Shown here piece after piece: positions 1 to 64,000 of a stretch of DNA of 64,000 nt (within the stretch, counting starts at the first letter, position 1; each line of letters starts with the position of its first letter). Source of the stretch: Sulfitobacter albidus. Lineage in GTDB: Bacteria > Pseudomonadota > Alphaproteobacteria > Rhodobacterales > Rhodobacteraceae. A program made the position numbers and the translations under genes. Location: positions 3,220,501-3,284,500 of the forward strand of contig NZ_CP073581.1 in the NCBI RefSeq assembly GCF_018200035.1, read 5' to 3'. The notes under the pieces were generated by a model, which worked only from the letters and a program-made list of their open reading frames with translations, did not search any database and had not been told where the DNA came from.

Positions 1-885
1 GGCAGCGAGCGCGTCTCGGGCTATGAGATCCTGCCGCTGACGCTTCTGGACCGTCCGCGCATCGACGTGACGCTGCGCGTCTCGGGGCTGTTCCGCGATA
101 TCTTCCCCGGTCTTGCGGGTCTGTTCGAGGCTGGCACCGCCGCGCTGGCCGAGCGGGAAGAGGCCGCGGACATGAACCCCTACAAACAGCGCGCGCCGCG
201 GGTTTTCGGCCCTAAACCGGGGCTTTATGGCATGAATATGGATGCCAGCATGGCCGACTATTCCGGCGAAGGACGCTCCGCCGCGGGTGAAGCGTGGCTG
301 AAGGCGTCCGAATACGCGCTCGATGCCAAGGGAGGCGCCGTGCAGGATCGCGCCGGGCTCGAAGCGCGCCTGCGCGCCGCCGACAGCTTTGCCCATATTC
401 AGGATCTGACGGAAACCGATCTGCTGCTATCGTCCGATTATGCCAGCCACGAGGGCGGGTTTGCCGCCGCCATGGCGCATCTTGGCGCGCCCGAACCCGC
501 GCTTTACCACGTCGACAGCACCAATCCCGACACCCCCCGCGCCCGCAGCCTGCCCGAGGAAATCGCCCGCGTTGTGCGCGCCCGTGCCGCCAACCCGGAT
601 TGGGCCGACGGCATGATGCGCCACGGGTTCAGGGGCGCGGCCGAAATCGCCGCGACCCTCGACAACCTCGCGGCATTTGCCCATCTCACCCGGTCTGTCC
701 CGCCGCATCTATTTGATTTGTATTTCGACGCAACCTTAGGGCGCGATGACCTCGTGACCTTCATGCAAGACGCCAATCCCAAGGCGCTTGCCGCCATGCG
801 TGACCGCTTTGCCGCGCTGCGTGACGCGGGGCTATGGGTGACGCGCCGCAACTCGATCGCCTCGGCGATGGAGGCGGCAGAGTGA
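1..885 (+). CDS. cobN: Cobaltochelatase subunit CobN, C-terminal end (5' truncated by window)
   Basis: The frame is open from base 1 and gives the last 294 residues of the large ATP-dependent cobaltochelatase subunit, which inserts Co2+ into hydrogenobyrinic acid a,c-diamide in the cytoplasm together with CobS and CobT (not in this window). Recognisable CobN blocks are DRPRIDVTLRVSGLFRD near the start, EGRSAAGEAWL, and SDYASHEGGFAAAM. The family is usually well over 1000 residues, so most of the gene lies upstream. Its TGA overlaps the GTG start of cobG (GTGA), the first of a chain of overlapping cob genes, so translational coupling is likely. Confidence 0.93.
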   Translation, partial: GSERVSGYEILPLTLLDRPRIDVTLRVSGLFRDIFPGLAGLFEAGTAALAEREEAADMNPYKQRAPRVFGPKPGLYGMNMDASMADYSGEGRSAAGEAWLKASEYALDAKGGAVQDRAGLEARLRAADSFAHIQDLTETDLLLSSDYASHEGGFAAAMAHLGAPEPALYHVDSTNPDTPRARSLPEEIARVVRARAANPDWADGMMRHGFRGAAEIAATLDNLAAFAHLTRSVPPHLFDLYFDATLGRDDLVTFMQDANPKALAAMRDRFAALRDAGLWVTRRNSIASAMEAAE

Positions 886-2006
886 GCGCGCATGAGGTCA
901 AGGGCTGGTGCCCGGGTGCGCTGCGCCCAATGCGCTCCGGTGATGGTCTGGTGGTTCGCGTGCGTCCCTTCGGCGGGCGGTTGAGGCGCGCGCAGGCCGA
1001 CGGCATCGCCACGCTCGCCGCCGCCCATGGCAATGGTCTGCTGGATCTGTCGAGCCGGGGAAACCTGCAAATCCGCGGCGTAACCGATACCAGTCTCCCC
1101 CACTTGATCGAAGGCTTGCGCGCGATGGGTCTGATTGACCCCTCGGAAGAGGTCGAGAGCCGTCGCAATATCCTCGTCACTCCGTTCTGGGCGCCTGGCG
1201 ACGGGACCGAAGGGCTGGTAAGCGCGTTGACAGACGCACTTTCCACGCCGGACGCGCCAGCGCTTCCCGGTAAATTCGGCTTTGCCATCGACACGCAACG
1301 CAGCCCCGCCCTGCAAAACGCCTCTGCCGATATCCGGCTGGAACGCGACGCTCAGGGCGGGCTGATCTTGGTGGCCGAAGGGATGCTGACCGGCAAACCG
1401 GTGACGCAGCAGACCGCCGTGGCTGAGGCGATGGCGCTTGCCGATTGGTTCACACGCGCCGGCGGTGGCGCCCGACGCATGTCAGCACTGATCGCGACGG
1501 GCACTGTGCCCAAGGGGCATGACACGCCCCGCCAAGCAGGGAATGCTGCGCCTGTACCGGGGCCCGTTCCCGCGGGCGTGCTCGTTGGTTTTGCCTTTGG
1601 ACAGATGCGCGTCGAAACACTGGCGGGCCTCGCCAAACACGGCAGCCTGCGCCTGACGCCGTGGCGCCTGCTGCTGGTCGAGAACGCCCGCGATCTGCCC
1701 GACATCGACGGCGTCCTCATAGATCCCGCCGATCCGCTGTTGCGCATCACCGCCTGCACCGGCGCGCCGCGCTGCGAACAAGCACTGCAGGAAACGCGGG
1801 CGCTGGGCCGCGCCCTCGCGCCGCATCTTGGCGCCGGGGCTACGCTGCACATCTCCGGCTGCACCAAGGGGTGCGCCCATCCGCGCCCCGCGCCGCTGAC
1901 ACTGACGGGGCAGGCGCGGGGCTTTGCCCTCATCCACAATGGCACCGCCGCCGATACACCGATCCGCACGGGCCTCGCGCCCGATGAGCTGAAAGACCAC
2001 ATCTGA
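882..2006 (+). CDS. cobG: Precorrin-3B synthase CobG
   Basis: A 374-residue protein of the nitrite/sulfite-reductase-like family. It converts precorrin-3A to precorrin-3B using O2 and so defines the aerobic cobalamin route. The N-terminal ferredoxin-like half includes SSRGNLQIRGV. The C-terminal half carries the cysteines expected to bind the [4Fe-4S] cluster: CTGAPRC and, about 40 residues later, ISGCTKGCAHPRPAPL. I chose the GTG at 882 because it overlaps the cobN stop as GTGA and gives MSAHEVKGWCPGAL, the usual family N-terminus. An in-frame ATG at 834 would lie inside cobN and is unlikely. Confidence 0.93.
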   Translation: MSAHEVKGWCPGALRPMRSGDGLVVRVRPFGGRLRRAQADGIATLAAAHGNGLLDLSSRGNLQIRGVTDTSLPHLIEGLRAMGLIDPSEEVESRRNILVTPFWAPGDGTEGLVSALTDALSTPDAPALPGKFGFAIDTQRSPALQNASADIRLERDAQGGLILVAEGMLTGKPVTQQTAVAEAMALADWFTRAGGGARRMSALIATGTVPKGHDTPRQAGNAAPVPGPVPAGVLVGFAFGQMRVETLAGLAKHGSLRLTPWRLLLVENARDLPDIDGVLIDPADPLLRITACTGAPRCEQALQETRALGRALAPHLGAGATLHISGCTKGCAHPRPAPLTLTGQARGFALIHNGTAADTPIRTGLAPDELKDHI

Positions 2007-2635
2007 TGCCACATGAATACATCACCGACGGGGCGGAGATTTACCGCCAGTCGTTCGCCACCATCCGAGCCGAGGCGGCGCTGAGCCGTTTCACGCCGGA
2101 GGAAGAAATCGTCGCCGTGCGCATGATCCACGCCGCCGGCATGGTCGGGCTGGAGGCGCACGTGGCCTTTACCGATGGCATGGCAATCGCCGCGCGCGCG
2201 GCCCTTGAGGATGGTGCGCCGATCCTCTGTGATGCCTATATGGTCAGCGAAGGCATCACGCGCAAACGCCTGCCGTGCGAGAATGAGGTCATCTGCACCC
2301 TGCGCGACACCCGCGTGCCCGACATGGCGCGCGACATGGCCAACACCCGCTCCGCCGCAGCGCTTGAGCTATGGCGCCCGCATCTGGCCGGCGCGGTCGT
2401 CGCCATCGGTAACGCGCCCACGGCGCTCTTCCACCTGCTCAACATGCTCGAAGACGCCGATTGCCCGCGCCCCGCCGCGATCATCGGCTGCCCCGTCGGA
2501 TTTATCGGCGCGGCGGAAAGCAAGGACGCGCTGATGGCCGCCCCTCCGGTCCCGTCAATGATCGTGCGCGGTCGGCTGGGCGGCTCGGCGATCACGGTGG
2601 CGGCGGTCAACGCGCTCGCCAGCAGGGTGGAGTGA
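2006..2635 (+). CDS. cobH: Precorrin-8X methylmutase CobH
   Basis: 209 residues, the normal size for the enzyme that moves the C-11 methyl group to C-12 to make hydrogenobyrinate. The predicted catalytic histidine is His42 in VRMIHAAGMVGLEAHV. The family pattern continues with PILCDAYMVSEGITRKRL, NEVICTLRD and AIIGCPVGFIGAAESKDAL. The ATG shares its A with the last base of the cobG TGA, so cobG and cobH are translationally coupled. Cytosolic, no signal peptide. Confidence 0.95.
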   Translation: MPHEYITDGAEIYRQSFATIRAEAALSRFTPEEEIVAVRMIHAAGMVGLEAHVAFTDGMAIAARAALEDGAPILCDAYMVSEGITRKRLPCENEVICTLRDTRVPDMARDMANTRSAAALELWRPHLAGAVVAIGNAPTALFHLLNMLEDADCPRPAAIIGCPVGFIGAAESKDALMAAPPVPSMIVRGRLGGSAITVAAVNALASRVE

Positions 2636-2637
2636 CA

Positions 2638-3369
2638 ATGGGCAAGGTTATCTGCGCGGGCCTCGGCCCCGGTGATCCCGAGTTGATGAGCGTGAAATCC
2701 GATCGCGCGATCCGGGGCGCGCGCCATGTGGCGTTCTTTCGCAAGAAAGGGCGCGCCGGGCAGGCCCGCACCATCGTCAAGGACATGCTGCGCGACGACG
2801 TGATCGAATACCCGATGGAATACCCCGTCACGACCGAAATCCCCTTTGGCAGTGACGCATATCGCCAGCTGATGGTGGATTTCTACGCCGAATGGGCCGA
2901 CCGGCTGGAGGCCCTCGCGCGTGAGCATGAAGTGGTCGTTCTGTGCGAGGGCGATCCATTCTTTTACGGCTCGTTCATGCACCTGCACACCCGCCTTCAG
3001 GGCCGCGCCGAGGTGGAGGTCTTGCCTGCCATTCCCGGTATGGTCGGCTGCTGGAACGCGCTTGATACGCCGTTTACCTGGGGTGACGATGTGCTCAGCG
3101 TGCTTATGGGCACGCTGCCCGAGGAGGATCTGATCACCCACATGCAGCGCGCCGATGCGCTGGTGGTGATGAAAACCGGCCGCAACCTGCCCCGCGTGCG
3201 CCGCGCGCTGGCCACGACAGGGCGCCTCGATGATGCGTGGCTGGTGGAGCGTGGCACGATGCCTGGCCAACGCATCGCGCGGCTGGCCGATGTGGCCGAT
3301 GACGACTGCCCCTATTTCGCAATCGTTCTGGTGCACGGGCAAGGACGGCGGCCCGAGGCCGACGCGTGA
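2638..3369 (+). CDS. cobI: Precorrin-2 C20-methyltransferase CobI
   Basis: 243 residues of the tetrapyrrole (corrin/porphyrin) SAM-dependent methyltransferase fold, converting precorrin-2 to precorrin-3A. The N-terminal glycine loop ICAGLGPGDPELMSVK and the central VVLCEGDPFFYGSFMHLHTR block are characteristic, and the latter is typical of the CobI branch. The start at 2638 lies two bases after the cobH stop. The open frame extends further upstream inside cobH, but homology begins at MGKVICAG. Confidence 0.95.
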   Translation: MGKVICAGLGPGDPELMSVKSDRAIRGARHVAFFRKKGRAGQARTIVKDMLRDDVIEYPMEYPVTTEIPFGSDAYRQLMVDFYAEWADRLEALAREHEVVVLCEGDPFFYGSFMHLHTRLQGRAEVEVLPAIPGMVGCWNALDTPFTWGDDVLSVLMGTLPEEDLITHMQRADALVVMKTGRNLPRVRRALATTGRLDDAWLVERGTMPGQRIARLADVADDDCPYFAIVLVHGQGRRPEADA

Positions 3370-4103
3370 GCGGCTGGGTCGCCATCGTTGGCCTTGGCCC
3401 TGGCCGCGAAAGCCTCGTGACACCTGAGGTGCGAAGCGTGCTGGCCGACGCGACCGATGTGATCGGCTATATTCCCTACGTCAAACGCATCACCCCGCGC
3501 GACGGGCTGACGCTGCACGCCAGCGACAACCGGGTCGAGATCGACCGCGCCACCCATGCGCTGACGCTGGCGCAGAGTGGGGCGCGGGTGGTCGTGGTCT
3601 CCTCGGGCGATCCGGGCGTATTCGCCATGGCCTCCGCTGTGTTCGAGGCCTATGAGGCGCAGCCGCGGTTCGCCGATGTGCCGATCACCGTGCATCCCGG
3701 CATCACAGCGATGCTGGCCGCCTCTGCGGCACTGGGTGCACCGCTGGGCCATGATTTCTGCTGCATCAATCTCAGCGACAACCTCAAACCTTGGTCGGTG
3801 ATCGAAAACCGCCTGCGCATGGCCGCGCGCGGGGATTTTGCCATGGCGTTCTACAACCCCCGCTCCAAATCGCGCCCCGTGCAATTTGGCCACGCACTCG
3901 CGATCCTGCGCGAGGAATGCGCGCCGGGCACGCTCATCAGCTTTGCCCGCAACGTCAGCCACGACGACCAGCGCCTCGTGACCGTGCCCTTGTCCGAGGC
4001 GACCGAAGACATGGCGGACATGCGGACGCTTGTGATCGTGGGAAACTCGGCGACCCGACGCGTGGGCCCCTACCTCTACACCCCCCGCTCGGCGGAGGCG
4101 TGA
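3366..4103 (+). CDS. cobJ: Precorrin-3B C17-methyltransferase CobJ
   Basis: 245 residues, starting at a GTG that overlaps the cobI stop (GTGA). It methylates C-17 and promotes ring contraction, turning precorrin-3B into precorrin-4. Signatures are VAIVGLGPGRESLVTPEV, VVVVSSGDPGVFAMAS, VHPGITAMLAASAALGAPLG and FAMAFYNPRSKSRP, the last specific to the CobJ/CbiH group. Its 3' end overlaps the end of the convergent cobK by 28 bases. Confidence 0.95.
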   Translation: MSGWVAIVGLGPGRESLVTPEVRSVLADATDVIGYIPYVKRITPRDGLTLHASDNRVEIDRATHALTLAQSGARVVVVSSGDPGVFAMASAVFEAYEAQPRFADVPITVHPGITAMLAASAALGAPLGHDFCCINLSDNLKPWSVIENRLRMAARGDFAMAFYNPRSKSRPVQFGHALAILREECAPGTLISFARNVSHDDQRLVTVPLSEATEDMADMRTLVIVGNSATRRVGPYLYTPRSAEA

Positions 4104-4822
4104 AGGTGGTGCAGAACAGTCTCTATTTCGGCGCAAACGGTGCCTTGGGGCAGCTTTGGTCGGTCCACCATGATGACCTTTGCACCTACAGCCCGCGCCG
4201 CGTCGATCTTGGCCCGTGCGCCGGTGCCCCCGGCGTTTTTGGCAACGACATGGGTGATGCCGTGTACCCTCATCAGCGCGGTATCGCCTGCCAAATCAAA
4301 CGGCCCACGGGCGATGATCAGATCGGTCTGCGGCAGGGGCAACGCACCATCGGGTGGATCGACGAGCCGCAAAAGATAGCGATGCTGCGGAGCTGCGGCG
4401 AAGGCGTGCAGATGCATGCGCCCGATGGCCAGAAAAACGCGCGCAGGGCTTTGGGGCAGGGCAGCACAGGCCGCGTTCAGGTCGGAAACATTTTGCCAGT
4501 CATCACCGTCGACAGGCGACCACGCCGGTCGTTCAAAGCGGACCAGCGGCACGTCAACAGCCGCGCAGGCAGCGTGCGCGTTCCACGACATCCGCGCGGC
4601 AAAGGGATGCGTGGCGTCGACCACATTCGTGATCTGCTTTGCCGTTATGTATTCCCGCAACCCATCCGCACCGCCAAAACCGCCCACACGGGTTGTGACG
4701 GGCTGGGCAACCGGCGCCTTGGTGCGGCCTGCGTAGCTGAAGACAGTGTCTATCCCGGCGGAATGCAGGGCACGGGCCAACGCGCTTGCCTCTGTGGTTC
4801 CGCCCAGCAGAAGGACGCGCAT
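4076..4822 (-). CDS. cobK: Precorrin-6A reductase CobK
   Basis: 248 residues. NADPH-dependent reduction of precorrin-6A to dihydro-precorrin-6A (6B). The N-terminal nucleotide-binding pattern MRVLLLGGTTEASALA and the later VVDATHPFAARMSWNA block are clear. The frame stays open another 119 codons upstream, but that stretch is antisense to cobL, so I place the start at the ATG ending at 4822. It is the only cob gene on the minus strand here. It begins two bases from the cobL start, so the two genes must share a very short divergent control region or rely on promoters inside each other. Confidence 0.92.
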   Translation of the reverse strand: MRVLLLGGTTEASALARALHSAGIDTVFSYAGRTKAPVAQPVTTRVGGFGGADGLREYITAKQITNVVDATHPFAARMSWNAHAACAAVDVPLVRFERPAWSPVDGDDWQNVSDLNAACAALPQSPARVFLAIGRMHLHAFAAAPQHRYLLRLVDPPDGALPLPQTDLIIARGPFDLAGDTALMRVHGITHVVAKNAGGTGARAKIDAARAVGAKVIMVDRPKLPQGTVCAEIETVLHHLHASAERGV

Positions 4823-4823
4823 C

Positions 4824-6005
4824 GTGTCTGACCCCTGGCTCAGCATCATCGGTTTGGGCGAGGATAGCCTTGACGCGCTGCCCCCCGCAAGCCGCGCCGC
4901 ACTGGATGCAGCCGAGGTGGTGTTCGGCGGGCCGCGCCACCTTGCGCTGGCCGATGTGGGCGCGCGGGGGCAGCCGTGGCCCGTGCCATTCTCAACCGCG
5001 CCCGTGTTGGCCGCGCGGGGGCGCCGCGTCGCCGTGCTCGCGTCAGGCGATCCGTTCTGGCACGGGGCCGGTGGATCGCTGGTCCGTGATCTCACACCGG
5101 GGGAGTGGCAGTGCTTTTCCGCTCCGTCTGTCTTTTCGCTTGCCGCCGCGACACTCGGCTGGCGGATGGAGGAAATCACCTGCCACGGCCTGCACGCCGC
5201 CCCCTACGCCCGTCTGCGCCGCGTTCTGGCGCCAAACGCGCGGTTTCTGTGTACCCTGCGCGACAGCGCGGCGCCTGCCGAACTGGCCGCATGGCTGACA
5301 GAGATCGGCGCGGGCGCCGCCGAGATCACCGTGTTAGAGCGTATTGGTGGTCCTCATGCCCGTGTCCGCACCGCTCCCGCTGATGCCTTTGGTCTTGAGG
5401 ACATCGCCACGCCCGTGGCCGCCGCGGTTACCCTGCCCAAAGACGCGGGCCTGCCGCGCGGCAGCGGCCTGCCGGACGCGCTGTTCGCGAGCGACGGGCA
5501 GATCACCAAACGCCCCGTGCGCGCCTTGACCCTCAGCGCGCTGGCCCCGCGCGGCGGAGAGCTGTTGTGGGATATTGGCGCCGGATCAGGCTCTATTGCG
5601 GTGGAATGGTGCCTTGCGGGGGGGCGTGCCATCGCGATTGAACAGCACGCGTCGCGGGTCGCCAACATCCGTCAGAACATTGCCGACTTTGGCCTCGACC
5701 ACCTGATGCAGGCCGTCGAAGGGAACGCGTCGCAGGCGATAGAAACGCTGGATCCGCCGCAGGCGGTGTTCGTCGGCGGCGGTGCAAAACTACCATTGTT
5801 AGAGACGCTTTTCGCGCGCCTTTCTCCCGGCACGCGCCTTGTCATCAATGCCGTCACGCTGGAGACCGAAGCCCTGCTGACACAGATGCACGCCACCAAA
5901 GGCGGCGACCTCATGCGGGTCGAGATCGCGCAGGCCGAACCCCTCGGCCCGCTGCGCGGCTGGCGCGCGGCGCGACCCATCGTGCAATGGAGCGTGACAC
6001 TGTGA
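4824..6005 (+). CDS. cobL: Precorrin-6B C5,15-methyltransferase (decarboxylating) CobL
   Basis: 393 residues with two fused domains, as in the Pseudomonas denitrificans enzyme. The N-terminal CbiE-like methyltransferase carries LSIIGLGEDSLDALPPASR and VAVLASGDPFWHGAGGSLVR. The C-terminal CbiT-like Rossmann methyltransferase carries LLWDIGAGSGSIAVEWCL, where GAGSGS is the SAM loop. It methylates C-5 and C-15 and decarboxylates the C-12 acetate. The start GTG at 4824 gives MSDPWLSIIGLG. An earlier in-frame ATG at 4746 would overlap cobK and lacks homology. Confidence 0.93.
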   Translation: MSDPWLSIIGLGEDSLDALPPASRAALDAAEVVFGGPRHLALADVGARGQPWPVPFSTAPVLAARGRRVAVLASGDPFWHGAGGSLVRDLTPGEWQCFSAPSVFSLAAATLGWRMEEITCHGLHAAPYARLRRVLAPNARFLCTLRDSAAPAELAAWLTEIGAGAAEITVLERIGGPHARVRTAPADAFGLEDIATPVAAAVTLPKDAGLPRGSGLPDALFASDGQITKRPVRALTLSALAPRGGELLWDIGAGSGSIAVEWCLAGGRAIAIEQHASRVANIRQNIADFGLDHLMQAVEGNASQAIETLDPPQAVFVGGGAKLPLLETLFARLSPGTRLVINAVTLETEALLTQMHATKGGDLMRVEIAQAEPLGPLRGWRAARPIVQWSVTL

Positions 6006-6382
6006 TCGTCGTCGGCTTTGGATTTCGCGGTGGCGCGGCGCTGGCCTCCTTGCAGGATGTGCTTGAGCGGGCGCTTGCGGCTGCGGGCCATCCGGCGCCG
6101 CAAGCGCTTGCGACCGAAAGCGCCAAATCCCGCGCGCCTGTGTTCCGCGAACTCTCCACATTGATGAGATTGCCGGGTCTTGGCGTGCGGCAGGAAGATA
6201 TCGCGCAGATGATCACGCCCACGCAATCGCAACGCATCCTCGACCGGTTTGGCACCGGCAGCCTGTCTGAGGCGGCGGCGCTGGTGACGGCGGGCCCGGG
6301 GGCAGAGCTGCTTGCGGCGCGGGTCGTCTCCGGCGATGGTATGGCAACGGCGGCGATTGCCGCGCTGAAAGGCGATCTATGA
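6002..6382 (+). CDS. cobE: Cobalamin biosynthesis protein CobE (CbiG C-terminal-like)
   Basis: 126 residues similar to the C-terminal domain of CbiG, found in aerobic cob operons as CobE. The glycine-rich N-terminus [16 protein letters not shown] and the C-terminal [13 protein letters not shown] are recognisable. The exact biochemical role of CobE is not well settled in the literature I know. The GTG at 6002 overlaps the cobL stop as GTGA, the pattern used repeatedly in this operon. The ATG at 5987 is an alternative adding five residues. Confidence 0.82.
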
Positions 6383-7161
6383 CGGTTCATTTCATTGGTG
6401 CGGGCCCCGGAGCGGCCGATCTGATTACGTTGCGCGGGCGCGACCTGATCGCGGCCTGCCCGGTGTGTCTCTATGCGGGTTCTTTGGTGCCCGAGGGAAT
6501 TTTGGATCATTGCCCCGAGGGCGCGCGCATCATCAATACCGCGCGGCTCTCGCTGGATGAGATCATGGAAGAGATCGCCGCCGCCCACACCGCCGGTCAC
6601 GACGTCGCGCGTATCCATTCGGGCGATCTGTCAATCTGGTCGGCGATGGGCGAGCAGCTGCGCCGCCTGCGCGATCTTGGCATCCCCTACGATGTGACCC
6701 CCGGCGTGCCGAGCTTTGCCGCCGCCGCCGCCACGCTGGCGTCCGAACTGACGCTGCCGGGTGTGGTGCAATCCGTCGTGCTGACGCGGACCTCGGGGCG
6801 CGCAACAGCGATGCCAGAGGGGGAGACGCTCGCGAATTTTGCCGCCACGGGCGCGACGCTGGCGATCCACCTGTCGGTGCATGTGTTGGCGCGGGTCGTG
6901 GACGAGCTGACGCCCCACTACGGTGCCGATTGCCCCGTGGCCGTGGTCTGGCGGGCAAGCTGGCCGGATGAGCGCGTGGTACGCGCCACGCTGGGCACCC
7001 TGCAAACGGCTATCGGTGACGAGATGCAACGCACCGCGCTCATCCTTGTGGGTCACGCGATCGGTGCGCAGGATTTTGACGAAAGCAGGCTCTACGCAGG
7101 GGATTACGACCGCCGCTTCCGCCCCGTCGGTACTGCTCCCAGATTTCCGGAGGAGACATGA
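6379..7161 (+). CDS. cobM: Precorrin-4 C11-methyltransferase CobM
   Basis: 260 residues, with an ATG start overlapping the cobE stop by four bases. SAM-dependent methylation at C-11 of precorrin-4 to give precorrin-5. The tetrapyrrole-methylase loop [18 protein letters not shown], the CobM-type [16 protein letters not shown] and the [18 protein letters not shown] block identify it. The last segment includes [13 protein letters not shown], also typical of CobM. Confidence 0.95.
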
Positions 7162-8486
7162 TCCCACCCGGCCTCATGATCTCCGCCCCTGCGTCGGGGA
7201 CCGGAAAAACGACCCTGATGCTGGGTCTTTTGGCCGCACTGCGCGCGCGCGGCGTCACCGTGCAACCGTTCAAGAGCGGGCCGGACTACATCGACCCCGC
7301 GTTCCACACGGCGGCCTCGGGGCGCGCGTCGTTTAACGTCGACAGCTGGTCGATGGGGCGCGCGCGCATTGACGGGATGGTGGGCAATGCGGCGGGGGCG
7401 GATCTGATCCTCGCCGAAGGGTCGATGGGGCTGTTCGACGGGGTCGCGGTGCCCGGCGAATGCGGCAACGGGGCCAGCGCCGACATAGCCGCGATGATGG
7501 GCTGGCCGGTGGTGCTGGTGCTCGACGCCTCGGGTGCGGCGCAATCAGTGGCCGCCACGGCGCTGGGGTTCGCGCGGATGCGCGAGGATGTGGCGCTGGC
7601 GGGGGTGGTCCTGAACCGTGTCGCCTCCCCCCGGCACGAGGCGCTGATCCGTGTGGGGATGCAGGCCTTGGGGATCGAGGTGCTGGGCGTTCTGCCGCGT
7701 CGCAAGGATCTGGAATTGCCCGAGCGGCATCTGGGATTGGTGCAGGCGGGCGAGCAGGAGAACCTGCCACAATTGCTGTCGGATGCGGCTGAGTTTGTGG
7801 CTGAACACGTCGATCTGGACGCGCTGCAAGCTGCCGCGCGGGGCGGTGGGGGCACTGTTGTGGCCGCAGCATCGGTCACCCCCCCGGCACAGCGGATCGC
7901 CCTGGCGCAGGACAACGCCTTTGCCTTTGTCTATCCGCATCTGCTGGCGGGCTGGCGCGCGGCGGGGGCAGAGATTTTGCCGTTCTCACCGCTGCGCGAC
8001 GAAGCGCCGGACCCAAGCGCCGATATCTGCTGGATCCCCGGTGGCTATCCAGAGCTGCACGCGGGCACGTTGGCGGCGGCGGAGACATGGCGCACGGGAC
8101 TTGCTGAGTTTGCCGAGACGAAGCCCGTGCACGGGGAGTGCGGCGGCTATATGGCGCTGGGTGCGGGGCTGGTCGACAAGGACGGAACGCGTCATAAAAT
8201 GGCGGGATTACTGGGGGTTGAGACCTCTTTTGCCAAACGGAAATTCCACCTTGGCTACCGGTCGGCCCTGATCACCGCAGACATTCCGGGGGCGGCTGCC
8301 GGGGCGCGGTTGCGCGGGCATGAGTTCCACTATGCGACCATCCTTGCGGAGCCGGACACCCCGCTGGCGCAGATCACCGACAGCAACGGGCTGACCGTCC
8401 CGGAAACCGGCACATACCGCGATATGCCCGGCGGGGGGCGCGTGTCGGGCACGTTCTTTCACCTCATCGCGGAGAGCGGATCGTGA
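7158..8486 (+). CDS. cobB: Hydrogenobyrinic acid a,c-diamide synthase CobB (cobyrinate a,c-diamide synthase)
   Basis: 442 residues. It amidates the a and c acetate side chains using glutamine and ATP. The N-terminal dethiobiotin-synthetase-like domain has the P-loop [15 protein letters not shown] followed by [13 protein letters not shown]. The C-terminal class I-like glutaminase domain has [16 protein letters not shown], whose Cys is the predicted nucleophile, and the distal GHEFHYA. ATG 7158 overlaps the cobM stop as ATGA. The product is the substrate for CobN/S/T cobalt insertion. Confidence 0.94.
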
Positions 8487-9208
8487 GCGGTTTTGTCTCG
8501 TTCGTGTCCTCCGGTCCGGGCGATCCGGAGCTGCTGACGGTGAAGGCCGTGAAGCGGTTGGAGGAGGCGGATGTGGTGCTGTTTGACGACCTGTCATCGG
8601 GCCCGATCCTGAGCCACGCGCGGCCCGACGCGGACCTTATTGGCGTGGGCAAACGGGCCGGACGGCCCTCGCCGAAACAGGACCATGTGAGTCGTGTTCT
8701 GGTCGAGTATGCGCAGGCTAACCTACGGGTTGTACGGCTGAAATCCGGGGATAGCGGCATGTTTGGCCGGCTGGAGGAAGAGATCACGGCGCTGCGCGCG
8801 GTGGGCGTGCCGTTCGAGATCGTGCCGGGCGTGACAGCGGCCTCGGCGGCGGCGGCGGCGGCCGGGATACCGCTGACACGCAGGCTGACCGCGCGGCGGG
8901 TGCAGTTCATCACCGGGGCGGATGTGACGGGCGATTTGCCGCCCGATGTGAACATGGCCGCGCTGGCTGATCCGCTGGCGACCACGGTGGTCTATATGGG
9001 CAAACGTACCTTTGCCGGGCTGGCCGCGCGGCTGATAGAGCACGGGCTGCCGGGCGATACGCCCGCGATGCTGGCGGAGGCGGTATCGACCCCCGCCGAG
9101 CGGTTGGAGCGCTACACAATCCAAAGCCTCGCGGCGCATCTGCAAACGCTTGAGACCAGCACGCCGGCGCTGATCTTCTACGGGCCGTTGGCGGAGCCGG
9201 AAACATGA
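8483..9208 (+). CDS. cobA: Uroporphyrinogen-III C-methyltransferase CobA (SUMT)
   Basis: 241 residues, GTG start overlapping the cobB stop. It makes precorrin-2 by methylating uroporphyrinogen III at C-2 and C-7, the branch point to corrins and sirohaem. Family blocks are VSSGPGDPELLTVKAVKRL, ADVVLFDDL, VVRLKSGDSGMFGRLEEE, IVPGVTAASAAAAAAGIPL and TTVVYMGKRTFAGLA. It is a stand-alone SUMT with no fused CysG-type dehydrogenase or ferrochelatase. Confidence 0.93.
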   Translation: MSGFVSFVSSGPGDPELLTVKAVKRLEEADVVLFDDLSSGPILSHARPDADLIGVGKRAGRPSPKQDHVSRVLVEYAQANLRVVRLKSGDSGMFGRLEEEITALRAVGVPFEIVPGVTAASAAAAAAGIPLTRRLTARRVQFITGADVTGDLPPDVNMAALADPLATTVVYMGKRTFAGLAARLIEHGLPGDTPAMLAEAVSTPAERLERYTIQSLAAHLQTLETSTPALIFYGPLAEPET

Positions 9209-9510
9209 TGCTCAACGTGTGCACAACCTGTGCACCAACTAGTCATACACTTGCCGCACATCTGCGCGACGCGCTGCCGGAGGTCGAGGTGCGCGGGGTC
9301 GACTGCATGTCGGGCTGCGCGCGCGCGCAGACGGTCGCCTTTCGCGCGCCGGGCAAGGTCGCCTACCTGTTCGGGGAGATTACCGAGGACGACGTGCCCG
9401 ACCTGCGGCGTTTCATCGAAAGCTACGTGGCCTCCTCCGACGGGACGTTCGCGGATGCGCGGATTTTAGGCGGGCTGCGGCACAAGGCGCTGGCGCGGAT
9501 CCCGGCATGA
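9205..9510 (+). CDS. DUF1636 small cysteine-rich (putative metal-binding) protein
   Basis: 101 residues with two cysteine pairs: CTTC at residues 6-9 and the segment VDCMSGCARAQTVAFRAPGK. The pattern matches the DUF1636 family, often predicted to bind metal or an iron-sulfur cluster. Its function is unknown to me. It lies between cobA and cobF with four-base overlaps on both sides, so it is almost certainly co-expressed with cobalamin synthesis. A role in cobalt handling or in electron supply to CobG is a guess from context. The start could be the ATG at 9205 or the adjacent one at 9208. Confidence 0.75.
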   Translation: MMLNVCTTCAPTSHTLAAHLRDALPEVEVRGVDCMSGCARAQTVAFRAPGKVAYLFGEITEDDVPDLRRFIESYVASSDGTFADARILGGLRHKALARIPA

Positions 9511-10253
9511 GCTTTCATCTGACGCTGATCGGGATCGGGACGGGTAACCCCGAGCATCTGACACTGCAGGCGATCCGCGCGATGAATGCGCAGGATCTGA
9601 TCCTGATCCCGCATAAGGGAGCCGGCAAGGATGATCTGGCCGGGCTGCGCCGCGCGATCTGTGACGAAGTACTTACCAGCGATACGACGCGCATCGTCGA
9701 ATTCGATCTGCCGGTGCGCAACGAGGCGACGCTGGATTACCGTCAGCGCGTCGACGATTGGCACGACGCGATTGCCGCCGTCTGGCAGGCGACCATTCTG
9801 GCGCACGGTGGCGCGCGGCGTGTGGGGCTGCTCGTCTGGGGGGACCCGTCGCTCTATGACAGCACGCTGCGGATCGCCGCGCGGCTGGAGCCGCAACCGA
9901 GCATCGAGGTCATCCCCGGCGTCACCTCGGTGCACGCGCTGACGGCGGCCCATGCGACGGTGCTCAACGAAATCGGCGCGCCGTTCACGGTGACCACGGG
10001 GCGTCGTCTGCGCGATGAGGGCTGGCCGCCGGGCGTCGATACCGTGGTGGTGATGCTGGACGCGGGCGGCGCCTTTCGCGAGATTGATGCCACGGGCGTG
10101 CACATCTGGTGGGGCGCCTATGTGGGCATGAAAGAGCAGATCATCATCGAAGGGCCGCTGGCCGAGGTCGCGGATGAGATCATGGACGCGCGGCTGCGCG
10201 CGCGGGCTGCGCACGGGTGGATCATGGATGTTTATCTGATGCGGCGGACTTAG
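9507..10253 (+). CDS. cobF: Precorrin-6A synthase (deacetylating) CobF
   Basis: 248 residues. It methylates C-1 and removes the acetyl group extruded at ring contraction, giving precorrin-6A; this step belongs to the aerobic pathway. Signatures are LIGIGTGNPEHLTLQAIRAM, DLILIPHKG, GLLVWGDPSLYDSTLRIA and IEVIPGVTSVHALTAAHA. It is the last gene of the operon in this window. Its stop overlaps the stop region of convergent arfB by four bases. Confidence 0.95.
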   Translation: MSFHLTLIGIGTGNPEHLTLQAIRAMNAQDLILIPHKGAGKDDLAGLRRAICDEVLTSDTTRIVEFDLPVRNEATLDYRQRVDDWHDAIAAVWQATILAHGGARRVGLLVWGDPSLYDSTLRIAARLEPQPSIEVIPGVTSVHALTAAHATVLNEIGAPFTVTTGRRLRDEGWPPGVDTVVVMLDAGGAFREIDATGVHIWWGAYVGMKEQIIIEGPLAEVADEIMDARLRARAAHGWIMDVYLMRRT

Positions 10254-10669
10254 TCCGGATCGACACGGCCGCGCAGGGCCTTGACCTCTCCGCGCACTTT
10301 CTTGGCCTTGAGGCGGCGTTTTTTCGAGCCGAGGGTGGGGCGGGTCGCGATGCGGCGCTTGGGCGGTTTGACGGCTTCGGCGATCAGATCCTTCAGACGG
10401 TCCCGCGCGATCTCGCGGTTGCGGGCCTGGCTGCGGGTCTCGTCGCATTGCAGCACCAGCGCGCCTTCCTTTGTCCAGCGGCGCCCGGCCAGACGGCGCA
10501 GACGGTTTTTCACGGGCGGCGGCAGGGAGGGGGAGGTTTCCGCCTCGAACCGCAGTTCGACCGCCGAGGAGACCTTGTTCACGTTCTGACCACCGGGGCC
10601 GGAAGCGCGCACGAAATTCTCGGTGATTTCCCAATCCTGGATCGTGATCTTGTCGGTGACATGCAGCAT
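10250..10669 (-). CDS. arfB: Alternative ribosome-rescue factor ArfB (YaeJ-type peptidyl-tRNA hydrolase)
   Basis: 139 residues, the usual ArfB size. The catalytic GGQ motif lies in RASGPGGQNVNKVSSAVELR near residues 20-40. The very basic C-terminal tail with SKKRRLKAKKVRGEV matches the element that threads into the empty mRNA channel. ArfB hydrolyses peptidyl-tRNA on non-stop ribosomes, a backup to tmRNA. The short length and basic tail distinguish it from RF1 and RF2. I start it at the ATG ending at 10669 (MLHVTDKITIQDWEI). Upstream in-frame ATGs overlap the divergent gene's leader. Confidence 0.9.
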   Translation of the reverse strand: MLHVTDKITIQDWEITENFVRASGPGGQNVNKVSSAVELRFEAETSPSLPPPVKNRLRRLAGRRWTKEGALVLQCDETRSQARNREIARDRLKDLIAEAVKPPKRRIATRPTLGSKKRRLKAKKVRGEVKALRGRVDPD

Positions 10670-10742
10670 GAGCGCAACAATAGCGCGGAACGCGCGGGGG
10701 TGAAGGGGCGTTATGGTGACAACCCCTATAGGAGCCCCGGCC

Positions 10743-11132
10743 ATGTTCACCTGCCCGTCGATCATCCAGATCCCCACCACCCGCGACGATCTGTTCGCCT
10801 TTCGCATCACCGCCGAGGTCAGCCGCGAGGATATGGCCGGGATGGCCGATCACATGAACGGCATCTTTGACAGCCACGAGGGCAAGGTGGACATGCTGAT
10901 GATCTTTGACCGCTACGAGGGCGCAGAGACCGGCGCGAGCCTGAGTTGGGAATCGGTGAAGTCGCGGTTCCGCTCGGTCAGCAATGTCGGGCGCTACATC
11001 GTTGTCGGCGCCCCCGAGCGGGCTGAGCGGATGATCGAGATCATGGACCACCTCATCCCCGTCGAGGCAGAGACATTCGACACCGAAGAGGCTGCGTGGC
11101 GCGAACTGGGCGCCGAAGCTGTCGCGAAGTGA
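10743..11132 (+). CDS. SpoIIAA-like (STAS-related) domain protein
   Basis: 129 residues resembling the SpoIIAA-like family (PF11964), small proteins of the STAS/CRAL-TRIO type without a firmly known role. Visible features are an N-terminal strand region ending FAFRITAEVSREDMAGMAD, the core KVDMLMIFDRYEGAETG, and a hydrophobic strand RYIVVGAPERAERMIEIMDH. AGGAG at 10730-10734 sits at good spacing before the ATG at 10743, which decides the start. No signal peptide, so probably cytosolic. A hairpin follows 10 bases after the stop. Confidence 0.72.
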   Translation: MFTCPSIIQIPTTRDDLFAFRITAEVSREDMAGMADHMNGIFDSHEGKVDMLMIFDRYEGAETGASLSWESVKSRFRSVSNVGRYIVVGAPERAERMIEIMDHLIPVEAETFDTEEAAWRELGAEAVAK

Positions 11133-11142
11133 GATGCGAAAA

Positions 11143-11169
11143 GGGCCGCTCCGGATGTCGGAGCGGCCC
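11143..11169 (-). terminator. Perfect hairpin, probable intrinsic terminator read on the minus strand
   Basis: An 11-bp perfect stem (GGGCCGCTCCG / CGGAGCGGCCC) with a 5-base loop. On the minus strand it is followed by TTTT (11139-11142), so it would end transcripts coming from the 11170-11320 region. On the plus strand it could also serve the SpoIIAA-like gene, but there the downstream bases are only weakly T-rich. Confidence 0.7.
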
Positions 11170-11238
11170 AATCGAATTGTATAGGAGGCGGGTCGGTTAG
11201 ACCACGTCCACGTTGTTGTTCATCGGCTAAGGGCTGCC

Positions 11239-11295
11239 CTAGCAGACGACCTCCAACGCTGTTCCGACACCTCTCTCCAGTACCGTTCTTGACAC
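11239..11295 (-). CDS. Possible 18-residue peptide gene with a near-ideal Shine-Dalgarno
   Basis: On the minus strand the sequence AAAGGAGGTGA (11300-11310) is an almost full-length match to the anti-Shine-Dalgarno. It sits seven bases before a GTG that opens an 18-codon frame, VSRTVLERGVGTALEVVC, ended by TAG. A second 8-codon frame (MNNNVDVV, 11197-11223) follows, and the unit ends at the hairpin at 11143-11169. I do not recognise the peptide. It may instead be a leader peptide or part of a small RNA, because CCTCCT at 11183-11188 of the same strand could pair with the AGGAGG. Confidence 0.35.
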   Translation of the reverse strand: MSRTVLERGVGTALEVVC

Positions 11296-11336
11296 TAGAT
11301 CACCTCCTTTACCGTTGTTGAAATCACCTTCAGCGT

Positions 11337-11351
11337 GGCACAGCTTGTGCC
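11337..11351. other. Short palindrome GGCACA-GCT-TGTGCC
   Basis: A perfect 6-bp inverted repeat with a three-base centre, located between the end of the transporter gene (minus strand, ends 11405) and the strong ribosome-binding site at 11300-11310. It could be an operator for the small transcript or a weak hairpin after the transporter gene. No T-run follows on the minus strand. Nothing else was recognised between 11311 and 11404. Confidence 0.35.
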
Positions 11352-11404
11352 CCCGCAAAGCGTTTTTTACGGGCGGCTGTGTGATTTCCTGTACCGATGC
11401 CCAA

Positions 11405-12022
11405 TCAGGCGGCACGCAGCCGCGCGGTGATCAGACGGAAGGGGATGAGCGCGATCAGCGCGAGCGTGAGTTTCACGCCCCAGTCGGCCACCGCAAGCGA
11501 GACCCAGAGCGGGGCCATGGGGCCTGCGCCCAACAGCGGGATGACCTCGGACGCCCAGCTGACATCGGTGGCGGGGTGGATGAACGACAGCGCACCCGAG
11601 AAGGCGATGGAGAAAAAGATCGCCGTGTCCACCGTGCTGCCGATCAGGGTCGAGACCAGTGGCGCGCGCCACCAGCTGCCCCCGCGCAGGGCGGCGAAGA
11701 TGCCCACGTCGAGCAGTTGCGCCACGAGGAAGGCAAGACCCGAGCCCACGGCGATGCGTACGGTCACCAGCGGGCCGAATTCGCCCATGATCTGCGTGCC
11801 GATGAGCGAACAGGCGATACCCACGACAAAGCCCACCAGGACGACGCGGCGCGCGGCGGACGCGCCGTAGACGCGGTTCATCACATCGGTGACGAGGAAG
11901 GCGAGCGGATAGGTGAAGGCGCCGTAGGTCAGCCAATCACCGTAGAGGAACTGGACGAGGATATTGGAGGCCACGACGATGGCGGCCATGGCAAGAATGC
12001 CGGGGAGGTGGGTGCGTGTCAT
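11405..12022 (-). CDS. VUT-family (YhhQ-type) queuosine precursor transporter
   Basis: 205 residues, very hydrophobic, with about six membrane segments, consistent with the VUT/YhhQ family (PF02592) whose E. coli member imports 7-deazaguanine precursors of queuosine. Matching features are the N-terminal ASNILVQFLYGDWLTYGAF, the LAFLVTDVMNRVYG segment, GFVVGIACSLIGTQIMGEFG, and STLIGSTVDTAIFFSIAFSG. The start at 12022 gives MTRTHLPGILAMAA; the frame extends upstream without a membrane-protein-like N-terminus. An A-run (AAAAAAC on the sense strand) lies just upstream of the start, but I cannot support a preQ1 riboswitch there. Confidence 0.82.
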   Translation of the reverse strand: MTRTHLPGILAMAAIVVASNILVQFLYGDWLTYGAFTYPLAFLVTDVMNRVYGASAARRVVLVGFVVGIACSLIGTQIMGEFGPLVTVRIAVGSGLAFLVAQLLDVGIFAALRGGSWWRAPLVSTLIGSTVDTAIFFSIAFSGALSFIHPATDVSWASEVIPLLGAGPMAPLWVSLAVADWGVKLTLALIALIPFRLITARLRAA

Positions 12023-12113
12023 GTTGATAACCGTTTTTTGCAAGGGTGCGGCGACTTGGCCCGCGGGGATCGCGGACGGGCGGGCAATAGGACGGCTGGG
12101 CGCCGGGTGCAAG

Positions 12114-12956
12114 CTATTCCTCGACCGTGTACTCGACGAGTTGGGTGCGCTGGATGCGCAGGAAGTTGTCGTCGGAGATCATGGTCAGCCTGAGGTGCCC
12201 CGCCGGATCGCGCCAAAGGCTGATGCCTTCGAGGTTGTCGAACCGCGAGGGCGGCGTGGTGAGCAGGACGCTTTCGCGTGCGGGGGCGAGCGTGAACATG
12301 CGGATGCGGCTGCGAAAACCGAGCGGGGTCGCGGCGCGCTCCAGCAGCCAATAGCGGCCTTGGTCGTCGAAATCCGCACCGACGGGGCGGAAGGGGCCGC
12401 GTTGCGGGATTTTGGCCGTGAGGCGCCAGGCAAAACCGTCGAGCGCGTAGAGCGGGAAGTGCGCGGCGCCTTTGGGGGGCGCCTCGGCCACGGCGTAGAG
12501 CGTGCCGTCGGGATCAATCGCCAGCGCCTCAACGCCCGCGTTGTCCTCGACCGGGAAGGGCAGGGGCCATTGCTGGCCAAGCGTGCCTTGGACAATATCC
12601 ATCTGGCTGACGCGGTGGCGATGCTCGAACGAGACATAGGCAGTACCGTCCGCGCCGATGGCAAGGCCCTCGGCATCGGTGGACTTCTTGGGCAGGCCCG
12701 CGCCGATATCGGTGCTGCGGGTAATGGTGAGGCCACGCAGCGCGCCGGATTGGCGCTGCATGTCGACGCTCAGCAGGTGGCCCCGATCTCCGATGATGAT
12801 CGCGCGGGTGCCGCTCTCCTGCACTTCGATCCCCGACCAGCCGCCGAACCAGTCGTTGGATCCGCGCCAGGGCAGCGCCCCGTCAAACCGCAGCCGCGGT
12901 TCGGCGCTGGCGGTGGTCGCCGCCAGAACACAGATCAGCGCCAGGAGCGTTTTCAC
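12114..12956 (-). CDS. Secreted phytase/esterase-like beta-propeller protein (PF13449)
   Basis: 280 residues with a Sec signal peptide (MKTLLALICVLAATTASA). The mature part resembles the esterase-like activity of phytase family: IIIGDRGHLLSVDMQ, DAEGLAIGADGTAYVSFE, GVEALAIDPDGTLYAVAEAP, RFDNLEGISLWRD. These repeated propeller-strand motifs fit a periplasmic beta-propeller; the substrate is unknown. The GTG start overlaps the mepA stop as GTGA, making it the last gene of a three-gene operon with mepA and the MFS gene. Confidence 0.78.
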   Translation of the reverse strand: MKTLLALICVLAATTASAEPRLRFDGALPWRGSNDWFGGWSGIEVQESGTRAIIIGDRGHLLSVDMQRQSGALRGLTITRSTDIGAGLPKKSTDAEGLAIGADGTAYVSFEHRHRVSQMDIVQGTLGQQWPLPFPVEDNAGVEALAIDPDGTLYAVAEAPPKGAAHFPLYALDGFAWRLTAKIPQRGPFRPVGADFDDQGRYWLLERAATPLGFRSRIRMFTLAPARESVLLTTPPSRFDNLEGISLWRDPAGHLRLTMISDDNFLRIQRTQLVEYTVEE

Positions 12957-13897
12957 CCGGCGTCAAGCACCGCTTTGCACTGCACGGGCAGATCGGCCAG
13001 CCGCAGCTCGCGCCGGGGTTTGCGCACGACGGGCTTGGCATTCGGATCGGGCTTGGGCGGGTTGAGGATGTTGGCCTGCCATTGGCGGGCATCGGCGCAG
13101 CCATCCCCGGCGGGTGGCGGGTTCTGATCGCGGCAGCCCGACGCGCCGGCAGGGCACTTCAGCCGTACGTGGAAATGGTAGTGGTGGCCGTACCACGGCC
13201 GGATCTTGCGCAGATAGCTGCGATCGCCTGTTTCATCGTCGCACATCTGAACCTTGGCACCGGGAAACACAAAGATGCGCGCGGTGCGCGGATCCTTGGC
13301 CGCTGCCTTGAGGATTTCGTGGTGTGAGCGGGTCCAGGCGTTGTTGACATAGGCGCCATTGGCCCGGCGGGTGGAGATCGACGAGATATTCTCGCGCTGT
13401 TGGCGCGTCAGGCTGAGCGATGTGGGTGGCAGCATCCAGATATCGGCATCCAGCCCGATCTGGTGACTGCGGTGACCGGTCAGCATCGGGCCACCGCGCG
13501 GCTGGCTGATATCGCCCACGTAAAGGCCGTTCCAGCCGGGTTGCTGCGCGGCGAACTGGCTGAGTTTCTTGACCATGTCGATCATTTCGGGGTGGCCCCA
13601 GTTGCGCCCGCGTGACAGGCGCATGGCCTGCCAGGTCGGCCCGCTTTCGGGGAGTTCGACGCCGCCGGCCAGACAGCCCTTTGCGTAGCTGCCGAAGGGG
13701 TCGGGCGACAGGTTGGCGCTGGAGGATTTGGTGCCGAACAGCTTTTTCGCCTCGACATTGGCGAGCGGGCCCGCAAGCTCCCCTATGGTGGGCAGATCGG
13801 GTTTCTGGGCCGGTGCGCCGCTGATGTCACGGCTGTTGCCGCAGCTGGCCACGATCAGGGTGAGGGCGGCAACGGACAGGATATTCTTCAAGATCAT
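12953..13897 (-). CDS. mepA: Penicillin-insensitive murein endopeptidase MepA (lipoprotein)
   Basis: 314 residues. It cleaves D-Ala-meso-DAP cross-links in peptidoglycan. The N-terminus MILKNILSVAALTLIVASCG carries a lipobox (VASC), so it is predicted to be a periplasmic lipoprotein, unlike the soluble E. coli enzyme. Zinc-ligand motifs are present: GHRSHQIGLDADIWM (HxxGxxxD type) and GHHYHFHVRLKCP (HxH). The LAS-peptidase order is preserved. The start at 13897 overlaps the MFS stop by four bases. Confidence 0.9.
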   Translation of the reverse strand: MILKNILSVAALTLIVASCGNSRDISGAPAQKPDLPTIGELAGPLANVEAKKLFGTKSSSANLSPDPFGSYAKGCLAGGVELPESGPTWQAMRLSRGRNWGHPEMIDMVKKLSQFAAQQPGWNGLYVGDISQPRGGPMLTGHRSHQIGLDADIWMLPPTSLSLTRQQRENISSISTRRANGAYVNNAWTRSHHEILKAAAKDPRTARIFVFPGAKVQMCDDETGDRSYLRKIRPWYGHHYHFHVRLKCPAGASGCRDQNPPPAGDGCADARQWQANILNPPKPDPNAKPVVRKPRRELRLADLPVQCKAVLDAG

Positions 13898-15264
13898 GTG
13901 CTGAAATCCCCTTTGGGTTTCACCCATGCTAACAGGATCAAACCGATGATGAACAGCCCCACGATGGGGGTCACGCCCAATTGTTGGCTACCGGTCATTT
14001 GCGTGGTCAAGGCGATGAGCGCGGGCGCGATAAACGACGTGGCCTTCCCCGAGAGCGCGTAGAGGCCGAAGGCTTCGGTCATGCGGGCGGGGTTGGCCTG
14101 ACGGGTCATCATGTTGCGCGACGACGCCTGCAGCGCGCCGCCCGCGCCGCCGATCACGGCACCGGCAAAGAAGAACGCGATGTCGGGCAGCGCCGAGCCA
14201 TCGGGCACGGGCACGAAGAACACCGACGTGGGGCTGACCGAGACGACCAGCAGCGACACGAGGATCAGCGCCACGTTGCAAAAGACGATGACCGGCATGG
14301 GGCCGGTGCGGCGGTCGACCCGCCCCGCGATCCAGCAGAAGAATGCGCCGGAGATCAGCGTGAGGATGCCAAAGATGCCGATCTGCGTGATCGACCAGCC
14401 CAGCACCCCCGTCGCGTAGACGCCGCCGAAGGTATACACCCCATTGAGCGCGTCACGGTAGAACATCGACGAGCCGAGATAGGCCAGCAGGGAGGGATGC
14501 CGGGGCAGGCCGCGCAGCGTGCGCATCAGATCGCGCATGCTGGCACCGATCCGAACGCGCGCGGCGCCGGTGGGGGTATCGCGGGCCGTCAGGAAGAACG
14601 GGATCATGAAGACGATGAACCAAATCGCGGCGAGTGGGCCGACGATGCGGGTATCCGCCTTGGTCGCGGGATCGAGACCGAAGAGCGGGGTCAGCCCCGC
14701 CATGGTGCGCCCGTTGCCCGTCGCCTGAAACAGCGCCAGCATCAGCGCCAGCGCCACAAGTCCACCGACATAGCCGAAGGCCCAGCCGGAGCCGGAAATG
14801 CGCCCCAGCTCGTCCGGGTTATCATGCAGCTCGGGCAGGTAGGCGTTGGTGAAGATCGTCGCGAACTCCATCCCGATGAGGCCGATGCCAAAGAAGAACA
14901 GCGCCCAGGGGACCGAAAACGCCTGTGGCGCGGTCCACCACAAAGCCGCCGAGCCGATGACGTAGAGCGCGGAGAAACCCCAGATCCACGGCAGCTTGCG
15001 CCCCGAATTGTCCGCGATGGCGCCAAGGATCGGTGCGAGCACGGCGATGCACAGGCCCGCGATGGCCAGCCCCCAGCCCCACGCGGCCTGAGCCTGCGCG
15101 CGGGCGGCGGCGGGCGCCATCCCGCTGTCGATCAGATTGGTCGAGAGCGTGGCGGCGAAATAGGGCCCGAAGATGAAGGTGAGCATCAGCGTGTTGTAGG
15201 GTTGGCTGGCCCAGTCAAAGAAGTACCAGCCCCAGATGCGCGCGCGCGGCGATGATTGTGCCAT
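13894..15264 (-). CDS. MFS transporter, UMF1/Atg22-like family
   Basis: 456 residues with about 12 hydrophobic segments. The N-terminus WGWYFFDWASQPYNTLMLTF is diagnostic for the UMF1/Atg22-like group (PF11700), and LAGLCIAV-type helices follow, with the 'FFDWA' aromatic motif intact. The substrate is unknown. It is the first gene of the operon MFS-mepA-phytase-like, all joined by four-base overlaps, so a joint role in cell-wall or phosphorylated-solute turnover is possible but unproven. The start at 15264 (MAQSSPRARIWGW) was chosen over an upstream frame extension that lacks family similarity. Confidence 0.85.
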   Translation of the reverse strand: MAQSSPRARIWGWYFFDWASQPYNTLMLTFIFGPYFAATLSTNLIDSGMAPAAARAQAQAAWGWGLAIAGLCIAVLAPILGAIADNSGRKLPWIWGFSALYVIGSAALWWTAPQAFSVPWALFFFGIGLIGMEFATIFTNAYLPELHDNPDELGRISGSGWAFGYVGGLVALALMLALFQATGNGRTMAGLTPLFGLDPATKADTRIVGPLAAIWFIVFMIPFFLTARDTPTGAARVRIGASMRDLMRTLRGLPRHPSLLAYLGSSMFYRDALNGVYTFGGVYATGVLGWSITQIGIFGILTLISGAFFCWIAGRVDRRTGPMPVIVFCNVALILVSLLVVSVSPTSVFFVPVPDGSALPDIAFFFAGAVIGGAGGALQASSRNMMTRQANPARMTEAFGLYALSGKATSFIAPALIALTTQMTGSQQLGVTPIVGLFIIGLILLAWVKPKGDFST

Positions 15265-15334
15265 TGTTATGCTCTCCCCGTTGAGAAACGTAGAGCAGCC
15301 GGACCGGGATCTGGCAAGCGCGGTTAAATCATGG

Positions 15335-15372
15335 GTGCACATATTGTTGACAGGGCAAGCATTATTGTGCAC
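15335..15372. promoter_or_regulatory. Paired GTGCAC sites around a TTGACA box upstream of the BLUF gene
   Basis: GTGCAC occurs at 15335-15340 and 15367-15372, 32 bases apart (about three helical turns). Between them lies TTGACA (15347-15352), a consensus -35 hexamer for the plus strand. The matching -10 region (around 15370-15376) is poor. The pair could be an operator controlling the BLUF gene at 15444, the divergent MFS operon at 15264, or both. Confidence 0.35.
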
Positions 15373-15443
15373 TTATTGGCTGAGCGAAGGTGCGCGCTTC
15401 AACCTGAGAGTGCATAAGGGCGCGAAAACTGCGGAGGTTAGCC

Positions 15444-15770
15444 GTGATCAGGGTAATGTATTTCAGCACAGCCACCGGCGCGATGTCGCGCGCGGATATG
15501 AGCGATCTGGTCGCCGCGTCTGCCGCGCGCAATGCGGCGCGGGGGGTGACGGGCATGCTGGCCTATAACGGCCGCAATTTTTGCCAGATCCTGGAGGGCG
15601 AGGAAGAGACGGTAACCGATCTTGTCTCCGTCATCCGGGCGGATCAGCGGCATGCGGGCTTCAAGGTTTTGGGGCAGAAAGAAATTTCGGATCGCCGGTT
15701 CGAGGATTGGTCGCTGCGCATGGTCGACGCGCTTGATTTTTCGGAGGCGGTTCAGGCGATGGACGCATGA
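15444..15770 (+). CDS. BLUF-domain blue-light sensor
   Basis: 108 residues, essentially a stand-alone BLUF domain that binds FAD and senses blue light. The flavin-site residues are recognisable: Tyr6 in VMYFSTA, Asn30 in SAARNAARGVTGML, Gln48 in NFCQILEG, and the C-terminal DWSLRM with the switching Trp/Met region. No output domain is attached, so it must act through a partner protein. The start is a GTG with GGAGG at 15432-15436. Its 3' end overlaps the convergent thioesterase gene by 19 bases. Confidence 0.88.
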   Translation: MIRVMYFSTATGAMSRADMSDLVAASAARNAARGVTGMLAYNGRNFCQILEGEEETVTDLVSVIRADQRHAGFKVLGQKEISDRRFEDWSLRMVDALDFSEAVQAMDA

Positions 15771-16315
15771 TCGGGCGCGTCCTGCATCGGCGGCCATGGG
15801 CGGGTGGCATCGGCGCGGCGCCAGGCGTCGATCCAATCGGGCACGGGCGGGCTTTGTACCTCTTGCCCAAGTGCCGCGAGCACACGGGGCGGCGCCACGA
15901 TACCGTTACGATCCGTCACCGCCGCGCGGTATAGTACGTGGCTGGCGCATTCCCCGTCGCGTTTCCACATGGATTGCTCGATGTAGGTAAAGCGGTCGTC
16001 CCAGCAGACCGCGCGGCTGCGCATCTCGAACGCCTCAAAGCAGTGGATGCGGCGGCGAAAGCGCACGTGTGAACCGGCCATCGTGAGCGCCCAACGTTCG
16101 CGCCGCAGCACGCCGATCAGCCCGCTGCGTTGCGCCAGCCCGATGCGCCCCAGATCGTAGAGGGTGAGCGTGCGGCCATTGTTCATCTCGAGGAACGCAT
16201 CAAGATCCTGCGGCCAGCAGATGTGGCGCGAGATATGGGTGTCGGTCAGGGACGCGAGGCGCGGCTGGCGACTGGCGAGAAACATATCCTTGGCGAGGCG
16301 CGCGAATGGGAACAT
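15752..16315 (-). CDS. Acyl-CoA thioesterase-like (hotdog fold, THEM6-type)
   Basis: 187 residues similar to the thioesterase-like hotdog family. Visible blocks are DTHISRHICWPQDLDAFLEMNNGRT (split: WPQDLDAFLEMNNGR is the core), DLGRIGL, and VRFRRRIHCFEAFEMRSRAVC. The family pattern of an Asn-Asn-Gly-rich loop near residue 45 and a basic strand after it is preserved. The substrate is unknown. The ATG at 16315 has GGAG eight bases upstream; an in-frame TTG two codons earlier is less likely. Confidence 0.72.
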   Translation of the reverse strand: MFPFARLAKDMFLASRQPRLASLTDTHISRHICWPQDLDAFLEMNNGRTLTLYDLGRIGLAQRSGLIGVLRRERWALTMAGSHVRFRRRIHCFEAFEMRSRAVCWDDRFTYIEQSMWKRDGECASHVLYRAAVTDRNGIVAPPRVLAALGQEVQSPPVPDWIDAWRRADATRPWPPMQDAPDHASIA

Positions 16316-16441
16316 GGGCAAACTCCTTTGCCCTCAGATGCCTTGCGGGGAGGCGGCGTCAACCATGGACCTTGCGGCACTCTTGTCCTTTGCGGGCGTC
16401 TTGCCTATCTCAAAGGCGGACATGCGCGAGGAGCCCGCCCG

Positions 16442-16729
16442 ATGACGTCGATTTACCAGATCCTGATGCTGCTGCTCGATATCCTGTGGTTTTTCATCAT
16501 TGCGCATGTGGTGATGTCATGGCTCATCAATTTTCAGGTGCTCAACCTGCGCCAGCCGCTGGTCGCGCAGATCTGGACCGGCATCAATCGGCTGCTGGAA
16601 CCGATCTATGCCCCGATCCGCCGCGTGCTGCCGAACATGGGCGGCCTCGATCTGGCGCCGCTTGTCGTGCTGATCGGTGTGGCGATCGCGCGGATCGTTT
16701 TGCAGAATAACGCGGCGGCGTTCTTTTAG
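16442..16729 (+). CDS. YggT family integral membrane protein
   Basis: 95 residues with two hydrophobic segments, LLLDILWFFIIAHVVMSWLI and a C-terminal LAPLVVLIGVAIARIVL. Between them is the family signature NRLLEPIYAPIRRVLPNMGG. YggT proteins are inner-membrane proteins of uncertain function linked to cell envelope or osmotic phenotypes. AGGAG precedes the ATG at 16442. The upstream open frame is shadow sequence. Confidence 0.88.
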   Translation: MTSIYQILMLLLDILWFFIIAHVVMSWLINFQVLNLRQPLVAQIWTGINRLLEPIYAPIRRVLPNMGGLDLAPLVVLIGVAIARIVLQNNAAAFF

Positions 16730-16759
16730 GCAGGCGGTGTGCAGAGGTATTTTGGAAAG

Positions 16760-16786
16760 GGTGCAGGGGGGTGTTGCCCCTGTGCC
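16760..16786 (+). terminator. Hairpin after the YggT gene, possible weak terminator
   Basis: A 10-bp stem, GGTGCAGGGG / CCCCTGTGCC with two G-T pairs and a 7-base loop, 30 bases after the YggT stop. No T-run follows, so if it stops transcription it would need help. It is the only structure I see between YggT and recQ. Confidence 0.35.
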
Positions 16787-16833
16787 GGTGATGTGGGATT
16801 CTTGCGGCAACTGATTTCCTGACAGGTTTGCCC

Positions 16834-18876
16834 ATGCCCGCCGCCGACGCGCTGCTGAAAGATATCTTTGGATTTGATGGCTTCCGCCCCGGGCAGGAAG
16901 AGATCGTGCAAGCCGTGACCGCAGGCGAGAACGTGCTGGCGATCATGCCAACGGGGGGTGGAAAATCCCTGTGCTTTCAATTGCCTGCCTTGATGCGGGA
17001 GGGGGTCACGGTGGTAATCTCACCGTTGATTGCGTTGATGCGCGATCAGGTGCGGGCCTTGCAGGAAGTGGGCGTGGGCGCGGGCGCACTGACCTCTGGC
17101 AACACGCCCGAGGAGACGGATGCCGTGTGGGAGGGGCTGGAGGCGGGCACGCTGAAGCTGTTGTACATGGCGCCCGAACGGCTCGCCTCGGGGGCGGCGA
17201 TGGGGATGTTGCGGCGCGTGGGGGTGCGGCTGATTGCCGTGGATGAGGCGCATTGCGTGAGCCAGTGGGGCCATGATTTCCGCCCCGATTACCTGCGCAT
17301 CGGCGAGCTGCGGCGCACGCTTGACGTGCCATTGGCGGCGTTCACCGCCACGGCGGATGCGGAGACGCAGGCCGAGATCGTGCAAAAACTGTTTGACGGG
17401 CAGGCGCCGCGGGCCTTTCTACGCGGCTTTGACCGGCCCAACATTCATCTGATGTTTGCGGCCAAGAACGCTCCGCGGGCGCAGATCCTGAACTTTGCCG
17501 CCGCGCGGCGCGGGCAATCGGGGATCGTCTATTGTGGCACGCGGGCCAAGACCGAAGGGCTGAGCCGCGCGCTCAACGAGGCGGGGCAGACCGCGATCCA
17601 CTATCACGGCGGCATGGATCCGGAGGATCGGCGCATCGCCGAGACACGGTTTCAACGCGAGGACGGGTTGATCGTCTGCGCCACGGTGGCGTTCGGCATG
17701 GGCGTCGACAAGCCAGACATTCGCTGGGTCGCGCATGCCGATCTGCCCAAGAGCATCGAGGCCTATTATCAGGAAATCGGCCGCGCGGGCCGCGACGGCG
17801 CACCCGCCGAGACGTTGACGCTGTACGGTCCCGAGGACATTCGCCTGCGGCGCAACCAGATCGACGAGGGGCTTGCCCCGTCCGAGCGGCGGGCGGCGGA
17901 TCACGGGCGGCTCAATGCCTTGCTGGGGCTGGCGGAGGCACTGAACTGTCGGCGGCAGAGCCTGTTGGGCTATTTCGGCGAGACGGAGATCACCTGCGGC
18001 AACTGCGATCTGTGCGACACCCCCGCCGATACGTTTGACGGCACCACGGCGGTGCGCAAGGCTTTGTCGGCGATGCTGCGCACCGAGGAATGGTTTGGCG
18101 CGGGGCATCTGATCGATATTCTGCTGGGCGCCGATACGGACAAGATCCGTCAGCGGGGGCACGACGGGCTGCCGACCTATGGCGTCGGCAAGGAATATTC
18201 CAAGCCGCAGTGGCAGGCGATTTTCCGGCAGATGATGGGGCATGATCTGGTGCGTCCCGATCCCGAACGCCACGGCGCATTGCGCATGACCGATGCGGCA
18301 TTGCCGATCCTGCGCGATGAGACGTCGATCACGCTGCGGCGCGACACGATCAAGGCGGCGGCGGTGCGGCGCCCGGCGGTCAAGGCGATGGTGAGCGAGG
18401 AGGACGCGCCATTGCTCTCGGCTCTCAAGGCCAAGCGGCGCGGTCTGGCGGAGGCGGCCAAAGTGCCGGCCTACGTGATCTTTACCGACCGCACGCTGAT
18501 CGAGATGGCCGAGCGGCGCCCGGCCACGCTGGACGATATGGCGGGGGTTGGCGGCGTTGGGGCAAAGAAGCTTGAGAAATACGGGCGCGCGTTTCTGGAC
18601 GTCATCAACGGCGCGTCCGAAGAGATGCACCCGCAGCGGCGCAAGCTGGCGGGGCGCGACGCAGGCGCCGTCTACGATCAGCTGATGGCCGCGCAGCAGG
18701 AGCTGTCGCGCGGGCCGATGGGTACGGACCGGTTGCTGAGCTGCACTGCCTCGCAGCTGGCGAAGGTGGCGCAACTGCGCGGTGCCGATGCGGGCGCGTT
18801 GGAGCGGGTGCTGGGCGAAAAGCACGCGGAACGATTTGGCGCGGCCTTTCTGGACGTGCTGCGCGCCGAGGACTAG
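16834..18876 (+). CDS. recQ: ATP-dependent DNA helicase RecQ
   Basis: 680 residues. A 3'-5' superfamily 2 helicase for recombination and fork repair. In order: Walker A IMPTGGGKSLCFQLPA (about residues 38-53), motif II VDEAHCVSQWGHDFRPDY, motif III FTATAD, motif VI YYQEIGRAGRDG, then the RecQ zinc-binding region CRRQSLLGYFGE with CGNCDLC, an RQC winged-helix segment, and a C-terminal HRDC domain. I start it at ATG 16834 (MPAADALLKDIFGF); a TTG two codons earlier is possible. Confidence 0.96.
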   Translation: MPAADALLKDIFGFDGFRPGQEEIVQAVTAGENVLAIMPTGGGKSLCFQLPALMREGVTVVISPLIALMRDQVRALQEVGVGAGALTSGNTPEETDAVWEGLEAGTLKLLYMAPERLASGAAMGMLRRVGVRLIAVDEAHCVSQWGHDFRPDYLRIGELRRTLDVPLAAFTATADAETQAEIVQKLFDGQAPRAFLRGFDRPNIHLMFAAKNAPRAQILNFAAARRGQSGIVYCGTRAKTEGLSRALNEAGQTAIHYHGGMDPEDRRIAETRFQREDGLIVCATVAFGMGVDKPDIRWVAHADLPKSIEAYYQEIGRAGRDGAPAETLTLYGPEDIRLRRNQIDEGLAPSERRAADHGRLNALLGLAEALNCRRQSLLGYFGETEITCGNCDLCDTPADTFDGTTAVRKALSAMLRTEEWFGAGHLIDILLGADTDKIRQRGHDGLPTYGVGKEYSKPQWQAIFRQMMGHDLVRPDPERHGALRMTDAALPILRDETSITLRRDTIKAAAVRRPAVKAMVSEEDAPLLSALKAKRRGLAEAAKVPAYVIFTDRTLIEMAERRPATLDDMAGVGGVGAKKLEKYGRAFLDVINGASEEMHPQRRKLAGRDAGAVYDQLMAAQQELSRGPMGTDRLLSCTASQLAKVAQLRGADAGALERVLGEKHAERFGAAFLDVLRAED

Positions 18877-18906
18877 GTAGAGCGCAACAGCCACAGGAGA
18901 CCCCCC

Positions 18907-19686
18907 ATGCTCGTCGTGATTTCCCCCGCAAAACGGCTCGACTGGGCCGAGCGTTCGGTCGAGACGACCGCGCCCGCCTACGCCGAGGACGCGATGCGTC
19001 TGACCCGCACGGCGCGCAACCTCACGCTGGGGGATCTGAAATCGCTGATGGGGTTGAGCGATGATCTGGCGCGACTGAACCGGGATCGGTTCAAGGCCTA
19101 TGAGGCGGAGCCGTCTGCGGATCTGACGCGCCCTGCAGCACTCGCGTTTGCGGGTGATACCTATCAGGGTCTGGAGGCGGCGACGCTGGACGGTGACGAA
19201 ATGGCGTTTGCGCAGGATCATCTGCGGATCCTGTCGGGGCTGTACGGGCTGCTGCGCCCGCTGGATGCGATCCAGCCCTACCGGCTGGAGATGGGCAGCA
19301 AGCTGAAGACCCGGCGGGGCAAGAACCTGTATGACTATTGGGGCAGCGAACTGGCCAAGGGGCTGAATGCGCAGGCCGAGGCCACGGGCAGCGAGACGTT
19401 GGTGAATTGCGCAAGCCAGGAGTATTTTGGCGCGGTCGATCTCAAGGCGCTGAAGCTGCGGGTGGTGACGCCGCAGTTCATGGAGGACAAGGACGACGGC
19501 AAGGGCCCGCGCATCGTGAGCTTTTTTGCCAAGCGCGCGCGGGGGGCGATGGCGCGGTTTATCGTGCAGAACCGGATCGACAGCGATGCGGGGCTGCTGG
19601 AATTCGATCTGGGCGGCTATGCCCATGCGCCGGAGCTGTCAAAACCTGACGCGCCGGTATTTCTGCGGCCCTACCCGGCCTCCTGA
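18907..19686 (+). CDS. yaaA: Peroxide stress protein YaaA
   Basis: 259 residues of the YaaA/DUF328 family, cytosolic proteins that protect against oxidative DNA damage by limiting free iron (shown in E. coli). Family blocks present are [59 protein letters not shown], and [16 protein letters not shown] clear Shine-Dalgarno (AGGAGA) precedes the ATG. It follows recQ by 30 bases and may be co-transcribed with it. The end overlaps the convergent histidine kinase gene by 16 bases. Confidence 0.92.
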
Positions 19687-21818
19687 GCGGGGAGGAGGTC
19701 GCGGGTGCCTTCGGGGCGGGCGCGGCGGACGTGATCGAGGATTTCATCGCGTTTGAGCGGTTTGGTCAGGTAGTGATCCAGCCCGGCCTTTAGAATGGAT
19801 TTGTCGTCGTCGGGCAGTGCGTGCGCGGTCATGGCGACGATGGGGGTGTGTTTTCCGGTCTGACGTTCGATCTTGCGGATTTCCTGCGTGGCCTGTTTGC
19901 CATCCATACCGGGCATCGAGATGTCCATGAACACCAGATCGGGGCGGAAGGTTTTGTACAGCTCAACCGCTTCGGCACCGTTGGCGGCCATCTCAAGCTC
20001 GATATCATAGGCGGCGATCATCTTGCTGAACACAAGCTGGTTGGTGCGGTTATCCTCGGCGGCCAGCACGCGCATGCGCCGCGGGGGCGCGCTGCTGGGT
20101 CCGCGCGGGGAGAGTTGTTCGAGCGTATCGAAAAGCACTTGACGCGGCAGCGGTTTTTGCAGGGCGTGCGACAGGGCGGCGGCGCGCAGATCCTCCTTGA
20201 TCCCGGCAAGATTGGCGGTGATCAAAACCACGGGCGCGGCGTCGTGAAACGCCTCCGCGAGTGCGAGACCGTCGAGATGCGGCAGCTTGTGCTCGGTCAG
20301 GATGAGGTCGTAGTCGGTGGGATCAAGGGCCAGCGCGTCGGCGCTGTCGCAGACGCCGGTGACATCAATGCGCAGCTGCGCCAACTGACGGCTCAGGATC
20401 TCGCGGTTGGCGGCGATGTCGTCGACGATCAGCACGCGGCGCAGCCCTTCGGGGAGTTCGGGGTAGGTGACGTTGAGCGGGCCATCCGCCGCCAGCTCAA
20501 GTCGGAAGCCAAAGCAGGAGCCCGCGCCCTCCTCGGACGTGACCCAGATCTCGCCTTTCATCATCTCGACAAGCCGTTTCGTGATCGCGAGGCCAAGGCC
20601 GGTGCCGTCAAACTGGCGGTTGCGTTCGTTTTCGACCTGATTGAATTCGCCAAAGATATGCTGCGTCATATGCGCGGGAATGCCGATGCCGGTATCCTCG
20701 ACCGCCACATGCACGGCGATGGTATCTGTCTGCGGATTTGTCACGCCGGTGATGCGCACCATCACGTGCCCTTCGGTGGTGAACTTTACCGCGTTGCCGA
20801 TGAGGTTCGTCAGCACCTGCCGGATGCGGCCCGCATCGCCGCACATGCGCGTGGGCAGGAACAGATCGTAGTCCAGCAACAGATCCAGCCCCTTTTCGCG
20901 GGCCATGGGTTGCAGGAGCATAATGACCTCCTGACAGGCGCGTTCCAGATCGAAGGGGTCTGAATTGAGATCGAGCTTGCCCGCCTCGATCTTGGAGTAG
21001 TCGAGCACGTCGTTGATGATGACCAGCAGCGCCTCACCGGAATTGCGGATCGTCTGCACGAACAGGCGCTGTTCTTCGTCGAGCGTGGTGTCGCGCAACA
21101 GATCGGCCATGCCGACGACGCCGTTCATCGGCGTGCGGATCTCGTGGCTCATGTTGGCGAGGAAGGCCGATTTAGCGCGGTTTGCGGCTTCGGCGGCTTC
21201 CTGCGCGGCCTTCAGCTCGCGTTGGTAGGTGATGCTTTCGGTGATATCGAGGCCAAGCGAGACCATGTCCCCGCCCGGCCCGCGCTGATCGACCAGCTTG
21301 ATATAGTTGCCGTTCCACAGCTGAATCACTTCCGATGGCGGGCTACGCTCCTGAAAGCGGGCGAGCATACGGCGCCGCCAGCTGGTCGCCTCCTCCCCGC
21401 CCAGATCGACGATGCCCTCGTCGGTCATCGCCTGAAGGATGGTGACGTAGTTCACACCGGGCCGGATCATTTCCAGCCCGTCAAAGATCGCAAGATAGGA
21501 CTGGTTTGCCATGATGAGGTGATTGTCGCTGTCAAAGAAGGCGAAACCGTCGCGAATCGTCTCGATGGAGTGCCACAGGCGGCGCTCGACCAGCGCGATC
21601 TTCTCCTGTGCGGCGCTGAGATCGGATTTAACCTTTTGGTTCTCGCCGCGGATCGATTCGACCAATGCGCGGGTATCGACGATTTCATCGGAGAGTTCGC
21701 GCGTGCGTCCGCCAAGCTTGCGATTGGCGGCAAAAAGCTCTGCTTTCTTGAGTTCCAGCATCCGCTCCGCAGCAAGACGGCCGCGCCGCTCCTGCGTCAG
21801 TTTTTGCTGCAGACTCAT
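19671..21818 (-). CDS. Hybrid sensor histidine kinase with two receiver domains (one lacking the acceptor Asp)
   Basis: 715 residues without membrane segments. In order: N-terminal coiled coil (residues 1-80, rich in Q, E, K, R), a PAS domain ([20 protein letters not shown]), HisKA with the phospho-His at about His225 in [15 protein letters not shown], HATPase_c with [33 protein letters not shown] and [13 protein letters not shown], then two receivers. The first ([15 protein letters not shown]) has Glu where the phosphorylated Asp should be, in [13 protein letters not shown]. The second ([14 protein letters not shown]) has a normal Asp in [12 protein letters not shown]. No partner regulator gene is adjacent. 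Confidence 0.9.
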
Positions 21819-21956
21819 TGCGTGGCTTACCTCCTGCGACGTCCCCTTCCTTTTGCCCGGCCAGAGTAAACAGGCGATTAAGTCGCGTGGCGCTTGCCCG
21901 AATGGGGCTTCGCGTGCCAGCCTTCAGAAGATCGGCACGCACGGGAGAGAGATGAT

Positions 21957-24900
21957 ATGGCGCGGGTTCACGGGATTGCGGCGGGTCTGATGGCCCGGGT
22001 TCTGATGGTCCTGTGCCTGACGGCCGGGGCGCTCTGGGCGCAGGATCCGCTGCCCGCCGAGCGTTATGTGCAAAGCCTTGATACGGATTTTCCGGGGGCT
22101 GATCTGGGTCCGTTGTTCGATACCTCGGCGGCGGCCTGCCAGCGGGCGTGCAGCGCACGGGCCGCATGTGCCGGGTATACGCATAACACCCGCTCGAACG
22201 CGTGCTTTCCCAAGGCGTCCGCGGATGTGGCGGCACCCTTTGTGGGGGCCGTTTCAGCGCGCAAGGTCGTGACCCCCGATGCGGCACAGACCCTTGCGCT
22301 GCTGCGCATCGCCGATCTGCCGCCGACACGGGCGGAGGACCTGGCGCAGGCGCGTGCGTTGGTCGGTACACTGGCACAACAGACCCCGGCGGGTGGCCTG
22401 CGGCTGGAGGACGTGTTGCGCGCCTATGAGGTCGCCCGCGCCGATGGGGTGCGCGACCGGATGCTGCTGCACGCAACGCAGGCGGTGGTCCTGCGTGACG
22501 CGAGCGCCGACTGGGCGCGGTTCGCGGAAATGGGCCTTCTGCCCGGCGAGGGTTTGCCGCGTGACCGTGCACGCATGCTGCGGCGCCAGACAGTGCCCGC
22601 TGCGCTGAACGCCTATCTGCGCGCGGAGGGGGTGCAGGCGCAGGCAGAAGCGCTCGATCTGCTGGCGCGTGCGTATGAGGCGAACGGGCGGGGGCGCGAG
22701 ATGATCGCCCCGCTGCGACTGGCTGAGCGCATCGCGCCGGGCGTGGGAACCGCGCGGGCGCTGGAGGCGGCGATTGCAAAATACGGCTTTAGGGTCGTCG
22801 ATACGCGAGTCGAATACGACAGTGCCCGTCCGCGCCTGTGCGCCGTGTTCTCGGAGCTGCTGGCGCCGCGCGGTACGGATTTTGCGCCCTACGTGCGGCT
22901 CAACGATCCGCGGCTGGTGGTGTCTGCGTCCGAGCGGGAATTGTGCATAGACGGCGTCACCCATGGCGCGCGCTATAGCGTGACGCTGCGGCGGGGGCTG
23001 CCTGCGGCGAGCGGGGAGGTGTTGCACCGCGACACGCCCGTGACGCTGTATGTGCGCGACCGCGCGCCCACGGTCCGCTTTGCCGGGCGGGCCTACGTGC
23101 TGCCGCGCGGCGGCGACGCGGCGCTGCCGGTCGAGACGGTGAACACCGATGCGGTGGAACTAGTGCTGCGCCGGATCAGCGACCGCAGCCTGCTGCGCGC
23201 CATGCAGGAAAGCTATTTCGGGCGCCCGCTGAGCAAGTATCAGGAGGACGCCTTTGCCGATACCATCGCGCAGGAAATCTGGCGCGGCACCGGAGACGTG
23301 CAGAACACGCTGAACGTGGCAATGACCACGCGGTTGCCACTGGCGGAGGCGCTGGCCGACCAGCCGCCCGGTATCTATGCGCTGAGTGCCGCCATCGCGG
23401 GGCAGGATCCCTACGATAGTCCCGCCGCGACGCAGTGGTTCATCCTCAGCGATCTGGGGATCAGCAGTCTGACCGGCACCGATGGGCTGCACGTGGGCGT
23501 GCGAGGGTTGGGTGATGCGCAGCCGCGCGCGGGGGTCACGGTGACGCTGATCAACCGTGCAAATGCGGTGCTGGGCACGGCGCAGACGGGCGCCGACGGG
23601 CGCGCGCATTTTGCCGCCGGCTTGATCCGGGGTGAGGGGGCGGCGGCACCTGCGCTGATCCTGGCCGATGCGGGCGGGGAGGACGCGGCCTTTCTGTCGC
23701 TGCGCGATCCGGCGTTCGATCTGTCCGACCGGGGCGTGGAGGGCCGCCCGCCCAGTCCGCCGATCGATACCTTTCTGACCACCGACCGCGGCGCCTACCG
23801 CCCCGGTGAGGTCATTCACGCGACGGCCCTGACCCGCGATGCAGCGGGGCGGGCGGTGAACGGTCTGCCGCTGGTGGCGGTGCTGACGCGTCCTGACGGG
23901 GTGGAGCATGCCCGCACGCTGAGCCAGAACGCGCGGGCGGGCGGCCATGTCTTTGCGCTGCCGCTCGATGCGCGGGTGCCGCGCGGGGCGTGGCGGCTGG
24001 ACATGATCGCCGATCCGGCGCTGGGGCCGCTCGCCTCGACCACGGTGCTGGTCGAGGACTTCCTGCCCGACCGCATTGCGTTCGAGATGTCGCTGCCCGA
24101 TGAGATGCGCCTGCAAGCAGGCCAGCGGGCCGGGGTCAAGGCGCGGTATCTCTTTGGCGCGCCGGGTGCGGATCTGCGGGTCGAGGGGGAGGTGCGGCTG
24201 CGCCTGCAACGACGGCTCGAGGCTTATCCGGGCGCATTCTTCGGCCGCCACGACGCGCAGTTCGACACGGCGACGGCGGCGATTGGCGCCACACAGACCG
24301 ATGCGCAGGGCCAAGCAATCGTTGATCTGCGCCTGCCACAGGTGACACCGCCGCCCGCGACGCCGCTTGAGGCCGTGGTGCGGCTGCGCGTGGCCGAAGG
24401 ATCGGGCCGCGCGGTGGAGCGCGAGCAGACGCGCGTGATCGTGCCGGACGGCCCGATGATCGGCATCCGCCCGGTGTTCGACGGGCCGTTGCCGCAGGGA
24501 GGCGAGGCGGCGTTTGAGCTGATCGCAACCGGCGGTGAGATGCCCGCGCAGGTGACCTTCAACCGGGTCGAGACGCGCTATCAGTGGTTCCGCAGCGGCG
24601 GGCGTTGGAGTTGGGAGCCGATCACCCGGCGCGTGCGTGTGCAGACCGATGAGGTGACGCTGTCCGGAGCGCCGGTGCCGCTGCGCCTGCCGACAGACTG
24701 GGGGCAATATGAGGTGGTCGTGCAAAGCGTGGCAGCGCCGCAAGTGGCAAGCTCGATCCTGTTTACTTCAGGCTGGGGGGGCGATGGCGCCCGTGATACG
24801 CCTGACGCGCTGCCGGTGACGCTTGACCGCGAAAGCTATGCCGTGGGGGAGACCGCGACAATGCGGTTCGAGGCGGAGGCGGACGGGGTCGCGCTGGTGT

Positions 24901-27368
24901 CGGTGCTGTCGAACCGGGTCATCGCGCAGCGCAGCGTGCCGGTGACGGCGGGCGATGTGGCGATCCCGCTGACAGTGACGCAGGAATGGGGCCACAGCGC
25001 CTATGTTACCGCCACGCTGATCACACCGATGGACCGGGCGGCGGGGCGCAATCCCGCGCGCCGTCTGGGGCTGGCCCATGTGCGGGTAGCACCCGTGGGC
25101 AAGGTGTTGGACGTGACGTTGGACGCGCCGGCGGAGGTTGACGGGCAGGCAGGCATCCTGCGTGTGCCGGTGCAGATCGACGGGATCGCGGCGGGGGAGA
25201 CTGCGCATCTCACACTCGCGGCAGTGGATGTGGGGATTTTGAACCTCACCGCATTCGAGCCCCCCGATCCGGGCGCGCATTACTTTGGTCAGCGCCGTTT
25301 GGGTGTCGGGATGCGCGACCTCTACGGGCGGCTGATCGACGGGCTGAACGGGGCGATGGGGCAGGTGCGGTCGGGCGGCGATGCCGTCACGGCACCGGGC
25401 GCGCAGGCACCCCCGCCGACCGAGGCGCTTATGGCGCGGTTTAGCGGGCCGGTCACAGTGGACGCGCAGGGCCGCGCGACGATCGAGATCGCGCGCCCGG
25501 CCTTCAACGGGACGATCCGCCTGATGGCGGTCGCGTGGAGCGACAGTGGCGTGGGCCATGCGGTAAGCGATGTGGTCGCGCGTGATCCGGTTGTGCTGAC
25601 CGCAAGCCTGCCGCGCCTGCTCGCGCCGGGGGATGAAAGCCGCCTGCTGCTGGAATTCACCCACACGCGGGGCGATACGGGGCCGATGGCGCTGCGGGTG
25701 CTGGCCGATGCAGGCGTGGCCGTCGGCGCCGTGCCCGAACGGATCGAGGTGCTGGCGGGCCAGACCGTGCGCGTGCCTGTGGATTTGCGCGGGCGCGAAC
25801 CCGGCGATCATGAGGTGATTGTCACGCTGACCCCGCCGGAGGGCGATCCGCTGACCCGCCGCTACACGCTGCCGGTGCGCAACAATGATCCGGCGACGGC
25901 GGTGACGCAACGATTTAGCCTTGGGGCGGGCGAAAGCTTTACCTTTGACAGCGCGGTCTTTGCCGATCTGAGGGCGGGCACGGCCTCGGCCACGCTGACG
26001 GCGGGTCCGTTGGCGCGGCTGGATGTGCCGGGGCTGCTGCGCCAGCTCGACCGCTACCCTTACGGCTGCTCGGAACAGGTGACATCGGCGGCGCTGCCGC
26101 TGCTGGCGATGGGCGATCTGGCGGGGCAAAGCGGGATCGACGCGCCCGCACGGCTGCGTGAGGCGGTGGACCTGCTGGCCGCGCGGCAGTCGGGCAACGG
26201 CGGATTTGGCCTGTGGGGGGCAGGATCGGGGAACCTGTGGCTCGATGCCTATGTCACCGATTTTCTGACCCGCGCGGCGGACGGTGGCGTGAGCGTGCCC
26301 GCGCGCGTGCGCAGTCGGGCGCTGGATAACCTGCGCAACGGCGTGAATTTTGCGCCGGACTTTGATCTGGGCGGCGAAGGGATCGCCTATGCGTTGCTGG
26401 TCCTCGCGCGGGCGGGTGCAGCGCAGATCGGGGATCTGCGCTACTACGCCGATGCGAAGGCCACGCAATTCGCCACGCCGATGGCAGCAGCGCAGCTGGG
26501 CGCGGCGCTGGCATCCTACGGGGATCCGACGCGGGCGGATGCGATGTTTACGCGGGCGGCGTCGTTGCTGGCGCGGCGCGGGGATCCGTCCCGCTGGCGC
26601 GATGACTTCGGCAGCGATCTGCGCGACCGGGCGGCGGTGCTGCATCTCGCGGCGGAAGCGGGAAGCGAGGCGGTCGACCGCGACGCGCTGGCCGGGGATC
26701 TGGGCCGCGTGACGCGGGCCTTGTCCACGCAGGAGGCCGCCCATGTGGCGCTGGCCGCGCGGGCATTGCAGGGGGCGCCCAGTGATCTGCGCCTTGATGG
26801 CGCCCCGGTGCAGGGCACGGCGATCAAGATCCTGCGCGACACCGCGCCGCAAAGCCACAGGCTTACCAACGCGGGCGACACCCCTGTCGATGTGACCGTC
26901 ACCACCCTTGGCGTGCCGGAGGTGCCGCCAGAGGCGGGCGGGACGGGGTATGCCCTGCGCCGAACGCTCTATACCCTGCAGGGAGAGCCTGTCAGCGGCC
27001 CGGTCCCTTCGGGCGCGCGGCTGATCGTGGTGCTGGATCTGCAACCCTTCGAGAGCACCGGCGCGCGATTGATGATCGACGACCCCCTGCCCGGCGGCTT
27101 TGAGATCGACAATCCGAACCTGTTGCGGTCGGGCGATATTGCGCAATTCGACTGGATCACAGCCGCCACCCCGCGCCACGTGGAGTTCCGTGCTGACCGG
27201 TTCCTTGCGGCGATTGACCGGCGCGATGCCGACCCGGTGCAGCTGGCCTATGTCGTGCGCGCGGTGACGCCGGGCAGCTACCATCACCCGGCGGCGCTGG
27301 TCACCGACATGTACCGGCCGGCCTCGCGCGCCACGACAGGCACCGGGCGGGTCATCGTGACACCGTGA
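21957..27368 (+). CDS. Alpha-2-macroglobulin family protein (YfhM type) with N-terminal PAN/Apple-like domain
   Basis: 1803 residues. Bacterial A2M proteins trap proteases in the periplasm through an internal thioester. A Sec signal peptide ends in AGALWAQ without a lipobox. Next comes a cysteine-rich PAN-like segment (CQRACSARAACAGY), then macroglobulin domains including VETVNTDAVELVLRRIS and TDRGAYRPGEVIHATALTRD, and the A2M segment with PAFNGTIRLMAVAWSD. The thioester motif CSEQ in YPYGCSEQVTSAALPLLAM lies near residue 1370, followed by the helical TED repeats (RQSGNGGFGLWG). ATG 21957 has GGAGAGA upstream. pbpC overlaps its end by four bases, the classic A2M-PBP1c pairing. Confidence 0.92.
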   Translation: MARVHGIAAGLMARVLMVLCLTAGALWAQDPLPAERYVQSLDTDFPGADLGPLFDTSAAACQRACSARAACAGYTHNTRSNACFPKASADVAAPFVGAVSARKVVTPDAAQTLALLRIADLPPTRAEDLAQARALVGTLAQQTPAGGLRLEDVLRAYEVARADGVRDRMLLHATQAVVLRDASADWARFAEMGLLPGEGLPRDRARMLRRQTVPAALNAYLRAEGVQAQAEALDLLARAYEANGRGREMIAPLRLAERIAPGVGTARALEAAIAKYGFRVVDTRVEYDSARPRLCAVFSELLAPRGTDFAPYVRLNDPRLVVSASERELCIDGVTHGARYSVTLRRGLPAASGEVLHRDTPVTLYVRDRAPTVRFAGRAYVLPRGGDAALPVETVNTDAVELVLRRISDRSLLRAMQESYFGRPLSKYQEDAFADTIAQEIWRGTGDVQNTLNVAMTTRLPLAEALADQPPGIYALSAAIAGQDPYDSPAATQWFILSDLGISSLTGTDGLHVGVRGLGDAQPRAGVTVTLINRANAVLGTAQTGADGRAHFAAGLIRGEGAAAPALILADAGGEDAAFLSLRDPAFDLSDRGVEGRPPSPPIDTFLTTDRGAYRPGEVIHATALTRDAAGRAVNGLPLVAVLTRPDGVEHARTLSQNARAGGHVFALPLDARVPRGAWRLDMIADPALGPLASTTVLVEDFLPDRIAFEMSLPDEMRLQAGQRAGVKARYLFGAPGADLRVEGEVRLRLQRRLEAYPGAFFGRHDAQFDTATAAIGATQTDAQGQAIVDLRLPQVTPPPATPLEAVVRLRVAEGSGRAVEREQTRVIVPDGPMIGIRPVFDGPLPQGGEAAFELIATGGEMPAQVTFNRVETRYQWFRSGGRWSWEPITRRVRVQTDEVTLSGAPVPLRLPTDWGQYEVVVQSVAAPQVASSILFTSGWGGDGARDTPDALPVTLDRESYAVGETATMRFEAEADGVALVSVLSNRVIAQRSVPVTAGDVAIPLTVTQEWGHSAYVTATLITPMDRAAGRNPARRLGLAHVRVAPVGKVLDVTLDAPAEVDGQAGILRVPVQIDGIAAGETAHLTLAAVDVGILNLTAFEPPDPGAHYFGQRRLGVGMRDLYGRLIDGLNGAMGQVRSGGDAVTAPGAQAPPPTEALMARFSGPVTVDAQGRATIEIARPAFNGTIRLMAVAWSDSGVGHAVSDVVARDPVVLTASLPRLLAPGDESRLLLEFTHTRGDTGPMALRVLADAGVAVGAVPERIEVLAGQTVRVPVDLRGREPGDHEVIVTLTPPEGDPLTRRYTLPVRNNDPATAVTQRFSLGAGESFTFDSAVFADLRAGTASATLTAGPLARLDVPGLLRQLDRYPYGCSEQVTSAALPLLAMGDLAGQSGIDAPARLREAVDLLAARQSGNGGFGLWGAGSGNLWLDAYVTDFLTRAADGGVSVPARVRSRALDNLRNGVNFAPDFDLGGEGIAYALLVLARAGAAQIGDLRYYADAKATQFATPMAAAQLGAALASYGDPTRADAMFTRAASLLARRGDPSRWRDDFGSDLRDRAAVLHLAAEAGSEAVDRDALAGDLGRVTRALSTQEAAHVALAARALQGAPSDLRLDGAPVQGTAIKILRDTAPQSHRLTNAGDTPVDVTVTTLGVPEVPPEAGGTGYALRRTLYTLQGEPVSGPVPSGARLIVVLDLQPFESTGARLMIDDPLPGGFEIDNPNLLRSGDIAQFDWITAATPRHVEFRADRFLAAIDRRDADPVQLAYVVRAVTPGSYHHPAALVTDMYRPASRATTGTGRVIVTP

Positions 27369-29380
27369 GCCGGGCGCTGCTGCTTTGCGCCCTTGCGCTG
27401 TGGGTGGGGGCCGCGGCGCGGGACGGGGTCGACCATTGGGTGGCGCGCACGGTGCTGCCGCCGCTCATCGCCGAGACAAGCGTCGAGGTCAGCGACCGCG
27501 ACGGGCGCCTGATGCGTGCCTATCCGGTTGAGAACGGTCGTCTGCGCCTTGCCGTGGGGGCGAGGCAAGTCGATCCGCGATTTATCGAGATGCTGATCGC
27601 CTATGAGGACAAGCGATTTTACGAACACGCGGGCGTGGACCTGCGCGCGTTGCTGCGGGCCGGCGGGCAAATGCTGTGGCACGGGAAAATAGTGTCCGGA
27701 GGATCGACGTTGAGCATGCAGGTCGCGCGATTGCTGGAGAATTCGGGCACCGGATCGGCGGGCGGCAAACTGCGGCAGATCCGCGTCGCACTGGCGCTGG
27801 AGCGGCGGCTGGGCAAATCCGAGATCCTCGCGCTCTATCTGCTGCATGCGCCCTACGGTGGGCGGATCGAGGGGGTGCGCGCGGCGACGCTTAGCTGGTT
27901 CGGGAAGGAGCCCGCGCGGCTGACCGATGCCGAAGCCGCACTGCTGGTGGCGCTGCCGCAGGCGCCCGAGGCGCGCAGGCCCGACCGGCATCCGCAGGCT
28001 GCACGGGTGGCGCGTGCGCGGGTTTTGCAGCGGGTGGGGTTGGCGCCCGATCCGCGCCACGCCGGGGTGCCCCGCGCGCAGCGCTCCCTGCCCCGTGCGG
28101 CGCCACATCTGGCCGATACCCTGCGCGCGCGCGATCCGGCGCGGCGTCATCACCGCACGACCCTCGATCTGGATGTGCAAACGCGCATGCAGGCGCTGGC
28201 CCGCCGGGCGGTTTCGGGGCAGGCGCCGGGGGTATCGGCGGCGATCGTGGTTGCGGATCATCGCAGTGGTGAAATCCTGGCCCATGTCGGCGGCCCTGCC
28301 TACGCGCCGGAGGGGGGTGCAGGATTTGTCGATATGGGGCGTGCGCTCCGCTCACCGGGGTCGACGCTGAAACCGCTGGTCTATGCGCTGGCGTTCGACC
28401 GGGGGCTGGCGCATCCCGAGACGTTGATCAACGATGCGCCGGTTCAGTTCGGCGTCTATGCACCGCAGAATTTTGACGGGCGGTTTCGGGGCATGGTGAC
28501 CGCGCGCGCGGCGCTGGAGCAGTCGCTGAACATCCCGCCCGTGCTGCTGCTGGATGCGGTGGGGCCCGCGCATCTGATGGCCGCGATGCGTCGGGCTGGG
28601 GCGCAGGCCGTGATCCCTTCCGGGCAACCGGGCCTGGCGGTGGCGCTGGGCGGTGTCGGGATCAGCCTGCGCGATCTGGTTCAGATCTTCGCCGGGCTTG
28701 CGCAGGGCGGGCAGGCGGTGACGTTGCGCAGTGGCGGGGCGGAGATGGTCACGCCAGATCGGATCGTCTCCCCCGCCGCAGCGTGGCACGTGGGGCAGAT
28801 CCTGTCGCAGATCGCGCCGCCGGCGGGGCGCGCCGCGCACGGGGGCGAGATCGCGTATAAGACCGGCACGTCCTACGGGCACCGCGATGCCTGGGCGGTG
28901 GGGTTTGACGGGGCGCATGTGGTCGGTGTCTGGCTGGGACGGCCCGATGGCACCCCGGTGCCGGGGGCTTTCGGCGGCGCGTTGGCGGCCCCGATCCTGT
29001 TCGAGGCTTTTGGTCGGATTAGCGCCATGCGCGCGCCCCTTGCCCCGCCACCGCCAGAGACGCTGATCGTGGGTACTGCCGATCTGCCGCTTCCGCTGCG
29101 GGAATTCCGCAGTCGCGGGGCGGGCATGGCGGAGGATCCCGACCGCCCGGTTGTTACCTTTCCACCCGCCGATGCGACGCTGGCGCGCAGTGGCTTTGGT
29201 GTGCCGCTTAAACTGGCGCGGGGCGCGTTCCCGATGGCGGTTCTGGTCGACGGCCGCCCGGTGCTGACGGATGTGCGCAGCCGCGAGATTTTGCTGGACC
29301 TCGATACCCCCGGTTATACCCGTATTTCGGTCATTGACGCGGCGGGGCGCAGCGCGTCGGTGCGGATCCGGCTGGACTGA
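27365..29380 (+). CDS. pbpC: Penicillin-binding protein 1C (bifunctional glycosyltransferase/transpeptidase)
   Basis: 671 residues, GTG start overlapping the A2M stop. An N-terminal membrane anchor is followed by a GT51 glycosyltransferase with AYEDKRFYEHAGVDLRALLR and GGSTLSMQVARLLE. The transpeptidase domain has SPGSTLKPLVYAL (SxxK), SLN in LEQSLNIPPVLL, and YKTGTSYGHRDAW (KTG). The C-terminal BiPBP_C domain ends near RSASVRIRLD. PbpC is thought to repair peptidoglycan after protease attack while the neighbouring A2M traps the protease. All active-site motifs are intact. Confidence 0.94.
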   Translation: MSRALLLCALALWVGAAARDGVDHWVARTVLPPLIAETSVEVSDRDGRLMRAYPVENGRLRLAVGARQVDPRFIEMLIAYEDKRFYEHAGVDLRALLRAGGQMLWHGKIVSGGSTLSMQVARLLENSGTGSAGGKLRQIRVALALERRLGKSEILALYLLHAPYGGRIEGVRAATLSWFGKEPARLTDAEAALLVALPQAPEARRPDRHPQAARVARARVLQRVGLAPDPRHAGVPRAQRSLPRAAPHLADTLRARDPARRHHRTTLDLDVQTRMQALARRAVSGQAPGVSAAIVVADHRSGEILAHVGGPAYAPEGGAGFVDMGRALRSPGSTLKPLVYALAFDRGLAHPETLINDAPVQFGVYAPQNFDGRFRGMVTARAALEQSLNIPPVLLLDAVGPAHLMAAMRRAGAQAVIPSGQPGLAVALGGVGISLRDLVQIFAGLAQGGQAVTLRSGGAEMVTPDRIVSPAAAWHVGQILSQIAPPAGRAAHGGEIAYKTGTSYGHRDAWAVGFDGAHVVGVWLGRPDGTPVPGAFGGALAAPILFEAFGRISAMRAPLAPPPPETLIVGTADLPLPLREFRSRGAGMAEDPDRPVVTFPPADATLARSGFGVPLKLARGAFPMAVLVDGRPVLTDVRSREILLDLDTPGYTRISVIDAAGRSASVRIRLD

Positions 29381-29407
29381 GCCTGCGGGCGCGGTCAAAG
29401 TGCGGTC

Positions 29408-30313
29408 ATGTCGCTGGCGTTTTCCGTTCTTCCGCTGATCTTTGTGATTGCCGCAGGCTACGGCCTTGGCAAATCAGGGCTGATCCCGCGCGAGAACTGG
29501 GGCGGGATCGAGGCGCTATCGTTTCGCGCGTTGATCCCGGCGATGCTGGTGCTGGCCATCGCGCAGACCGATCTGTCGGTGGCGCGCTACGGCGGGTTTG
29601 CGGTGGTGTTGCTGGGGGTTCTGGCCTGTCTGGGCGGGCTGGCGCTGGTGGTCTGGCGGCTGACGGGGATGAGCCGGGCCAGCGCCGGATCGGTTTTTCA
29701 GCTGTCGGTGCGCTGGAATGCCTTTGTCGCGCTGGCGGCGGCGGATGTGTTTCTGGCCGATGGCATCGCGGTGCTCGCGATTGCGATTGCACTGCTGATC
29801 CCGACAATCAACGTGGCCTGCATTGTGGTGCTGGCGGCCCTTGGCCCGGCGCAGGCGGGTCCGGGGCAGATCGCGCGGACCGTGTCGCGCAACCCGCTGG
29901 TGATCGCCTGCGCCATCGGGCTGGCGCTGAACCTGTCGGGGGTCACGCTGCCCGAGAGCGTTGCCAGCGCGCTCGACATGATCGCGCGCGGAGCGCTGGC
30001 GGTGGGGCTGATGGCCATCGGGGCCGGTATCAGCCTGCGGCGGCTTGCGACGCTTGACGCACGCGTGGGTGTGAGCGTTCTTTTGCGGCCCGTGATCGGG
30101 CCGGTGCTGTTTGCCGGGCTGGGGACGCTGTGGGGTCTGCCCGCGATGCAGCTATTTGCCGGGGTTCTGGTGTTCGCGGCACCGGCCGCGTCAAACGGCT
30201 ATATCATCGCCAAGCAGATGGGCGCGGATGCCGAGCTGTATGCCGATGTGATGACTTGGCAGGTGGTGCTGTCGATGCTGTGCCTGCCGATCTGGGCGGC
30301 GCTGCTGCTTTAG
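29408..30313 (+). CDS. AEC family transporter (auxin efflux carrier type)
   Basis: 301 residues with about ten hydrophobic segments in two halves. Characteristic segments are VLPLIFVIAAGYGLGKSGLI, IEALSFRALIPAMLVLAIAQ, and the C-terminal AAPAASNGYIIAKQMGADAE, typical of AEC/malonate-carrier-like permeases. The substrate cannot be told. It stands 27 bases after pbpC. The 84 bases after its stop, up to the convergent gene, hold no clear terminator. Confidence 0.85.
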   Translation: MSLAFSVLPLIFVIAAGYGLGKSGLIPRENWGGIEALSFRALIPAMLVLAIAQTDLSVARYGGFAVVLLGVLACLGGLALVVWRLTGMSRASAGSVFQLSVRWNAFVALAAADVFLADGIAVLAIAIALLIPTINVACIVVLAALGPAQAGPGQIARTVSRNPLVIACAIGLALNLSGVTLPESVASALDMIARGALAVGLMAIGAGISLRRLATLDARVGVSVLLRPVIGPVLFAGLGTLWGLPAMQLFAGVLVFAAPAASNGYIIAKQMGADAELYADVMTWQVVLSMLCLPIWAALLL

Positions 30314-30397
30314 CGGGCGGGGCCGCCAGCGCACAGTGCTACACGGTCAAAGCCGCAGCGTGGTCGTCCGGTGTCAGCGCGCGCACCGTCACCTGGC

Positions 30398-32440
30398 TCA
30401 GCGCCGCCCCTCGCGCAGCCACGCCGCAGTGATGAGCCCCGCGCTCAGCAACAGGACAAGCCAGCCGGGCAGCAGTGGCGTCTGCCGCACATCGAGTGTC
30501 TCGTAGGCATCGCGGCGGGTGAGGCCGATCCAGCCGCGCCCGGCGGCGGGGCGACCGGCGTTCACATTGCGGATCCGGGGGACACCGTCGGTGAGGGTGA
30601 GCGCCCCGCCGCGCAGTGACGCGACCTGCGACGCCAATGGCTCGGCGCTGGCGATGGTGTCGACAAATTCGCGCGGGGCGGCGGGGCCAAGGCCGATCAC
30701 ACTGGTCTGATCGCCGTTCTCAAGCCGGTAGAGGCCGATTTCAGGCCCGGTGAACACGGTCTCGAACCGGCCCGGCGCGGCTTCGTCCAGCGTTAGCTCG
30801 GTCACGGTGCCGTCGGGGCCGGTGATCGTGAGCGGCGGCACCTCGGCGCTGAGCGTGCGGCGCTGGATGCGCATGGTCTGCCCTTCGGCGGTGGCGGTCA
30901 GGGCTTCTTCCTCCAACTCCGGTTCGCCCATCATCCAATGGGCCAGACGGCGCAGCAATTCCAACTGCGGGCCGCCCCCTTCGTAGCCGCGGTTCCACAG
31001 CCACGCGTGATCGGAGGCCAGCAGCGCCACGCGCCCCTCGCCCACACGGTCAAGCACCAGCAGGGGGCGGTCGTCGATCCCGGTCATTACGGTATCGCCC
31101 GAGGTTGCCGTCACCTCGATCTGGCGCAGCCAGCGGCCCCAGTCGCCGTTCTGCGGCAGGCCCTGGGTCACGGGGTGGCGTTCGCCCAATTCGGGCACGA
31201 CCGGCAGATAGGGTTCTTCGAGCACGCGGGCGGAGGGGGTGGCGGGCACCACATCGCCCAGGGGCGTGCGGAACAGGCTGTCGGCGCTGGCAAAATCCGG
31301 CCCGGCAGAGACCAGAACTGCGCCGCCGCCGCGCACGTATTGCGCGATGTTCTCAAGGTAGAGCGACGGCAGGATGCCCCGCCGTTTGTAACGGTCAAAG
31401 ATGATCAGATCGAAATCCTCGATCTTTTCCATGAAAAGCTCGCGCGTGGGGAAGGCGATGAGCGACAGCTCGTCCACCGGCACGCCATCCTGTTTCTCGG
31501 GCGGGCGCAGGATGGTGAAATGCACCAGATCGACGGAGCTGTCGGATTTCAGCAGGTTGCGCCACGTGCGCCCGCCCGCGTGCGGCTCCCCACTCACCAG
31601 TAGGACGCGCAGACGATCCCGTACGCCGTTCATCTGGATCACGGCGGCATTGTTGCGGTCGGTCAGCTCGCCCTCGGCCTCCGGCAGGGAGAAGCGGATC
31701 ACGTTGCGCCCGCCGTGGGGCAGGGTGATGGGCAGCTCAAGATCCTCGCCGATGGGCACGGTAAAGCGCTGTGCGGGGTCTGCGTCGATGGAGATGTCGA
31801 GCTCGGTCTGGGTCACACCTGCCGGGGCGGCCCCCAGATCGTCGATGCGCAGGGTGAGGGTCACAGGCTCCCCGATGATCGCAAAGGCGGGGGCGCCCAG
31901 AACGGTGAGGCGGCGGTCCCAATCCTCCTCCCGCCCGCTGAGCAGGACGTGGAAGGGGGCGGGCACGTCGACGGGCAGATCGGCGTCATGCGCCCGCCCG
32001 TCGGTCAGCGCGATCACCCCGGCGATCCGCGCGCGCGGCTCTTCGGCGAGCGCCTCTGACAGCGCGCTCATCAGCTCGGTCCCGGCGTCATTGGCGCCGT
32101 CGGGCACGGTGATGCGGCGCAGCTCTGTATTCTCGCGCGCCTCGATGGTGGCGGCGAGGCTGTCGGCGGCCTGCGCGGTCTGATCGGCGCGGTCCGACAG
32201 GCGCTGGCTGGCGCTTTCGTCTTCCAGCAGGATCACGATATCGCTGAGCGGCGCGCGGTCCTCTTGCAGCAGCGAGGGGCCGGAGAGGGCGGCGAGCACG
32301 ACCAGCCCAGCCAACCCGCGAAAGCCCCAGCCGCGCAGGCCGCGCAGCAGCGCCAACATCACGCCGATGGAGGCGATCACGGCAACCATGACCAGCAGCG
32401 GCCACGGCACAAGCGGGTCGAAGACGATCGAAGAGGTCAT
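30398..32440 (-). CDS. Membrane protein with VWA-like and glutamine-amidotransferase-like domains
   Basis: 680 residues and last gene of the MoxR operon. Two N-terminal hydrophobic helices precede a VWA-like domain in which DIVILLEDESASQRLSD keeps a DxSxS metal-site motif. A flavodoxin/class I amidotransferase-like domain follows: LRVLLVSGEPHAGGRTWRN, FDLIIFDRYKRRGILPSLY, VRGGGAVLVSAGPDF. No catalytic Cys of a true glutaminase is evident. A C-terminal helix LLPGWLVLLLSAGLITAAW anchors it. The function is unknown; it overlaps the upstream DUF4159 gene by four bases. Confidence 0.75.
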   Translation of the reverse strand: MTSSIVFDPLVPWPLLVMVAVIASIGVMLALLRGLRGWGFRGLAGLVVLAALSGPSLLQEDRAPLSDIVILLEDESASQRLSDRADQTAQAADSLAATIEARENTELRRITVPDGANDAGTELMSALSEALAEEPRARIAGVIALTDGRAHDADLPVDVPAPFHVLLSGREEDWDRRLTVLGAPAFAIIGEPVTLTLRIDDLGAAPAGVTQTELDISIDADPAQRFTVPIGEDLELPITLPHGGRNVIRFSLPEAEGELTDRNNAAVIQMNGVRDRLRVLLVSGEPHAGGRTWRNLLKSDSSVDLVHFTILRPPEKQDGVPVDELSLIAFPTRELFMEKIEDFDLIIFDRYKRRGILPSLYLENIAQYVRGGGAVLVSAGPDFASADSLFRTPLGDVVPATPSARVLEEPYLPVVPELGERHPVTQGLPQNGDWGRWLRQIEVTATSGDTVMTGIDDRPLLVLDRVGEGRVALLASDHAWLWNRGYEGGGPQLELLRRLAHWMMGEPELEEEALTATAEGQTMRIQRRTLSAEVPPLTITGPDGTVTELTLDEAAPGRFETVFTGPEIGLYRLENGDQTSVIGLGPAAPREFVDTIASAEPLASQVASLRGGALTLTDGVPRIRNVNAGRPAAGRGWIGLTRRDAYETLDVRQTPLLPGWLVLLLSAGLITAAWLREGRR

Positions 32441-35202
32441 TGGCCCAACCTGTCCAGCAGCGCAGGCACGTGCACCTGATCGGATTTATAATTCCCGGTG
32501 AGCACGTGCATCACCAGATTGACGCCAAAGCGGTACGCGATCTCGCGCTGCCGCTCGCCGCTGAACCCCCGCCCCACGGGCAAAAGCGGTCCACCGCCAC
32601 TGTTCACGGCCCAGGCCGACGCCCAATCGTTGCCGCCGATGACCACCGGCGTCACCCCGTCGTTGAGATCGCGGAACGGCATGCCTTCGACCTCTTCGGC
32701 GGCGGGATCCGATGCCTCAACCCAGACATCGCGGCTGTTGTGGCGGCCGGGGAAGTCTTGCAGCAAATAGAAAGTGCGGGTGAGGACGTGATCGGCGGGC
32801 ACCGGCTCCAGCGCGGGAATGTCGAGCGGGGCGGCCAACGCCTGCAGCTTGCGCCCGTTCGGGCTGGATGCGCCAAAGCGCGCGGTGTCCGCGTCGCGCG
32901 TATCAAACAGGATCAGCCCACCCGACCGCAGATAGGCGTTGAGCTTGGCGTAGGCCTCTGACGACGGCGTGGGTTGGCTGGTCGTCACGGGCCAGTAGAG
33001 GATGGGGAAGAACGCCAGCTCGTCAGTCTCAAGATCGACGCCCAGCGGGGTGGCGGGTTCGACCGAGGTGCGGAAAAACAGCGTGTCGCTGAGGCCGGTG
33101 AGGCCCGCCAGCGCGATCTCGTCGACCTGAGGGTCACCGGTGATGACATGGGCCAGCACCAGCTCGGATGTGGCGGTGAGGGCCAGATCATCCGCATCGC
33201 TCTGCGCATCGGCGGGGGCAGGCAGCAGCAGAAGCGCCAGAAGTGCTGCGGCGGTGGCATTGCTGCGCCCCAGAAGGCGGCCGGAGAGCGCCAGCGACGC
33301 CACCACATCGGCCAGCAGGATCAGCACAGCGAGGCTCAAGAGCCAGCCCGCGATGGGTTGCTCGGGGGCGACAGCGAGGCCGCGCACGGGAATGCGCGCG
33401 GGCCAGCTGGCGGGGGTCAGCACCGTGTCGGGCGTGAGCACGTTGCGCGCCATGCGTCGGTCGCCCGACGCATAGAGCCCCGGTTGCAGCGCGGGGCCGG
33501 TGGGCGCAGAGATCAGCGCCGCCCCGTCAACACCGGGCAGGGTGCCGGCATCTTCGAGCAGGCCAAACCCGTTGAGGGTGCGCTGCGGCGTCCAGGTGGT
33601 GCCTTCCATCGCATCGGCATCGGCGGTGGCCGCGCTGGAGGAGGTGGCAAGACGCTCCATCATTTCGACAAACAGACCCGACAGCGGGAGCGACGACCAC
33701 TCGGCGGTGGCGGTGACGTGGAACAGAACGATCTGGCCCTGGCCCACAGTCTTGCGCGTTACCAGCGGCGTGCCGTCGGTGAGCGCGGCGATGGACCGCT
33801 CGGCCAGCGTGGGATCGGGTTGCGCCACGACCTGCGCGGTGACGGTGACGTCGTCCGGCACGGTGAGGCCAAAGAACGGCGAGCCCTGGGAGAAGGGCGC
33901 CAGCGCCTTTGGCTCGCCCCAGCTCATAGCGCCGCCGACGCTGCGGCCACCCTCGCGCAGGCGCACGGGCATAAGCGGGTCTTCGTCCCGGCGGGAGATG
34001 TCGCTGGCGGCGATGCGCGGCCCGGCAAAGCGTACGAGCATGCCGCCGCCCTCGATCCATTCGGTGAGCGGGGCGGCCTCGGCTTCGGCCAGCGTCGCCA
34101 CATCGGCCAGCACGATCACGTCGGGGTTGGCGGGCAGCACGTCGCTGAGCGATCCGTCGATCAGATCGGCGGTCGGTGCCAGCGCCTGTTCGATGTAGTG
34201 CAGGGGTGAGAGAAGCTCCAACGCTTCGCGGTTTTCGCGCGATGAGATCAGCGCGACCTCACGCCGCCGTAGCCCGTCGTCCGTCAGCGTGCTCGCCCCG
34301 GCAGAGCGTTGGCCCGCGATGTCGAACCGCGTAATGCGCGCGCGCAGCTCTGACGGCAGCACGATGGCGGTCTCGGCCTCGGTCTCGCCTTCGGCAAATG
34401 TCGCGGGGGCAGAGGCGAGGGTGCGCCCGTTGCCCGCCGGATCGCGGCCGAGCGCTTGAATGATGACCTCTCGTTCCGGCCCCGGCGCGGCGCGCAGCAC
34501 GCGCAGTTGCACGGCGCCGTCGGCGTAGGTGGCGGGCGCGATGGCCAACACGTTGATGGCGGTCTGATAGGCCTCGACCGTGCCGCGATCCTCGAAGGTC
34601 GCCAGCAGATCGTCGCGCCCGTCGTAGGCGAGCGTGTCGCTGAACCACAGCGTGTCAAAGGCGCCGATATCGGCGACGGCGGCCTGCGCCTGCGCGATCA
34701 TCTCGGCGTTGGGCTGCCAGGGGGCGGGGGCCAGCCCAGCCAGACGGTTTTGCCAGACGTCAGCGGCTTGAAACACCGGCGCCTCAGGCCGCGTGAGGGT
34801 GAGAAAGGCGACGGTGCGATCCTGCCGCGCGGCGCGGGTCAGCTGGGCCGATATCGCCTCTTGCTGCTGCGGCCAGCGGGTGGCGCCTGCCCATGTGCCG
34901 TCGAGCACGAAGAGAAGCGGGCCGTTGCCCTCGGTCTGCTCTGCCTCGGGGTTCAGCACGGGGCCGGCGAGCCCCACGATAATCGCGGCGACGGCCAGCA
35001 TGCGCAGCAGCAACAGCCACCACGGCGTGCGGTCGGAGACGGTTTCGTCGTCCTTGAGACCCAGCAGCAGCGCCACACCGGGAAAGCGGCGACGGATCGG
35101 CGCGGGGGGCACGGCGCGCAGCAAAAGCCACAGGATCGGCAGGGCCGTAAGCGCGAGCAGGAGCCAGGGTGCCGTGAAACCGATGCCGCCGAGTACCGTC
35201 AT
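32437..35202 (-). CDS. BatA/DUF4159 domain membrane protein
   Basis: 921 residues. The N-terminus (GGIGFTAPWLLLALTALPIL) is the BatA-type membrane anchor (PF07584) with paired helices, followed by a VWA-like segment (LLFVLDGTWAGATRWPQQ). A long extracytoplasmic region with beta-rich repeats and a second set of helices precede the C-terminal DUF4159 domain, which includes YAKLNAYLRSGGLILFDTRD and a segment ending NLVMHVLTGNYKSDQVHVP. It is part of MoxR-DUF58-DUF4159-amidotransferase-like operons common in alphaproteobacteria; the exact role is unknown. The start at 35202 overlaps the DUF58 stop. Confidence 0.82.
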   Translation of the reverse strand: MTVLGGIGFTAPWLLLALTALPILWLLLRAVPPAPIRRRFPGVALLLGLKDDETVSDRTPWWLLLLRMLAVAAIIVGLAGPVLNPEAEQTEGNGPLLFVLDGTWAGATRWPQQQEAISAQLTRAARQDRTVAFLTLTRPEAPVFQAADVWQNRLAGLAPAPWQPNAEMIAQAQAAVADIGAFDTLWFSDTLAYDGRDDLLATFEDRGTVEAYQTAINVLAIAPATYADGAVQLRVLRAAPGPEREVIIQALGRDPAGNGRTLASAPATFAEGETEAETAIVLPSELRARITRFDIAGQRSAGASTLTDDGLRRREVALISSRENREALELLSPLHYIEQALAPTADLIDGSLSDVLPANPDVIVLADVATLAEAEAAPLTEWIEGGGMLVRFAGPRIAASDISRRDEDPLMPVRLREGGRSVGGAMSWGEPKALAPFSQGSPFFGLTVPDDVTVTAQVVAQPDPTLAERSIAALTDGTPLVTRKTVGQGQIVLFHVTATAEWSSLPLSGLFVEMMERLATSSSAATADADAMEGTTWTPQRTLNGFGLLEDAGTLPGVDGAALISAPTGPALQPGLYASGDRRMARNVLTPDTVLTPASWPARIPVRGLAVAPEQPIAGWLLSLAVLILLADVVASLALSGRLLGRSNATAAALLALLLLPAPADAQSDADDLALTATSELVLAHVITGDPQVDEIALAGLTGLSDTLFFRTSVEPATPLGVDLETDELAFFPILYWPVTTSQPTPSSEAYAKLNAYLRSGGLILFDTRDADTARFGASSPNGRKLQALAAPLDIPALEPVPADHVLTRTFYLLQDFPGRHNSRDVWVEASDPAAEEVEGMPFRDLNDGVTPVVIGGNDWASAWAVNSGGGPLLPVGRGFSGERQREIAYRFGVNLVMHVLTGNYKSDQVHVPALLDRLGQ

Positions 35203-36080
35203 GCCGCCGCTCCCCGCGCGTCGAGCGCGCCGTATAGCCACAGCAAACCGGCCTGCGCGGTGCTGTCGGTGTGATGCACGCCGTAGTGCCAGCCGGTCAG
35301 CTGGCACAGCGCTGCAAGCTCTGCCTTGCGCGCGGCGAGGCGTTCAAGATAGCGGTCGCGCAGGTCGTTCGCCTTGAGCGTCTCGTGGCTGAGCGTGCCG
35401 CCGACGCTCTCGAAAATGGTGCGCCCGGAGAAGGGGAATGCTTCCTCCGACGGGTCGAGGATATGGCACAGAACACCGCGCACGCCGCGATCTGCGGCCT
35501 TGGTCAGCGCGGTGCGCACGCCGTCGATCTCGCCCATGAAATCAGAGATGAACACGGCGCGGGCGTGCGGGATCATCGCGCGGTGTTCGGGCGGGGCGAA
35601 ATCGGCGTCGTCATCGCGGCTGAACATCTCGGCCAGCGCCATGACCTGCGCGCGGCCCGCACGGGGCGGCAGGGCGGTGCCGGTCAGCCCCACGCGCTCG
35701 CCACCGCGCTGCATCAGGATCGCCAGCGCCAGACCCAGCAAGCGGGCGCGGTCGATTTTCTCGGGGTGCGCTGGATCGGAGGTGAACCGCATTGACGCGC
35801 CCTGATCGACCCACATCATCACCGATTGCGCGATTTGCCATTCGCGTTCGCGCACGAATTCCGTGTCGCCCATGGCCGAGCGGCGGTGGTCGATGGCGCG
35901 GCGGCTGTCGCCCATCTGCGCCGGGCGGTACTGCCAGAAATCGTCACCAGCGCCCGCCCGCCTGCGCCCGTGCGCGCCCAGCAGAACCGCACCCGCCAGA
36001 TGCTCCGCCCGCGCAAGCAGCGCGGGGAAGCGGGCGGCCTCTGCCTCGGATCGTGCGCGCAGGGTGACGGGGTCGCTCAC
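35199..36080 (-). CDS. DUF58 domain protein
   Basis: 293 residues, GTG start overlapping the moxR stop. The DUF58 signature is clear: GDDFWQYRPAQMGDSRRAID, then REREWQIAQSVMMWVDQGAS, where the VWA-like fold begins, and RAVFISDFMGEIDGVRTAL. DUF58 proteins are regularly encoded beside MoxR AAA+ ATPases and are thought to be their partner in assembling or metallating a target complex. No membrane segment is visible in this member, unlike many DUF58 proteins. Confidence 0.88.
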   Translation of the reverse strand: MSDPVTLRARSEAEAARFPALLARAEHLAGAVLLGAHGRRRAGAGDDFWQYRPAQMGDSRRAIDHRRSAMGDTEFVREREWQIAQSVMMWVDQGASMRFTSDPAHPEKIDRARLLGLALAILMQRGGERVGLTGTALPPRAGRAQVMALAEMFSRDDDADFAPPEHRAMIPHARAVFISDFMGEIDGVRTALTKAADRGVRGVLCHILDPSEEAFPFSGRTIFESVGGTLSHETLKANDLRDRYLERLAARKAELAALCQLTGWHYGVHHTDSTAQAGLLWLYGALDARGAAA

Positions 36081-37102
36081 GCCACGGCGGCCTTGCCGGG
36101 TGCGAGGCTTGCGGCGGTCTCATCGATGAGGGATTTCAGGCTGTCGCCGCGTGCGCGTGCGGCAAAATTCAGCGCCATGCGGTGCGTGAGCACCGGGCGG
36201 GCCATGTCGATCACATCCTCCGCCGAAGGGGCCAGACGCCCCTGCAACAAGGCCCGCGCGCGCACGGCCAGCATCAACGCCTGCGCGGCACGGGGGCCGG
36301 GGCCCCATGCAACGGTCTCGCGGACCCGCGCGCTCACGCCGTCCTCTTCGGGACGGAAGGCACGCACCAGATCCAGGATCATCTCGACCACGGACTCGCC
36401 GACGGGCATCCGGCGCAGCAGGCGCTGGGCGTCCAACAACTCCCCTGCGGTAAAGACCGCGACCGCCTGCGCCTCGGCTTCGCCGGTGGTGGCGATGAGG
36501 ATATCGCGTTCGGTATTCCGGTTGGGATAGGGCACGTCGATCTGCACGAGGAAACGGTCAAGCTGCGCTTCGGGCAGGGGATAGGTGCCTTCCTGCTCGA
36601 TCGGGTTTTGCGTGGCCAGCACGTGGAACGGCAGGCCCAGCGGGCGCGATTGGCCCGCAACAGTGACTGTTTTTTCCTGCATCGCCTGTAGCAGCGCGGA
36701 TTGCGTGCGCGGGCTGGCGCGGTTGATTTCATCGGCCATCAGCAGCTGACAAAACACCGGCCCCTCGACAAAGCGGAACGCGCGGGAGCCGTCGGCGGCG
36801 GTGTCGAGCACTTCGGAGCCGAGGATGTCGGCGGGCATCAGATCGGGGGTGAACTGCACCCGCTTGCCATCCATGCCCATGACGGTGCTGAGGGTTTCGA
36901 CCAGACGGGTTTTGCCAAGGCCCGGAAGGCCGATCAGCAGGCCATGCCCGCCACACAAAAGCGCGGTGAGCGTCAGTTCAACCACCCGTTCCTGCCCGAT
37001 GAAACGGGCGGTGATGGATTTGCGGGCTTCGGCCAGCTTGTCCCCAAGTGCTTCGATCTGTGCAACCATGTCTTCGGCTGCGGTTTGGTCTGCCTGGGTC
37101 AT
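36077..37102 (-). CDS. MoxR-type AAA+ ATPase
   Basis: 341 residues, first gene of a four-gene minus-strand operon. AAA+ motifs: Walker A LLIGLPGLGKTRLVE, Walker B FCQLLMADEINRASPRTQSALLQ, sensor 1 VLATQNPIEQEGTYPLPEAQ, and arginine-finger/sensor 2 regions downstream. MoxR ATPases act as chaperones for assembly of VWA or metal-containing complexes. The ATG ending at 37102 gives MTQADQTAAEDMVAQIEAL. The frame stays open far upstream, but that part is antisense to the DUF1285 gene. Confidence 0.93.
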   Translation of the reverse strand: MTQADQTAAEDMVAQIEALGDKLAEARKSITARFIGQERVVELTLTALLCGGHGLLIGLPGLGKTRLVETLSTVMGMDGKRVQFTPDLMPADILGSEVLDTAADGSRAFRFVEGPVFCQLLMADEINRASPRTQSALLQAMQEKTVTVAGQSRPLGLPFHVLATQNPIEQEGTYPLPEAQLDRFLVQIDVPYPNRNTERDILIATTGEAEAQAVAVFTAGELLDAQRLLRRMPVGESVVEMILDLVRAFRPEEDGVSARVRETVAWGPGPRAAQALMLAVRARALLQGRLAPSAEDVIDMARPVLTHRMALNFAARARGDSLKSLIDETAASLAPGKAAVA

Positions 37103-37156
37103 GACTTCTCCGCCGTGGGGGTTATATCTGCCATGAATGTATCGCGATCTGTGGGA

Positions 37157-37750
37157 ATGGCAAAAGCAATGAGTGGACAAAAAACCGTGACACCCTCGGC
37201 GGAGAGCCTCGCCGCGTCTATCAAGGCCACAGGCACGCGCGGATTGCCGCCGGTGGAGAAATGGAATCCGCCGTTCTGTGGTGACATCGACATGGAGATT
37301 CGGCGCGATGGTACCTGGTTTTATGAGGGTACGCCCATTGGGCGGCCCGGATTGGTCAAGCTGTTTGCCTCGATCCTGATCCGCGAGGACGATGCCTATT
37401 TTCTGGTCACGCCGGTGGAGAAAGTGGGCATCCGGGTGCAGGACGCGCCCTTTGTCGCGGTGGATTTCGACGCCGAGGGGGAGGGCGCGGATCAAGTGCT
37501 GCGCTTTACCACCAACCTTGACGATGTGACCGTCGCGGGGGCCGATGCGCCGATGAGGGTAGAGCGGGATCCCGAGACCGGGGAGCCGTCGCCCTACGTT
37601 CGGGTGCGCCGCAATCTGGAGGCGTTGATTGATCGTAAGTCCTTCTATCGATTGGTGGATTTGGGGGTGCATTACGATGGCTGGTTCGGCGTTTGGTCGG
37701 GGGGGACGTTCTTTGGCATCATCCCGTCGGACGAGCTGCCGGAGAGCTAG
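37157..37750 (+). CDS. DUF1285 domain protein
   Basis: 197 residues. The DUF1285 core is well preserved: LPPVEKWNPPFCGDIDMEIR, DGTWFYEGTPIGRPGLVKLF, DAYFLVTPVEKVGIRVQDAP, ending near WSGGTFFGIIPS. The function is unknown. It is divergent from moxR, with the control region between 37103 and 37156. Starts at 37133, 37157 and 37169 are all in frame; I chose 37157, but none has a strong Shine-Dalgarno. Confidence 0.82.
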   Translation: MAKAMSGQKTVTPSAESLAASIKATGTRGLPPVEKWNPPFCGDIDMEIRRDGTWFYEGTPIGRPGLVKLFASILIREDDAYFLVTPVEKVGIRVQDAPFVAVDFDAEGEGADQVLRFTTNLDDVTVAGADAPMRVERDPETGEPSPYVRVRRNLEALIDRKSFYRLVDLGVHYDGWFGVWSGGTFFGIIPSDELPES

Positions 37751-37753
37751 GCG

Positions 37754-38509
37754 GTGATCCCCGCCGCCAACCTCAGCCACCTGTGGCAGGAGCTTCCGGT
37801 GATGGACCGCTTCGACGCGGCGGGGGCTGCGGGGTTTGCGGCGGTCGAGATGCTGTTTCCCTACGAGCTGCCCGCGCGCGAGGTGCAGCAGGCACTGGGG
37901 CGGAACGGTTTGCGCATGGTGCTGATCAACGCGCCGCCGCCCAATTACACCGGTGGGGAGCGGGGATTTGCCGCCGTGCCGGGGAGCGAGGCGCGGTTTG
38001 ACCATGACATGCGCCGGGCGTTTCGCTACGCGCAGGCGCTGGGCGTGGGCGTGATCCATGTGATGGCCGGGGAGGGCGCCGGAGAGGAGGCGCGCGCGGC
38101 GATGATCGACAACCTGACGCGCGCCTGTGCGGCGGCACCCAAGGGCATCACGCTGACGATCGAGCCTTTGTGTGCCGAGTCGGCGCCGGGCTATTTCCTG
38201 AATGATTACAATGCGGCGGCAGAGATTATCGCGGCGGTGGGCGCGCCTGATCTGGGGCTGCAGTTCGACAGCTACCATGCGCAGATGATCCACGGGGATG
38301 CGGTCGCGATCTATGAGAAATTCGCGGATATCATCCGTCACGTGCAATTGGGCGATGCGCCGGGACGGGTGCCGCCGGGGCAGGGCAGCGTGGATTTTGC
38401 CGGGCTGTTTGCGGCGCTGCGGGCGGCGAAATATCGCGGCTATGTGGCGGGGGAATACACGCCTGGCGGGGCCACGGAAAAGACCCTTGATTGGGTGAAA
38501 GCGCTGTGA
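37754..38509 (+). CDS. hyi: Hydroxypyruvate isomerase-like TIM-barrel enzyme
   Basis: 251 residues of the AP-endonuclease-2-like TIM barrel family. Hydroxypyruvate isomerase interconverts hydroxypyruvate and tartronate semialdehyde in glyoxylate metabolism. Supporting blocks: NLSHLWQELPVMDRFDAAGA, FAAVEMLFPYELPA, INAPPPNYTGGERGFAA, ITLTIEPLCAESAPGYFLN (metal-binding Glu), LGLQFDSYHAQMI (Asp and His) and YVAGEYTPGG (second Glu). The GTG start is three bases after the DUF1285 stop. Related sugar isomerases share the fold, so the substrate is tentative. Confidence 0.82.
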   Translation: MIPAANLSHLWQELPVMDRFDAAGAAGFAAVEMLFPYELPAREVQQALGRNGLRMVLINAPPPNYTGGERGFAAVPGSEARFDHDMRRAFRYAQALGVGVIHVMAGEGAGEEARAAMIDNLTRACAAAPKGITLTIEPLCAESAPGYFLNDYNAAAEIIAAVGAPDLGLQFDSYHAQMIHGDAVAIYEKFADIIRHVQLGDAPGRVPPGQGSVDFAGLFAALRAAKYRGYVAGEYTPGGATEKTLDWVKAL

Positions 38510-38742
38510 TCCCCGCCCGATTTGCGCCGGTCCTTTTTGGCCTGATCCTGTCGGGGCTGATGTCGTGCATCGTCTCGGGCATCGCCACGTTTCGGGCGAT
38601 GGGGCTGGTCGAGGGCGTGGGGGCGGCGTGGCTGGGCGCGTGGCTGTTCAGCTGGGTCGTCGCCTTTCCGACGGTGCTGTTCGTGGCGCCGATGACGCGC
38701 AGATTGGTCGCGCGGTTGGTGGCGCAGGGGCCAAAAGGTTAA
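38506..38742 (+). CDS. DUF2798 small membrane protein
   Basis: 78 residues with two hydrophobic helices, PVLFGLILSGLMSCIVSG and a segment around LFSWVVAFPTVLFVAP, ending in a basic tail (TRRLVARLVAQGPKG). This is the DUF2798 pattern, small inner-membrane proteins of unknown function. The GTG start overlaps the hyi stop as GTGA, so the two are translated together. Confidence 0.78.
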   Translation: MIPARFAPVLFGLILSGLMSCIVSGIATFRAMGLVEGVGAAWLGAWLFSWVVAFPTVLFVAPMTRRLVARLVAQGPKG

Positions 38743-38779
38743 CGGCTCGGCGGGCTATGGGCGAATCGGGGCACAGTCT

Positions 38780-38812
38780 GTGCACCGGGCGTACACCGCG
38801 CGTGCACCGGCG
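38780..38812. repeat. Three imperfect 11-base tandem repeats
   Basis: GTGCACCGGGC, GTACACCGCGC and GTGCACCGGCG follow one another directly, with a decayed fourth copy (GTGTGCGGGCG) after them. They sit between the DUF2798 stop and the 3' end of convergent polA. They may be a simple slippage repeat or protein-binding sites. The rest of 38743-38908 shows nothing else. Confidence 0.5.
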
Positions 38813-38908
38813 GTGTGCGGGCGCGGGTGTTGCGGCGATGTGTTACCGGGGCGTGCGGTTGGATTTCTGAACGCGTGGTAAACGGCGGCAAAGATTTTGC
38901 TGCTGTGG

Positions 38909-41698
<2,790 letters not shown>

Positions 41699-41758
41699 TG
41701 TGCGCTCCTCCATGTGTGGCGTCCCTTTTGCCACGGGGGCGGCGGGGCTGCTAGGGGG

Positions 41759-42438
41759 TCAGTGGTAGAGCCCGTGCGACACGGAAACCGAGAGCGGCAG
41801 CGGCGTCCAGAGGCCAAAGCGCACGCCGGCGGCGCGCAGCTTTTCCCCCAGCCAGACGTTGCAGGTGCGCAGCAGATGAAAGCGGCCGTGGGCGGGATAG
41901 AACGCATCGGTGGGCGTGAACCCCGCACGCAGCACCGGGTCGCGTGCAGTCAGTTCGGCGGTGATCCCGGCCAGAAGGGCCGCGTATTGCGCATCGCTGA
42001 GCAGCAGGCTGCGCAGGCTGTGGTTGTCTGGTAGCGCGCCCGCGATGTCGATGCGCAGCACGGCGCTGTCTCCGACCACGCTACGCACCACGGTGCCGAC
42101 CGTCACGTCGGTATAGTCGCCGACGGTGGTGTAGAATGCCGCCCGCCATAGCCCACGATCAGATGCCGCGCGGCGGCGTTCTGAGGTACAAGATTCCCAA
42201 ACGCTGCGCGTACCCGCGCATCCAGCGGCAGGACAAAATCATAGTGGATCGGCCCTTTGGCCAGATAAATCGCGTGCGGGCGGGTGTTCGAGTTGGAGGC
42301 GGGCAGCGACGCAACCGCGCCGCCCAGAACCGCCGCGATCAGGTAAATCGCGGGCAGGGCCAGAACGGCGAGAAGTGCCGCCCTCAGACTTTGCCCTCGA
42401 AATCGCGGTGGATGAACTTGCAATCGCAATAGCCACAT
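41759..42438 (-). CDS. DUF2459 (TIGR02117) family protein, interrupted by a frameshift
   Basis: Two adjoining frames make one DUF2459-like protein. The first runs through a membrane helix ([20 protein letters not shown]) to [19 protein letters not shown] and HLIVGYGGR. The second resumes with [12 protein letters not shown] and continues to [13 protein letters not shown]. One base appears to be missing near 42138-42140. The function is unknown; members resemble the urease-associated hypothetical group. The start is uncertain: the ATG at 42438 lies inside the small zinc-finger gene, and a start close to 42384 would be more natural. Confidence 0.6.
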
Positions 42439-42563
42439 TCGACCCAGCCCTTGTCCGCCGGGATCTGATACCAGACGCGCGGATGGCCCAACGCGCCTTC
42501 GCCGCCGTCGCAGGCGATGCGATAGCTGTCAACGATGCGGGTTTCGGGCGTTTGGGCTGTCAT
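42384..42563 (-). CDS. Small zinc-finger (zf-CHCC, NDUFS6-like) protein
   Basis: 59 residues ([20 protein letters not shown]...). The C-terminal half carries [20 protein letters not shown] and [13 protein letters not shown], giving the Cys-His-Cys-Cys ligands of the zf-CHCC family, related to the NDUFS6 subunit of mitochondrial complex I. In alphaproteobacteria such proteins are thought to support complex I assembly. It would be co-transcribed with the DUF2459 gene that follows. Confidence 0.78.
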
Positions 42564-43138
42564 TGGCGGAACCTCGTGTACGGAGCGCGGTATGCTGTGG
42601 CCTTCCTTATGGCGAATGCGGCGTTTGCCAGCAAGGGGCGGGAAGGCGATTCGTTTGGGGGGGGATTCGCGGGTGAATAGCGCCTGTCGGGGCCGTTCAG
42701 TGCCCCCGCCTGTGGCGCGGGGCATACCCCATTTGGGATACGGCTACGGAAAATTTGATTGAACGGTCCATTTTTTGCCGTAATCGGTTGCCCCAGGGTC
42801 AAGAAGAGGTTGATCACGGCCTCCCGGGTCGGCCATGCTGAGGGCATACTTCGATACGGTAACACTCAAGTCTTTCAGTTTTCCGCTTCCTTATAACCCC
42901 GGGGGAGAGGTGTTTTCGAAGGGGATCCGACCGGTCGGGCGCCTGCGCCGGGCCAAGGACAGCGGCATATTACGCCGTGGTTTTACGGATCGCCGGACAG
43001 GATGCTTCGGTCAGTTCGCTGACACCTCCGGGGGCCCATTCCTCCCCTCACATTTCTGTATAGCTTTAACGGGTTTCCGTCACTCCCTGCGGTCGGTACA
43101 ACACTCGCGAACCTTGCCGTTGTCGAATGGATGCCCGC
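42564..43138. other. 575-base intergenic region, no gene; possible structured element
   Basis: No credible coding frame, tRNA or known RNA was recognised. Visible structure: CCCCGG-(GGGAG)-AGGTGT at 42897-42913 can pair with ACACCTCCGGGG at 43022-43033, enclosing a perfect 12-base palindrome CCGACCGGTCGG (42927-42938) and smaller hairpins. A T-run in CATTTTTTGCCG lies near 42770. The region separates the zinc-finger gene from gpmI, which read away from each other, so promoters for both must be here. Confidence 0.4.
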
Positions 43139-44655
43139 ATGTCTGCCCCGAAACCCGTTGTCCTGTGTATCCTTGATGGCTGGGGTATTGGTGCGACCGA
43201 TGCGGGCAATGCGCCTGCACTGGCCAGCACCCCGACGATGGACCGGCTGATGGCTGACTGCCCCAATGCCACGCTCACGACGTTCGGCCCCGATGTGGGG
43301 TTGCCGCGCGGGCAGATGGGCAATTCGGAAGTGGGCCACACGAATATCGGCGCGGGCCGGGTGGTGGCCATGGATCTGGGACAGATCGATCTGGCGATCG
43401 AGGAGGGACGCTTTGCGCAGGAGGCGCCGTTGCGCGCGTTCATCGATGCGCTGAAGTCCTCCGGCGGGACGGCGCATCTGATGGGGCTGGCATCGGACGG
43501 GGGCGTGCACGGGCATATCAGCCATATGATCGAAGCGGCGCGGGTGATTGCTGCCGCAGGCGTGCCGGTGGTGATCCACGCGCTGACCGACGGGCGCGAC
43601 GTGGCGCCGCGCGCGGCGGGCGAGGATATCGACCGGCTGGCGCAGGCGCTGCCCGAGGGGGTGCGCATCGCCACCGTCTGCGGACGCTATTTCGCGATGG
43701 ATCGCGATCAGCGGTGGGATCGGGTGGCCCGCGCGGCGGGGGCGATCCTGCACGGAGACGCGGAGGCGGCCCCGGATGCGGCCACTGTGGTGGCGGACGC
43801 CCATGCAGCGGACACCGGCGATGAATTTATCGAACCACGGGTGATCGACGGCTACGCGGGCGCGCGGGACGGCGACGGGTTTTTCTGCCTCAATTTTCGC
43901 GCCGACCGCGCGCGGGAGATCATGGCGGCGCTGGCGGCGCCGGACTTTGATGCGTTCGACCGGGGGACACCGGTGGCTTGGGCCGATGTGCTGGGCATGG
44001 CGCCTTACTCGGACGCGCATGACGCCTATATGCGCACGCTTTATCCCAAACCCGAGATCCCGAACACGCTGGGCGCGTGGGTCGCGGCCAAGGGGTTGCG
44101 GCAGTTCCGGCTGGCGGAGACCGAGAAATACCCGCATGTGACGTTCTTTCTGAACGGTGGGCAGGAAACTCCGGAGCCCGGAGAGGACCGCCACATGCCC
44201 CTGTCGCCAAAGGTGGCGACCTATGATCTGCAACCCGAGATGTCGGCGGGCGATGTGACCGCGCAGCTCGTGCAGGCGATCGAGCAGCGCTATGATCTGA
44301 TTGTCGTGAATTTTGCGAACCCCGATATGGTCGGCCATACCGGCGATCTGGCGGCCGCGATGGCGGCGTGCGAGGCCGTGGATGCGGGTCTGGCTCAGGC
44401 GCTGGCGGCGTTGAGGCGCGTGGGCGGTGCGATGATCGTGACCGCCGATCACGGCAATTGCGAAATGATGATCGACCCAGAGACGGGCGGTCCGCACACG
44501 GCGCATACGCTGAACCCCGTGCCGGTTATTCTGGTCGGGGGCCCGAGGGGGCAAGCCTGCGCGACGGGCGGCTGGCGGATCTGGCGCCCACGGTGTTGAG
44601 GCTGATGGGGCTGGATACACCGCCCGAGATGACCGGGGAGAGCCTGATCGCATGA
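43139..44655 (+). CDS. gpmI: 2,3-bisphosphoglycerate-independent phosphoglycerate mutase, frameshift near the 3' end
   Basis: About 505 residues once corrected. A cytosolic Mn-dependent glycolytic enzyme interconverting 3- and 2-phosphoglycerate. The start region [20 protein letters not shown], the phospho-Ser motif [32 protein letters not shown] block ([14 protein letters not shown]), and the metal motifs [14 protein letters not shown] and [11 protein letters not shown] are intact. After VPVILVGGP the frame breaks; adding one C at about 44542-44544 restores [20 protein letters not shown] and a normal C-terminus at 44655. ATG 43139 fits homology better than 43127. Confidence 0.9.
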
Positions 44656-45791
44656 TGTGGCGCGCGGCCCTCCTGTGTGCGGCTTTGGCCGGGCCTGCGT
44701 CGGCGCAGGACGGTGCGGCAGCGCAGGCGCGCGCGGCATTGACGCAGCTGGAGGGCGCGCTGGCGCAGCTGGATGAGGCGCAAAGCGCGCGCAACCGCAT
44801 CCGCGCTTTGACCGAGACCATTCAGGCCTTCGAGGACGGGCTGGCCGCGATGCGTACCGGCCTGCGCGAGGCGGCGATTCGCGAGGCGCAGCTGACGCAG
44901 CGGTTGGCGGCGCGGGAGACGGAAGTGGCGCAGCTGATCGCCGCGCTGCAGAGCATCGGCACACCGCGCACGCCCACGGCATTGCTGCACCCCGACGGGC
45001 CCACGGGCACGGCGCGGGCGGGCCTGCTGCTGGCCGATCTGACGCCGGCGTTGAACGCGCGGGCCGACCGGTTGCGGCGTGATCTGGAGGATGTGCAGAC
45101 GCTGCGCGTGTTGCAGACGGACGCGGCGGCGCGGCTGCGCGAGAGCCTGACGGCGGTGCAGGGCGCGCGCACGGCGCTCAATCAGGCGATGGCGGAGCGC
45201 ACGGATCTGCCGCGCCGCTTTGTCGAGGATCCGGTGTCGACCGCGATCCTGATCGCCTCGACCGAGACGCTGTCGGGCTTTGCCTCGGGCCTGTCGCAGA
45301 TCGTGGCGGAAGAAGACCTGAACGTGCGCGCCCCCACGGCCATCGAGGCGGAGATCGGCAGCTTGCCCCTGCCGGTGCAGGGTCTGGTGCTGCGCGCGAT
45401 GAACGAGCCGGACGCGGCGGGGGTGGCACGGCCCGGCGTGCTGATCGCGACGCGCCCGCGTGCGATTGTCACATCGCCCACGGCGGCCACGATCCGCTAC
45501 ACCGGCCCTCTATTGGATCTTGGCAACGTCATGATCCTTGAGCCGCGGGCGGATACGCTGTTTGTGCTTGCGGGGCTTGAGACGGTGTATGGCAGCGCGG
45601 GCGAGGTGATCGCCGCCGGTGCGCCGATTGGATTGATGGGCGGCCCTGCCGCGACACTCGGCGGGGAATTGTCAACAGATGGTGAGGGCACTGGCGCCGC
45701 GCGCTCGGAAACGCTCTATATGGAAGTAAGACAGGATAATGTTCCGCAGGACCCAGAGGCGTGGTTCAGAACTGACAAGGATGGTGAGTAG
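44652..45791 (+). CDS. EnvC-like murein hydrolase activator (degenerate M23 domain)
   Basis: 379 residues with a Sec signal peptide ending GPASAQD. Residues 20-190 are long coiled coil, rich in Ala, Glu, Gln and Arg ([20 protein letters not shown]). The C-terminal LytM-like domain has [20 protein letters not shown] and [18 protein letters not shown] but lacks the HxxxD and HxH zinc ligands, as in EnvC, which activates amidases rather than cutting peptidoglycan itself. It overlaps the gpmI stop by four bases and abuts ctpA, matching the gpmI-envC-ctpA order seen in other proteobacteria. Confidence 0.85.
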
Positions 45792-47137
45792 ATGAAGAAA
45801 TTTATGATGGCTGCCGCGGGCGGCATTGTCGCGGGCGTGATCGCCACGACCCAGATCGCGGCCCCCTGCTGGCGCAGGAAGCGGCCAAGACCGAAAACGT
45901 GTACGAGCAGCTGGATCTGTTTGGCGACATCTTCGAGCGGATCCGCGCGCAGTATGTCACCGAGGTCGACAGCGGCGAGCTGATCGAGGCGGCGATTGAC
46001 GGGATGCTGACATCGCTCGATCCACATTCGAGCTACCTGTCGCCCAAGGACGCCGCCAAGATGCGTGAGCAGACGCGCGGGGAATTTGGCGGCCTTGGCA
46101 TCGAGGTCACGCAGGAGGACGGTTTCGTCAAGGTCGTCTCGCCCATCGACGGCACCCCCGCCGATGAGGCCGGGATCGAGGCCGGCGATTTCATCACCCA
46201 CGTCAACGGCGAGAGCCTGCTGGGCCTCGTGCTGGACGAGGCGGTGGAGATGATGCGCGGCCCGGTCGGATCGGAGATCGTCATCACGGTCGTGCGCGAG
46301 GGGGAGCAGGAGCCGTTCGACGTGTCGATCATCCGCGACACCATCGAGCTGACGGTCGTGCGCTCGCGCACCGAAGGCGAGACGGTCGTGCTGCGCCTCA
46401 CCACCTTCAACGAGCAGACCTATCCCAAGATGGCCGAGCAACTGGCCGAGCGGGTCGAGCAGCTGGGCGGTATGGAGAACGTCAATGGCTTTGTGATCGA
46501 CATGCGCAACAACCCCGGCGGTCTGCTGACGCAGGCGATCCGGGTGTCGGATGCCTTCCTTGAGGAAGGGGAGATCGTCAGCACGCGGGGCCGGGAGGCC
46601 GCCGACGGCGACCGCTATAACGCGCAGGCCGGTGATCTGGCCGAGGGCAAGCCCATCGTGGTGCTGATCAACGGCGGCTCTGCCTCCGCGTCCGAGATCG
46701 TGGCAGGCGCGTTGCAGGATCACCGCCGGGCCGTGGTCATCGGGACCAAGAGTTTCGGCAAGGGATCGGTGCAGACGGTGATGCCACTGCGCAGCCAGGG
46801 TGCGATGCGCCTGACGACGGCGCGCTATTACACCCCGTCGGGCCGGTCGATCCAGGCGCTGGGCGTGTCGCCCGACATCATCGTGGCCCAGCCGCCGCGT
46901 CGCCCCGAGGCCGAGGATGAGGAAGCCGAAGGCGCGGCGGCGGTCTTCTCCCGCTCGGAAGCGGATCTGCGCGGCAGCCTCGACAACGACAGCCTGACCG
47001 AGGACCAGATCGAGCAGATCGAGGCCGACCGCGAGAAGGTCGAGAAAGCCGCCGAGCTGCGCGAGGAGGATTACCAGCTGGCCTATGCCATCGACATCCT
47101 CAAGGGTCTGTCGGCGCTGGATGCGCGCGACGAGTAA
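45792..47137 (+). CDS. ctpA: Carboxy-terminal processing protease CtpA (S41), frameshift near the 5' end
   Basis: About 448 residues once corrected. A signal anchor (MKKFMMAAAGGIVAGVIATT) leads to AAP, where one C seems missing from the run at 45862-45866. Adding it gives LLAQEAAKTENVYEQLDLFG and joins the rest. Then: GMLTSLDPHSSYL, a PDZ domain (FGGLGIEVTQEDGFVKVVSP), and the S41 catalytic Ser/Lys in NGGSASASEIVAGAL and VIGTKSFGKGSVQT. Periplasmic. In other bacteria Ctp proteases control cell-wall hydrolases, which fits the adjacent EnvC-like gene. Confidence 0.9.
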
Positions 47138-47160
47138 GCCTGCGCTGAGATTGCGGAAAG

Positions 47161-47188
47161 GGGCCGTCCTGTGGGGCGGCCCTTTTTC
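47161..47188 (+). terminator. Rho-independent terminator after ctpA
   Basis: A 9-bp stem GGGCCGTCC / GGGCGGCCC (one G-T pair), loop TGTG, followed by TTTTT, 23 bases after the ctpA stop. It closes the gpmI-envC-ctpA unit. Confidence 0.88.
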
Positions 47189-47243
47189 GTTTGGGGGGCT
47201 GATATCCGGGGGGTGGGGACGGTGGCGCTGTCCGCCGATTTGA

Positions 47244-47257
47244 CTGATCCGCGTCAA
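47244..47257. promoter_or_regulatory. FNR/FnrL-like box CTGAT-CCGC-GTCAA without an obvious target
   Basis: The sequence differs from the alphaproteobacterial FNR consensus (TTGAY-N4-RTCAA) at one base. A purine-rich AAGGGAGGTG (47260-47269) follows but no ATG or GTG start does. The rest of 47189-47298 shows nothing else. It may be the leftover control region of a gene lost from this spot, or a chance match. Confidence 0.3.
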
Positions 47258-47298
47258 TCAAAGGGAGGTGAGGCGGCCATTGTTTTGGCAGGCTTGGT

Positions 47299-47448
47299 TT
47301 AGGTCCGCTGTGCGCGATGCAGCGACAATTCGCTGCGTTTGCGCAAATAACTGCATGGTAGATCACCAAATGAATGCCTGTGCGCTTCAGCAGCTTCATT
47401 AATGACGCGAAGTGCAGGTAGATCAGCTCTCTTGATCGCCTTGGGCAT
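47299..47448 (-). CDS. Possible 49-residue orphan protein
   Basis: The frame MPKAIKRADLPALRVINEAA... reads 49 codons on the minus strand. It has GGAG eight bases before its ATG and overlaps the end of the upstream zinc-ribbon membrane protein gene by 26 bases. It is basic (several Arg and Lys) and matches no family I know. It lies in the AT-richer island, so it may be foreign. Confidence 0.3.
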   Translation of the reverse strand: MPKAIKRADLPALRVINEAAEAHRHSFGDLPCSYLRKRSELSLHRAQRT

Positions 47449-47902
47449 GAAGTTTCTCCACTTCGGGAGATGTAGCGATACCAACAACTTCAAATCGACC
47501 CGTAAAGTTTAGAGCGATGTAGATTGCGACGCAAAAAAGAAGGAAACCCAAAAAGTTTGGTTCATAGGCTTCCCGCGCCTCACGATAAATGTTGAGACCT
47601 TCAATATTCCGGAGAACCGAAAAGCCCATCATTCCAATCCCAAAAAATACTGGGAGCTGTAAAAGGAAAAATCGCCTAAGACGTCGCGCGCCAGTCAGAT
47701 AGAGAAAACAGCCACAACCGCCGCACATGTGGAAATCGATACGATTGTGACCCCGGTATGGATTAGTAGCACCCATTCTTCCTGGAGACTGAGGGCGACT
47801 ACAGTTTGGGCATCTAATGCCAGTGAATTTCGACCACCAACTCGGACGCTCGCCAAGTAGCGGCTTAGTTACTATTGGTGGACTGTGAACCCGTCGTGCC
47901 AA
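47423..47902 (-). CDS. Hypothetical zinc-ribbon membrane protein
   Basis: 159 residues from a TTG start; no ATG or GTG fits. Near residue 30 is GIRCPNCSRPQ and near residue 58 is FHMCGGCGCFLYL, a plausible four-cysteine zinc ribbon. Two hydrophobic segments follow: LQLPVFFGIGMMGFSVL and NFLGFLLFCVAIYIALNF. The C-terminus is charged and probably cytoplasmic. I do not recognise the family. Base composition is clearly more AT-rich than the flanks, suggesting acquisition by transfer. Confidence 0.5.
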   Translation of the reverse strand: MARRVHSPPIVTKPLLGERPSWWSKFTGIRCPNCSRPQSPGRMGATNPYRGHNRIDFHMCGGCGCFLYLTGARRLRRFFLLQLPVFFGIGMMGFSVLRNIEGLNIYREAREAYEPNFLGFLLFCVAIYIALNFTGRFEVVGIATSPEVEKLHAQGDQES

Positions 47903-48074
47903 TACCAGAAGTCCTTGTCTTCGGAAAACCTTGAGATTTCAACATGTCGATTACTAGACCGTTTAATCCAAGTCTTTCAGAAAAGTAGTCATTCATGTAG
48001 CGTGCAGCATTCTCCACAATGGGCTCGAACCGGTCATTCACCGTGTCGGAGGGCCACGCGGACGCTACCTTCGC

Positions 48075-48446
48075 TCACCCGGTCTCCAGGCAGTGGCGGC
48101 GGAAGGCGCGTTTGAGCATGTCCAGCTCGGCGCGCAAGAGGTCCACCTCGACGCGCATGTCGTCGGCGAGCGCTTCGCCGGCCATCAGGGTGATGGTGCC
48201 GATCTGTTCGTCGGTATCGGCGTCGGCAATCAGCAGGGTTTGCATCCCGTCGGCAATCGCCTCGGGCGGGATCGGCACGCGCAGGGCAAAGCCGGTGCGG
48301 TCGGGGATCACTTCGACGGTGACGTCTGCGACGGATGTGCCTTGATGGGTCACGTCGACCTTGGGCAGCGCGCCGCCGGAGCCGCTCAGCAGCCCCTCCC
48401 AGACGCCCTGCTGGAATTTGGTTTTGGTCAGGGTCAGGTTGGTCAT
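48075..48446 (-). CDS. Conserved-looking hypothetical protein
   Basis: 123 residues (MTNLTLTKTKFQQGVWEGLL...). Middle segments such as TVEVIPDRTGFALRVPIPPE and TITLMAGEALADDMRVEVD look like a small beta-rich domain, and the C-terminal 25 residues (VDLLRAELDMLKRAFRRHC) form an amphipathic helix. No signal peptide. Codon use is like the GC-rich host. It follows the DUF6478 gene by 11 bases in the same direction and is likely co-transcribed. Function unknown. Between 47903 and 48074 I see no gene. Confidence 0.65.
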   Translation of the reverse strand: MTNLTLTKTKFQQGVWEGLLSGSGGALPKVDVTHQGTSVADVTVEVIPDRTGFALRVPIPPEAIADGMQTLLIADADTDEQIGTITLMAGEALADDMRVEVDLLRAELDMLKRAFRRHCLETG

Positions 48447-48457
48447 CGCATCCCTCG

Positions 48458-49231
48458 TCAGATCTGCGCGCGCGGGCGGCGCGAGAAGGTTAGATCGCGC
48501 AGCACGACCTGGTTCATCTCCGGGCCTTCAAAGATCAGGTCGATCCATGCGCCTTCGACCCGGCGTTCGTTCATCTTGGAATAGGCGAGGTCGAATTCGA
48601 CGACGATCTGATCCTCGGTAAAGTCGATCTCGCGTACGATCTGTTCGGTGTTGGGGCCGTTCTTGATGTTGAGGCGGGCGAAGATTTCGATCGGTTTTTC
48701 CAGCTCGACGATCATGTCCATGCGTAGAAGGTGGGTGCGTTTGAGGCCCGTGTAGCCCTCTTCGGGCAGGTCGACGACCAGCGACAGGAACGACCCGTCA
48801 AAGCGGAAGACATCCATGCGCAGACCGTAGGGGGCGAGGTCTTCCTCGCGCAGGTTGCGCAGCTGGCGCAGGGTCAGCTCGGAGATGGTGCAATCGTGGA
48901 ACAGCGTCACCTCGTTGCCGAGCATTGCGCGGGTCTGCACGGAGCTGAGGCCGGGTTGCGGCAGCGGGCCGCGCCACAACTCGGGCCGCCATGCCCAATC
49001 GGCGTTATGCGGTTTGGGAAAGCTGGTGGAGCCGATGAGTGGCAGGGCGAGCCGTTCGTCGGCGACGTGGATCAGCTCATCCAGGTGCGCCTTGAGCTGG
49101 CGGGCCTTGAGGCGCTGGCGCCGCAGCCCGGCCAGATCGGCCTTGCGCGCCATGCGGGCGTTGCGCGCCCATTTGGCGATTGCCCGGCTGTAGAACGCCG
49201 CATCGAGGAAATTTTCGCCGATCTTTGCCAT
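48458..49231 (-). CDS. DUF6478 family protein
   Basis: 257 residues from MAKIGENFLDAAFYSRAIAK. I recognise the pattern of the Rhodobacterales DUF6478 family: a basic N-terminal helix region, then PLIGSTSFPKPHNADWAWRP, TLFHDCTISELTLRQLRNL, FDGSFLSLVVDLPEEGYTGL and FDLAYSKMNERRVEGAWIDL. The function is unknown. No signal peptide or membrane segment. In-frame upstream codons are ignored because the homology and a suitable ATG begin at 49231. Confidence 0.75.
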   Translation of the reverse strand: MAKIGENFLDAAFYSRAIAKWARNARMARKADLAGLRRQRLKARQLKAHLDELIHVADERLALPLIGSTSFPKPHNADWAWRPELWRGPLPQPGLSSVQTRAMLGNEVTLFHDCTISELTLRQLRNLREEDLAPYGLRMDVFRFDGSFLSLVVDLPEEGYTGLKRTHLLRMDMIVELEKPIEIFARLNIKNGPNTEQIVREIDFTEDQIVVEFDLAYSKMNERRVEGAWIDLIFEGPEMNQVVLRDLTFSRRPRAQI

Positions 49232-49349
49232 CTGTCGTATCCCAACTGCACGCACCTTTGTGCCGCACATTCCTTGCGTTCGCCTGAACGGGTGTGCGTT
49301 TGGCGCAGAGTGCCATTTTTGCCCCCGGTCGCGCAAGCGCCCGTGTACG

Positions 49350-49936
49350 CTACCCCGCCAGCGTGGTGTCGATGGAGCGGCGGATCATCTCTTCGAGCAG
49401 GCCCGCCCCTTCGATGGAGACGGCGCGTTTGTCTTTCGGGCCAAAGAGGCTGGCGCCCATGGTGAACGCGCCCACCCGCGCGGTGGCGCGCCAGTGCAGA
49501 TCGTCCATCGCGGGCAGGGGCGGATCCCCGGTGGTGGCGAATATCACGTGATCGCCGCGGTTGCGCACCCGTTCGGGGCGCTGGTGCCCGTGGCGCTGGC
49601 GATGTCCTGCGGCGTGGGCAGGGGGGCGTCAGCACCGGTGCGGGTGAAGCTGACGCTCATCAGGCCCAGCGGCGCGCCGCGGCTGCCCGTGGTGGCGCCG
49701 AGCGTGTCGCAACGCGCCATCAGCGCAAAGCTTTCGTTGAGGGTTTTGGGATCGATGCAGAACCCGGTGGGCGGCACCAGCGTGACCGCCCCGCGCATCA
49801 TCTTTGCCTGCGTGAGGGGTGGCGCCTGATCGCCCGCGATGCCCGACAGAACGCCCGAGGCGTCCGGCAGGGCATCGCACCCCGCCAGCGCGCCGCAGAG
49901 CACGAGGGCTGCGACCCTAGAGATCCATGTAGTCAT
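49350..49936 (-). CDS. Putative lipoprotein, interrupted by a frameshift
   Basis: About 195 residues once corrected. The N-terminus [20 protein letters not shown] has a lipobox (LAGC), so it is an outer- or inner-membrane lipoprotein. The first frame includes [20 protein letters not shown]. After [15 protein letters not shown] the frame breaks. One missing base in the run at 49575-49578 explains it, and the second frame continues [18 protein letters not shown] to a C-terminal [16 protein letters not shown]. The family is not recognised. The start overlaps the end of ilvD by 20 bases. Confidence 0.6.
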
Positions 49937-51682
49937 GCTTTTCCATCTTGCCGCCGGGGTGCGTGACCGCGCCGAGGTACGTGGGCCCGACAAGCTGGGC
50001 GTATTTCCACAGCGCGCCGGAGGCATAGATCGTCTCGCGCGGGCCTTCCCATGCTTTTTTGCGTGTCGCCAGCTCGTCGTCGGTCAGGTCCACGGAAATC
50101 GTGCCCTTCATGGCGTCGATGGTGATCATGTCGCCGTTTTGCAGCAGGCCGATGGGGCCACCCATCGCGGCCTCCGGCCCGACGTGGCCCACACAAAAGC
50201 CGCGCGTGGCGCCCGAGAAGCGGCCATCGGTGATGAGGGCGACCTTTTTGCCCATGCCCTGCCCCGATAGCGCCGCCGTCGTCGCCAGCATTTCGCGCAT
50301 ACCCGGACCGCCGCGCGGCCCTTCGTTGCGGATCACGAAGACGTCGCCTTCGGAGTAGGTGCGGTTTTGCACGGCTTCGAAGGCGTCCTGTTCGCATTCG
50401 AACACCAGCGCGGGGCCGGTAAACAGGATGTCCTCCTCGGCCATGCCGGCGATTTTCACGATGGCGCCTTCGGGGGCGAGGTTACCCTTGAGGCCCACGA
50501 CGCCGCCGGTGGTGGAGATCGGGTTGGAGATCGCGTGGATCACCTTGCCGTCCGCCTCGCGGGTGACCTTATCAAGCACCTCGCCCATGCTCTCGCCCGT
50601 GGCGGTCATGCAGTCGAGGTGGATGAGGCCCGCCTTGCGCAGCTCGTTCATCACGACAGGCACGCCACCCGCCTCGTAGAGATCTTTGGCCACATAGGCG
50701 CCGCCGGGCTTCATATCGACGAAATGCGGCGTGTCGCGGAAGATCTCGCAGACGTCATCGAGGAAGAAGTCGATGCCACATTCGTGGGCCATGGCGGGCA
50801 GGTGCAGGCCCGCGTTGGTCGAGCCGCCGGTGCAGGCGACGATGCGCGCGGCGTTCTCGAACGCTTCGCGGGTGCAGATGTCGCGGGCGCGGATGTTTTT
50901 CTCGATCAGGTGCATGACGGCGGCGCCCGACGCGCGGCCGTATGCGTCGCGGTCCTTGTAGGGGCGGGCATGCCCGAGGAGTTGGGCAGTGCGAGGCCGA
51001 TCGCCTCTGACACGCAGGCCATGGTGTTGGCGGTGAACTGGCCGCCGCAGGCCCCCGCCGACGGGCAGGCGATGCGTTCGAGAATCTCAAGCTCGGCCTC
51101 GGTCATGGTGCCGGATTGGTAGTTGCCGACGGCCTCGAACATGTCCTGAACGGTCAGATCACGCTCGGCAAAGCTTTGCGGGATGTCCGCGCCCTTGGGC
51201 GCCTTGCCCGGCAGGATCGAGCCGCCGTAAAGGAATACCGACGGCACGTTGAGCCGCAGCATCGCCATCATCATGCCGGGCAGGGATTTGTCGCAGCCGG
51301 CCAGACCGACGATGGCGTCGTAGCAGTGACCGCGCATGGTCAGCTCGACCGTGTCGGCGATGGCCTCGCGCGAGGCGAGCGAAGACCGCATGCCCTCGTG
51401 GCCCATGGCGATGCCGTCGGTCACGGTGATGGTGGTGAATTCGCGCGGTGTGCCCTGCTCTTCCTTGACGCCGACCTTGACGGCCTGCGCCTGACGCGAG
51501 AGCGCGATGTTGCACGGCGCGGCTTCGTTCCAGCAGGTTGCGACGCCGACGAGGGGTTGGTGGATCTCTTCCTCGGTCATGCCCATCGCGTAGTAATACG
51601 ACCGGTGCGGCGCGCGCGCGGGGCCTTCGGTCACGTGACGGCTGGGCAGTTTGGATTTGTCGAAACGCTGGTTGCTGGACAT
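49917..51682 (-). CDS. ilvD: Dihydroxy-acid dehydratase, frameshift mid-gene
   Basis: About 588 residues once corrected. An Fe-S enzyme of branched-chain amino acid synthesis that dehydrates 2,3-dihydroxy acids. Motifs: [47 protein letters not shown], then, after the break, [19 protein letters not shown] and [20 protein letters not shown]. The frame breaks after SSGMPAP; one extra base in the run 50961-50964 restores [10 protein letters not shown] and continuity. The ATG is at 51682. The end includes [19 protein letters not shown], a normal C-terminus. Confidence 0.93.
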
Positions 51683-51803
51683 CGGTTTGCTCCCTGATCT
51701 TGCTTGGTTTCTCGATAGGCGAGCGGGCGCGCGCTGGCAAGGCTGATGGGGCGCCTGCGGCGTGCTTGCCCGTTGTGCACAAGGCGGTGCGATGGAAAAA
51801 TTA

Positions 51804-51815
51804 TTGGTGTACTAA
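51804..51815. promoter_or_regulatory. Imperfect palindrome TTGGTGTACTAA upstream of the Rieske operon
   Basis: The 12-base site has TTRGT...ACYAA symmetry (8 of 12 positions match the reverse complement). It sits in an unusually AT-rich stretch 68 bases before the predicted oxygenase start and 122 bases before divergent ilvD. This is a good place for an operator bound by a MarR- or GntR-type repressor such as the MarR protein at 58768-59199. No well-formed -35/-10 pair was identified. Confidence 0.4.
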
Positions 51816-51883
51816 TGAATTTTCATTTGACAGGCCGGGGTCGGTCGGCGCTCAATAAAGGCGAATTGACGCAGGAGGCCGCT

Positions 51884-52950
51884 TTGAGTTTCGTTCGTAA
51901 CGCGTGGTATGTCGCCGGATGGTCGCGTGATTTTGGCGAGGCGTTGAGCGCGCTGGAGATCACCGCGCAGCGGCTGGTGATGTTCCGCGACAGCACAGGC
52001 GCGGTGAAGGCGCTGGAGGATCGCTGCCCGCACCGGTTGCTGCCGCTGTCCAGGGGCAAGCGTATCGGGGACACGATCCAATGCGGCTATCACGGGATGA
52101 CGTTTAACGGGGAAGGCACCTGCGTGCGCGTCCCCGGCCAGGACAACACCCCGCGCAGCGCCTATGTGCGGGCGTTCCCTGTGGTGGAGCGGCACGGGAT
52201 CGTCTGGATCTGGATGGGTGACGCGGCGCTGGCGGACGAGAGCGCGATATTCGATCTTCCGGAGTTCTCGGACCCCGATTGGCACGCGCATCACGGCGGG
52301 CATCTGGAGATCACGGCGCATTATCTGAACGTCGCCGAGAACCTTGTGGACCCGGCGCACGTCAGCTTTGTGCATCCCACCACGCTGGGCAATGCAGCGT
52401 CAGAGGATGTGCCGGTGCATGTGTCGACCTCCGGCAAGGTGATCCGCGCGTGGCGCTGGATAAGGGATGCGCCGCCCATCGGGTTTTTCCAGCAGTTCGG
52501 CGGGTTCGACGGCAATGTGGACCGCTGGCACTACTATGACCTGCATCTGCCCTCGACGGCGGTGATTGATTTCGGGTCGGTGGACACGGCGCTCGCGTGT
52601 CCCGAGGACGAACGCGACCGCGGCGTGCGCATCTTTGCCATCCACTTCGTCACGCCGGTGAACGAAAACCAGACCGTCGATCACTGGATGCACCTGCGTA
52701 ATACCGCGCAGGGGATGACGCGGCCTCGGGCAAGATGGACGCGATGTTCGAGGTTGCGTTTGGCGAGGATAAGGCGATTCTGGAGGCGGTACACGAAGAG
52801 GAACAACGCCCGCAGACCCGCCGCCCCATCCGCATCGCCATCGACAAGGGACCCACCGTTTACCGCAAGCGCATCCGCGAATTGGTCGAAGCGGAAGCCA
52901 TCGAAGATCTGGGGGAGCCGGTCTCGCCGGTATTCGTCCAGCACGATTGA
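51884..52950 (+). CDS. Rieske-type aromatic-ring hydroxylating/demethylating oxygenase (VanA-like), frameshifted
   Basis: About 355 residues once corrected. It starts MSFVRNAWYVAGWSRDFGEA from a TTG with AGGAGG at 51873-51878; longer forms from the ATG at 51816 lack homology. The Rieske cluster ligands are in DRCPHRLLPLSRGKRIGD and QCGYHGMTF (C-x-H, C-x2-H). The mononuclear Fe site lies in NVAENLVDPAHVSFVHPTT. The frame breaks after HLRNTAQG; one base missing from the G run at 52711-52714 explains it, and it resumes GKMDAMFEVAFGEDKAILEA to 52950. It would need a separate reductase, not encoded here. The substrate is unknown, presumably a ring compound imported by the following ABC system. Confidence 0.82.
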
Positions 52951-52981
52951 TAACAATGACCAGCCAACAGAGAGAGATCCC

Positions 52982-54187
52982 ATGAAACGCAAGACATTCC
53001 TGAAAGGGTTGATCGCCGCCACGGCCTTTGCCGCGCTGCCGCTGACGGCCGCCGCCGAAGACACGATCAAGATTGGCGAAATCAACCATTACAAACGCCT
53101 CGCGGCCTTTGCCGGCCCCTACAAGCTGGGCATCGAGCTGGCCATCGAAGAGGTCAATGAGGCAGGCGGTGTGCTGGGCAAACCGCTTGAGTTCATCTTT
53201 CGCGACGATCAGGGCGAGCCCGGCGAGGCGATCAAGATCGCCGAAGAGCTGATGACGCGTGAGGGTGCCGTAATGCTGACGGGCACGATCCTGTCGAACG
53301 TGGGCCTCGCGATCTCAAGCTTCGCGGGCGAGAAGGGCTATGTCTACCTCGCGTCGGAGCCTTTGGCGGACAGCATCGTCTGGGGAGCGGGCAATCCCTA
53401 TACCTTCCGTCTGCGCGCCTCGACTTACATGCAGGCCGCGATGCTGGCGGAGGCGGCGGCCAAGACCGACGCCGTGACCTACGCCACGATTGCCCCGAAC
53501 TATGCCTACGGCAAGGATGCGGTCGCGGCGTTCAAGGAGAACCTGACGCGCCTCAAGCCCGAGGTGGAATTCGTGGCCGAGCAGTGGCCGGGCGTGTTCA
53601 AGATCGACGCAGGCGCGGAGGTGCAGGCGCTGGAGCGGGCCAAGCCCGACGCGATCTACAACGTGACGTTCGGGCCTGATCTCGCGAAATTCGTGCGCGA
53701 GGGCGGTGATCGGGGGCTTTTCGACGGGCGCCAGATCTTTGGCCTTTTGTCGGGCGAGCCGGAGTATCTGGACCCGCTGGGCGATGAAGCGCCCGAAGGC
53801 TGGATCGTGACGGGCTATCCCTGGTACGATCTGACGGATGGTCCCGAGGGCGCGTTCGTGAAGGCGTATCAGGCGGCCTATAACGACTATCCGCGCGTCG
53901 GCTCGCTGGTCGGCTACATGACGGTGCAATCCATCGTCGCGGCGCTGGAGCGTGCCGGATCGACCGAAAGCGAAGCGATCCGCGCGGCCTTTGAGGGGCT
54001 GGATGTGAGCACACCGATGGGTGAGATCACCTTCCGCGAGATCGACAACCAATCGACTGCCGGCGCCTACGTCGGCACGACCGCGCTGCGCGATGGCGGC
54101 GGCATCATGGTCGATTGGGAGTACAAGGACGGCGCGAACTATCTGCCGTCGGACGAAGAAGTCAAAAAGCTCCGCCCGTCGGAGTGA
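52982..54187 (+). CDS. ABC transporter substrate-binding protein, LIV (branched-chain amino acid) type
   Basis: 401 residues with a Sec signal (FLKGLIAATAFAALPLTAAA). The type I periplasmic binding fold shows in KLGIELAIEEVNEAGGVLGK, FIFRDDQGEPGEAIKIAEEL, and TYATIAPNYAYGKDAVAAFK. LIV-type proteins bind amino acids but also many aromatic acids and amides, so the ligand is probably the compound degraded by the neighbouring enzymes. It is the second gene of the plus-strand operon, 31 bases after the oxygenase gene. Confidence 0.88.
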   Translation: MKRKTFLKGLIAATAFAALPLTAAAEDTIKIGEINHYKRLAAFAGPYKLGIELAIEEVNEAGGVLGKPLEFIFRDDQGEPGEAIKIAEELMTREGAVMLTGTILSNVGLAISSFAGEKGYVYLASEPLADSIVWGAGNPYTFRLRASTYMQAAMLAEAAAKTDAVTYATIAPNYAYGKDAVAAFKENLTRLKPEVEFVAEQWPGVFKIDAGAEVQALERAKPDAIYNVTFGPDLAKFVREGGDRGLFDGRQIFGLLSGEPEYLDPLGDEAPEGWIVTGYPWYDLTDGPEGAFVKAYQAAYNDYPRVGSLVGYMTVQSIVAALERAGSTESEAIRAAFEGLDVSTPMGEITFREIDNQSTAGAYVGTTALRDGGGIMVDWEYKDGANYLPSDEEVKKLRPSE

Positions 54188-54194
54188 TTTGTCG

Positions 54195-54220
54195 CGGCGG
54201 CGGGGATCGCTCCGCCGCCG
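54195..54220 (+). terminator. Hairpin between the binding-protein and permease genes (likely attenuator)
   Basis: A 9-bp all G/C stem CGGCGGCGG / CCGCCGCCG with an 8-base loop, followed by the pyrimidine-rich GTTTCTTCT, eight bases after the binding-protein stop. Such hairpins commonly keep binding-protein mRNA more abundant than permease mRNA, by partial termination or 3'-end protection. Confidence 0.6.
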
Positions 54221-54261
54221 GTTTCTTCTCAGTGCACACCCCCTGAATTAGGACATTCCTG

Positions 54262-56120
54262 ATGGAATTTTTCGTTGCCCAAATCCTGACGGGACTGGCA
54301 AACGCCTCGTCGTTGTTTCTGGTCGCCTGTGGCCTGTCGCTGATTTTTGGCGTCACGCGGATCGTGAATTTTGCACACGGGAGCCTCTACATGCTGGGCG
54401 CCTACGTGGGCTATTCGCTGATGCAGGTGCTGCCGGGGCATTTTGGGTTCTGGGGGTCGATCCTGCTGGCGGCGGTGGCCGTGGGCCTGATCGGGATGCT
54501 GATCGAGATGCTGGTGCTGCGCCCGGTCTACCGCGCGCCCGAGCTGTTCCAGCTGGTCGCGACCTTTGGCGTGATCCTTGTCATTCAGGATCTGGCGCTG
54601 ATCATCTGGGGCCGGAGGATCTGCTGGGGCCGCGCGCGCCGGGGCTGCGCGGCGTGTTCCGCATCATGGGTGAGCCGATCCCGAAATACGACATCGTGCT
54701 GTTGATCATCACGCCGTTCATCGCCGCCGCCCTGTGGTATCTGATCACCCAGACACGGGTGGGCATTCTGGTGCGTGCCGCCACGCAGGACCGCGAGATG
54801 GTCGGCGCGCTGGGCGTCAATCAGGCGTGGCTGTTTACCGGCGTGTTTGCGCTGGGCTCGGCGCTGGCGGGTCTGGGCGGTGCGTTGCAGCTGCCCAAGG
54901 GCGGTGCCGATCTGCTGATGGATTTCAACATTCTGACGCCGGTGTTCGTTGTCGTCGTCATCGGCGGCATGGGATCGCTGCCGGGCGCCTATGTGGCGGC
55001 GATCATCATTTCGGTGCTCAACGTATTCGGCGTGACCTACCTGCCGCAATCGACGCTGGTGCTGATGTTCATCGTGATGATCGTGGTGCTGATGATCCGG
55101 CCCTACGGCCTGTTCGGCCGGGAGGAAGTCGCGGGGGAGCACGGGCAGGTGGGCGAGCCTGAGCGCCCGATCAAGCCTGCGTCGAACCGGGTGCGCGCGG
55201 TTGTCATCGCGGGGCTGGTGCTGCTGGCATTGCTGCCGCTTTATGGCAGTAGCTTTTCGATGGTGCTGGCGACGGACGTGATGATCTTCTGCCTGTTCGC
55301 GGCCTCGCTGCATTTCCTGCTGGGGCTTGGCGGGATGGTGAGCTTCGGGCACGCGGCCTATTACGGCGGCGGCGCCTATGTGGCGGCCCTGCTGGTCACG
55401 CACGCGGGATCGTCGATGGAGGTGGCGTTTCTGCTCGCGCCGCTGGGGGCCGGTCTGGCCGCACTGGCGATCGGCTGGGTCTGTCTGCGGCTGACGGGGG
55501 TGTATTTTGCGATGCTCACGCTCGCCTTTGCGCAGCTGATCTGGAGCCTTGTGTTCCAGTGGGGTGACGTGACGGGGGGCGACGACGGGCTGGTCAACAT
55601 CTGGCCTGCGGAATGGCTCAAGGATACGTCGGTCTATTTCTATTTCACGCTGATCTTTGCCGTGTCGGGCATCGTAATGCTGCGGCACGTGGCGCATTCG
55701 CCGTTCGGCTACGCCCTGCGCGCGGCGCGCGACAGCAAGCGGCAGGCGGAGGCGACGGGCATCGACACCCGGCGCGTGCAGCTGATCGCCTTTGGCTTTG
55801 CCGGGTTGATGGGCGGGCTGGCGGGCGCGCTGTTTGTGTTCTCGAAGGGCAGCGTGTTTCCCAACGAGCTGGAGATCGCGCGCAGTTTCGACGCGTTGAT
55901 CGTGGTCTTTCTTGGTGGGGTGAAAACGCTGGCAGGGGGTGTTGTGGGCGCAGGCTTTTTCAAGGGGATCGAAGAGGTGTTGTTGCGCTTTGAATACTGG
56001 CGGCTGGTAATGGGTCTGCTGATCATCTTTGTGGTGATCGCCGCACCGGAAGGGATCGTGGGATCCCTGCGCAAGGGGGCCGAGCGCATCGGCCTGCTGA
56101 AAACAGGAGATCAGTCATGA
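54262..56120 (+). CDS. Fused LivH-LivM ABC permease, frameshifted in the LivH half
   Basis: About 619 residues once corrected. The LivH half begins MEFFVAQILTGLANASSLFL and includes GVTRIVNFAHGSLYMLGAYV; it breaks after ALIIWG, where one missing base near 54608-54613 explains the shift, and resumes PEDLLGPRAPGLRGVFRIMG. It ends with LMIRPYGLFGREEVAG and runs, without a stop, through a short hydrophilic linker into a LivM half (LPLYGSSFSMVLATDVMIFC, GLGGMVSFGHAAYYGGGAYV, GVYFAMLTLAFAQLIWSLVF). Normally these are two proteins. Inner membrane, about 16-18 helices in total. Confidence 0.82.
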
Positions 56121-56893
56121 GCGCCGTTCTGGAAACACGCGGGCTGACCCGCCATTTTGGCGCCATCGTGGCGGTCAATGACGTGTCGTTCCAGCTGAAA
56201 AAGGGCGAGCTTTTGGCGCTGATCGGCCCCAATGGTGCGGGCAAGAGCACGTGTTTCAACATGCTGATGGGGCAGTTGCCGCCCACCTCTGGCGATGTGC
56301 TGCTGGAAGGGCAGAGCATCAAGGGGCTGAAACCGCGCGAGGTCTGGCGGCGCGGGGTCGGCCGCACGTTTCAGATCACGGCGACCTATTCCTCGATGAC
56401 GGTGGTGGAGAACGTGCAGATGGCGCTGATGTCGCATCACCGCGAGATCTACCGCATCCGCCCCTACGCGCATCAGCAACACCGCGCGGCGGCGATTGCG
56501 CTGCTGGACACGGTGGGCATGGCCGCGCAGGCGGACCGCCACTGCGCGGTGCTGGCCTACGGCGATCTCAAACGGATGGAGCTGGCGATTGCGCTGGCGC
56601 ATGATCCGACGCTGTTGCTGATGGACGAGCCGACGGCAGGCATGGCCCCGAAAGAGCGCGTCGCGCTGATGCAGCTGACGGCGGATATCGTGCGCGACCG
56701 GGGCGTGAGCGTTCTGTTCACCGAGCATGACATGGATGTCGTCTTTGCCCATTCGCACCGGATCATGGTGCTAAACCGCGGGGAGCTGATTGCCGAGGGC
56801 AACGCGGAGGAGATCCGCGCCAACCCGATGGTGCAGGAGGTCTATCTGGGCGGCGGCAGCGTCTTTGGTGAGGGGGAGACGGCCCATGCTTGA
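56117..56893 (+). CDS. livG: ABC transporter ATP-binding protein, LivG type
   Basis: 258 residues. Walker A IGPNGAGKSTCFNML, the LivG-type GRTFQITATYSSMTVVENVQ, a signature loop reading LAYGDLKRMELAIALAHDP, and Walker B TLLLMDEPTAGMAP with a conserved switch His in FTEHDMD. The signature is LAYGD rather than LSGGQ, which is usual for LivG. The ATG overlaps the permease stop by four bases. It energises import together with LivF. Confidence 0.92.
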   Translation: MSAVLETRGLTRHFGAIVAVNDVSFQLKKGELLALIGPNGAGKSTCFNMLMGQLPPTSGDVLLEGQSIKGLKPREVWRRGVGRTFQITATYSSMTVVENVQMALMSHHREIYRIRPYAHQQHRAAAIALLDTVGMAAQADRHCAVLAYGDLKRMELAIALAHDPTLLLMDEPTAGMAPKERVALMQLTADIVRDRGVSVLFTEHDMDVVFAHSHRIMVLNRGELIAEGNAEEIRANPMVQEVYLGGGSVFGEGETAHA

Positions 56894-57587
56894 GGTCAGC
56901 GGGATCAACACGCTTTACGGCAAGGCGCATGTGCTGCGCGATCTGGCGTTTCCGGTGGCGCGGGGGCAGGTGGTGGCGCTGCTGGGGCGCAACGGGGCCG
57001 GCAAATCCACCACGATGAAATCCATCATGCAGCTGGTGCGCCCGGCCTCGGGCAGCATCACCTTTCAGGGGGAGCAGCTGATCGGTCTTCCCTCGCACAA
57101 GGTGGCCAAGATGGGGCTGGGATACGTGCCCGAGGACCGGCGCGTGTTCACGGATCTGACGGTGATGGAAAACCTGATCGTGGGCCAGCAGCCCCCGCGC
57201 GAGGGCGCCGTGACATGGACGCAGGACATGCTGTTTGATCTGTTCCCCAACCTCGCCGAGCGGCGCGGCAACCGGGGCAAGGCCCTGTCGGGGGGCGAGC
57301 AGCAAATGCTGACGATTGCACGCACGCTGATGGGCAACCCGCTGTTCGTGCTGCTCGATGAGCCGAGCGAGGGGGTCGCTCCGGTGATCGTGGAGCAGAT
57401 GGCGCGGGTGATCAAACAGCTGAAATCCGAGGGGCTGACGGTATTGCTCTCTGAGCAGAACCTGCATTTTGCGCAGGCCGTGGCCGACCGTGCCGTGATT
57501 ATCGAAAGTGGCGAGGCGATGTTTGAAGGCACGCTTGCCGAATTGAACGCCCAGCCGGAGGTGCGCGATGCGTATCTTGCGGCCTGA
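56886..57587 (+). CDS. livF: ABC transporter ATP-binding protein, LivF type
   Basis: 233 residues. MLEVSGINTLYGKAHVLRDL starts the domain. Walker A LLGRNGAGKSTTMKSIM, the LivF-type YVPEDRRVFTDLTVMENL, signature ALSGGEQQMLTIARTLM, and Walker B FVLLDEPSEGVAP are intact. It overlaps livG by eight bases; upstream in-frame codons within livG are not used. The next gene, the enamidase-like one, starts 21 bases later in the same operon. Confidence 0.92.
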   Translation: MLEVSGINTLYGKAHVLRDLAFPVARGQVVALLGRNGAGKSTTMKSIMQLVRPASGSITFQGEQLIGLPSHKVAKMGLGYVPEDRRVFTDLTVMENLIVGQQPPREGAVTWTQDMLFDLFPNLAERRGNRGKALSGGEQQMLTIARTLMGNPLFVLLDEPSEGVAPVIVEQMARVIKQLKSEGLTVLLSEQNLHFAQAVADRAVIIESGEAMFEGTLAELNAQPEVRDAYLAA

Positions 57588-57608
57588 TATCAAAGAGGAC
57601 TGAACACC

Positions 57609-58771
57609 ATGAGCGACAAACTGGTCATCAAGAATATCGGCATGATCCTGTCGGGCAAATTCGAGGAGCCGATTTTCGACGGCAATTGCCTGATTGCGGT
57701 GGAGGGCAAGATCACCGAATGGGGCTATGAGAAGGATCTCGATTGCGAGGGGGCCGCGACGGTGGTGGATGCCAAGGGCGTGACGCTCGCCCCCGGTCTG
57801 ATCGACAGCCACGTGCATCCTGTCGTGGGCGATTACACCCCACGCCAGCAACAGCTGCACTGGATCGACAGCACGCTGCACGGGGGGTTACCACGCTGAT
57901 CTCCGCCGGGGAGGTGCATATGCCGGGGCGGCCCAAGGATATCGTCGGGCTCAAGGCGATGGCGATTGCCTCGCAGCGTTGGTACGAGAATTTCCGCCCC
58001 TCTGGCGTGAAGGTCCACGCCGGCGCCCCGGTGATCGAGACGGGGATGGAAGAGCAGGATTTCAAGGATCTGGCCGACGCGGGCGTGACGCTTTTGGGCG
58101 AGGTCGGGCTAGGCTCGGTCAAGGACGGCAAGACCGCGCAGCAGATGGTCAGCTGGGCGCGCAAATACGGCATCCAGAGCACGATCCACACCGGCGGCCC
58201 GTCGATCCCCGGATCGGGGTTGATCGACGCGGATATGGTGATGGAGACGGGCACGGACGTGATCGGCCACATCAACGGCGGGCATACGGCACTGCCCGAC
58301 GATCAGATCGTCTGTTTGTGCGAGGGGTGTTCTTCGGCGTTTGAGATTGTGCACAACGGCAACGAGCGCGCGGCGATCCTGTGTGTGAATACCGCGCGCG
58401 AGCTGGGCAAGCTGGATCAGGTCATTCTGGGCACCGACGGGCCTGCGGGATCGGGGGTGCAACCCTTGGGGATCTTGCGGATGATCGCGATGGTCGCCGC
58501 CTTTGGCAATGTGAAGGCCGAGCAGGCGTTCTGCTTTGGCAACGGCAACACCGCACGGCAGCGCAATCTGGATACCGGGTTGATCGAAGCGGGGATGGCG
58601 GCGGATTTTGTGCTGCTGGATCAGGCGCAGCACAGCCCCGGCAAGACCATGCTGGAATCGGTCGCGCAGGGGAACCTGCCCGGCGTCGGCATGACCATCA
58701 TCGACGGCAGGGTGACCAGCACCCGCAGCCGCAACACGCCGCCCGCGATGCGGTTTCCCGAAGTCGTCTAG
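57609..58771 (+). CDS. Enamidase-like amidohydrolase, frameshifted
   Basis: About 387 residues once corrected. It resembles the clostridial enamidase that hydrolyses 1,4,5,6-tetrahydro-6-oxonicotinate to 2-formylglutarate. Shared features: MSDKLVIKNIGMILSGKFEE, metal ligands in APGLIDSHVHPVVGDYTPRQ, ISAGEVHMPGRPKDIVGLKA, a carboxy-Glu region LGEVGLGSVKD, IHTGGPSIPGS, VIGHINGGHTALPD, LGTDGPAGSGVQPLGILRM, and the C-terminal SRNTPPAMRFPEVV, very close to the ending I recall for that enzyme. The frame breaks after TLHGG; one base missing from the G run 57882-57887 explains it. Confidence 0.82.
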
Positions 58772-59199
58772 GTAATCTTGCGCAGGAGCGCCACGAGCGT
58801 TGCGCGTTCCTGCGCGGTGAGCGGATCGAGGGTTTCATCGCTGATGCTGTGGCCGATGGCGGTCAGCTCTGCGATGAGGCTTTGGCCCGCTTGGGTCAGC
58901 GAGATCGAGGTGCGGCGCTTGTCGCCGGGATCCTGACGGGTTTGCAGCAGGCCCTTGCGTTTGAGCCGGTCAACGACGCCCTTGATCGTTGCCACGTCCA
59001 TTGCCGCCAGACGGCCCAGATGATTTTGCGAGATCTCGCCCTCTTCCGAGACGCGGATGAGGGTGGTGAATTGTGTGGGCGTCAGCCCGTCACGCATCAG
59101 CCGTTGAAAGATGATCCCGTGGCGCTGGCTGGCCAGCCGCAGCAGGAACCCGATCTGATCGTCGAGCCGGTAGTCGCCGTGTGGCCGCGTCCCGTCCAT
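58768..59199 (-). CDS. MarR family transcriptional regulator
   Basis: 143 residues. The winged helix shows as LTPTQFTTLIRVSEEGEISQ, NHLGRLAAMDVATIKGVVDR (recognition helix region) and GLLQTRQDPGDKRRTSISLT (wing, with the typical DxRR). Such proteins often repress aromatic catabolism genes and release DNA on binding the substrate. It is the last gene of the minus-strand operon, and its stop overlaps the end of the convergent enamidase gene by four bases. A likely target is the site at 51804-51815. Confidence 0.88.
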   Translation of the reverse strand: MDGTRPHGDYRLDDQIGFLLRLASQRHGIIFQRLMRDGLTPTQFTTLIRVSEEGEISQNHLGRLAAMDVATIKGVVDRLKRKGLLQTRQDPGDKRRTSISLTQAGQSLIAELTAIGHSISDETLDPLTAQERATLVALLRKIT

Positions 59200-59783
59200 C
59201 AGCGCAGACCGTCCGTGCCCTGCGCCTCTTCGTGGGTCAGACCGCCGACGCGCGGCAGGGGGCGGCCGCTGTCGGTGACGGCGACGGCGACCATGATCTC
59301 GGACGCGCGGGGGGCATCGTTGAGCTGGACTTCGATCCCGTCGAAATGGCTGCGCACATAGGCCGCATCCTTATGGCCCAGCGGCACGTCGAGCACCTGA
59401 CCCGGGCTGCCCATCTTTTTCGAGGACGCGACGAGGGCCGCGCCCTTTTCGACCGCCGCGCGCAGGGGGGCGCCCAGTTTGGGGTGCAGGATGGCGGCGG
59501 CGTGCTCAAGCTCGCCGCGCTCGCCCACCATCGCGGATTTGCCGTAGCTTTGGGCCTGCGCGGGCGTGATCCCCAGCGCCTGCACGCAGCGCTCGCCCAG
59601 CAGCGCGCCCAGCTCGGCGCCGATGTCCATGAGGTCCGTGAGGTCTTCGGCGTAGCTGCCCGCGAAGGGATTGGCGATGACGGCCACGGCCACGGCCTTG
59701 CGCGTGGGCGGCGTGACGGGGCGGCCCATCTCGATATGGGTTTCCTCGACCGTGACGGCGATTTTGCGGATCTGTGCTTTCAT
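59199..59783 (-). CDS. DUF1185 / AA_synth family protein, copy 1
   Basis: 194 residues of the amino-acid-synthesis family PF06684, whose structures resemble the Bacillus chorismate mutase fold; no reaction is established as far as I know. Conserved segments: AVAVIANPFAGSYAEDLTDL, QSYGKSAMVGERGELEHAAA, VDVPLGHKDAAYVRSHFDGI-type block (DVPLGHKDAAYVRSHFDG), and LNDAPRASEIMVAVAVTDSG. It overlaps marR (one base) and copy 2 (four bases). The paralogues probably form a hetero-oligomer or catalyse related steps. Confidence 0.85.
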   Translation of the reverse strand: MKAQIRKIAVTVEETHIEMGRPVTPPTRKAVAVAVIANPFAGSYAEDLTDLMDIGAELGALLGERCVQALGITPAQAQSYGKSAMVGERGELEHAAAILHPKLGAPLRAAVEKGAALVASSKKMGSPGQVLDVPLGHKDAAYVRSHFDGIEVQLNDAPRASEIMVAVAVTDSGRPLPRVGGLTHEEAQGTDGLR

Positions 59784-60361
59784 CTCAGGCCATCCTCGCC
59801 CGTAATGTCGGCGGCGTCCAGACCGCCCGCGCGGTTGTGGATGCGCGCGCCGGTGGTCATCACCAGCACCACGGCCATTTCATCGGCACGCGGCGCGTCG
59901 TTGCAGCCGACCTCCATCGCGTCGAAATGTCCGCGCACGTAAGAAGCATTGATATGCGTGATCGGCACGTCGAGCCGGGCGCCAACGCCGCCGACCTTCT
60001 TGGTCGAGGGCACGATGGCGCGGGCATCGCCCAGCAGCTCGCGCATGGCGTAGCCGCCCGGCGCGTGCCAGAGCGCGCCATGCTCGATCTCCCCGGCCTC
60101 GCCGACGATTGCGCCTTTGCCGTAGCCTTCGATGCGGTCTGCCCCGCCGAGGGCTGTGGCGAGTTTGGTCGCCATCAGCAGGCCCAGCGGTTTGAGATCG
60201 TCCATGAAGGGCTGGATGTCCGCCACATAGGCGCCCGCGTAGGGGTTTTTGATCACGGCCACGATGGCGCCCCGCAGGAGCGGTGCTTCGGGGGCGGGGC
60301 CGTTTTCGTGAAAGACCTCCTCGACGGTGAGGATGGTCTTGCGCAGCTGGGTGTCAGGCAT
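59780..60361 (-). CDS. DUF1185 / AA_synth family protein, copy 2
   Basis: 193 residues, clearly paralogous to the next gene: AIVAVIKNPYAGAYVADIQP, EGYGKGAIVGEAGEIEHGAL, DVPITHINASYVRGHFDAME and CNDAPRADEMAVVLVMTTGA align with the first copy. The start at 60361 (MPDTQLRKTILTVEEVFHEN) overlaps the end of the UPF0280 gene by eight bases; a 38-codon upstream extension is ignored. Role unknown; context implies a step in the same catabolic route. Confidence 0.85.
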   Translation of the reverse strand: MPDTQLRKTILTVEEVFHENGPAPEAPLLRGAIVAVIKNPYAGAYVADIQPFMDDLKPLGLLMATKLATALGGADRIEGYGKGAIVGEAGEIEHGALWHAPGGYAMRELLGDARAIVPSTKKVGGVGARLDVPITHINASYVRGHFDAMEVGCNDAPRADEMAVVLVMTTGARIHNRAGGLDAADITGEDGLR

Positions 60362-61196
60362 GTTCCGGGCTTTCTTGATGAATAAGGGCGCGCGCCCCGA
60401 TGGTGCGGGACTGACCGGCCAGATGCAAGCTGGCGGCGGCGATATGGGGGATGGCGCGCGCGCGGGCGGCGCCATTGGTGAGTGCGCGGTCGATCTCGGC
60501 GGGGGTCAGAGCACCGCAGCCGGTCACGACCGGGCGGGTGCCCAGATCGCTGTCGTCGGTGAGCTGGTTGGCGGGAGTGCGCCGGATCGCCGGGTGGCCC
60601 GGCAGATCGACGGCGTTGGCGATGAGGGTGGCGGCGGCGTCAGCGACGCTTGCGGTGGCGGCCAGCACTGTGACGCTATCGGCGATGCCAAGGCTGTGGC
60701 TGCGCCCGTGCCGCCCGCTGGTGGCGATGCCGCGCACGGGATCGGCGTGGGTGATCCGGATGCGGCCCAGACCCGCGCCGTCGTGGGCGGCCATGGCCAT
60801 GGTGAATTGCGCGTCCGGGGTCAGATGGATCGCGATATCGCCGCCGTTGTTGACGTAGGCGCGGGTGAGGTCGGCGGCGGTGGTCATGGCGGCGAGGATC
60901 TCCTCGGCGACGCTGCCCGCGACGGCGGCCATGGGGGTGACGGGCTCGAAAGGCGCCAGCGGGGCGACGGCGGTTTGCATGCGCCGGGCGATGGCGCCGC
61001 GCGCGCGGGGCGCGGAGGTGGCGGTGCGCAGCAGGGGCAGCTCTGCCATAAGTTCGGTCAGGACGCTGGCAAAGCGCGCCTGTGCCGCCTCAAAAGCGCG
61101 CGCGCGGTCGCCCTCGGCGCCGATAATCAGATCAATCGGGCCGTGGTGCAGGTGCAGGCGTTGGCCGCAGGGCAGGAGGGCCGCCGTCGCCTGCAT
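60354..61196 (-). CDS. UPF0280 (ApbE-like) family protein
   Basis: 280 residues. The family's hallmark HHGPIDLIIGAEGDRARAF lies near the N-terminus, and the middle segment AVAGSVAEEILAAMT with AYVNNGGDIAIHL and GIATSGRHGRSHSLGIADSV resembles ApbE flavin transferases. ApbE proteins attach FMN to target proteins; whether UPF0280 proteins do so is unknown. Its ATG shares one base with the stop of the reductase-like gene upstream, so it may serve a flavoprotein of this pathway. Confidence 0.82.
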   Translation of the reverse strand: MQATAALLPCGQRLHLHHGPIDLIIGAEGDRARAFEAAQARFASVLTELMAELPLLRTATSAPRARGAIARRMQTAVAPLAPFEPVTPMAAVAGSVAEEILAAMTTAADLTRAYVNNGGDIAIHLTPDAQFTMAMAAHDGAGLGRIRITHADPVRGIATSGRHGRSHSLGIADSVTVLAATASVADAAATLIANAVDLPGHPAIRRTPANQLTDDSDLGTRPVVTGCGALTPAEIDRALTNGAARARAIPHIAAASLHLAGQSRTIGARALIHQESPEHA

Positions 61197-62676
61197 CAGC
61201 TTTTTGACCAGCGGTAGTGTTGCGGGTCCATCGGGTCATGCTCCTGCGCGCTGCGGCGCAGTTTGCGGGTCTCGGCGGTGCCCAGATCGGTGACGGCGCG
61301 CACCTCGTCCATGTGGCCGCCCAGCGTGCCGTAGTCGCTGGTGCGCAGGGTGAATTCGATGGGGCCACAAGGGCCGGGGTGGGCACGTAGCCGAAGGAGT
61401 TCGTGGGCATGTCCATCACATCGACCATCACGGTGATGCCGCCACCGGGCCAGACATAGGCCTCGGCCCCGCCGCAGGACACATGGGTCAGGCTATCCTT
61501 GACCGAGCGGGTAAGGCGCACGGGGTTTTCCGTGACACCGGCGCGCAGGCTGCCGCCCGCGCCACCCATGAAGAGGACCGAGCAGACCGAAGGCTCGCAA
61601 TTCTCCGCAATGATATCGGTGGAGCGTTTGAGGGCTGTGGGCATGTCGTGCGGCTGCGGCACCAGATCGGCGTCCAGCTCGTAGTAGGCGAATTGCTCCC
61701 CGGTGGTGGAGACCATCAGCAGGCGCAGCCCCTCCCACGCGATTTTGGGATTGAACGGGCCGAGGATGGTGAGCGGGTCATCCACATCCGTGCCGCCCCA
61801 GCCGGTGCCCGGCTCTGCCACCTGAAAATACCGCCCGGGGGTGGAGCGGCGGCCCTTGATCTTGATCCCCGTGGGCGGCACGTCGAGCTGTTTGCCGGCC
61901 TCGTGTTCGGAGAGCACGCCGGTGATGTGATCGTCCACGACCACCACGTCGTCGGCGTGGCCCATCCATTGTTTCGCGAACATCCCGATCGTGGCGGAGC
62001 CGCAGCCGACGCGCATCAGACGCTCGGGCGCGCCGTTGATGATGGGCGCACGGCCCGCCTGCACGGTGAGGTCGGTGGTGTGCCCTTCCGCGCCGATGGT
62101 CATCGCGACCGGTTCGCGGTTGCACAGTTTCAGCAGGGCGTCACAGGTCACGCGGCCCTCTTTCTTGGTCCCGCCGGTGAGGTGTTCGACCCCGCCGAGC
62201 GACAGCATTTTTGAGCCATACTCGGACGTCATCACATGGCCGATGGGTTCGCCATCGACGCGCACAACATCGCGTTCGTGGCCGATGTGGCGGTCGGTGT
62301 CGATTTTCACCTTCACGCCGCAGTAGGAAAAGATCCCCTCGGTCACGACCGTGACCATATCGACGCCCTCGATTTCCTGGCTGACGATGAAGGGGGCGGG
62401 TTTGTAATCGGGGTAGGTGGTGCCGGCGCCCACGGCGGTGACAAAGGGGCGGTCGCCCTTGACGATATCGCCGTCCCAGTTTTCGGTGCCGCCGTCCTTG
62501 AGGAAGGGGACCATGCGCTGGCCTTCGGCCTCAAGGATCGTGAGCGCGTCGAGGCGCACCAGATCGCCGCCGTGGTTGGCGTAGCGGTCGCAGGCGCCCG
62601 ATTTGCCCTCGGCGATAAAGCACATCACCGGGCAGGCGTCACAGCGGATCTTTTCGGGCTTTGGCATTTCGTTCAT
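61196..62676 (-). CDS. 6-Hydroxynicotinate reductase-like iron-sulfur protein, frameshift near the 3' end
   Basis: About 493 residues once corrected. The N-terminal cysteine cluster KIRCDACPVMCFIAEGKSGA followed by CDRYANHGGDL suggests a [4Fe-4S] cluster. Further blocks: FIVSQEIEGVDMVTVVTEGI, SYCGVKVKIDTDRHIG, GCGSATIGMFAKQWMGHADD, and PGGGITVMVDVMDMP. I associate this with 6-hydroxynicotinate reductase of Eubacterium barkeri, which reduces the pyridone ring. The frame breaks near 61361-61364 (one missing base); the corrected end reads DLGTAETRKLRRSAQEHDPM and stops at 61196. The start overlaps the Mo-hydroxylase stop by four bases. Confidence 0.8.
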
Positions 62677-64000
62677 GAGTGAAGCGCCTTGATTGCGGCG
62701 CGCACGCGGGCCGGGGTTGCGGGCACGTCAGCGATGCGCGCGCCCGTCGCCCGCGCGATGGCGTTGAGCAGCGCGGGGGCGGTGGGGATCAGCACATGCT
62801 CGCCCAGCCCCTTGGCGCCAAAGGGGCCGTGGGCGTCGGGTTCTTCGATGATGAGGGTCTCGATGGGCGGGATGTCTCCGATGGTGGGGATGAGGTAATC
62901 GTGCAGGTTCTCGGTGCGCCCGGGCAGGTATTCCTCCATCAGCGCCATGCCGAGGCCCTGCGCGATGCCGCCGTGCACCTGCCCTTCGACAAGCAGCGGG
63001 TTGATGGCCTGACCTACGTCATGCGCGGCGGTGAACTTCAGCGGAGTAACGGTGCCGAGCGCGGTATCGACCTCGACCACAGCCAGATGGGCGGCGTAGC
63101 CGAATTGCGCGTAGGGGCTGCCCTGACCGTTTTCATCCATGGGCAGGGTTGGCGGATCGTAGGATTCCGTTGCGGTGAAGGCGTAGCCGTCGGCATCCGT
63201 GGGCAGGGGGCGAGGTCCAGCGTTTTGTCGCCTGCTGCATCGGTGGCGATGATGCGCCCGGCGGCCACGCGCAGCGTGGCGTCATCGGCGGCGTTCATGC
63301 GTTTGAGGATCTGCGCGCGCAGGCTTTGCGCGGCGCGCAGGGCGGCGGCACCCGTCACGAAGGTCTGCCGCGAGGCGGAGGTTTTGCCCGCGTCGGGGGT
63401 CACATCCGTATCGGGGCCGATGCGGGCGATATCGCCGACCGCCACGCCAAGCGCCTGGGCAAAGATCTGGCTGATGACGGTGTTCGACCCCTGCCCGATG
63501 TCCATCGCGCCCTGATGCAGCACCAGCGTGCCATCGGCGCGCACGCCGCATTTGATGGTCGAGGGGTTGGGCAGCGAGGTGTTCCCGCAGCCGTACCAGC
63601 CGCCCGCGATGCCCACGCCCCGTTTCAGGGTGTCGTTGGCGGCGTTGAAGGCTTCCGCTGCGGCATTCTCAGTCTGCCACGCGGGGCGCAAGGCCTCAAG
63701 GCAGGCGCGGATGCCGACGCCCTGATCGAACACCTGCCCGCAGACCGTGGGCGTGCCGTTGTCGAGCGCGTTGATGAGGCGGAACTCCAGCGGGTCGATG
63801 CCGAGCTTGTCGGCCAGCACGTCAAAGAGCTGCTCCTGCGCCAGCGCCGATTGCGGCACGCCAAAGCCGCGAAAGGCGCCGGCCGGCGGGTTGTTGGTGT
63901 GCACACCGGTGGAGTTGGCCCGGTAGTCGGCAATGCGGTAGGGGCCGGAGGCATGCACCGGCACGCGGTTAGCCACGGTCGGGCCCCAGCTGGCATACGC
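62673..64000 (-). CDS. Xanthine dehydrogenase family molybdopterin-binding subunit (truncated at window edge, frameshifted)
   Basis: The C-terminal ~443 residues of a molybdenum hydroxylase large subunit; the N-terminal part lies beyond base 64000. Visible: WGPTVANRVPVHASGPYRIA, NNPPAGAFRGFGVPQSALAQ, QGAMDIGQGSNTVISQIFAQ and AHGPFGAKGLGEHVLIPTAP (predicted catalytic Glu in GLGE). One base seems missing from the run at 63206-63210. Such enzymes hydroxylate electron-poor N-heterocycles such as nicotinate with water as oxygen source. The small FeS and FAD subunits would be expected nearby outside the window. Confidence 0.85.

Follow-up and report, generated by a model that had tools for sequence, protein, structure and literature searches.

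A Rieske oxygenase and importer as a candidate entry module beside a probable reductive nicotinate cluster in Sulfitobacter albidus

INTRODUCTION

A reductive route for nicotinate has been reported in the aerobe Azorhizobium, and the accessible text of that report (PMC3511419) describes a cluster conserved in Azorhizobium and Bradyrhizobiaceae in which the genes for the first three steps are accompanied by those for an ABC importer and for two conserved proteins of no known function. For trigonelline, the known first step, according to the available portion of PMC8269262, is ring opening by TgnA/TgnB. Here we analyze a cluster in a 64,000-nucleotide stretch of the Sulfitobacter albidus genome (the window; contig NZ_CP073581.1, positions 3,220,501 to 3,284,500) that, on balance, we lean toward reading as the aerobic reductive nicotinate pathway of Azorhizobium and Bradyrhizobiaceae joined to an entry module. 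The chemistry of the core steps, carried out by Mo hydroxylase, 6-hydroxynicotinate reductase (Hnr) and enamidase, is established, and nicotinate fermentation in Eubacterium barkeri was reportedly described by Alhapel in 2006. Marine phytoplankton produce nitrogen-ring betaines, and little is known about the organisms that consume them.

RESULTS

The genes named in a preliminary description of this DNA were confirmed at their positions by open reading frames (ORFs) and profile matches and are as follows (window coordinates).

51884..52950, + strand: Rieske oxygenase alpha subunit, VanA_C type (PF00355, 1.7e-18; PF19112, 1.1e-30)
52982..54187, + strand: substrate-binding protein of a LIV-type ABC importer, Rieske-linked clade (PF13458, 2.6e-62; SBP tree)
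54262..56120, + strand: fused LIV-type permease (ORF; a single 1860-base coding sequence on a Sulfitobacter sp. S190 plasmid)
56117..56893, + strand: ABC ATPase 1 (ORF, tblastn synteny)
56886..57587, + strand: ABC ATPase 2 (ORF, tblastn synteny)
57609..58771, + strand: enamidase, an amidohydrolase (match to 2vun)
58768..59199, - strand: MarR-family regulator (PF01047, 1.2e-11)
59199..59783, - strand: DUF1185 (PF06684) protein 1, AAS1 (PF06684, 3.6e-71)
59780..60361, - strand: DUF1185 (PF06684) protein 2, AAS2 (PF06684, 1.1e-69)
60354..61196, - strand: UPF0280 protein with an ApbE-like fold (NF003322, 345.5 bits; cut-off, 290)
61196..62676, - strand: Hnr-like protein (ORF, alignment, Hnr tree)
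62673..64000, running off the window end, - strand: Mo hydroxylase, C-terminal part (PF02738, PF20256, PF01799)

The Rieske gene starts with TTG at 51884, the position from which its homologs align. Adjacent genes overlap as had been described, by 1, 4, and 8 bases from MarR through the two DUF1185 genes to UPF0280, by 1 base between UPF0280 and Hnr, by 4 bases between Hnr and the Mo subunit, and by 4 bases at the convergent enamidase/MarR end. Chance arrangement is not an issue, because the same arrangement recurs in dozens of loci. The earlier view that the genes work together as a unit on a pyridine carboxylate is supported, with a true relative of enamidase and an Hnr that groups with apparently Bradyrhizobium-like loci (see below). 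The FeS and FAD subunits that the preliminary description proposed to look for beyond the window were found upon extension of the locus: the Mo hydroxylase continues (L005:1673-4407) with an N-terminal [2Fe-2S] part in one fused protein, and the FAD subunit comes next (L005:4404-5234). By eye, the genes after the FAD subunit resemble a glucokinase gene and a sugar ABC operon.

Five cluster genes, together with the neighboring ilvD, each occupy two reading frames. The breaks fall near 52715 in the Rieske gene (the C-terminal part is in another frame), at ~54610-54665 in the permease gene, at ~57875-57887 within a G run in the enamidase gene, near 61360 in hnr, and near 63203-63229 in the Mo hydroxylase gene. 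On the Sulfitobacter sp. S190 plasmid, the same five genes are annotated as single and full length. Because ilvD is also broken, we consider base-call errors likelier than decay.

The core very probably encodes the reductive nicotinate pathway, as judged from sequence comparisons. The features of the reductive nicotinate cluster found here are Hnr, enamidase, Mo hydroxylase with FeS and FAD parts, an ABC importer, and DUF1185 and UPF0280 proteins, the likely counterparts of the two unknown proteins. The enamidase matched the solved enamidase 2vun with an E value of 2.6e-79 (129/295 aligned residues identical, 44%), and it keeps the motifs that we take to be the metal site. All 43 of the 43 family genomes with an enamidase at least 75% identical to this one also carry Hnr, which is common in the family (103/295 genomes) and sometimes plasmid borne (26 plasmid records). 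For locus comparisons we hand-picked, not at random, 60 loci spanning the identity range of the Hnr matches (32/398 plus 103/295 genomes), as stretches of ~13 to 19 kb, so that absence means absence from the stretch. In a tree of 61 Hnr rows, the window falls on the enamidase-bearing side (SH-aLRT, 88), whose 41 rows comprise 32 labeled as having enamidase (a genome-level call for 10 loci), 7 with neither ring opener, and 2 with Hyu. That side also holds L105-L111, which appear to be Bradyrhizobium-like. Compared with L105-L107 and L109-L111, Hnr is 69 to 71% identical and the enamidase, where present, is 71 to 73% identical, whereas the Mo/FeS protein reaches only 38 to 45% and 23 to 25% in separate stretches. 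Nicotinate phosphoribosyltransferase occurs in L105-L107, and nicotinamidase occurs in L112, L113, L115, L119, and L120. Thus, the earlier concern that Hnr and enamidase might group with families of other substrates was addressed at the sequence level, where both side with nicotinate-type loci. The same description had treated a reductive route in an aerobe as uncharacterized; such a route had already been reported for Azorhizobium and Bradyrhizobiaceae, as stated in the accessible text of PMC3511419. The AlphaFold model of Hnr was only fair (pLDDT, 74) and gave no Foldseek match at an E value of ≤0.001, so it did not illuminate the mechanism. A threonine flavin attachment motif (GSAT) considered for Hnr was dropped, because several rows have Ala or Ser in place of the threonine. 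We know of no assay of any enzyme from the cluster.

The ring opener differs among relatives, which have either enamidase or ATP-dependent HyuAB and never both within the examined stretches. Among 80 named Rieske loci, HyuA takes the place of enamidase in 17. These loci are the best 80 of 223; several sit on short contigs, and some are likely to come from genomes already represented in the hand-picked set. HyuA from the S. albidus genome itself is ≤43% identical to the cluster type and, for that reason, is unlikely to open the ring in this organism. We recognized no dedicated decarboxylase gene, and no genes for conversion of 2-formylglutarate to propionate and pyruvate were recognized by eye among the flanking ORFs. 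The genome has a CoA-transferase homolog, 55% identical, ~80 kb from the cluster (G000:C1:3368111), and no glutaryl-CoA dehydrogenase was seen by eye next to it. A CoA-transferase lies beside the cluster at ≥85% identity only in L068-L070 of the 60 loci and at ≥50% identity in 0/80 of the best named Rieske loci; the L070 protein scored 521.8 bits against NF052585, under the cut-off of 750.

The Rieske orthologs form a clean group, present at ≥65% identity in 20 of the 295 family genomes (S. albidus included), with the next match at 46%. The domain makeup is that of VanA-type oxygenases (Rieske PF00355 and VanA_C PF19112). The Rieske cluster residues C48, H50, C67, and H70 and the iron ligands D156, H159, and H164 are invariant in 15 sequences; NxxDxxHxxxxH is the iron motif of VanA-type Rieske proteins. 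The top solved-structure match was the dicamba O-demethylase DdmC (E value, 3.7e-38); the N-demethylase NdmA ranked lower among the 26 matches, and a 4beta-methylsterol monooxygenase profile gave 92 bits, far under its cut-off of 600. Hnr was found in 19/20 Rieske-positive family genomes versus 103/295 overall, S. albidus included (Fisher P value, 9e-9, a value that ignores kinship), and the two genes lie within ~17 kb on one contig in 15 of the 20. Among the best 80 of 223 named Rieske loci, most of which are from Rhodobacterales, 63 have Hnr and 70 have the binding protein. Each of the 11 plasmid records with a Rieske ortholog, 8 of them Sulfitobacter plasmids, also has Hnr. Close enamidase relatives were present in only 9/20 Rieske-positive family genomes, and L225, L228, and L229 have a Rieske ortholog without Hnr, DUF1185, UPF0280, or this importer type. 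No VanB-type reductase was recognized in the window cluster; a ferredoxin-NADP reductase is linked to the cluster in relatives. Additional conserved frames near the Rieske gene looked mostly antisense by eye, and no formaldehyde-handling genes were recognized by eye among those conserved frames.

The binding protein encoded next to the Rieske oxygenase belongs to a clade of its own, in which 73/75 rows are Rieske linked versus 2/18 in the other clade, the Rieske rows having been drawn mostly from the Rieske search. This SBP tree retained 93 rows, 88 of them different, of >300 residues and >45% identity. Seventeen near-fixed residue differences separate the two clades (73 versus 16 rows, leaving out L093, L097, L230, and L232 as exceptions; L067, with a cut binding protein, is absent). 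The separate clade suggests that the Rieske-linked importer has a distinct ligand.

UPF0280 is found together with hnr in 60/60 of the hand-picked loci. Its AlphaFold model (pLDDT, 93.4) best matched 2o34 in Foldseek (5.7e-10), followed by ApbE/FmnB/Ftp structures (ApbE 3pnd: E value, 7.2e-5; TM score, about 0.4 to 0.5). D186, A188, A189, and T190 are invariant in 21 sequences, and position 167, which we take to be the equivalent of the ApbE catalytic-region His, lies outside the conserved columns of those sequences, the His being variable. We know of no report of UPF0280 transferase activity. AAS1 is identical to 2qtp, which we take to be Ruegeria pomeroyi SPO0826, at 166/191 residues (87%). 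The beginning of 2qtp agrees with the primer listed for SPO0826 in PMC2954203, in whose accessible text the DUF1185 structures, out in 2010, come with only a suggested role in amino acid metabolism.

DISCUSSION

In the pathway that we propose, the Mo hydroxylase would convert nicotinate to 6-hydroxynicotinate, Hnr would reduce this to 1,4,5,6-tetrahydro-6-oxonicotinate, and the enamidase would open the ring to give 2-formylglutarate and ammonia, the carbon then presumably passing via glutarate to acetyl-CoA. UPF0280, with its ApbE fold, may mature the Hnr flavin; a ferredoxin-NADP reductase, of the kind linked in relatives, would provide electrons; the DUF1185 proteins would act beside or after Hnr in some manner; and MarR may sense a pathway intermediate. 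It is fairly probable that the Rieske oxygenase acts upstream of nicotinate, as a candidate entry module for a nicotinate precursor: the Rieske-linked LIV importer would bring in a modified nicotinate and the VanA-type oxygenase would strip the modification. Trigonelline, one of two substrates offered in the preliminary description, stays our best guess, a tentative one; removal of its N-methyl group would release formaldehyde and yield nicotinate. Trigonelline supported better growth of R. pomeroyi DSS-3, the owner of SPO0826, than homarine did, according to the available text of PMC8269262, and its growth on trigonelline may reflect another route, e.g., TgnA/TgnB. The joint reading, that marine Roseobacters and their relatives possess a second trigonelline route, in which the LIV importer takes the compound up and the Rieske oxygenase demethylates it to nicotinate for the reductive pathway, with UPF0280 as a dedicated Hnr flavin transferase and with enamidase and the unrelated HyuAB as ring openers in interchangeable versions of the cluster, is speculative when taken as a whole.

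That the Rieske oxygenase acts on another nicotinate precursor, carrying a ring-methyl, O-methyl, or N-substituent other than that of trigonelline, seems unlikely: VanA-type relatives attack O-, N-, and C-methyl groups (DdmC, NdmA, and the weak 4beta-methylsterol monooxygenase profile) and the importer clade suggests a distinct ligand, but no recognized neighboring gene points to a specific compound. More doubtful still is the other substrate of the preliminary description, homarine (N-methylpicolinate), which the Rieske oxygenase would convert to picolinate, the Mo enzyme to 6-hydroxypicolinate, Hnr to the tetrahydro form, and the enamidase to 2-oxoadipate. This route appears chemically feasible, and the Rhodobacterales, which supply most of the best 80 of 223 named Rieske loci, are largely marine. 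In marine particles, homarine (0.6 to 67 nM) far exceeds trigonelline (1 to 300 pM) in the accessible text of PMC8269262; a 2023 correction, to judge from its available part, lowers the homarine values. The core enzymes, however, group with nicotinate-type loci, genes for nicotinamidase or nicotinate phosphoribosyltransferase are present in the loci of some relatives, and no gene for Mgd, which the accessible part of PMC13390433 cites as involved in a 2026 homarine pathway, was recognized by eye in the locus.

The hybrid reductive/oxygenase route of the preliminary description holds insofar as an oxygenase appears to be joined to a reductive route. A true hybrid, in which the Rieske oxygenase oxidizes a core intermediate, is improbable: in a HyuAB-type locus the Rieske gene does share a run of genes with Hnr, UPF0280, and DUF1185, but Rieske presence tracks the importer clade, and the core does not need the oxygenase, because only 19/103 Hnr-positive family genomes have it. 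We give as little credence to the idea that the names Hnr and enamidase mislead and the whole core serves a non-nicotinate substrate, which the divergence of the Mo/FeS protein from L105-L107 and L109-L111 would favor and which the close Hnr and enamidase relationships to the same loci, together with the match to 2vun, argue against.

Within the literature searched, no paper joins a Rieske oxygenase with its own importer to an Hnr cluster, and the novel part is this conserved module, found with part of the Hnr clusters and given no function in that literature, added to the known nicotinate cluster. The module is a candidate means by which bacteria convert trigonelline to nicotinate, flavin transfer to Hnr becomes a candidate function for UPF0280, and the cluster gives the DUF1185 proteins a metabolic frame.

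The locus most resembles the clusters of Azorhizobium caulinodans (AZC_2804-2790) and Bradyrhizobiaceae (blr3818-3830), which, in the available text of PMC3511419, share with it the first-three-step genes, the ABC importer, the two unknown proteins, an aerobic alphaproteobacterial host, and a route from tetrahydro-oxonicotinate to glutarate. From the loci examined here, we infer that those two proteins are DUF1185 and UPF0280. Compared with that cluster, the window adds the Rieske oxygenase and an importer of another clade and carries two DUF1185 copies. It encodes a fused [2Fe-2S]/Mo protein with an FAD subunit, whereas the apparently Bradyrhizobium-like L109-L111 have a separate FeS protein and a Mo subunit, which in L111 has a cytochrome c-like end. 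E. barkeri fermentation has the first three enzyme types in common with the cluster, but its fermentative second-half genes were not recognized nearby, and an aerobic glutarate end is expected here. The UPF0280 fold is like that of ApbE flavin mononucleotide transferases, from which it differs in the variable catalytic-region His. With the VanA-type demethylases DdmC and NdmA, the window oxygenase has the Rieske and VanA_C domains and the iron motif in common, and its orthologs form a separate group associated with Hnr loci. With the TgnA/TgnB pathway, as far as it is set out in the accessible text of PMC8269262, the locus shares a candidate substrate; Tgn opens the ring by an oxygenase, whereas here N-demethylation would lead to nicotinate.

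Organization of the cluster

The main interest of this cluster lies in a conserved Rieske-importer module and a modular ring-opening step. The cluster itself was recovered as the preliminary description gave it, and the genes named there were found in the window (bases 3220501 to 3284500 of the main contig; genome, 3.86 Mb). They form two convergent runs that overlap by 4 bases at their meeting point; five of them and the neighboring ilvD are split across two frames.

Plus strand, in order: Rieske oxygenase, LIV-type binding protein, fused permease, two ATPases, enamidase
Minus strand, from outside the window inward: FAD subunit, fused [2Fe-2S]/Mo subunit, 6-hydroxynicotinate reductase-like protein (Hnr), UPF0280, two DUF1185 proteins, MarR
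Window 50906-50915, 52715, 54610-54665, 57875-57887, 61360, 63203-63229: frame breaks in ilvD and the five cluster genes

These breaks are likelier to be base-call errors than decay. A Sulfitobacter sp. S190 plasmid of 146 kb carries the same gene set; there the five split genes are annotated as single genes and the order differs, the enamidase sitting between MarR and the Rieske gene. The bacteriochlorophyll genes ppsR, bchF, and bchB adjoin the cluster on this plasmid (locus L239, NZ_CP081121.1).

The Rieske-importer module

The unusual part of the cluster is the Rieske module. When 295 sampled genomes of the family, including that of S. albidus, were searched with the Rieske oxygenase (E of 1e-60 or better), the matches split into 20 genomes at ≥65% identity and others at ≤46%. 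Hnr was present in 19 of these 20 Rieske-positive genomes versus 103 of 295 overall (P = 9e-9, kinship ignored), and in 15 of the 20 the two genes were no more than about 17 kb apart on the same contig; a closely related enamidase was present in 9 of the 20 and absent from the other 11. Of the 80 named loci retrieved with the Rieske sequence (best 80 of 223), 63 contained Hnr and 70 the binding protein; UPF0280 was present in 66, as was the second DUF1185 protein. All 11 plasmid records with a Rieske ortholog at ≥60% have Hnr, 8 of them being Sulfitobacter plasmids that are mostly much alike. The Rieske-adjacent binding protein forms its own clade, in which 73 of 75 rows are Rieske linked; the other clade has 2 such rows among 18, the linked rows coming mostly from the Rieske search itself; 17 near-fixed residue differences separate the two.

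Since most Hnr-positive family genomes carry the core (Mo hydroxylase, Hnr, and ring opening) without the Rieske gene, which occurs in only 19 of 103, we infer that the oxygenase acts upstream of the core, on an imported precursor. Three loci (L225, L228, and L229) have a Rieske ortholog with no core genes around it, which speaks against a strict tie between the two. At L225:10001-16649, where Hnr is not nearby, the neighbors appear by eye to be isomerase-like, ferredoxin-reductase-like, and TctA-like transporter genes. Loci L216, L217, L221, and L229, in which the usual importer is absent, share a gene near the Rieske gene that by eye resembles an isochorismatase-type hydrolase.

Trigonelline is our candidate precursor; removal of its methyl group by the Rieske enzyme would give nicotinate directly. 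Among 26 solved matches to this enzyme, dicamba O-demethylase was the best, and the N-demethylase NdmA ranked lower, with SxtT-type and ketosteroid enzymes above it. The first DUF1185 protein is identical at 166 of 191 residues to 2qtp, which we take to be Ruegeria pomeroyi DSS-3 SPO0826; a passage of PMC2954203 places branched-chain amino acid transporter genes close to SPO0826. Passages of PMC8269262 report that this strain grows better on trigonelline than on homarine and that trigonelline is scarce relative to homarine in sea-water particles. That scarcity counts against trigonelline, and the greater abundance of homarine favors the rival reading, in which homarine is the substrate instead. 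Trigonelline is retained here as the candidate.

Ring opening and accessory functions

Within the stretches examined, the enamidase and the ATP-dependent hydantoinase/oxoprolinase pair HyuAB substitute for one another. Scored per stretch, 60 Hnr loci hand-picked to span the identity range had an enamidase in 21 cases, HyuA in 11, neither in 28, and both in none (P = 0.005, kinship ignored); the corresponding counts for the 63 named Rieske loci with Hnr were 38, 17, 8, and 0 (P = 1e-9, kinship ignored).

Hnr loci with HyuA (mostly with HyuB) and without enamidase: L091, L093, L095, L097, L098, L103, L115, L116, L117, L122, L123; L240

The two types fall mostly on opposite sides of the Hnr tree, L116 and L117 being exceptions. 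A Neorhizobium plasmid has hnr, hyuA, and hyuB close to a gene annotated nicB, and a nicotinamidase occurs in three loci from the HyuAB side of the tree; therefore, both versions may serve nicotinate. In Sagittula stellata E-37 (L240, NZ_CP155730.1), the HyuAB version and a Rieske gene occur on a plasmid typed as conjugative.

A ferredoxin-NADP reductase-like gene (122 bits, below the profile cut-off of 390) is linked in 25 of the 80 named loci (best 80 of 223), and ferredoxin-NADP reductase is annotated on three Hnr-carrying plasmids. Such an enzyme could be an aerobe's electron feed to a ferredoxin-type reductase; none was recognized in the window cluster.

UPF0280 occurs with Hnr in every one of the 60 loci, and 59 of them have one or more DUF1185 copies; all 21 enamidase loci contain the first DUF1185 protein. 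Because the predicted UPF0280 model (pLDDT 93) matches ApbE-type flavin transferases and Eubacterium barkeri Hnr binds its flavin covalently, UPF0280 may attach flavin to Hnr. Against this, a His of the ApbE catalytic region varies in UPF0280; no conserved ApbE-type Thr motif was picked out in Hnr.

Comparison with the known nicotinate pathway

The core of the cluster is a known pathway. Its later steps in Azorhizobium were reportedly described in 1992 as ring hydrolysis and decarboxylation, followed by glutarate and glutaryl-CoA. The window enamidase is identical to the solved enamidase 2vun at 129 of 295 aligned residues. Hnr-like database proteins number at least 8,000; among the 120 matches listed, the names given by NCBI are 6-hydroxynicotinate reductase, and several of those given by JGI are hypothetical protein.

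The headline of the preliminary description, that a reductive route for pyridines is new in an aerobe, did not hold up, as passages of PMC3511419 put reduction of 6-hydroxynicotinate to its tetrahydro-oxo form (tetrahydro-oxonicotinate) on record in aerobic Azorhizobium. The same passages, in which the word “enamidase” is absent, describe a cluster in Azorhizobium, Bradyrhizobium, Rhodopseudomonas, and strain SG-6C that encodes the first three steps together with an ABC importer and two uncharacterized conserved proteins. In the Hnr tree, the window Hnr falls on the side that bears enamidase, as do loci L105 to L107 and L109 to L111 (one family, f8), which we take to be Bradyrhizobium-like. 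No enamidase was found within the stretches examined for L105 to L107. Loci L109 to L111 fit the cluster content given in those passages; each has a MarR gene and a single copy of both DUF1185 and UPF0280. The Mo subunit at L111:4831-8361 ends in a C-terminal part that resembles cytochrome c (41.6 bits to the ccoP profile, below cut-off) and in this differs from the FAD-partnered enzyme of the window.
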